DNA from: Candidatus Pacearchaeota archaeon
GTDB taxonomy: Archaea; Nanobdellota; Nanobdellia; Pacearchaeales; GW2011-AR1
Reading direction: 5' to 3'
Length of the DNA stretch: 34,115 nt
NCBI GenBank assembly: GCA_018304045.1
Contig: JAGVWZ010000015.1
Location: 1-34,115, forward strand
A model generated the notes under the pieces. The model saw nothing but the letters and a program-made list of their open reading frames with translations. It was not told the origin of the DNA and made no database searches. Of this stretch, positions 1 through 34,115 are shown piece by piece (position 1 is the first letter of the stretch; every line of letters starts with the position of its first letter). Position numbers and translations under genes: made by a program.

Positions 1-41
1 ATTTTGAGTTTTATAGTTTCTCTTCTAATTATTTCTCTCTT

Positions 42-79
42 CAAATTTGTTCACCTCCCTTTTAAGGGAGTGTAACAAA
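42..79 (-). terminator. Strong hairpin downstream of the 23S gene; possible terminator or leader of the next gene
   Basis: Minus strand ATTTGTTaca-CTCCCTT-aa-AAGGGAG-gtgAACAAAT. Contains GGGAGGTGA, an SD-like match, so it may instead be the start of a downstream minus-strand gene truncated by the window. Confidence 0.35.
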
Positions 80-143
80 TGTTATGAACCTACACACTAG
101 ACTTATCAGTAAGTTCTATTCTAAAAAGAATTTTCTGTATCAA

Positions 144-180
144 GAATACAGACAAGAGACTGAATTTTATTTTTACTCAA
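144..180. repeat. 3' arm of the 23S rRNA processing stem (inverted repeat with 3681..3714)
   Basis: + strand GAATACAGACAAGAGACTGAATTTTATTTTTACTCAA matches the reverse complement of 3681..3714 (GATACAGACAAGAGACTGAATCTTAGTTTTACTC). Confidence 0.85.
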
Positions 181-1116
181 ACGAAAATTTAAATTGAAGC
201 TTTTAGTAGTTGCATGCTGAAATCCTCGGTGTCTTGGATCTTACACATCAACTCTATCAACGTCGTCTTCTGCGACGGCTTCTGTTGTTTCGTCTTGCGG
301 ATGGCTTCGTGCTTAGATGCTTTCAGCGCTTATCCATTTGAAGCGTAGCTGCGCAGCCTGCTCTTAACAACTGCTAGACCAGAGGCTTCGAACCCTGGTT
401 CCTCTCGTACTACAGGATCCTTCCACTCAAACAACGACACACCTAATAGATATCATACAATCTGTCTCACGACGATCTTAACCCAGCTAACGATCCCTTT
501 TAATATGTGAACTCCAGCACCCTTGGCTGCTTGTGCACAGCCAGGATAGGGAGAGCCGACGGCGGTGTAGCAAGCTTCCCCGTCAATATGAACTATCGGG
601 GGAAACGACCCAGTTATCCTTGGGGTACCTTTTCTGCCACAATTGGAATCCATTAAAAATTCTCAATGGTTCGCTAGGCCCATCTTTCAATTCTGCTTTC
701 AGTGTTGTTTTGAAAACAGTTAGACAAACTTTTGCCCTTACACTCTACTCCAGATTTCCGACCTGGATGAGCTTGTCTTTAGGCCCCTCCGATATCTTTT
801 CAGAGGGGTCCCGCCCCAGGCAAACTGCCCGCCTGCTGGTGTCCTCGTAAAGAGTAAGCCAATCTACAAAAGATAAGTAGTATTACATATTGTGAGCCGC
901 CTCGCCGAAACTGCGCGTATTCTCCTACTTATTCTATGTATCCATCATAAATTAGCAACAACAAGTTGCAGTAAAGGTCCACAAGGTCTTAGCTTCCCGT
1001 TAGGTGTCTCCGGTCTGTTCACCGGACAATAATTTCAGAAGCTCGTGGTTAGGGACAGTGACAATCTCGTTAAGCCATTCATGCAAGTCGCCATTCAGAC
1101 GACAAGGTATTACGCT

Positions 1117-1784
1117 CAATTGATGTTACTTCCCAAAATAAATTTTGGTGATTAATAATTTCTTATTAATTCTTCATATCGCTATGAAGTTCGGACTATA
1201 TCTTAATTATTATTTTAAATAATAATTCTCAACATGTAGTCTCTGAGGGTTCTAGAATTATTTTTTCTTTTGGATCAAACTCCAAATAATATAAATTAAT
1301 ATTGTTGATACAATAAAAAATAATATAAACGGACCCCAAACAAATCTCCATACTAAGTCAGTAGGTATTATGATTTGTTTCCATCCAATTAAATTACCAA
1401 TTATTAAACCAATAATTATCGATAATATTACTTTAAGCTTAGTCAGTTTAAAATTCATATTTTATTGAAATATTTTTTATTTAAATACTTTTTATTTAAA
1501 TACTTTGTTATGACTTCAAATTCATTCTAGTCTTCCCTGCTGATTGTCTCTCCACTTTGATTTTCACTGCCAATTTTTTGGCGAGTACAAAGTTTCTTTG
1601 AGATGTTCCAGCATATAGTTGAGTTAACAATAAAATTCTCGCGAACTTTAAAGCATTCAAAACTTCTCTAATAATTTTTCTTCACCTTGCCCCACTTATT
1701 TAATATTATTAATTAATAAAATATTAACGAGTGATAGCGAGGCAAATTTATAGAGTAAATCTTGAATGTAAGGCAGTGTAATCC
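1117..1784 (-). mobile_element. Group I intron in 23S rRNA (predicted 668 nt)
   Basis: Exon ...CTTAAGGU | GGATTACACTGCCTTAC ... CATCAATTG | AGCGTAATACC. P1 pairing AAGGU:GCCUU with the U.G wobble at the 5' splice site; terminal G (omegaG); P4/Q-like 'TATGCTGG...AATCAGCAGG'; R-like 'CCTCAGAGACTACATG'; S 'AAGATATAGTCC'; P7 GACTA/TAGTC; P3 CTCAAC/GTTGAG; P8 hairpin ATTATTA-TTTAAA-TAATAAT. Confidence 0.92.
1258..1458 (-). CDS. Intron-encoded small membrane protein of unknown function (66 aa, about 2 predicted TM segments)
   Basis: ORF lies between the Q and R core elements of the group I intron (P6 peripheral loop). Sequence MNFKLTKLKVILSIIIGLIIGNLIGW...FILFFIVSTILIYIIW; no LAGLIDADG, GIY-YIG or HNH motif. 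Confidence 0.55.
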   Translation of the reverse strand: MNFKLTKLKVILSIIIGLIIGNLIGWKQIIIPTDLVWRFVWGPFILFFIVSTILIYIIWSLIQKKK

Positions 1785-3680
1785 ACCTTAAGAGTCTCAG
1801 GAATTAGACCCGCCGTTTGATGGGTCTTAGACGCGTTGAAACACGCTTTGAAGCACCACCACTGGGCAGGCTTCACCGGTTATACAAGTCTTTTCAGATT
1901 AGCAACCGGCTACGTTTTTGATAAACAGTCGGACCGTCCTTGTTATTGAAATCTACCAATGCATTTCCATTTCTAAAAACACAAAGATAGACACCCCTTC
2001 TACCTAAGCTAAAGGGCCAATGTTGCCGAATTCCCTTAACCACGTTAAACTTTCATATCTTAGCCTTCTCAGCTAGGGCATCAGTGTCAAATCTAGGTAC
2101 AGATATGTATTTTCTATACACAACCTTTTCACTGGCTCCTGGAATCAGCAACTTTTACTTTATGAATTTTTTTAGATCTAAACATTACATTCCCTAATTT
2201 TCTTCACAAAGACTTTCTCTCGAAAATTTGCTTATCCTGAAGCGAGTCGTGCACTCAAACGAATTTACATAGTGCAGGAATATTAACCTACTATCCATTA
2301 CCACTTCCTATTAAAGAGTGACTTAGGTTCTGACTAACCCTTGGTTAATTGTTATTGCCAAGGAAACCTTGCCCTTACGATATTTCGCGATTCTCAGCGA
2401 AATTAGTTCTTACTCCTCCCAAGATTCTCATTCCTTCCCGCTCCATTCCTTCTCTCGAAGAAACTTCTCAGCAGAAAAGACGCCTGCTTACCACAATACT
2501 TCCACAGAAGTATGTCTATAGTATCGGTATCATGTTTTAGTCCTGTCCATTTTCAGGGCCTCAAACCTCGATAGGTGAGCTGTTACGCTTTCTTTAAAGG
2601 ATGACGGCTTCTATGTCTACCTCCCCAGTGTCTCAGGTTTAAGACTCCCTTTGATACACTTAACATGAATTTTAGGACCTTAACTATAGTCTCCCTTGTT
2701 CGGGTCTCGTGACTCCACCTTACGCGGAGCCACTGTTTCCCATTATTTTCGCCCTACAGTTTCCGAGTTGGAAAGTTGTCCGTAGGAAAAACCCTCTGCA
2801 ACACCTATCCGTACTTTACACCGTAGGGAAGAATAATGAGACTATACGTAGGCATATTTCAGCAGGAACCAGCCATTGCCAGATTCGATAGGCTTTTCAC
2901 CCCTAATCACAAATCATCATAGTGCATGCATACAACAATTGTTCAGACCTCCATTTTCCTTTCGGAAAACTTCATCTTGCTCATGATTAGATCATCTGGC
3001 TTCAGGTCTCACACAAGTGACTAACGCTATTTCTAACTTGCTTTCGCTTTGGCTACCTAATGTTAACCTTGCCACTTGATTGAACTCCTTGGGCCGTTTT
3101 TCAAGACGTACGTTACAACCCTCCTTAGAGGGCAGTAACCAACTGTAACTGTTAGATTTCAAGTCTTTTAACTCTCTTTTAAGAGTTCTTTTCAGCATTC
3201 CTTCGCAGTACTAGTTCGCTATCGGACTTAAGCTAATATTTAGGGTTAGCAGTTAATTCTGCCATATTCATGCATCTAATTCGAGATACACTACTCTATT
3301 AAACATATCCATATCAGTTGAACCTACGAGGCTATCACTCTCTAAGGCATCTCGTTCCAGAGAATTTTGGTTCCTGATTTAGGACATATAGTTCACCACA
3401 TCTCTTGCTTTCTTTCGAAAGAGATTCAGTTTGCCCTATTCCCTGTTCGCTCGCTGCTATTAAGGGTATCACATATTTGTTTTCTCTTCCTGCCGGTACT
3501 AAGATGTTTCAATTCCCAGCGTGTGTTTTCTTCTCAGATTTATTGCGTTCTCGCATTCGGAAATCTCTGGATCAAATCTCGCATGCAAATCCCCAGAGCT
3601 TATCGCAGCTTGCCACGTCCTTCATCACAGCTTAAACCAAGCTATCCGTCTAACAGTATGAGTAAAAATTTTATCTGCTT

Positions 3681-3714
3681 GAGTAAAACTAAGATTCAGT
3701 CTCTTGTCTGTATC
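3681..3714. repeat. 5' arm of the 23S rRNA processing stem (inverted repeat with 144..180)
   Basis: Long inverted complement flanking the whole 23S gene, as in the processing stems of archaeal pre-rRNA. Confidence 0.85.
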
Positions 3715-3942
3715 ATCGAACATGAAATTACAGAAACATTCAAAACTTTTAGTTTTGAAGACATCAAAAATTTATTATTTTTAAGTGTTTTTATTTTCTG
3801 TATTTATCCGGCCTTGTATCCGGTATTGTTCTCCACTCCCATCGGAAAATTGTTTTCCCGAAGTTCATCATGTAGTCAACGCATTTCTGCGTTTCTTCGT
3901 GTTTTATTTCCCGACGGAAATTCAAATTTTTGTTGAATATGA

Positions 3943-4125
3943 TTATTTTTTATTTGTGTAATGTCTTGTTATTTGTGATAATATAAATGTACTGGCTGCA
4001 GTACAATAGGCAATTTGTGCATATTCTTTTTCTTTAGCAATATATTTTATTCCAGCCCAAGATATTAATGCAGCTGCGGTCATTCCATATAATATTTTTT
4101 CCATTTTTGATAATTTTTCATTCAT
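3943..4125 (-). CDS. Small membrane protein ORF inside the 16S-23S spacer (60 aa)
   Basis: MNEKLSKMEKILYGMTAAALISWAGIKYIAKEKEYAQIAYCTAASTFILSQITRHYTNKK; same strand as the rRNAs, between tRNA-Ala and 23S. Confidence 0.5.
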   Translation of the reverse strand: MNEKLSKMEKILYGMTAAALISWAGIKYIAKEKEYAQIAYCTAASTFILSQITRHYTNKK

Positions 4126-4156
4126 TTTATTTTCCTATCATCTACTTGTTTTTTAA

Positions 4157-4191
4157 ATCCTTCCAAGAAAAATTCTCGGAATTCATGTTTT
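4157..4191. repeat. 35-bp near-direct repeat containing a hairpin, on the 23S-proximal side of tRNA-Ala
   Basis: ATCCTTCCAAGAAAAATTCTCGGAATTCATGTTTT; 30/35 identical to 4350..4384. Confidence 0.75.
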
Positions 4192-4231
4192 GAATATGAT
4201 TTTGATTAAACTTTATTTCTAAAAGTTTAAA

Positions 4232-4302
4232 TGGACCTGCCGAGAATCGAACTCGGGTCTCGTCGTTGCAAACGATGTGTTCTACCATTAGACTACAGGC
4301 CC
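4232..4302 (-). tRNA. tRNA-Ala (anticodon UGC)
   Basis: Reverse complement GGGCCTGTAGTCTAATGGTAGAACACATCGTTTGCAACGACGAGACCCGAGTTCGATTCTCGGCAGGTCCA; acceptor stem GGGCCTG/CAGGTCC with the G3:U70 alanine identity pair; loop TTTGCAA. Confidence 0.93.
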
Positions 4303-4349
4303 TCTGATACTTTACCTGAAAAGCCTAAATTGGCTTTTGATCCATATGA

Positions 4350-4384
4350 ATCCTTCCAAGATTTTTTCTTGGAATTCATGTTTT
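4350..4384. repeat. 35-bp near-direct repeat containing a hairpin, on the 16S-proximal side of tRNA-Ala
   Basis: ATCCTTCCAAGATTTTTTCTTGGAATTCATGTTTT. Confidence 0.75.
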
Positions 4385-4535
4385 ATAAAATGCCATTAAC
4401 TGGAATTGTAAAGAGTGTAAATTAGTTGTTTTGTGTTAAAATTTTTAAATATTTTAACAGCCTAAAAATTTCTAATTTAGAAATTTTTTTGATTTTCAAA
4501 GCAATTTAATCGATATAAATCGATTTATTTTTTAT

Positions 4536-5974
<1,439 letters not shown>

Positions 5975-6139
5975 AAAAACTATTTCACGACGATAAATCA
6001 TGAAAAGTAATGATTATAAAATTAATCAATTGTACAACCTCCAAAATTCTGCTTGAGAATACATTACAACTAGTTTGATTACTCTTTACATCATACCTAA
6101 AGATGTTCTTAAGGCAATCATTCCAGTTAATGTCTTTAA

Positions 6140-6182
6140 CATTTTATAAAAAATTGATACTAAGTGGATTTATAAAGGTTTC
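6140..6182 (-). promoter_or_regulatory. Candidate rRNA operon promoter (TATA-like)
   Basis: Minus strand GAAACCTTTATAAATCC (TATA core 6169..6176), upstream of the 16S gene. Confidence 0.4.
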
Positions 6183-6310
6183 TATTATTTTTAGCATATT
6201 TATAGATATATTTTTCTTAAAAAATAGAGGACTATTTTTTTATCGTCGAGGAATTTTTCAAACTACTTTCCATCAATTTTTTAAAATAAAATTTTAATTT
6301 ATTTTATGAT

Positions 6311-7435
6311 TTAAATTTTTAGAAAAACCGCTTTAAATTCTCCAAATTCACCATCATCAATTGGTTTAATTCTATTCTTTTTAATTAATCTATTAATCTT
6401 AGATTTTTCCCCACTAATTATAATATCTGAATATATTTTTTTTAATTTATTAAATTTATATTCTGACAATTCAAAATATTCTTCACTATCCAAGGTCCAA
6501 ATTAATAACTTCCCTAAATTTTCACTAAGTAAATCGGTTGGATAATTCTTCACATTTTCAAAACCATTATCTTTTAAGTTTATATAAGAATAATTTAAAG
6601 AAAGCATATCCTCTGAAACAAGAGATATATTTAAAGGTTTTAAATAATGCATAGCTCCGATAGCAACATGACCTTGAAAAGGATTTATAATAACAATTTT
6701 TTCAAAAAATTCTAAATTTTTTATTATTTTTAAAATGCTTAAACTAGAAAAATGAGGCGATTCAAACTCTCTAAGATTATAAGCTGTTTTTAATTTATAG
6801 GTTTTATTTTCAAGCTTAAATTGAATCAATTGTCTAAAATAAGGATCTTCATTGTATTCTGATTCTCTTTTAAATCTTATATGATATATAGAATATCCTT
6901 TTGCTTTTTGTTCATAAATCATTTGAATATTATCATTGATTATTTTTTCAAAATCGTCTGTTAATTCTTTGACAATTACAACTGCAAAAATTCCATCTTT
7001 TTCAAGATGCATTGAAGCATTATAAACAAAATTTCTAAGGCAATTTATTCCAGCTTTTGCAGGAAAATTACATACAATTAAATTAAATTTTCCATTAATA
7101 CCGTCATAACCAAGTCCAGGAAATGCATTAATTTCACATTTATTCAACAAGGAGTTATGTTTTGTGAACTCAATAGCTAAAACATCCCTATCAATGCAAG
7201 TTACTTCACTTTTAGCATATTTCTTTTTTAAAAAAATACCAATTATGCCATAGCCACATCCCAAATCAAGTATTTTTCCATAATTAATTGAAGGATTTTT
7301 TCTCAAAGAATTAATAAGCATTCTAGTGCCTAAATCAATATCTGCTGAGCTGAATAGGGATTGATTTACATCAAATACTAATTTTTCTTTGCTAAAATTA
7401 AAATTTATTTGTTTTTTTATAAATTCCTTTTCCAT
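6311..7435 (-). CDS. RsmC-like class I SAM-dependent methyltransferase
   Basis: Motif I ILDLGCGYGIIGIFLKK, DRDVLAIEFTKHNSLLN, and VCNFPAKAG at the motif IV position; two-half architecture. Confidence 0.75.
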   Translation of the reverse strand: MEKEFIKKQINFNFSKEKLVFDVNQSLFSSADIDLGTRMLINSLRKNPSINYGKILDLGCGYGIIGIFLKKKYAKSEVTCIDRDVLAIEFTKHNSLLNKCEINAFPGLGYDGINGKFNLIVCNFPAKAGINCLRNFVYNASMHLEKDGIFAVVIVKELTDDFEKIINDNIQMIYEQKAKGYSIYHIRFKRESEYNEDPYFRQLIQFKLENKTYKLKTAYNLREFESPHFSSLSILKIIKNLEFFEKIVIINPFQGHVAIGAMHYLKPLNISLVSEDMLSLNYSYINLKDNGFENVKNYPTDLLSENLGKLLIWTLDSEEYFELSEYKFNKLKKIYSDIIISGEKSKINRLIKKNRIKPIDDGEFGEFKAVFLKI

Positions 7436-7541
7436 ATAACAATAACCTTTTAAGCATATTAATATTTTTGTGTCTCTGTCTATAAACAGTAATAAGTATT
7501 TCTTAGGAAAGCTTTATAAATCGCTTTCTCAATAAAATTCT

Positions 7542-8342
7542 ATGGTAGAAAAGAAAAAACTAAAAGAAGAATTAAAACTTAAAGACGGAATGAAAAGTCT
7601 TGCACAGGAATTAAAAGAAAGAATATTCAAAACAGAATCATTCCAAGAATTTGATAAAAAAGAATCAAAATCTGATTTAAGTGATAAAGAGATACAAGAA
7701 CTTTCTGAAAAAATTACTGAAAAAGATATTGAAGAAGAAAAAAAGAATGTTGATGGAAAAAAAGAAACACTTATTTCTTTAGAAGATTACATAAAATGTG
7801 CAGTTCATTTAGGAACAAAAGTGATAACTCCTCATATGAGGAAATTTGTCTATAAAAGAAGAGCAGATGGTCTTGCAGTTATAAATACAGCAATGATTGA
7901 TGATATGCTAAGGGAAGCTATAAAATTCTTAAATCAATATGAACCATCTCATGTTTATTTGCTTTGTAAAAGGGAAGCAGGATGGCCAGCAGCTCAAGTT
8001 TTTGAAAAAACAACAGGAATCAAAGTTTTCACAAAAAAATATACTCCTGGTGCTACAACTAATCTTATCTTAGACAATTTCTTTGAAGCAGAAATGACTA
8101 TTATTTGCGATCCATGGATAGATAAAAATGCATTAGCAGACACAGTAAGATTAAAAAAACCAGTCCTTGCTTTGTGTGATACAAATAATTTTACAAGCGG
8201 AGTCTCAAAAATAATTCCTTGCAATAACAAATCAAGAAAATCAATTGGTTGCATCCTATTCATTTTAGCAAGAGAATACTGCAAACATAAAAAAATTCCT
8301 TTCACAGCAAAAATCACAGATTTCTCAGGTGAATTAGAATAA
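7542..8342 (+). CDS. rps2: 30S ribosomal protein uS2 with a long charged N-terminal extension
   Basis: HLGTKVITPHMRKFVYKRRADGLAVINTAMID...PGATTNLI...EAEMTIICDPWIDKNALADTVRLKKPVLALCDTNN. Confidence 0.95.
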   Translation: MVEKKKLKEELKLKDGMKSLAQELKERIFKTESFQEFDKKESKSDLSDKEIQELSEKITEKDIEEEKKNVDGKKETLISLEDYIKCAVHLGTKVITPHMRKFVYKRRADGLAVINTAMIDDMLREAIKFLNQYEPSHVYLLCKREAGWPAAQVFEKTTGIKVFTKKYTPGATTNLILDNFFEAEMTIICDPWIDKNALADTVRLKKPVLALCDTNNFTSGVSKIIPCNNKSRKSIGCILFILAREYCKHKKIPFTAKITDFSGELE

Positions 8343-8575
8343 GAATTTTTTTGCTTATTACAATCTTCTCAGGTAAATTTTAACAACATTCATTTCGTCC
8401 CTATCTTTTTATCTTTACCGTATTTTAAGTAAATCCAATACTCCTCTAGCCTAGTAGAACATTTTATAGATTACTAAAAAAATATCAATTCAAATAAGTT
8501 CGAATCAATTTAACTTAATTCAAATCAATTTGAATCTAAGCAATAATTTATAAATTATCTATTACATCATATATT

Positions 8576-9286
8576 ATGAAAAAGTTAGTGTTTTTATTTT
8601 TAGCCATATTGTTAATTGGGATAGGTTTTGTTTCTGCAATACCCCTTGGGGGAATAGAGACATGTCAAGCAGAATGGTATGGTTATATTTATGATTCGAG
8701 TTTAAATTCATGCAAACAAGTTCATTCAACAGGATGTTCTAACCCATTTAAATATGAAACTAAGGTCGATTGTGAAAAAGGCCCAAGAAATCCAGTATGT
8801 GGTGATGGTATATGTACTGAAACTGCTTGTATGGCTATTGGATGTCCAATACCGGAAACCAAAGAAACTTGTCCTCAGGATTGTAATGGATCATTAGTAG
8901 GTAATGATAAAGATGAACATGGTTGTATTGGAAGTGCAGGATATTCTTGGTGTGAAGAAAAACAAAAATGCTTAAGGGTTTGGGAAGAAAATTGTACTAA
9001 TTCAAATTCAAAAATAAAAATTCTTCCAGAAACAGCATCAGAAAGAGCAAAAGAAAGATTAGGTGAATTAGGATTTAATATTACATTAAAAGAAGTTCCA
9101 GTGTCTATGCCTGGAGATAAACCATCACCAACTAAATTTATCTACGAAGCAAAAGCAGAAAAACAAGTAAAGCTATTTGGTTTTATGAAAACAAATGCAA
9201 AAGTTTCAGCAGAGATTGATGCAGAAACAGGTGAAGTTAAGAATATTAAAAGGCCTTGGTGGAGTTTCTTAGCAACTGGTTTTTAA
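8576..9286 (+). CDS. Secreted Cys-rich protein with N-terminal signal/anchor
   Basis: MKKLVFLFLAILLIGIGFVSA signal peptide followed by a Cys-rich region. Confidence 0.7.
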   Translation: MKKLVFLFLAILLIGIGFVSAIPLGGIETCQAEWYGYIYDSSLNSCKQVHSTGCSNPFKYETKVDCEKGPRNPVCGDGICTETACMAIGCPIPETKETCPQDCNGSLVGNDKDEHGCIGSAGYSWCEEKQKCLRVWEENCTNSNSKIKILPETASERAKERLGELGFNITLKEVPVSMPGDKPSPTKFIYEAKAEKQVKLFGFMKTNAKVSAEIDAETGEVKNIKRPWWSFLATGF

Positions 9287-9340
9287 TCCTAATGATTAAC
9301 TAACAAACTTTTTACTTTAATTAAAATAGAATTATTCTGC

Positions 9341-9658
9341 TTAAAATAAATTATAATATGCTATTAAGGAAATAAAAGATATTAAAGTTATTAGAAATAG
9401 TATCCCAATGGTGTGGTTTAATAATGAAATTGCTTCTTTCTTTTTTCCATCTATATATAGCATTACTGGCTTTCCAAAAACCAAAAATCCTGTGATGGCT
9501 GCAGAACAAACAAAAAGCAAAAGCATAGCAATTGGAATGATTATTATATCTTTTTTTGAAGCAAAAATTTGAAGAGAGAATATGAATGATACCACTAAAA
9601 TTATGTAAACAGCAGTTCCAACAGAATCAATAAATGCTCTTTTTATTATTTTATTCAT
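9341..9658 (-). CDS. Small multi-pass membrane protein, unknown function
   Basis: Hydrophobic 105-aa ORF with about 3 predicted TM segments. Confidence 0.6.
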   Translation of the reverse strand: MNKIIKRAFIDSVGTAVYIILVVSFIFSLQIFASKKDIIIIPIAMLLLFVCSAAITGFLVFGKPVMLYIDGKKKEAISLLNHTIGILFLITLISFISLIAYYNLF

Positions 9659-9791
9659 GATTACCGATAGATTCTATTGATTATAAATATATCTAAACTA
9701 ATTTAAAAAAGAGGTTCAATCACAAGGATAAATCTCGCCCTAATTTTATCCATTTCCAAATCTTTAATAACTATTCATCCTAATTCATCTC

Positions 9792-10829
9792 ATGCAATTT
9801 ATAGTAGGTTCAAAAGAAGAGTTCATTGATTTTATAAATAATATTAAACCATATGACAATGTAGCAATACTTACTCATACTGATTTAGATGGAATTGCAT
9901 CTGGAATTTTTCTTGAAAAAATACTTCAATCAAAAAATATTCCAGTAAAACTTCTTAGATTTGGAGATTATAAAAATGATGTTTTAACTAAATTATCTCC
10001 AAAATTAAAACATGAGAAGATATCTAAACTATTTATTTTAGACATGGCAATAGATTCACTTGCATTTGAAGATTTTGAAAAACTAAGAAAGGAAGTGGAC
10101 ATATTTTTAATAGACCATCATCCTAAAAATCCATTGTTAAAAGATTTCAAACATATAATAAAAGCAGAAACTTCCAATTGTGCAGCCCAGGTAATAAACT
10201 ATCTTGGAAAACATTTTACTGATTTTAAAGATGAAGAATGGTTTTTAATTCCTACAATGATATCTGAATTTTCATTTAAAAATAAAGAAAATATTAAACT
10301 TATTCAAAAATCCTTTCCAAATATAAATGAAAACAATATATTTGAATCAGAGCCTGGAAAAATTTATGAAATAATTATCTATGGTATAATTTATCACAAT
10401 GATAGCCTAAACAAAGTTTATGATTTAATAAAAAATAAAGAACTAAAATCCATTGAGAAGTATTATAAAATAATCAAAGAAGAAATAAACAAAGAAATTG
10501 ATAATCTATGGAAAAAAGCAGAATTCTATGAAGATAAAAATCTATACTTCTATTTTTTTAAACCCAAACATAGGGTAAAGTCAATAATATCTACAATGGT
10601 TTCTCTACAAAAACCAGATTGCTCTTTTATTATTGCAACAGAAGAAGGAAGTAAAAATTACTTAAATGTAAGTGCAAGAAATCAATCCATAAAAACAGAC
10701 ATGAATCAACTAATGAAAAAAGGAATTGAAGGTTTAAAAGATGCCAATGGCGGAGGCCATGTTGCAGCAGCAGGAGCAAGATTTCTAAAAAAAGATCTAA
10801 ATAAGTTTAAGGAAAATTTGTTAAGATAA
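9792..10829 (+). CDS. DHH/DHHA1-family phosphoesterase (RecJ-like)
   Basis: THTDLDGIASG, LFILDMA, DHHPK and C-terminal GGGHVAAAGARF motifs. Confidence 0.88.
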   Translation: MQFIVGSKEEFIDFINNIKPYDNVAILTHTDLDGIASGIFLEKILQSKNIPVKLLRFGDYKNDVLTKLSPKLKHEKISKLFILDMAIDSLAFEDFEKLRKEVDIFLIDHHPKNPLLKDFKHIIKAETSNCAAQVINYLGKHFTDFKDEEWFLIPTMISEFSFKNKENIKLIQKSFPNINENNIFESEPGKIYEIIIYGIIYHNDSLNKVYDLIKNKELKSIEKYYKIIKEEINKEIDNLWKKAEFYEDKNLYFYFFKPKHRVKSIISTMVSLQKPDCSFIIATEEGSKNYLNVSARNQSIKTDMNQLMKKGIEGLKDANGGGHVAAAGARFLKKDLNKFKENLLR

Positions 10830-10841
10830 AAATATTCAATG

Positions 10842-11321
10842 TCATATTTCAATTATCTTATTTTTCATAGAGCTCAATATCTTAGGAAGATCCTTTGTTT
10901 CAATTTCTATTGATTTTTCTGGAACTCCGGGGGAATAAATCCATTTATCATGTTTTAAAACCTCTTGATCAAAAATAATATCTATATCTTCATCATTTCC
11001 AAAAGGTGTTGCACAACCAGGAATACATCCTGTTTTTTCCTTTAGTTCTTCAGGAGATGCAAGTGATACTCTTTTGCCTAAAATACTTTTTAATAAATCA
11101 AAATTTGCTTTTTTACCCTCTATTGTTAGCAATAGATAATATTTACTATCTTTTGATTTTAAGAACAAATTTTTACTTTCTATTCCAGTTAAATTAAACC
11201 TTTTCCTAATACTTTTTGCAGTTTCATAACTTAAAACAGGTTCATGATCACATTCTTTAAATTTAATGTTAAGCTGATTCAAAATTTCTATATTTTTTTC
11301 ATAAAGTTCCTTTAGATTCAT
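10842..11321 (-). CDS. YbaK/ProX-type aminoacyl-tRNA deacylase domain protein
   Basis: YbaK/EbsC-like pattern: SKDSKYYLLLTIEGKKANFDLLKSILGKRVSLASPEELKEKTGCIPGCATPFG. Confidence 0.8.
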   Translation of the reverse strand: MNLKELYEKNIEILNQLNIKFKECDHEPVLSYETAKSIRKRFNLTGIESKNLFLKSKDSKYYLLLTIEGKKANFDLLKSILGKRVSLASPEELKEKTGCIPGCATPFGNDEDIDIIFDQEVLKHDKWIYSPGVPEKSIEIETKDLPKILSSMKNKIIEI

Positions 11322-11376
11322 AGAAACACCTATAACCTAGTATTTTTATATCTTTTTCTTAATAATTATTCAAGAA

Positions 11377-11805
11377 CTAAATTTCTTCTTCTACTTCATC
11401 AACTACTTCTTCATCTTCAGGAGTAGCCAATTCCATTATTTCCCCTTCTTCTTCAATATCCTTTTCTTCTTTTTCTTCTTCTCCCCCAATTTCCTTATCT
11501 GCAACTTTTTCAACTTTCTTTTCTTCTTGCATTTGTTTTTCTAATTTTTCTTTTATCTCTTCTTCAGAAAGTTTCTTTATTGTTTTTCCAGATTTTTTTG
11601 GTAAAGGTCTTTTAACAGTTATAGGAAGAACTTCAGATTCCAATTCCATTTCAGCAATTTTCAAAGTATTATAATTAATTTCATCCATTTGTTCTTTTGA
11701 AAGTTTTAAAAGAATAGGCGCATCCATTGCAAGTTGTAAACTTCTAGCACCAAGAATTCTTGCAACTTCGTATTTTGTAAATTTATCTTCGAATTTTGAC
11801 ATCAT
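11377..11805 (-). CDS. rpoK: DNA-directed RNA polymerase subunit K (Rpb6 homolog) with an acidic C-terminal extension
   Basis: FTKYEVARILGARSLQLAMDAPILL; ...LPITVKRPLPKK, then a Glu-rich tail. Confidence 0.85.
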   Translation of the reverse strand: MMSKFEDKFTKYEVARILGARSLQLAMDAPILLKLSKEQMDEINYNTLKIAEMELESEVLPITVKRPLPKKSGKTIKKLSEEEIKEKLEKQMQEEKKVEKVADKEIGGEEEKEEKDIEEEGEIMELATPEDEEVVDEVEEEI

Positions 11806-11809
11806 GTTT

Positions 11810-11900
11810 ATTTCCTTCGGAAATTAACAGACTGAGAATTTAAGAAATTCTCAGGATTTCAAAAAACTTGTTTGTTAAAAACGAAGTTTTTCGCTGTTTT
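11810..11900 (-). promoter_or_regulatory. Structured 5' leader of rpoK (two hairpins)
   Basis: Minus strand: CAAAAAACAG-CGAAAAAC-TTC-GTTTTT-...-GTTTTTTG, then CTGAGAATTT-CTT-AAATTCTCAG; TATA-like GAGTATATATAAC just upstream. Confidence 0.5.
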
Positions 11901-11953
11901 TTGAATCGTTATGTTATATATACTCTAAAATATAGGTTTATAAATTATTTGGT

Positions 11954-12778
11954 TTATCTTTTTAATTTTCCAATTTTCTTTTCTATGTCAGGAAATACCT
12001 TATCATAGGCTTTTTCAGCTTCTGTGATTATTTTTTCCATTTCATCACTTGTTATTGGAATAATCCCACCTTTTTGCATTGAATTTATCATTTTATCCTT
12101 TTTACCAGCCTGTGAAACAGATAATGTTAATTTAGCTTCAGAAGAATCTTCTTCATTTCTATTTGGATCAAGTAATAATTTATTTCCAATCTTATGAAAA
12201 GTCATTGTAAATGGAATATGTTCTGTTAAAGGTAAAGGAGTATCTGTAAATTCTCCATGTACAACACTTTCATTTTCCTTATCATATTTTGGAAATCTTG
12301 CCATTTTTAATGCAGCAACAGCACCAATTGCACTTGCATCCATTACATTTCCTTCATCATTTATACAATAAATATCAATCATTATGCTCCACACTTTCTC
12401 ACCCTCTTTAATACATAATTTTTTCCAATCAACAAATCTGCTTTCTCTAATTCCTCTATCAACAACTCTTGCAACTTCAATTGAATCCATTTGAGGGGGT
12501 CCATTTTCATATCTATCTCCTGACATTGGTGAAAATTCCATTCCAGTAATCATTGTACCCTCATCTTCATGATCAGGATAAGGTTCTTGAGTATCCATTT
12601 TAACTCCAACAATAACTTCTGTCTTTCCAATTTTAACTCTTGCAGTTCCTTCTGCATTAATACTTATGTTAGTGTCAATTTCAATATCTCTATATTCAAA
12701 TGGTTTTCGATTATCTAATCTTTTATCATCTTTTAAAAGATCAATTATTTTTTGTCTGTTTATATTTGTTAGTTTCAT
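11954..12778 (-). CDS. rrp42: Exosome complex component Rrp42
   Basis: RNase PH-like: RLDNRKPFEYRDIEI...GTARVKIGKTEVIVGVK...PEYP-like segment, with neighbouring Rrp41. Confidence 0.92.
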   Translation of the reverse strand: MKLTNINRQKIIDLLKDDKRLDNRKPFEYRDIEIDTNISINAEGTARVKIGKTEVIVGVKMDTQEPYPDHEDEGTMITGMEFSPMSGDRYENGPPQMDSIEVARVVDRGIRESRFVDWKKLCIKEGEKVWSIMIDIYCINDEGNVMDASAIGAVAALKMARFPKYDKENESVVHGEFTDTPLPLTEHIPFTMTFHKIGNKLLLDPNRNEEDSSEAKLTLSVSQAGKKDKMINSMQKGGIIPITSDEMEKIITEAEKAYDKVFPDIEKKIGKLKR

Positions 12779-13005
12779 TGTGAATCATCATCCCAAAATT
12801 TTACTTGAATTCTTTTAATATGAGGGTGTAATTTCATGTTTCTTTCAATTTCTTCTCTAACTACGGCTTCTAGTGCTTTTCCAGGAGCAAATTCCTCGAC
12901 TTGATCTGTTGGTTTTCCATCTCTTACAATAATATTATGACCTTCATAATAAGGAAAAATTTTATCACCTTCTCTAACTAATGTTAATGAATATGAGGTT
13001 TTCAT
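12775..13005 (-). CDS. Small unknown protein in the exosome operon (76 aa)
   Basis: ATGA overlaps with the neighbouring ORFs on both sides. Confidence 0.75.
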   Translation of the reverse strand: MKTSYSLTLVREGDKIFPYYEGHNIIVRDGKPTDQVEEFAPGKALEAVVREEIERNMKLHPHIKRIQVKFWDDDSQ

Positions 13006-13199
13006 TTTGTTCTAATCTCCATTACAATATGATAGTGATCTCTTAATTCTGGACGATTTTCAGCTATTTCTATTAATTTTCTTACTCTTTCAGCATAATA
13101 ATCTATAACAGATTGAGTTGGCATAACATTTATTTCTGCACTACCTTCTTGAATTATCTCTCCTTCAGCATCTAATAATTTAATAGTTAAATCTTTCAT
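13002..13199 (-). CDS. Small unknown protein in the exosome operon (65 aa)
   Basis: In-operon ORF, ATGA overlap with 12775..13005, abuts rrp41. Confidence 0.72.
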   Translation of the reverse strand: MKDLTIKLLDAEGEIIQEGSAEINVMPTQSVIDYYAERVRKLIEIAENRPELRDHYHIVMEIRTK

Positions 13200-13200
13200 T

Positions 13201-13914
13201 TTATTTATTCTCGTCTATTTTCTCCCCTTTTAATGCTCTTATTTGATATTGATGTATTTTTTCACAAGCCTGTCTTGCAGCTTCAACAGCTTCTTTAAAT
13301 CTATGAGTTTGTATTCTTCCATCAAGTTGTAAATGAGTTATTTCCTTTGTTACAGAAGTCATTGTGAATGCAATATCAGTTGCACCTTCACCATCTTCCC
13401 AATCTTCTTCAGCTTTTGTAACATCAGCAACAATTTTATCATCAATTTTTCCAATTGAAACAGAAGAAACTAATTCTTTCATTACAACACCTGCTTGAGC
13501 AAGAGCCATTGCAGCAGCATTTATCCCAGCACATCTTGTACTTGCATTAGCTTGTAATATCATTATTTCAACATCAATAACAGTTCCAGGAAATCTTTCT
13601 AAATCAATAACACTTGCAAGTGCATTTCCAGAGACCATTCCTATTTCCTTGCTTCTTCTGCTTGGTCCGGGTTTTGCTCTTTCAGTAACAGAGAATGGCA
13701 ACATATTATAATTACATCTCACAATTCCTCTTTCAGGATTCTGCATGTGTGCAGGGTGCAATGGCTTAGGTCCATAAACAGCAGCAATAGCAACTGTTTC
13801 ACCAAATGCAAACAATGCACTTCCATCAGCATTAGGAATAATTCCAACTTCTGCTTTTATTGGTCTAAGTTCATCAAACTTTCTCTTATCTATTCTTTTT
13901 GCATAGGATGTCAT
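13201..13914 (-). CDS. rrp41: Exosome complex component Rrp41
   Basis: RNase PH fold: KRIDKRKFDELRPIKAEVG...GSALFAFGETVAIAAVYGPK...RCNYNMLPFSVTERAKPGPSRRSKEI. Confidence 0.95.
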   Translation of the reverse strand: MTSYAKRIDKRKFDELRPIKAEVGIIPNADGSALFAFGETVAIAAVYGPKPLHPAHMQNPERGIVRCNYNMLPFSVTERAKPGPSRRSKEIGMVSGNALASVIDLERFPGTVIDVEIMILQANASTRCAGINAAAMALAQAGVVMKELVSSVSIGKIDDKIVADVTKAEEDWEDGEGATDIAFTMTSVTKEITHLQLDGRIQTHRFKEAVEAARQACEKIHQYQIRALKGEKIDENK

Positions 13915-13920
13915 TTTAAA

Positions 13921-14250
13921 TTAAGCGGCAGTTTTAATTTCTTTATCAGTTTCCATCAATCCTCCAAATTCATTTAATCTTAATAATCTTGATAATTTTG
14001 AGGCAACTCTATTAATATTTCTAACTCTATTCCCGCTTATTCGAATCAAAGCATCATTGTTATTATAATCAATACCAACATAAGTATGCCCCTCAGAATA
14101 TTCTTTAGAGAAAGCAACACCCTCATCCATCATACTAGCAGGAGTTCCCATTACTTCTGTAATTTCTTCAGGTTTTATCCAATTTTCAAACATATCGTAT
14201 AAGTCATGATTATTAATTGGAATTTTTGTAGTAAAATATCTTGTTTTCAT
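13921..14250 (-). CDS. Unknown protein in the exosome operon (109 aa)
   Basis: In-operon ORF, close spacing. Confidence 0.72.
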   Translation of the reverse strand: MKTRYFTTKIPINNHDLYDMFENWIKPEEITEVMGTPASMMDEGVAFSKEYSEGHTYVGIDYNNNDALIRISGNRVRNINRVASKLSRLLRLNEFGGLMETDKEIKTAA

Positions 14251-14251
14251 T

Positions 14252-14401
14252 TTATTCTATATCTCCCTCATCTAATTGAGTATCTTCGTTTTTTGGAAAA
14301 TTAGTTCCATAATTATCTGATTGATCTTCCCTATTTTCAGTTTGATATGGGCCCCTGTGTTTAGCATGATACCAACCTGATTGATCATTTGATTCTATCA
14401 T
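14252..14401 (-). CDS. Tiny unknown ORF in the exosome operon (49 aa), absent from the supplied ORF track
   Basis: Translates to MIESNDQSGWYHAKHRGPYQTENREDQSDNYGTNFPKNEDTQLDEGDIE*; preceded by AAGGGAGAG and an ATGA overlap. Confidence 0.55.
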   Translation of the reverse strand: MIESNDQSGWYHAKHRGPYQTENREDQSDNYGTNFPKNEDTQLDEGDIE

Positions 14402-14427
14402 TTTTTCTCTCCCTTTAAGAAATTTTC
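14398..14427. repeat. 30-bp perfect direct repeat, copy 1
   Basis: TCATTTTTTCTCTCCCTTTAAGAAATTTTC, identical to 14475..14504. Confidence 0.9.
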
Positions 14428-14478
14428 TACCTCTGAAACTTTACCTCTTAAAGTGAAGATTTGAAAATTTCTTTTCAT
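14398..14478 (-). CDS. 26-codon mini-ORF derived from the rrp4 3' end
   Basis: MKRNFQIFTLRGKVSEVENFLKGEKK*; ATGA overlaps at both ends; C-terminal 10 residues identical to the Rrp4 tail VENFLKGEKK. Confidence 0.4.
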   Translation of the reverse strand: MKRNFQIFTLRGKVSEVENFLKGEKK

Positions 14479-14504
14479 TTTTTCTCTCCCTTTAAGAAAT
14501 TTTC
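14475..14504. repeat. 30-bp perfect direct repeat, copy 2 (3' end of rrp4)
   Basis: TCATTTTTTCTCTCCCTTTAAGAAATTTTC. Confidence 0.9.
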
Positions 14505-15212
14505 AACCTTATCTGTAAGTCCTGAAACAGCAGTATCTTTTACTATTAATTGAATTGCCTCTTCTGCTTTATTTTCTCCTTCAGCATCACCCTTAATCCA
14601 TATATAACCATTCTGTCCAACATTAATTTCAGTTTTTGTTGAATCTTTTATTAGATTAATCATACTTCCTTCTTTACCAATAACTCTTGGAACTTTATGA
14701 GGATTTATTTTTATTAATCTTCCATCATCAAGTCTTCCAAGTCCCCTTGCCTTTAATGTCAAATCAACTCCACTTTTTTTTACACCTGCTATTTTAACAG
14801 CCATTATTTCCCCAATTGCTGCAAATTCATCAAGATTATTCCTATTGATAAATCTAGGACATTCCATTAAAGGTAAGAATGCGCTGTAAGGACCTCCAAT
14901 ATCCATCATCCATCCAGAAAAATTAATATCCTCAACTCTTCCAATAACATTATTTCCCCTTCTAGGTTCAAAAACACCAGAAATAGGAATTATTCTAGCA
15001 ACTCTTCCATTAATTTCAACTAATCCATATCTATTTGCAACAATATTATTTCCTTCTTTCCTTGTAAAATCTCCTGGCAAAAATTCTTCTCCTTCAGCAA
15101 TTATTTCACCAGGAACAACTAGTTTTCTTTCCTTCTTAGTATCGAATTCTTCACCAACTATGTTGTTGTCTTCGAAATTTTCTTGATCCTCTGTAAATTC
15201 TTTATATGTCAT
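14475..15212 (-). CDS. rrp4: Exosome complex RNA-binding component Rrp4
   Basis: KLVVPGEIIAEGEEFLPGDFTRKEGNNIVANRYGLVEINGRVARIIPISGVFEPRRGNNVIGRVEDINFSGWMMDIG and KH-like NPHKVPRVIGKEGSMINLIKDST. Confidence 0.94.
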   Translation of the reverse strand: MTYKEFTEDQENFEDNNIVGEEFDTKKERKLVVPGEIIAEGEEFLPGDFTRKEGNNIVANRYGLVEINGRVARIIPISGVFEPRRGNNVIGRVEDINFSGWMMDIGGPYSAFLPLMECPRFINRNNLDEFAAIGEIMAVKIAGVKKSGVDLTLKARGLGRLDDGRLIKINPHKVPRVIGKEGSMINLIKDSTKTEINVGQNGYIWIKGDAEGENKAEEAIQLIVKDTAVSGLTDKVENFLKGEKK

Positions 15213-15889
15213 TATTCTTTTACTTCACTAGTTAATGCTGCACCATGTGTTATTTTATTTAGTTTATCGTAAAATTCCATCTGTAATCCAACTGGAATAT
15301 TTAAAAATGCTTCCAAACTTCCATCCCCAAGCCATTCTTCACGTTCCTTATACTCTTGTATAAGTCCGTAGCATTGACCTGTAAATTGTGGAGGTATTTT
15401 TAATTTTATTTTTTTTGTCTCTATTTTAATTGGAATTATCCTTTTTAAACCTTCCACTATTTTAGTTATCTGTTTTTCAACACTAACATTTTCAATTTTA
15501 ATACCAGCTTGTTTTATTGCACTTTCAAGCATATCCGGAGTATAAGGTCTTCCTGTCTGAGCACTAACTCCATTTCTAGATAAAAAGTCAATAATCTGTT
15601 TTCTTCTGTTTTCAAGTGCCTCATCTCTGAATTCTTGAGTTACTTCAATTTCACCTTTTTGCACAATTTTTTGTACAATAGTTGGCAAATCAGTTGTATT
15701 AAAAACAAGCATAAGTTCAGGACTTCCAGCCCTCATTCCTTTTTTTAAATCAGTATAAACATAATTATCCCTTATGACATCTGCAATGTTTACAGGAAAA
15801 CCCTTTTTCAATTTCATTGCATTATCCATATCCACCATTGTCTCAAAATTCAATTTTCCTGATTTTAATCGAGCAATTGTGTCGGTCAT
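15212..15889 (-). CDS. SBDS family ribosome maturation protein (Sdo1)
   Basis: IARLKSGKLNFETMVDMDNAMKLKKG...KKGMRAGSPELMLVFNTTD...GEIEVTQEFRDE...RRKQIIDFLSRNGVSAQTGRPYTPDMLESAIKQAG. Confidence 0.95.
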   Translation of the reverse strand: MTDTIARLKSGKLNFETMVDMDNAMKLKKGFPVNIADVIRDNYVYTDLKKGMRAGSPELMLVFNTTDLPTIVQKIVQKGEIEVTQEFRDEALENRRKQIIDFLSRNGVSAQTGRPYTPDMLESAIKQAGIKIENVSVEKQITKIVEGLKRIIPIKIETKKIKLKIPPQFTGQCYGLIQEYKEREEWLGDGSLEAFLNIPVGLQMEFYDKLNKITHGAALTSEVKE

Positions 15890-15890
15890 A

Positions 15891-16238
15891 TTATGCTACT
15901 AAGTCTTCTGTTAATTTAACTCTCATTATTCTTTCCATATGTGAGAGAGCAACTCTAGCTCTTTCTCTATTATCATTTGCCACCATAACTCTTCCTGCAT
16001 TAGGATAAAAACATCTAGATTCATCATCCACATGTCCTGAAAATTCAAAATATACAGCTGAATCAAATATTCTATAAAAATAATGTGCAGAAGGATTTCC
16101 TTCACTTGATTCTATCATAGCAATTCTCATTACTGATTTTCCATCAGCAGCATTATTTAATCTTTCAATGCCATCATATAATGATTGGGGATGATCAGCT
16201 ATAACTTCAATTCCATTGCGAATAACTTTTGCCATCAT
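15891..16238 (-). CDS. Unknown protein between psmA and SBDS (115 aa)
   Basis: In-operon ORF, 4-nt overlap with psmA. Confidence 0.72.
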   Translation of the reverse strand: MMAKVIRNGIEVIADHPQSLYDGIERLNNAADGKSVMRIAMIESSEGNPSAHYFYRIFDSAVYFEFSGHVDDESRCFYPNAGRVMVANDNRERARVALSHMERIMRVKLTEDLVA

Positions 16239-16954
16239 ATATATTTCTTCATATCCTCTGGTTTTAATCTTTTTAAGTTATCTTCATTCTTTTTTATATA
16301 AGCTGCATTAATTCTTTCAACATGAAATTTATCACCTAAAACTTCCTTGAATATTTCAAAAGCTAATTTCAATCCTTCTTCAACTTTCATTTCTTTTCTA
16401 TGTTTTTTTCTAAGTATTTCTTTTATTTTATCATCGTTTTCACCAATTGCAACAGCATTATATTCATAATAATTTCCAGTTATATCTGAAGTATAAAGTT
16501 TTGTTTCATCTCCTTGTTTTCCACCAACAATCAAACTTACTCCAAATGGCCTTACACCAGGATGTTGAGTATATTGTTGTTGAATATCAGCTATTTCTCT
16601 TATAACACTCTCAACTTCTATTGGAGAATCATAGGTAACCCTATGTTGTTGACTTATTAATCTAGTATGATTTATCAATAATCTTGCATCACTTATAATT
16701 CCTGCAGCACTTGCAATTACATGTTCATCTATTTCATAGATTTTTTCAGCAGATTCAGGAACTATCAATGAGTCCTTAAAACCCTTATCAGCAACAATTA
16801 AAATTCCATCAGAACAACTTATACCAATGCTAGCACTTCCAAGCCTTACTGTTTTTTCAGCATATTCAACTTGAAGAATATGTCCGTCAGGAGAAAACAT
16901 AGTAGCGCTTCTATCATAACCCATTACTTGATGCTGCATGTCAGGTATTTCCAT
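16235..16954 (-). CDS. psmA: Proteasome subunit alpha
   Basis: MGYDRSATMFSPDGHILQVEYAEKTVRLGSASIGISCSDGILIVADKG. Confidence 0.96.
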   Translation of the reverse strand: MEIPDMQHQVMGYDRSATMFSPDGHILQVEYAEKTVRLGSASIGISCSDGILIVADKGFKDSLIVPESAEKIYEIDEHVIASAAGIISDARLLINHTRLISQQHRVTYDSPIEVESVIREIADIQQQYTQHPGVRPFGVSLIVGGKQGDETKLYTSDITGNYYEYNAVAIGENDDKIKEILRKKHRKEMKVEEGLKLAFEIFKEVLGDKFHVERINAAYIKKNEDNLKRLKPEDMKKYI

Positions 16955-17189
16955 TGTTTTTCCTTTATTTTAATAATAACTTGTTTCAGGCCAAAGAAAA
17001 TAATAAAGAATTTCTTCTTTGGAACCAAAACTATATTTATATTTTACTTGTTTTTATACAAGAAAATAGGGTTTTTAAATTTTTTGAATCAAAAAACCCA
17101 TAAAATCATCCATTAAAAGTAGCAATTCACACCATAATAATTTATATACTTTGAATTATTTTAAAATATAGGTAAAAAAGAGTTTACAA

Positions 17190-17696
17190 GTGTTCAAGAT
17201 GTCAACAGCTACAGAACCTCCAACATATAGGCAGATTCGTCTTGATTCTTCAAGAGCAACATTTAAGGGAAGTACTGATTTTGATTCAAAAAAAAGGGAT
17301 TTAGAACTAGTTATTGTTAGATCAATGCCAGATGAAGAGGGAGATGCCTTTGAAAATTTAGTTCTTAGATTAACAGTTTTATTAGTTGAAGAAATGCCAA
17401 GTAATCAGGATCCAAAAGCGAGAGTTGGATATGAAGATGTTTTTTCTTTTACTCATGATGGAGATTTTATGGGGCATAACTACAGAGAATTTACAAGAAA
17501 TAGTCAAGGAGAGAGAAGTTATCCCTCTAAGGGATTCAAGCAAGATGGAGATGTGTCTAAACTGTATAGATATGGGGAAGCAATAAGAGATATGATAAAA
17601 AAAAGATCATTGGGCCCAATACTGGATGAACATCCAATAGTGCAGAGATTAAAAGAACATGCTCTTTGGAAATATCCGCCAACTCAACAAGCCTAA
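17190..17696 (+). CDS. Hypothetical protein (168 aa), divergent from psmA
   Basis: Long ORF with consistent composition; no family recognised. Start may be the second Met (MSTATEPP). Confidence 0.65.
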   Translation: MFKMSTATEPPTYRQIRLDSSRATFKGSTDFDSKKRDLELVIVRSMPDEEGDAFENLVLRLTVLLVEEMPSNQDPKARVGYEDVFSFTHDGDFMGHNYREFTRNSQGERSYPSKGFKQDGDVSKLYRYGEAIRDMIKKRSLGPILDEHPIVQRLKEHALWKYPPTQQA

Positions 17697-17962
17697 TTCA
17701 ATCCCTTCAAAGTTCCACTTACTCTTTTAATTTTAATGTCTTTTTCACTCATTAAAAAACTAGTTCTAATTTTATCAAGTGACCTATGGTTTATTGCAAG
17801 TATAATTTTATCATTGCCAATAAATTTTGGACTTGCCTCTGCATATCCAAGAACTCCAATAAATTCCAATATACAATTTTTTATATTTTCTTTTTCAGCA
17901 TCTTTTCCATTTATTAATAAATATCTTTTCTTTTCTCTGTGTGATGGTTTTAGATTTTTCAT
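17693..17962 (-). CDS. rnp2: RNase P protein component 2 (Pop5/Rnp2)
   Basis: LKPSHREKKRYLLINGKDA...NCILEFIGVLGYAEASPKFI...ILAINHRSLDKIRTSF...KIKRVSGTLKGL. Confidence 0.85.
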   Translation of the reverse strand: MKNLKPSHREKKRYLLINGKDAEKENIKNCILEFIGVLGYAEASPKFIGNDKIILAINHRSLDKIRTSFLMSEKDIKIKRVSGTLKGLN

Positions 17963-17964
17963 AA

Positions 17965-20793
17965 CTAATTTCTAGGTTTTAATTTTTTATTAAATATTTC
18001 CCTATATTCTTTTAATTTATCTTTTTCAGGTTTTTTAAATAACATGAATAATATAATTATAATAATCACCGCTATAAAAACTATTCCAGTGATATAAATT
18101 ATTAATGCCTTATTAACTTCATAGGAAGAATCTTCTTCAACAGGCTTTTTAGCAGGAGTTTCTTTTTTAATTAATTTACTGGAATTATCTATCTTTATGA
18201 CATTTTCCATTATTTTTCTAATACTTATATTAGCACTATTATTGTTAATTGAAATAAGTTTCAGATAAAGATCATAATAATCCCCTGAAGTTAAATTTAT
18301 TTTTAATTCCTGCCCAATAACCAGGATAAAATTCATTGGATTACTCATTAAACTGATATTTGCAGAGTAATTATCAAACGAATTCAATGTTAAAAAATGT
18401 TCAGATAAATTAAAATTAAATTTTATTTTTTCATTCTTCTTCAATGATTTTTCTATGCCTGAATTTAGTTGCTCTAAATTAACAACATAGGTTAAAGGGA
18501 TTTCAGTCACGCTTCCGCCTCCACCCCCACCTCCACCACCGCCATTATCATTATTGACAACAACAACTTCTGCTTCAGATGTAGTAAAATTATAAGTTCC
18601 ATTTGTAAAACAATTACCAACAATATCACAATAAGTAACATTATAATAATAGTCAGCAGAACTTGTTAAGCTGAAAATTGTAATTGAACTAGTTGTAGAA
18701 TTTACAGCATTTACCGCACTAGAACCAAGACCCTCACTTAAACCATAATTAACAGAATAATTGCAGTTTTCATTAGCAGACATAGAAATTATAGCACTGC
18801 TAGAAGATACAGAACTATTCACAGTTTGAAGAACAGGGTCTGTCTTATCATAAAGAATAGTATAATTGTTATTTGCAAAAGATGAATTTGTAACATTATT
18901 AAAAACAAGATAATTCCAAGAATAATTTCCCTCTAAAGTAATATTATAATAAATAAATGTAGAATTATTAACACCGCTTATATTTTTTGTTTGATTATAA
19001 ACTAAAATTCCACTAGAATTCCATATGTAAAAAGTTGCATTTTTTAAATGACTGTCTTCACTAGAAGATACATTTACAGAAAAATTAGTATTATTAATCA
19101 TATTGCTTCCTTTTTTAATATAAGCAGGATTTGAAGGATTTGTAAGATTTACAGATAAAAGATTCATAATCAATGTATTGTTTGAACTAGCATAAGCAAA
19201 ATTTCCTCTATTATCACTAGCCAAGCAATTCCATTTATAGGCTTGATATGAAAGAGTATAATTAAAACTACTAGAATTATCAGTTCCGCTTATGTTTTTT
19301 GTTTCACTATAGATTAAAATTCCACTAGAATTCCATAAGTAAAAGGTAATATTTTTCAACTGCCAATCACTAGCACTGCAATTAAAATTCTGACTAAGAT
19401 TTGAATTAATTCTATTATTTATAGGACTGGTTAAATTAACAGAAGGAGAAGTAGCATCTGCAAAAAGAACAGCAGAATAAATATCTATTCTTGAAAAATT
19501 TAATCCACTTCCAGAACTATCATCTATATTTTTTCCAGTGATATTTAGCAAATTTTGTATTTCACTTGGAGTTGCATCCCTATTGCTCTGCAGTTTGTAT
19601 AATTGATTTATAATTGCAAAAGCTCCTGCAACATGAGGGGTTGCCATAGAAGTACCTGAAACAATAGCATAATTTCCAGCACAAGTCCATCCAGCCCTGC
19701 AAGATGAAGGATTCCATCTTGTTGAGTTTATACTTCCTCCAGGAGCTAATAAATCAACTAAACTATTTCTATTAGTACTACTCCACATGGCATCTGCTTT
19801 AGTTGTTGCTCCAACAGTAGTTGCATTTGTTACACAAGCAGGAGCTGATACTTTTGCAGTCTGACCTTCATTTCCAGAAGCAATAATTACTGAAATATTG
19901 TAATTAGTTGCATTATTTATTGCAGGAGTAACTAAACTAGAAACAGGTTGACTATCACAATAACTAGTATAGCATAATTCCGGATTATTATCACAATCAG
20001 TACCAAGACTCATTGTTATAACAGAAATATTATAATTATTTGCATTATTAATACACCAGTTAATTGCAGCAGCAACATCATCAAAACTTCCAGAACCAAC
20101 AGAATTTAATACTTTAACACCAATCATGCTAATATTGATAGCAACACCTGAAATTCCACCACTAGCACCAACAATTCCTGCAACATGAGTTCCATGTCCA
20201 TGGTCATCTGTTTTAGAACAATTTTCAATGCAAGCCTTGCCAATGCAATCAATTAAACAAGCTGTTTTATTTTTTCCAACCAAATCTGGATGAGAAAAAT
20301 TAGTTCCGGTATCAACAATACATACTGTTTCTCCAAGCCCGGTTAGATTAAGAGTATTATACTGAAGTTTCCAAGTATTTGATGCATTTATCAATGGAAC
20401 ACTATCTTGTAAAAATGCATGAACTTTTTCAACAGAAAGAATAGAAACTATATTTTCATTTCTTTTTAACTCTTCTAGTTCTTCAGCATTGACTTGCATA
20501 GAAATATGACTATCAAATTCATGCCTTATGCTTTCTTCCCCAATATCTTCTTTAATTGAATCTTTTATTTCTTCTTTTTCTTTTTCAATTCTTTCATCAG
20601 ACTTTTCAGTCTTTATTAAAATTCCAGTTTCATTAGGAGGTTCTTTAATTTCAATAACAATAGTTATTTCCTCTTGTTTTTCAAGATTTTTATAAACACT
20701 AGATTCAACCTTATCACCAACATCATTAGAACTAACTAAAATTAGATTTAACAATAATATTAAAATTATAATTATCAGTCCTCTTTTTTTCAT
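17965..20793 (-). CDS. Membrane-anchored extracellular subtilisin-like (S8) protease with Ig-like repeats, poly-Gly linker and C-terminal TM
   Basis: Catalytic VCIVDTGTNFSHPDL, DDHGHGTHVAGIVG, VSGTSMATPHVAGA; signal peptide; GGGGGGGGGG linker; C-terminal hydrophobic helix plus basic tail. Confidence 0.95.
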   Translation of the reverse strand: MKKRGLIIIILILLLNLILVSSNDVGDKVESSVYKNLEKQEEITIVIEIKEPPNETGILIKTEKSDERIEKEKEEIKDSIKEDIGEESIRHEFDSHISMQVNAEELEELKRNENIVSILSVEKVHAFLQDSVPLINASNTWKLQYNTLNLTGLGETVCIVDTGTNFSHPDLVGKNKTACLIDCIGKACIENCSKTDDHGHGTHVAGIVGASGGISGVAINISMIGVKVLNSVGSGSFDDVAAAINWCINNANNYNISVITMSLGTDCDNNPELCYTSYCDSQPVSSLVTPAINNATNYNISVIIASGNEGQTAKVSAPACVTNATTVGATTKADAMWSSTNRNSLVDLLAPGGSINSTRWNPSSCRAGWTCAGNYAIVSGTSMATPHVAGAFAIINQLYKLQSNRDATPSEIQNLLNITGKNIDDSSGSGLNFSRIDIYSAVLFADATSPSVNLTSPINNRINSNLSQNFNCSASDWQLKNITFYLWNSSGILIYSETKNISGTDNSSSFNYTLSYQAYKWNCLASDNRGNFAYASSNNTLIMNLLSVNLTNPSNPAYIKKGSNMINNTNFSVNVSSSEDSHLKNATFYIWNSSGILVYNQTKNISGVNNSTFIYYNITLEGNYSWNYLVFNNVTNSSFANNNYTILYDKTDPVLQTVNSSVSSSSAIISMSANENCNYSVNYGLSEGLGSSAVNAVNSTTSSITIFSLTSSADYYYNVTYCDIVGNCFTNGTYNFTTSEAEVVVVNNDNGGGGGGGGGGSVTEIPLTYVVNLEQLNSGIEKSLKKNEKIKFNFNLSEHFLTLNSFDNYSANISLMSNPMNFILVIGQELKINLTSGDYYDLYLKLISINNNSANISIRKIMENVIKIDNSSKLIKKETPAKKPVEEDSSYEVNKALIIYITGIVFIAVIIIIILFMLFKKPEKDKLKEYREIFNKKLKPRN

Positions 20794-20800
20794 TTTATTA

Positions 20801-21127
20801 TTAATTATTTATAACCGCACATTTATTGTTTACGCAACCACACTTACCAACTCCACAATCTAAAATACTTTCACAATCCATTGAACAAATTTTATTTGAA
20901 CAATCAGGTTTATTCTTGATATTAACACAAGAATCTGCATGACAACAACTAGCAGGAACACAATCCTTGTTTTCTTTACATCCATTAGCAAAATCATAAT
21001 TTTCATCATCATTTCTAACAGCATAAATTATAAGAGTCAATAGCAAAATTAGTATAATAATTATAACAAGTATTTTTTTATTATAAATCACTTTGAATTT
21101 TAATCCCTGTTTTTTTGTTTTAACCAT
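20801..21127 (-). CDS. Cys-rich protein with an N-terminal membrane anchor (ORF track extends to 21172; internal Met MVKTKK preferred)
   Basis: TM ILVIIIILILLLTLIIYAV followed by a Cys-rich ectodomain CKENKDCVPASCCHADSC...CSNKICSMDC. Confidence 0.65.
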   Translation of the reverse strand: MVKTKKQGLKFKVIYNKKILVIIIILILLLTLIIYAVRNDDENYDFANGCKENKDCVPASCCHADSCVNIKNKPDCSNKICSMDCESILDCGVGKCGCVNNKCAVINN

Positions 21128-21179
21128 ATAATATGTAATAGAAATGCCTATAAAAATATTAGCAAAATACAACTATTTT

Positions 21180-21297
21180 TTAAGACTGAGAAAATCTTTT
21201 TTCGCACCCCGTGGTTTTAACCACGAATAAGAAAAAAGATTTTCGAGGTGATAAAGAACTCGAAAACAATCGGGGTTAAAAAGCCGAGTTCTTTACA
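21180..21297 (+). ncRNA. Structured repeated element, copy 1 (strand uncertain)
   Basis: GAAAATCTTTTTT/AAAAAAGATTTTC 13-bp stem enclosing CGTGGTT-TT-AACCACG, then AAGAACTCG...CGAGTTCTT; highly similar to 25167..25289. Confidence 0.6.
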
Positions 21298-21355
21298 GAT
21301 AGATATTTAAATTATAATACTCTTTATATAATAAAAAAGAGGATATGCTGATTAT

Positions 21356-22690
21356 ATGAAAATTTATGCAATAGGCGGTTTTAATGAAGTTGGAAAAAAC
21401 ATGACTGCTGTTGATTTAGGAGAAGATGTAATTATTTTTGATTGCGGATTATACCTCCCACCTATCGTAGAGCTAGAAGAATCAGAACGAGTCTATACTG
21501 AAAAAAGATTGAGGCAAATAGGCGCTGTTCCATCAGATGAAATCTTAGATGGTTTAAATTTAAGAGAAAAAGTAAGAGCAATTATTCCAAGTCATGCTCA
21601 TTTAGACCATATAGGAGCAATTCCATTTTTAGCCCATAGATATAATGCAGATATAATCGGAACACCTTTTACAATAGAAGTTCTTAAAACTCTTTTAAAT
21701 GAAGAACAACAACACCTAACAAATAGGATGAGAATTGTTCAGCCAAATTCTTTTTGTCATGTTCAAGGAAAAAACAAAAAATATAAAGTAGAATTCATAA
21801 ATATAACTCATTCAACACTTCAAACATCAATGATAGCACTTCATACAGATGAAGGCATTGTTCTTTATTCCAATGATTTTAAGTTGGATAACAATCCTAT
21901 TCTTGGAAAAAAACCCAATTATGAAAGATTAAAAGAAATTGGAAAAGAAGGAGTAAAAGTTATGATAGTGGATTCTCTTTATTCAGGAGATGAAAGAAAA
22001 ACAGCAAGTGAAAAAGTCGCAAGAACTCTTCTTGAAGAAGTAATGCTGACAACCAACAATGAAAAAGCAGCAGTATTTGTCACAACTTTTTCTTCCCACA
22101 TTGCAAGATTAAAATCCATTGTAGAATTTGGAAAACAATTAAACAGAAGAATAATATTTTTAGGAAGGAGTTTAAATAAATATGTAGTTTCTGCATCAAA
22201 AGTAGACCTATGCCCATTTATCCATGATATTGAAATAGCAACCTATAAAAATCAATTGGAAAAAAAACTAAAATTAATAAGCAAGAACAGGTCTCAGTAT
22301 CTAGTTGTATGTACAGGTCATCAAGGAGAACCAGGAAGTATTATGGACAGGATTTCAAGGAATAAACTGCCATTTCAATTTGAAAATGGAGATCATGCAA
22401 TTTTTTCTTCATCAGTTATTCCAACAAAAATAAACATAGAAAACAGGGAAAGATTAGACCAAAGATTGAGAAAAAGAGGGACAAGGTTGTTTAGTAATAT
22501 TCATGTTTCAGGTCATGCTGGAAGAGAAGATCTTAGAGATTTTATCAACATGGTTAATCCAGAACATATAATTCCTGCCCATGGTAGTCATGATAAAATT
22601 TCTCCAATGGTGAGTCTTGGAGAAGAACTAGGTTATAAAAACAATAAGAACATTCATTTATTAAATGATAGGCAAAAATTAGATTTATAA
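21356..22690 (+). CDS. RNase J-type beta-CASP metallo-beta-lactamase ribonuclease
   Basis: GGFNEVGKNMTAVDLGEDVIIFDCG...IPSHAHLDHIGAIPFL...VFVTTFSSHIARLKSI...CTGHQGEPGSIMDR...HVSGHAGREDLRDFI...PAHGSHD. Confidence 0.95.
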   Translation: MKIYAIGGFNEVGKNMTAVDLGEDVIIFDCGLYLPPIVELEESERVYTEKRLRQIGAVPSDEILDGLNLREKVRAIIPSHAHLDHIGAIPFLAHRYNADIIGTPFTIEVLKTLLNEEQQHLTNRMRIVQPNSFCHVQGKNKKYKVEFINITHSTLQTSMIALHTDEGIVLYSNDFKLDNNPILGKKPNYERLKEIGKEGVKVMIVDSLYSGDERKTASEKVARTLLEEVMLTTNNEKAAVFVTTFSSHIARLKSIVEFGKQLNRRIIFLGRSLNKYVVSASKVDLCPFIHDIEIATYKNQLEKKLKLISKNRSQYLVVCTGHQGEPGSIMDRISRNKLPFQFENGDHAIFSSSVIPTKINIENRERLDQRLRKRGTRLFSNIHVSGHAGREDLRDFINMVNPEHIIPAHGSHDKISPMVSLGEELGYKNNKNIHLLNDRQKLDL

Positions 22691-22691
22691 A

Positions 22692-23516
22692 ATGGTAATA
22701 GAAGAAATAGTAACATCTTTAAAAAATGCAGTAGCTCATGGAGATTCTTTAGAAACTGCAATTCAATTAGCAATTAATTCAGGTTATAATCCTAAAGATG
22801 TTAAAGAAGCATCACAATTTGTTTCAGGAAGTGCTGTTTCCTTTTTACAGCCAAGACATGATGAACAATTTGCAATGCCTGCTCAAAAAAGATTTTTTAC
22901 AGGAAATCCTGTAGGTATTCCAAAGCCAAATATACAAAGGCCAGGAATAAGGCCTTTTTCAGCTCAAGCTCTTCAACAACCACAACAAATGCAATCAAAT
23001 CAAATGCAACCAGTTCCATCAAGTCAATTCAGTAAAAATCAACAAATTCCACCTAATACAAATCAGCAACAGCAAAATCAAAACAAACCAACACAACAAA
23101 CTCAACAACAAAATAATTTAGCTCAACAAACTCAACAAACTCAACAACAAAATAATATATTACAACTAACTCAACCATACTCACAATCACAGCAATTGCA
23201 AACTAACCAACCATCTCAACCAATTACAAATCAAATAACAAACATAAGACAGGATAGTCAGGCAATAAAACAAAACATAAGTGATGGTTCTGTATATGCC
23301 AATGAGAATTCATCCTATAATAATCCATTCACTTCCTCCTCCCAATCCTCCTCACAGTCATTATCAAGAGAACTTGATAATATAAAACCTACAAAAGAAG
23401 GTCATATGAAAGAAATTCTTCTTCTTTTAGTATTAATCATATTAATAGGATTGTTAATTTTAAGTTTTGTATTCAAAAATCAAATTCTAGATTTTTTCAC
23501 AACACTTTCAGGATAA
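22692..23516 (+). CDS. Gln/Asn-rich low-complexity protein with a C-terminal tail anchor
   Basis: About 130-residue Q/N-rich segment; C-terminal TM ILLLLVLIILIGLLILSFVF; starts 1 nt after the RNase J stop. Confidence 0.8.
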   Translation: MVIEEIVTSLKNAVAHGDSLETAIQLAINSGYNPKDVKEASQFVSGSAVSFLQPRHDEQFAMPAQKRFFTGNPVGIPKPNIQRPGIRPFSAQALQQPQQMQSNQMQPVPSSQFSKNQQIPPNTNQQQQNQNKPTQQTQQQNNLAQQTQQTQQQNNILQLTQPYSQSQQLQTNQPSQPITNQITNIRQDSQAIKQNISDGSVYANENSSYNNPFTSSSQSSSQSLSRELDNIKPTKEGHMKEILLLLVLIILIGLLILSFVFKNQILDFFTTLSG

Positions 23517-23517
23517 A

Positions 23518-24315
23518 ATGGAAATTTACCAGCCTTCAGAAGATTCTCATCTTCTTTCAAATTCAGTAAAAGATTATTTAATCAATCTTAATAAGAAAAT
23601 CAATAATATTACTAATATCAATAATGTTAAATATAATAAGTCAAGTAACAATAAATATAATCCATATAGCTTAGCTTCTTTTATTAATCCTAATCACATT
23701 AATAATAAATCAATAAATTCTAATAACAACAATAATTCTAACTTATCTGCTAAATTTAAATCTTCAAATCTCATCAACTCTAACAAATCTCCACTATCAT
23801 CTTCCAATCACATTAATGATATTAAGGATTTAATTAAAATTATTGATATTGGTTCTGGCTCTGGTATTCAGGCAAAAACCTGCAAGAAATTAGGTTTTAA
23901 TAATATTTTAACATCTGACATAAATCCTAATGTAATAAAATCATTAAAAAAACAAGGATTTAAATCAATAAATTCCAATTTATTTGAAAAAATAAAAGGC
24001 AAATTTGATTTAATTATATTCAATCCACCCTATCTTCCAGAAGATAAAAATGAACCCCCAGATTCAAGACATGCAACAACAGCAGGAAAACAAGGCTATG
24101 AAATTATAATTAAATTTCTAAAGCAAGCTAAATCTCATTTAGAAACTAAGGGAACAATTCTTTTGTTATTTTCGTCTCTAAGCAAGCCAAATATAATCAA
24201 AAAACAAGCCAAAGCCCTAGGCTACGGCCTAAAACTTATAAAAAAACAAAATCTTTTCTTTGAAAAGATTTTCGTATATAAAATAAAGAGGAAACAATCA
24301 AAAGCTCTTTTATAG
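23518..24315 (+). CDS. HemK/Mtq2-type N5-glutamine methyltransferase with an Asn-rich insertion
   Basis: N-terminal YQPSEDSHLL; motif I IIDIGSGSGIQA; LIIFNPPYLPED; about 80-aa N/S/K-rich insert between them. Confidence 0.88.
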   Translation: MEIYQPSEDSHLLSNSVKDYLINLNKKINNITNINNVKYNKSSNNKYNPYSLASFINPNHINNKSINSNNNNNSNLSAKFKSSNLINSNKSPLSSSNHINDIKDLIKIIDIGSGSGIQAKTCKKLGFNNILTSDINPNVIKSLKKQGFKSINSNLFEKIKGKFDLIIFNPPYLPEDKNEPPDSRHATTAGKQGYEIIIKFLKQAKSHLETKGTILLLFSSLSKPNIIKKQAKALGYGLKLIKKQNLFFEKIFVYKIKRKQSKALL

Positions 24316-24323
24316 AGCTTTTT
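24300..24323 (+). terminator. Hairpin plus T-tract at the end of the RNase J operon
   Basis: AAAAGCTCT-TTTAT-AGAGCTTTT(T), overlapping the stop codon. Confidence 0.5.
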
Positions 24324-24367
24324 GTTTATGAAATAAAAATAAAGAAAAAATAAGAAAAAATTTAGTT

Positions 24368-25009
24368 TTATCTACAAGCAGTTAAACTTCTATATAATAT
24401 TCCTTTTTCATTTACACAAGCATAAGCACTTCCATTGCCAGTCATATTATTTGAAGCAATTACTCCTTGAAATCTAGTTAAAGAAGCCTTAACAACTAAT
24501 TGGTCAAGAATAGTTTCTAATACCACTCCACTAGGAGATCCTGTTTTTATTAAAGTTAAATCTCCCTCTAATTTTGCTAGTCCTGAATAAGGTGTTATTG
24601 TAAGACTTCCGTTTTCATTACTTTTGAATACAACACCTCCTGTGTATCCTACTTTAGTTAGAGTTAAATCTGATTCTAATTTTGTATATCCTGACTGCGG
24701 AGTTATAGTCAAACTTCCCTCATTGTTTGTTTTGAAAACTGCACCACCAGATTGTCCTATTTTAGTTAATGTTAAATCAGATTCTAACTTAGTAACCCCT
24801 GTTCTAGATGATAACTTTAAAGCATTTCCACTTGAGATTGTTCCCTGAACTTCACAAATAGAATCTGCATCACAAGAATTTGCTTTTAGATTACTTTGAA
24901 AAATTGCATTTCCAGTTATAGAAGAAGTTGCAACAGATGCAACAACAGCAATAACAAGAACAGCTCCAATTAAGAACCACAAATTAACATTAATATTATT
25001 ATTTTTCAT
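24368..25009 (-). CDS. Secreted/anchored protein with 36-aa tandem repeats
   Basis: Signal anchor ...ATSSITGNAIF; repeats TKLESDLTLTKIGQSGGAVFKTNNEGSLTITPQSGY / TKLESDLTLTKVGYTGGVVFKSNENGSLTITPYSGL / AKLEGDLTLIKTGSPSGVVLE. Confidence 0.8.
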   Translation of the reverse strand: MKNNNINVNLWFLIGAVLVIAVVASVATSSITGNAIFQSNLKANSCDADSICEVQGTISSGNALKLSSRTGVTKLESDLTLTKIGQSGGAVFKTNNEGSLTITPQSGYTKLESDLTLTKVGYTGGVVFKSNENGSLTITPYSGLAKLEGDLTLIKTGSPSGVVLETILDQLVVKASLTRFQGVIASNNMTGNGSAYACVNEKGILYRSLTACR

Positions 25010-25166
25010 AATATATTTTTATTTATTTAAACCTCTTTTCATCATCTTTTTACTTATCTATTAATAAAAACAGAATTTATATATATATGTTTTTACTAAC
25101 TTAATTATTAAACCTTCTTAATTTAAGCATATTTCCAACTACAATTATCCTTAAACATCAAAAATC

Positions 25167-25289
25167 TTAAGACTTAGAAAATCTTTTTTTCGCACCATCG
25201 AAGGTTTTTAACCTCCAAGAAAGAAAAAAGATTTTCGAGGTGATAAAGAACTCGAAAAAATTCGGAGTTTTAACGCCAAGTTCTTTACA
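25167..25289 (+). ncRNA. Structured repeated element, copy 2 (strand uncertain)
   Basis: Same 5' and 3' blocks as 21180..21297; stem GAAAATCTTTTTT/AAAAAAGATTTTC; inner hairpin AGGTT-TTT-AACCT. Confidence 0.6.
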
Positions 25290-25344
25290 TTTTTGTGGCT
25301 TAAAAATCCATTATAGAGTATATAAATTTTTAAATATAAAAAAA

Positions 25345-25378
25345 TAACCCTATTTTAATACAAATAGGGGTATTATTT
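25345..25378 (+). promoter_or_regulatory. Hairpin in the mre11 leader overlapping an SD-like AGGGG
   Basis: CCCTATTT-TAATAC-AAATAGGG, 8 nt upstream of the TTG start. Confidence 0.45.
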
Positions 25379-26568
25379 TGAAATTCGCACACATAGCAGA
25401 TAGTCATCTTGGAGGTTGGAGACAGCCAGAATTACAGCTCCTTAATTTAGAATCCTTTAGAGTAGCCATAGATACTTGTATTAATGAAAAAGTAGAATTT
25501 ATTCTATTTTCAGGAGATTTATTTGACTCTGCATTTCCACCAATAGAAACATTAAAAGAAACTTTTAATGAATTCAGAAAATTAAAAGAAGCAGGCATAA
25601 AATCATTCATAATAGCAGGAAGCCATGATTATTCTGTTTCAGGAAAAACATTTTTAGATGTACTTGAAAAAGCAGGATTCTGTGAAATATGCAAATATGA
25701 ACTTGATGAAGTAAATAATAAAATAATTCTCAAGCCATCTATATTCAAATCCAATTATATCTATGGCTATCCTGGAAAAAAATCAGGGCTTGAAATCCAG
25801 GATTTAAGAAAAATAGAAATAAAAGAAGATTATTCTAATTATTTCAGGATTTTAATGCTTCATACAACAATAACTGAAGTTGCTGAAAGTCTGCCCATAG
25901 AAACAATAGACCTTTCTTTAATGCCAAAAGCAGACTACTATGCACTTGGACACATACATGTTGATTTTGAAAAAGAAATCAATGGAAAACCCGCAATATA
26001 CGGAGGCCCAACCTTTCCTAATAATTTCAAAGAACTAGAAGAACTAAAATACGGTTCTTTTTACATTATAACAATAGAAGGATTTACAAAAATAACAAAA
26101 AAAGAAATAAAATTAAAAGAAGTAGAATTAGTTGAAATAAACATTGAAAATTCATTAAAAGGAACAGAAAAGATTCTAAATGAACTTGAAAAAAAAAATA
26201 TTAAAGACAAGATAGTTCTTTTAAAAATATATGGAAAATTAAAAGAGGGAAAAATATCAGATATAAAATTCCAGGAAATAGAAGATTACTTGAAAAAAGT
26301 AAATGCTTATTCTTTTTTAAAAAACATTTCTAAACTTGAGATTGAAAAAGAAGGTTTTGAACCTCAAATGCAAACAGGAGAAATGGAAAATGTAGAAGAA
26401 ATTTTAGTTAAAAGATATGAAAAAGAAAATCCATCTAACTTCAATGAATATATTTTTCCACTTATAGAATCTTTAAGTCTAGAAAAACAAGAAGGAGAAA
26501 CATCTAATATTTTTGAATCTCGTTTAGTCTCTGAAATAAACAAAGTTATGGAATTAGATTTACAATGA
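25378..26568 (+). CDS. mre11: DNA double-strand break repair nuclease Mre11
   Basis: KFAHIADSHLGGW...LFSGDLFDSA...IIAGSHDYS...LMLHTTI...YYALGHIHVD...YGGPTF; TTG start. Confidence 0.93.
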   Translation: MKFAHIADSHLGGWRQPELQLLNLESFRVAIDTCINEKVEFILFSGDLFDSAFPPIETLKETFNEFRKLKEAGIKSFIIAGSHDYSVSGKTFLDVLEKAGFCEICKYELDEVNNKIILKPSIFKSNYIYGYPGKKSGLEIQDLRKIEIKEDYSNYFRILMLHTTITEVAESLPIETIDLSLMPKADYYALGHIHVDFEKEINGKPAIYGGPTFPNNFKELEELKYGSFYIITIEGFTKITKKEIKLKEVELVEINIENSLKGTEKILNELEKKNIKDKIVLLKIYGKLKEGKISDIKFQEIEDYLKKVNAYSFLKNISKLEIEKEGFEPQMQTGEMENVEEILVKRYEKENPSNFNEYIFPLIESLSLEKQEGETSNIFESRLVSEINKVMELDLQ

Positions 26569-26605
26569 TTAATGAATATATAAAAAATAAACAAAGACAA
26601 AAAAT

Positions 26606-26689
26606 CCTGGGTTCAACAGTCATGTTAATGACTGTAAATTTAGGAGGTGACTTGTTATGGAACCCTAGGTTCATACGAATATGATCCTA
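26606..26689 (+). promoter_or_regulatory. Structured rad50 leader with minimal ORF (MEP*)
   Basis: Hairpin A CCT-GGGTTC/GAACCC-T-AGG enclosing ACAGTCAT-GTTA-ATGACTGT; SD AGGAGGTGA + ATG GAA CCC TAG (26657..26668); hairpin B TAGGTTCATA-CGAA-TATGATCCTA contains the rad50 ATG. Confidence 0.6.
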
Positions 26690-28729
26690 AAAAAACTTTT
26701 AATAGAAAATTTAAGAAGCTATGAAAGGCAAGAAGTTAGTTTTCCAAAAGGATCTGTATTATTGTCAGGAGACATAGGTTCTGGAAAAACAACAATTCTA
26801 ATGGCAATTGAATTTGCTTTATTTGGACTTCAACCAAGCCAAAAAGCCACTGCTCTTTTAAGAAGTGGGTCTGATAATGCAAAAGTTGTGTTAGAATTTG
26901 AAATTGAAGAGAAAACAATAATAATTGAAAGAACTCTAAAAAGAGGAAAAAAATCCATTTCCCAAGAATATGCAACAATTACAGTTGATGATGAAAAATT
27001 TGAAGGAAGTATAACAGAAGTTAAGGATAAAATCCTAAAATTATTAAACTATCCATCTGAATTCTCTAAAAAAACCAATCTTCTCTACAAATATACTGTT
27101 TACACACCACAAGAAGAAATGAAACAAATCATACTTGAACCAGGAGAAATAAGACTCAATGTACTAAGACATGTTTTTGGCATTGATAAATATAAAAGAA
27201 TTGAAGAAAACGCCCTAATCCTGACTGGAAAATTGAGAGAAAAAATAAGAATAAATGAAGGAATGATTTACGATTTAGAAGACCATAAAGAGCTATTGAT
27301 AAAAAAACAAGAATATCTTTTAATCTCTAAAGAAAATCAAAAAGTAACTAATGTTAACTATGAAAAAGCTTCTAAAGAAAGAGAAATAAAAGAAGATTCA
27401 ATAAAAGAAATACAGGAAAAAATAAGTGATAAAAAGGCCTTTGAAAATGAAAAATCAAAATCATTGGTTTTAATCTCTGAAAAAAATCAACAAATAATTG
27501 GACTAAAAAATAACATAAGATCACTACAACTGCAAATTGAAGAAGCAAAAAAAAGTTCCTTTAACCTAGAAGAATTTAATTCATTAAATGAAAGAATAAA
27601 TTTTCAAAACTCAAAAGAAGAAACTCTTCAAAAAGAATATATCCAGATAATAGGTAAAATAAATTCAGAAGAATCAAGAAAAAAAGAACTAGAGACTTTA
27701 AAAGTTAAAATAATTGGATTAGATAAGTGTCCGACATGTCTTCAGGAAGTAGCAGAAGATTATAAAAAAAATATTCTATATAAAACAACAGATGAAATAG
27801 GATTAACAAAAACTTCTTTAGATGACCTATTAAAATCTAAAAAATCAATTTCTGAGCAACTAGAGTCTATAAAAAATGCAAAAGAAGAGCTAAAAACAAA
27901 AAAATCAGCTCTTGAACTATTAAAAATAAAAATGGAAAATCTAATAGAAAAGGAAAAAAGAATATTTGAAATAGAACAGCAGAAACAGCTATTGGAAAAA
28001 GACATAGAACTATTATCAAAGCATGTAAGAACAATTGATATCTCAATTTCAGAATTTTCAAAATATGATTCTATGTTTGAAACCATAAGTAAGGAATTAA
28101 TTGAATCAAAAAAATATGAAAATTCCTGTGCAATAAAACTAGCAGAAATAAATAAGGAAATACAATTATTAGAGCAACAAATAAAAGAAAAAGAACAGGA
28201 AATAGAGAAAAAAGAATTATTAAAGAAAAAAATCGAAAGAATAAGGGAAGTAGAATACTGGATATCTGAAAAATTCATAAATCTGGTTTTGTTCACAGAA
28301 AAACAAGTAATGATGAGGCTAAAAGATGAATTTTCAAAATTATTTTCAAAATGGTTTTCAATTCTTGTTTCAGAAACTTTATCTGCAAAATTAGATGACG
28401 ATTTCTCCCCAATAATAGAACAACAGGACTATGAACTGGATTATTCTTTCCTATCTGGCGGAGAAAGAACAGCAATTGCCCTAGCTTACAGACTTTCTCT
28501 AAATCAAGTCATAAACTCCCTATTAAGCAACATAAAAACAAGAAGTCTGGTAATACTTGATGAGCCCACAGATGGTTTCTCATCCCAACAATTAGACAAA
28601 ATGCAAGATGTACTCAATCAATTAGATGTTGAACAATTAATTCTAGTATCCCATGAACAAAAAATAGAAGGTTTTGTTGATAATATCATAAGGATAAATA
28701 AAGAGAACAATATAACAAGGATTGAATGA
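26681..28729 (+). CDS. rad50: Rad50 ATPase, short coiled-coil form
   Basis: MILKKLLIENLRSYERQEVSFPKGSVLLSGDIGSGKTTIL; zinc hook DKCPTCLQEV; signature FLSGGERTAIALAYRLSL; Walker B LVILDEPTDGFS. Confidence 0.95.
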   Translation: MILKKLLIENLRSYERQEVSFPKGSVLLSGDIGSGKTTILMAIEFALFGLQPSQKATALLRSGSDNAKVVLEFEIEEKTIIIERTLKRGKKSISQEYATITVDDEKFEGSITEVKDKILKLLNYPSEFSKKTNLLYKYTVYTPQEEMKQIILEPGEIRLNVLRHVFGIDKYKRIEENALILTGKLREKIRINEGMIYDLEDHKELLIKKQEYLLISKENQKVTNVNYEKASKEREIKEDSIKEIQEKISDKKAFENEKSKSLVLISEKNQQIIGLKNNIRSLQLQIEEAKKSSFNLEEFNSLNERINFQNSKEETLQKEYIQIIGKINSEESRKKELETLKVKIIGLDKCPTCLQEVAEDYKKNILYKTTDEIGLTKTSLDDLLKSKKSISEQLESIKNAKEELKTKKSALELLKIKMENLIEKEKRIFEIEQQKQLLEKDIELLSKHVRTIDISISEFSKYDSMFETISKELIESKKYENSCAIKLAEINKEIQLLEQQIKEKEQEIEKKELLKKKIERIREVEYWISEKFINLVLFTEKQVMMRLKDEFSKLFSKWFSILVSETLSAKLDDDFSPIIEQQDYELDYSFLSGGERTAIALAYRLSLNQVINSLLSNIKTRSLVILDEPTDGFSSQQLDKMQDVLNQLDVEQLILVSHEQKIEGFVDNIIRINKENNITRIE

Positions 28730-28739
28730 GTATAAGTTC

Positions 28740-28769
28740 TTATAAATTTTACATGCGTAAAATTTATAA
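28740..28769. repeat. Perfect 13-bp inverted repeat between rad50 and psmB
   Basis: TTATAAATTTTAC-ATGC-GTAAAATTTATAA. Confidence 0.8.
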
Positions 28770-28837
28770 ACCCTCTATTCTCTAAATAATTATAAATTCT
28801 AAATGAGTTATAAATTATCAAGGAATTTTATAATAAA

Positions 28838-29530
28838 ATGGATGAAGACTTAAAAAACAATATTCTAAAAACAGGGACAACCATACTTGGAATAGTATGT
28901 AAGGATGGGATAGTCATGGCTTCTGATAGAAGAACTACTGCAGGATCAATAGTGATGGGAAAGACAGTTCAAAAAACAGTAAAGATAAATGATTATTTAG
29001 TTACTTCTGGAACAGGTATGGCTTCTGATATAGAAATGCAAAAAAAAGTTATAGCTGCAGAATTAAAATTAAAAGAATTAAAATCTAAAAAAAGACCATC
29101 AATAAAGGAAGCTGCAAATCTTATAGGAATGATGACCTACAGAAACGTAAGACAACCTTCAATGGTGCCATCAATTGTAGGAACACTTGTTGGTGGATTT
29201 AATGAAGATGGAACTTTTGAATTATACACAATAGAACCTGCTGGAACTGCCATGAAAGTTGATGACTATGATGCAAATTTTGGCTCAGGAATGCCCTATG
29301 TTTTAGGATTATTAGAAAGACAATATGACGAAAATATGGCTGTAAAAGAAGGAGTAGAATTAGCAAAAGAAGCAATAAAATCCTCAACTCAAAGAGATAC
29401 TGGGAGTGGAAATGGAATCGATGTGTTTACAATAACAAAAAAAGAAATAAAACATGAAGTAGCTCAGGAAATAGCTCCAGAGTATAAAGATATCAAAGGA
29501 AAACCCCGAACAAATAGTTTTAAAGATTAA
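28838..29530 (+). CDS. psmB: Proteasome subunit beta
   Basis: ILKTGTTILGIVCKDGIVMASDRRTTAGSIVMGKTVQKTVKI; catalytic Thr after a short propeptide (KTG|TTILG). Confidence 0.95.
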   Translation: MDEDLKNNILKTGTTILGIVCKDGIVMASDRRTTAGSIVMGKTVQKTVKINDYLVTSGTGMASDIEMQKKVIAAELKLKELKSKKRPSIKEAANLIGMMTYRNVRQPSMVPSIVGTLVGGFNEDGTFELYTIEPAGTAMKVDDYDANFGSGMPYVLGLLERQYDENMAVKEGVELAKEAIKSSTQRDTGSGNGIDVFTITKKEIKHEVAQEIAPEYKDIKGKPRTNSFKD

Positions 29531-29807
29531 AATAAAATAAGAGGGGTGTTGGATAAATAATTTTATTCAATTATAGTAAATAACTTAAATAACAGGAGAT
29601 AATATAGTTATTTGCTGGATAGGAAATGACATAGAAAATATACAAAAATTAATGTTATTTCCTATAATTATAAATTAATCAAATTAATAGATAATAAAGA
29701 CAAAAAATTATAGAGAAGCATAACAAGCTATTCTGCATATATAATTTGTCTTACCTACATTAACAATATTAAAAATATATAAAGTAAAAAAATAGAAACA
29801 AAATAAC

Positions 29808-31697
29808 ATGTCAGACATTCTAAAAGATATACAAAACGACTTACCTAAAGGTCTAATTAGCAGTGCAAATTTTGAAGGAGCAAACATAGTTCTCTATACA
29901 GATGACATTGAATTTTTTAAAGACAATCAAGGAAAAATAAAAGAACTTGTAAACAAGTTCAAAAAAAGAGTAGAATTAAGAGCAGATGAAAAACTTCTAA
30001 AATCAGAAGAAGAAACACGGAAATTAATAAAAGATATAATTCCCGTTGAAGCAGAAGTTACAGAAATTTTATTTGATGCCCAAAGAAGCATAGTTGTTAT
30101 AGAAGCAAAAAAACCAGGATTAGTAATTGGAAAAGAAGGTTCTATTTTGAAAGAAGTTAAAGACCAAACCCTTTGGATTCCAGAAGTTCAAAGAAGCCCT
30201 GCAATTCAAAGTAAAATTACAGAAAATATTCGTGCTGTTTTGTATCAGACCAATAATTCAAGAAAAAAATTTCTTAACTCTGTTGGAAAAAAAATCTACA
30301 AAGAATGGAATCCTGAAAAAGTAGAAGAGTGGATAAGAGTTACTTTTTTAGGTGGTGGAAGACAAGTTGGAAGGTCCTGTATACTTTTACAAACACCACA
30401 AACAAAAATACTTCTAGACTGTGGAATAAACGTAGCTGGAAAAGGAAAAGAAAAATTTCCATACCTAGATGTTTCTGAATTTAAAATAAATGAATTAGAT
30501 GCAATAATTTTATCCCATGCACACGTTGACCATAGCGGACTTATACCTTATTTATTTAAAATGGGTTATCAAGGGCCTGTTTACATGACTGCTCCAACAA
30601 GAGACATTGCAGCACTTCTTGCATTGGATTTTATAGGAGTTGCCCATAAACAAGCTTCCTCACCTTTATTTTCTTCAACAGACATAAAAGAAATGGTTAA
30701 ACACACTATTTGTTTGGATTACAATGAAGTTACTGATATTGCACCTGATATGAGGATAACCTTATATAATGCAGGCCATGCTTTAGGAAGTTCAATTGTT
30801 CATCTTAATATCGGCAATGGAGCCCATAATTTAGTTTATTCAGGAGATTATAAGTTTGACAGAACAAGATTGTTAGATAGGGCAGTTGCAAATTTTCCAA
30901 GGCTTGAAACTTTTATAACAGAAGCAACCTATGGTGGAAAAAATAATCTTCTGCCATCAAGAGCAGAAGCAGAAGAACAACTTTTAAATACCCTAAAAGA
31001 AACAATTGCAAAAGGTGGAAAAGTTCTTATTCCAGAATTAGGATTAGGAAGAGCCCAGGAAACAATGTTAATTCTAGAAGAAGCAATGAGAACAAACAAA
31101 CTTCCAAAAGTTCCAATATACATAGATGGAATGATTTGGGATATTAATGGAATTCATACAGCATATCCTGATTTTCTTAACACAAACATAAGAAGAGATG
31201 TTTTTCAAGATAATAATCCATTTGTTTCAGATATGTTCAAAAGAATTGGTTCAGCTCAAGAAAGAAAACAAGTTATTGAAGGAGGCTCATGTGTTGTTCT
31301 TGCAACATCAGGAATGCTTCAAGGAGGAGCTTCAGTAGAATACTTCAGGCATTTTAGCCAAAGTAAAGATAATAAAATATGTTTTGTCTGCTATCAAGGA
31401 ACAGGTTCTTTAGGAAGGCAAATCCAAGATGGAATTAAACAAATACAAATGAATGTAGAAGGAAATGAAGAAAATATAGACGTGAATATGGAAGTTATTA
31501 CAATTGATGGTCTTTCAGCCCATGCAGGAAGAAAAGAACTTCTTGATTTCATAAACAGAGTTCAGCCAAAACCCAATAGAATAATAATCAACCATGGAGA
31601 GCAATCAAGATGCTTAGATTTAGCATCTTCTTTATACAAATTACACCACATTGAAACAAATGTTCCTCGTAATTTAGAGACTATAAGGCTAAGATAA
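29808..31697 (+). CDS. fttA: aCPSF1 (KH + beta-CASP ribonuclease / transcription termination factor FttA)
   Basis: N-terminal KH region PGLVIGKEGSILKEV; VTFLGGGRQVGRSCILLQTPQTKILLDCGIN...LSHAHVDHSGLIPYLF...SGMLQGGASVEYFRHF...IDGLSAHAGRKELLDFI. Confidence 0.96.
   Translation: MSDILKDIQNDLPKGLISSANFEGANIVLYTDDIEFFKDNQGKIKELVNKFKKRVELRADEKLLKSEEETRKLIKDIIPVEAEVTEILFDAQRSIVVIEAKKPGLVIGKEGSILKEVKDQTLWIPEVQRSPAIQSKITENIRAVLYQTNNSRKKFLNSVGKKIYKEWNPEKVEEWIRVTFLGGGRQVGRSCILLQTPQTKILLDCGINVAGKGKEKFPYLDVSEFKINELDAIILSHAHVDHSGLIPYLFKMGYQGPVYMTAPTRDIAALLALDFIGVAHKQASSPLFSSTDIKEMVKHTICLDYNEVTDIAPDMRITLYNAGHALGSSIVHLNIGNGAHNLVYSGDYKFDRTRLLDRAVANFPRLETFITEATYGGKNNLLPSRAEAEEQLLNTLKETIAKGGKVLIPELGLGRAQETMLILEEAMRTNKLPKVPIYIDGMIWDINGIHTAYPDFLNTNIRRDVFQDNNPFVSDMFKRIGSAQERKQVIEGGSCVVLATSGMLQGGASVEYFRHFSQSKDNKICFVCYQGTGSLGRQIQDGIKQIQMNVEGNEENIDVNMEVITIDGLSAHAGRKELLDFINRVQPKPNRIIINHGEQSRCLDLASSLYKLHHIETNVPRNLETIRLR
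31677..31697. repeat. 21-bp direct repeat, copy 1 (3' end of aCPSF1 gene)
   Basis: GAGACTATAAGGCTAAGATAA. Confidence 0.95.
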
Positions 31698-31760
31698 TTA
31701 ATATAAATATAAAAGAGATTAAACAGATAAATTTTTAAGGATTAAATTATTAATGTAAAC

Positions 31761-31928
31761 ATGGAAACTGAAATAAAAGATTTAAAAGAAGATATAAGAA
31801 AGCTAATCATAGATGTAGCAATAATTAAAAATACATTATTAAATGAGACTGAATTAACAGATTGGGCTAAAGAAGAGTTAAAAAAGGCAAGAATGGAAAA
31901 TGAATCTATCTCTCTTGAAGAGCTATGA
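31761..31928 (+). CDS. RelB-like antitoxin (55 aa), absent from the supplied ORF track
   Basis: METEIKDLKEDIRKLIIDVAIIKNTLLNETELTDWAKEELKKARMENESISLEEL*; ATGA overlap with the toxin ORF. Confidence 0.7.
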   Translation: METEIKDLKEDIRKLIIDVAIIKNTLLNETELTDWAKEELKKARMENESISLEEL

Positions 31929-32179
31929 CATTTAAAATTGAATTCTCTATCCAAGCAACTAAATTTATAAGAGATTTGCCTAATAATTTAAAAGAGAGAA
32001 TAAAGAAAAAATTTATAGAAATTGCAGAAAATCCTTTTAGATATCTTGAGCATTTTGAAGGAGAAGATTGTTATAAATTAAGAATTGGAGATTATAGAGG
32101 CTTAATTGATGTAGATTTTGAAAAAAAGAGATTATTTGTTAGAGTATTTGATAAACGAGGGAGAATATATAAGAGATAA
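31925..32179 (+). CDS. RelE/ParE-family toxin
   Basis: RelE fold pattern: IEFSIQATKFIRDLPNNLKERIKKKFIEIAENPFRYLEHFEGEDCYKLRIGDYRGLIDVDFEKKRLFVRVFDKRGRIYKR. Confidence 0.88.
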   Translation: MTFKIEFSIQATKFIRDLPNNLKERIKKKFIEIAENPFRYLEHFEGEDCYKLRIGDYRGLIDVDFEKKRLFVRVFDKRGRIYKR

Positions 32180-32196
32180 GCCAATATAAGGATCTC

Positions 32197-32217
32197 GAGA
32201 CTATAAGGCTAAGATAA
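32197..32217. repeat. 21-bp direct repeat, copy 2 (downstream of toxin)
   Basis: GAGACTATAAGGCTAAGATAA, identical to 31677..31697. Confidence 0.95.
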
Positions 32218-32222
32218 AAATA

Positions 32223-33059
32223 TCATGCCGCCTTTTTTTCAGGTTCAGGAACATTTCTTTGTAAAATATTCCAGTAAGCACTTCCAGGTCCAAGCATAAC
32301 ATATCTTATTCTTCCACGTTCATGAAAAGCCCTTGTAGGTAAATGCCTTATATCCCTTCCCTGAGAATCTTTCATAAGAAGTCCATCAAAAGTCCTATAA
32401 AAGTCATATCGGGTTTGACTTGCTATATCTGCAAAACTACCATTTGGAGTTTCAGGAACCTCTCCCAGTTTACATCCTAATCCCAGACCTTGCATAATTT
32501 CCCTTCTTATTCTATCAACAACTTCGGTTCCATCACTAAACACTCTTTCCAATCTTCTGGCTAATTCATCAACATTTTGTTTTTCTTGATAATTGATTCC
32601 AATTAATCTTTGTAAAAGAGATTCTTGTACTCGGCTATCACTTGTTGTTAATAGCTCTTCAAATGAATCTAAATATTCCTTTTGTGCAGGATGAGGAACA
32701 TGAATCAATCCCCAATCATGAAGAAATAAATCTGCTCTCTTATCATCAGGTAATTCAACATGGGTCCAATAAAATCCTCTTTCTCCATCAGTAAGAATGA
32801 ACTTTCGACTTCCATCAAAATTTGTTCTTCTCATCAAAAATCTTTCATCTTGGTCTTGCCATCTTAGAATACATTCTGAATCTGGCCAATCATGAGTTCG
32901 GCTATATTTATTTTTTAAAGATCCATTAATAACAAAATGAGGTGCAACATCTTTAATCCAATAGGCCCAAGTATTACGAGTTACTTGAAAAGGAGTTTGA
33001 ACCCATAATTTTTCATCAGTTTCTCTTGCACATTGAAATCTTTGTTCAACCATAAACAA
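32223..33059 (-). CDS. Hypothetical protein (278 aa), no family recognised
   Basis: Long ORF rich in Arg/Trp/Asp compared with its neighbours. Confidence 0.75.
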   Translation of the reverse strand: MFMVEQRFQCARETDEKLWVQTPFQVTRNTWAYWIKDVAPHFVINGSLKNKYSRTHDWPDSECILRWQDQDERFLMRRTNFDGSRKFILTDGERGFYWTHVELPDDKRADLFLHDWGLIHVPHPAQKEYLDSFEELLTTSDSRVQESLLQRLIGINYQEKQNVDELARRLERVFSDGTEVVDRIRREIMQGLGLGCKLGEVPETPNGSFADIASQTRYDFYRTFDGLLMKDSQGRDIRHLPTRAFHERGRIRYVMLGPGSAYWNILQRNVPEPEKKAA

Positions 33060-33100
33060 TTAGAGATTTATTAATTTATAAGTATTATTATACAAAGAAA

Positions 33101-33341
33101 TAGATGAACATTTCAGATTATTTATGCACTAAAAGCAATTATTTTTACAAATATTTTAAAAGTTCATAAATTCACTTTTCTAAGAATTGATTTAATTTTT
33201 GAAGAGCAAGCATGTTTTTATGATGTAGGAAGTATATCTGTTTATTTACTTATCTAAGATACATGGAAGTTTTTCTTGAAAAATCTTCTCAATTAAATTT
33301 TGATGATACTAACCTGAGCTAATGAAATAAATGTTCATCTA
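33101..33341. mobile_element. Possible MITE-like relic (13-bp TIRs with an 11-bp flanking direct repeat)
   Basis: TIRs TAGATGAACATTT (33101..33113) and AAATGTTCATCTA (33329..33341); direct repeat ACAAAGAAATA at 33092..33102 and 33345..33355. Confidence 0.35.
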
Positions 33342-33359
33342 CTAACAAAGAAATACTAA

Positions 33360-33986
33360 TCAAAACCCAAAAAATCTTCTTCTTTCAGGTTCAACTCTTG
33401 CAGGAGCAACTCTTTCAATTTCTTTTTCAAGTTCAATTGCTTCTCTTATTTTTCCAAGTTTTTTATAGGATTCAATTAATTTTACCTTAACATGATTTCT
33501 CTCATTATCAAAAGTATAGGGCAATAATCTTTCATAAACTTTTACAACCTCAGCATTTCTGCCATTTTTTTCAGCTTTTTCTCCAATTGATTTATACAAA
33601 GTAACAACATTTCTTCTTAATTCAAATCTTTCACCTTCAGTTAACATTCCAAATGTTTTTTTAATAACACCTTCTGCTTTTTCATAAAATCCACCCTTAA
33701 TTAAAAGTTCAATTTCTTTTTGCATTGCCTTTTTCTTTTCCATAGGATTTCCAGTTATCTCTTGAAATTTGAAAATATATTTAATAGCTTCAGGATACAT
33801 AAATTTATTTTCATATAATTTAGATAATTCCATGCAACAGAATTTTTGTATTTCATGATCTGTAAATTTCTTTAAACATGATTCAAAATATTCCATCTTC
33901 AAGAAATCAGACATCTTACTAGCCCTTATTTCAATCTCTTTTTTATCTCTTTCTAAAACTTGCATGGTAATTACATTAATTCCCAT
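33360..33986 (-). CDS. TPR-like helical repeat protein
   Basis: Repeated helical pairs: CMELSKLYENKFMYPEAIKYIFKFQEITG, VVTLYKSIGEKAEKNGRNAEVVKVYERLLP, IESYKKLGKIREAIELEKEIER. Confidence 0.65.
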   Translation of the reverse strand: MGINVITMQVLERDKKEIEIRASKMSDFLKMEYFESCLKKFTDHEIQKFCCMELSKLYENKFMYPEAIKYIFKFQEITGNPMEKKKAMQKEIELLIKGGFYEKAEGVIKKTFGMLTEGERFELRRNVVTLYKSIGEKAEKNGRNAEVVKVYERLLPYTFDNERNHVKVKLIESYKKLGKIREAIELEKEIERVAPARVEPERRRFFGF

Positions 33987-34115
33987 CTTTTAAATATTAT
34001 TGTAGTCTTTTGTATCTGTGTTATCCCATAATTATTTCCTAACGACAAATTAGACACATTCTTTTTTTTCATATTAAATACACTCTTCCCTTCTTTTTCT
34101 TTCTTTCGTAAGCCT

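Follow-up and report, generated by a model that had tools for sequence, protein, structure and literature searches.

Several described systems offer points of comparison for the short structured repeat that is the subject of this analysis. The IS200/IS605 elements are free of inverted repeats, leave no duplications, and integrate on the 3′ side of a tetra- or pentanucleotide (PMC7290912), and in the case of ISDra2, the target is TTGAT (PMC2806898). In Haloquadratum walsbyi, the palindrome-associated transposable elements (PATEs) are derived from IS605-type transposons, and the SMR-A repeats, of about 110 bp, show no target duplication and have no known enzyme (PMC3119063). The movers of REPINs, known as RAYTs, are relatives of the IS200/IS605 Y1 transposases (PMC3116915), and the Rickettsia palindromic elements (RPEs) are palindromic repeats in protein genes, where they are tolerated in frame (PMC10969869).

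We found that the two copies of the repeat in the window (the whole stretch of 34,115 nucleotides analyzed here), named A and B, belong to a large and hitherto unnamed family of two-hairpin DNA elements in DPANN archaea. Both lie where the original prediction had placed them, at 21180-21297 and 25167-25289 (Table 1), and a search of their own genome with copy A recovered copy B (85% identical, E = 1.8e-29), the 69 nt at the right-hand side being 90% identical. The stem claimed to be invariant, GAAAATCTTTTTT/AAAAAAGATTTTC, was indeed found in both copies, while only part of the second hairpin had been seen, its conserved form being TAAAGAACT...AGTTCTTTA. The RNA folding of copy A is much better than that of shuffled sequences (z = -5.5), and for copy B the margin is smaller (z = -1.7 as RNA and -3.4 with DNA energies). 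The boundaries of copy A were taken from pairs of filled and empty sites of other copies. A Rad50-like gene comes after the Mre11-like gene.

Table 1. Coordinates of the two element copies, their parts, and the adjacent genes
Feature	Positions	Strand	Basis
TTAA (target-type tetranucleotide TTNA) adjoining copy A on the left	21180..21183	+	Left-junction TTNA in 46/66 distinct sites
Copy A, long form, 112 nt (TTNA-to-TTNA parse), upstream of RNase J	21184..21295	+	R1/R2 matches, 100 bits, E = 1.8e-17
Copy A hairpin 1, 5′ arm GAAAATCTTTTTTC	21190..21203	+	Helix 2: 97% of cells paired, double changes in 12/13 pairs
Copy A inner hairpin within hairpin 1, CGTGGTTTTAACCACG	21210..21225	+	Folding; TTTA-type loop in 33/40 long-form representatives
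Copy A hairpin 1, 3′ arm GAAAAAAGATTTTC	21231..21244	+	Covariation analysis (helix 2)
Copy A hairpin 2, 5′ arm TAAAGAACTCG	21252..21262	+	Helix 3: 97% of cells paired
Copy A hairpin 2, 3′ arm, ending in TTTA (right-end tetranucleotide), then CA at 21296-21297	21285..21295	+	TTNA-CA right end in 57/66 sites
TTAA adjoining copy B on the left	25167..25170	+	Left-junction site count
Copy B, long form, 117 nt (TTNA-to-TTNA parse), upstream of Mre11	25171..25287	+	R2 match, 100 bits, E = 2e-17
Copy B hairpin 1, 5′ arm	25177..25191	+	Sequence and covariation analysis
Copy B hairpin 1, 3′ arm	25223..25236	+	Sequence and covariation analysis
Copy B hairpin 2, 5′ arm TAAAGAACT	25244..25252	+	Sequence and covariation analysis
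Copy B hairpin 2, 3′ arm AGTTCTTTA	25279..25287	+	Sequence and covariation analysis
RNase J gene, bystander	21356..22690	+	PF22505
Mre11-like gene, bystander	25378..26568	+	PF00149

The covariance model search that had been suggested as a check finds a multicopy, dispersed family, with 5 solid copies in the genome of A and B, 45 matches in a congener (G011), and 19 in G012. Its members are mostly about 50-150 nt long and have no gene inside. A first model (R1) suggested a family restricted to the genus, a view overturned by matches of model R2 in other genera and families, and the elements are patchy across the class. A right-end hairpin pattern matched in all 20 of the 20 element-bearing genomes, its reversed control giving no match, and most matches of a 15-mer search of genome contigs were due to chance. 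Many of the copies in G011 sit at contig ends, and the element probably also breaks assemblies.

The covariation analysis, also proposed as a check, strongly supports the pairing of two hairpins in a fixed order and shows that the structure is real: 94% of cells are paired, both sides have changed in 24 of the 30 pairs, and the covariation score is 0.481, while slid structures reach no more than 0.072. The CACC/GGTG pseudoknot and the alternative hairpin CGAG...CTCG that had been predicted are both present in A and B but absent from other members. Similarly, a Shine-Dalgarno-like linker, GAGGTGAT, is striking in copies A-E, and we rejected it because it is replaced by TCTGTC in G004 and by GAGCATGC elsewhere. 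The feet of the two hairpins differ from each other (AAAAT... versus CAAGAAC...), and most subfamilies have no terminal inverted repeats, with a weak TTAAGACC/GGTTCTTGA similarity in G011 when TTAA is counted. The 5′ foot of the right-end hairpin (TCAA/TAAA/TTAA) matches TTGA/TTTA/TTAA; at the foot of the left hairpin, we recognized no guide sequence complementary to TTNA.

The insertion sites follow a simple rule. Of 66 distinct sites, 46 have the tetranucleotide TTNA precisely at the left junction, compared with 0-7 at nearly all other offsets and 21 one base leftward, where there are runs of T, and the right end is TTNA-CA in 57 of the 66. The hexamer on the left, TTNANA, is similar to TTNACA at the right end. 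The composite elements of G011 keep this rule, with TTNA on the left and, on the right, TTTTTTTGA followed by T, which comes close to the ISDra2 target TTGAT. The G011 copies also lie within outer palindromes; we did not adopt palindromic target sites as a general rule, as clear outer pairing is confined to G011, with suggestive pairing in a few other copies.

Inserts inside protein genes define the ends further. For the 69- and 105-nt inserts, filled orthologues were compared with empty ones. The first lies in a copper-type P-ATPase gene that is filled in G000 and G012 and empty in G011, G004, G018, and G040, and the second in an Obg-type GTPase gene of G012, the 93%-identical orthologue in G013 being empty; no target duplication is seen in either gene. 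A third insert, in the aspartate-semialdehyde dehydrogenase of G218, was compared with a solved homologue (1ys4), and its 40 residues, against 3 in that structure, suggest a gain of 37 amino acids, or 111 nt. In all three, the insert length equals the length of the model match minus 2, as predicted by the TTNA-to-TTNA parse; the exact cut is placed with an uncertainty of two bases, with CA outside the minimal insert by one of two parses. In total, five copies lie within reading frames, on either strand, with net lengths of 69, 105, 111, 51, and 75 nt, each a multiple of 3. We do not read this as an adaptation to translation: there is no clear overall excess of stop-free frames, and of 56 representatives, only 20 have a length divisible by 3; thus, the in-frame copies in genes reflect selection against others. 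The RPEs share with these five coding sites the in-frame insertion into protein genes; however, they are bacterial and not known to be related to the present family, whose copies are mostly intergenic.

It had been proposed that the repeat could be a small RNA, an insulator or terminator, or a mobile repeat. The last of these is supported, because copies are numerous and dispersed, orthologous sites occur both filled and empty, and one rule describes the insertion sites. The mobility of the family is thus well supported. As for the mechanism, we infer that A and B are probably non-autonomous mobile DNA, with two hairpins in fixed order and a TTNA end, moved in the manner of IS200/IS605 by a HUH (Y1-type) endonuclease supplied in trans. 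The element would move as folded single-stranded DNA, and the endonuclease would bind the hairpins, cut after the left TTNA and, on the right, after the element's own TTNA; the cut element would then be joined behind another TTNA. This scheme follows IS200/IS605, PATEs, and REPINs. The majority of copies, probably with A and B among them, may now be inert passengers, with selection presumably removing frame-breaking insertions and leaving in-frame ones.

Comparison with known systems shows both likenesses and differences. ISDra2 inserts 3′ of TTGAT, and the G011 composites have TTNA(T) on the left and TTGA(T) on the right; however, ISDra2 encodes TnpA and TnpB (PMC2806898), whereas the present elements encode nothing. 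Like the PATEs, they are archaeal, gene-less, and present in many copies, with palindromes or other structure near both ends, a short terminal oligonucleotide, insertion 3′ of a set tetranucleotide, and no target-site duplication. In contrast, the palindromes of PATEs are related to those of IS605-type transposons, while our searches turned up no transposon with matching ends, those of the Y1 loci in the genus being different, and the present element is a compact hairpin pair that reaches the ends. REPINs also contain paired palindromes able to form single-stranded DNA hairpins, are non-autonomous, and show compensatory changes, but a REPIN combines two REPs in inverted orientation and is served by a dedicated RAYT gene; in the present family, the hairpin feet differ, no dedicated gene is known, and the genome of A and B has no detectable Y1 gene, so we do not count the elements among the REPINs. 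Nor are they MITEs, as the filled and empty sites lack the combination of terminal inverted repeats and target duplications.

The identity of the mobilizer is the less certain part of this reading. No Y1 transposase is detectable in the genome of A and B, which is 86% complete, nor in some other carriers, and some genomes without the element do have one. TnpB gave no match above the cut-off in the genus. The Y1 elements seen there terminate in GA(C/T)GTCA(C/T), and the ends of these repeats do not occur in them. We also found no autonomous version among the right-end hairpins outside the model matches, nearly all of which are preceded by an element-type hairpin. Given that several carriers have no Y1 gene, it is possible, although rather unlikely, that the repeat is moved by some other enzyme, such as a tyrosine recombinase acting on short homologous cores (TTNANA versus TTGACA), a replication initiator encoded by a plasmid or virus of DPANN archaea, or an enzyme of unrecognized type, as for the small mobile repeats of Haloquadratum. 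The likeness of TTNANA and TTNACA would also suit an exchange between short cores, and SMR-A repeats, which have no known enzyme, insert in the palindromes of other elements (PMC3119063), as the G011 copies do, their core lying within the palindromes of another repeat. SMR-A is similar, too, in its length of about 110 bp, its tens of copies, and its lack of target duplication, but it has prominent inverted terminal repeats, unlike the present family, with its weak terminal similarity in one subfamily. Nevertheless, the fixed end hairpins with TTTA-type loops, the tetranucleotide rule, and the lack of duplication fit single-strand transposition better. Furthermore, no copies were found in plasmids or viral contigs, though these cover DPANN poorly; in the latter, two broad pattern scans gave chance matches only, the right-end pattern gave 3 unrelated matches, and stricter patterns gave none. 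A bolder and more doubtful proposal is that gene-less hairpin DNA, class-wide and very old in Nanoarchaeia, spreads without Y1 by means of a host or viral enzyme so far not linked to transposition, giving the proteins of reduced genomes new in-frame segments.

It is improbable that the family is instead a multicopy structured RNA gene, for example an H/ACA-type two-hairpin guide RNA, even though a pair of hairpins with a short linker, the ACA that follows the second stem, and very strong covariation would suit such an RNA. The element had not been recognized as a known RNA family, and no Rfam family matches it above the gathering threshold. In addition, G-U pairs are rare, at about 3% of paired cells, and pairing is equal on both strands (G-U in 157 of 2532 pairs on the plus strand and 173 of 2604 on the minus strand); thus, nothing points to RNA. 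The orientation of copies relative to genes is random, and those in reading frames occur on either strand, which does not agree with the fixed strand, RNA-type pairing, and gene-compatible location expected of an H/ACA-type guide. The CA falls outside the minimal insert by one parse. Finally, although A and B do lie upstream of RNase J and Mre11, as predicted, in divergent intergenic regions, and contain T-runs, it is very improbable that they act in cis on these genes as terminators, insulators, or leaders, since the other copies are found in tandem same (17), tandem opposite (15), convergent (12), or divergent (8) contexts or inside genes, beside unrelated neighbors, in either orientation and at no conserved distance, which makes the link to nuclease genes a coincidence.

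Reduced DPANN genomes are usually described as containing little mobile DNA, and the repeats between their genes have received little study. With its simple insertion rule, this class-wide hairpin repeat provides a concrete target for an enzyme search. The family also explains puzzling structured repeats near unrelated genes and calls for caution before these are read as regulatory RNAs. Moreover, the inserts show archaeal proteins growing in frame through the insertion of repeats, something known chiefly from Rickettsia.

The original prediction of a two-copy element holds: copy A, upstream of RNase J, and copy B, upstream of Mre11, share 85% identity (E = 1.8e-29), and an Rfam search with both copies gave no match. 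Each copy consists of two hairpins with GAGGTGA between them: hairpin 1 (GAAAATC.../...GATTTTC) encloses an inner hairpin, and hairpin 2 (TAAAGAACT.../...AGTTCTTTA) has CA directly 3′ of it. Relative to shuffled sequence, copy A folds much better, and copy B does so by a smaller margin. This genome also has a third, shorter copy with the same layout, which lies in a P-type ATPase gene and runs antisense to it.

Copies of the element and other features in the window
Feature	Position	Strand	Remarks
Copy A	21180-21297		
Copy B	25167-25289		
Further hairpin pair	11826-11904	+	TTAACAGACTGAGAATTT...AAATTCTCAGG...AAAAAACTTG...AAGTTTTT...TTTTTTGA; weak match to second covariance model (E = 0.02); may be a related element or one that has degenerated, with TTGA at its end
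Palindromic 36-mers	4156-4191 and 4349-4384		AATCCTTCCAAGA...CTTGGAATTCATGTTTT; near-identical, either side of the tRNA between 16S and 23S rRNA genes
Inverted repeat, 35 nt	146-180 and 3679-3713		94% complementary, on both sides of the 23S rRNA gene; probably an rRNA processing stem
Direct repeat, 35 nt	14398-14432 and 14475-14509		97% identical, spacing 77 nt, overlaps the end of an open reading frame
FttA-type transcription termination factor gene	29808-31697	+	KH_TffA, beta-CASP and RMMBL domains

A covariance model built on four copies gave nine matches in this genome, including the same copies on the opposite strand, with five solid copies, and further matches in the compared genomes G011 (45), G012 (19), G013 (9), G015 (8), and G004 (7). 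With a second model, built on 31 divergent copies, the element was found in 10 genomes, this one counted, out of a sample of 37 from the family, and in 20 out of a sample of 281 from the class. Clear cases in other families are G275 (13 copies, E = 5.5e-12), G166 (2.9e-11), G039 (2.2e-12), and G326 (2.0e-7), while lone weak matches (E of about 1e-4 to 1e-3) may be due to chance. A simple right-end hairpin pattern matched in 20/20 genomes, all already known carriers, and its reversed control in none. Searches of the open-access literature for DPANN palindromic or mobile repeats turned up no account of this family.

Among the 31 divergent copies, pairing is kept in 94.2% of cells, a share that falls to 74.9% on shuffling. 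Both partners have changed in 24 of 30 pairs, and covariation scores 0.481 as against at most 0.072 with slid partners; fitting the alignment to the model structure biases it in favour of that structure, but the margin is large nonetheless. G-U pairs are scarce (about 3% of paired cells) and, in 71 copies folded one by one, equally common on the two strands (157/2532 and 173/2604). The most constant sequence is that of the hairpin feet, AAAAT/ATTTT and CAAGAAC/GTTCTTG; the upper stems vary in sequence and keep their pairing, and a TTTA-type inner loop is seen in 33/40 left and 31/40 right hairpins. Five G012 copies with differing flanks (loci L252, L253, L255, L256, and L251) end at or near one common point; for four, the end falls exactly behind CCATGTGG, on the 5′ side of the loop of hairpin 2. 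This shared end could reflect cleavage at the hairpin tip or an alternative right end.

Of 66 distinct sites, 46 have TTNA exactly at the left junction, and 57 have a right end of TTNA followed by CA. Filled and empty orthologous sites, which show no target duplication, can be compared in a copper-type P-ATPase gene (69 nt, or 23 codons, inserted in this genome and G012; empty in G011, G004, G018, and G040) and an Obg-type GTPase gene (105 nt, or 35 codons, in G012; empty in the 93%-identical G013 gene), while the aspartate-semialdehyde dehydrogenase of G218 has about 37 residues (111 nt) more than structure 1ys4, a distant homologue on which this length rests. In all three, the insert is 2 nt shorter than the model match and thus begins just past the left TTNA and extends to the right TTNA or, equivalently, has both ends shifted two bases later. 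Many cores in G011 are nested in larger multi-hairpin repeats (for example, L191, L207, L219, and L232) whose outer ends obey the same TTNA rule, with the left TTNA before TGTC(A/G)GAAA and TTTTTTTGA then T on the right. Contig C59 begins with a tnpA (Y1 transposase) remnant in which one such large repeat sits (L286).

Further in-frame copies occur in an AAA/DUF4143 ATPase of G258 (75 nt) and within the intein of a MoxR-type ATPase of G060 (51 nt; L334, 653-3052). The latter is a case of a repeat in a mobile element (an intein with a LAGLIDADG domain) in a gene. Lengths are divisible by three in 5/5 reading-frame copies as against 20/56 family representatives, and the simplest reading is that insertions breaking the frame get lost. 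By simple ORF calls, orientation to neighbouring genes is near random (tandem same 17, tandem opposite 15, convergent 12, divergent 8); thus, the placement of both copies upstream of nuclease genes is uninformative.

We infer that the element would move by single-strand transposition of the IS200/IS605 type, which leaves end hairpins and a left tetranucleotide without duplication (PMC7290912). The element resembles such products in its hairpins at both ends, its left tetranucleotide and matching right-end tetranucleotide, and its lack of duplication; the target of ISDra2 is TTGAT (PMC2806898). Counting against this model, a search for Y1 genes found none in this genome (86% complete) or in some other carriers, those of non-carriers are patchy, the Y1 elements of the genus have other ends, and a search for an autonomous partner found none. 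The PATEs of Haloquadratum walsbyi are archaeal gene-less derivatives of the IS200/IS605 family (PMC3119063), defined by the kinship of their ends with those of a resident IS605-type transposon; the present family shows no such kinship and is therefore not classed as a PATE, although it works like one. The copies in this genome look old, judging from the divergence between A and B and the ATPase insertion held in common with G012, and, given also the incompleteness of the assembly, the mobilising enzyme may have been lost from this genome.
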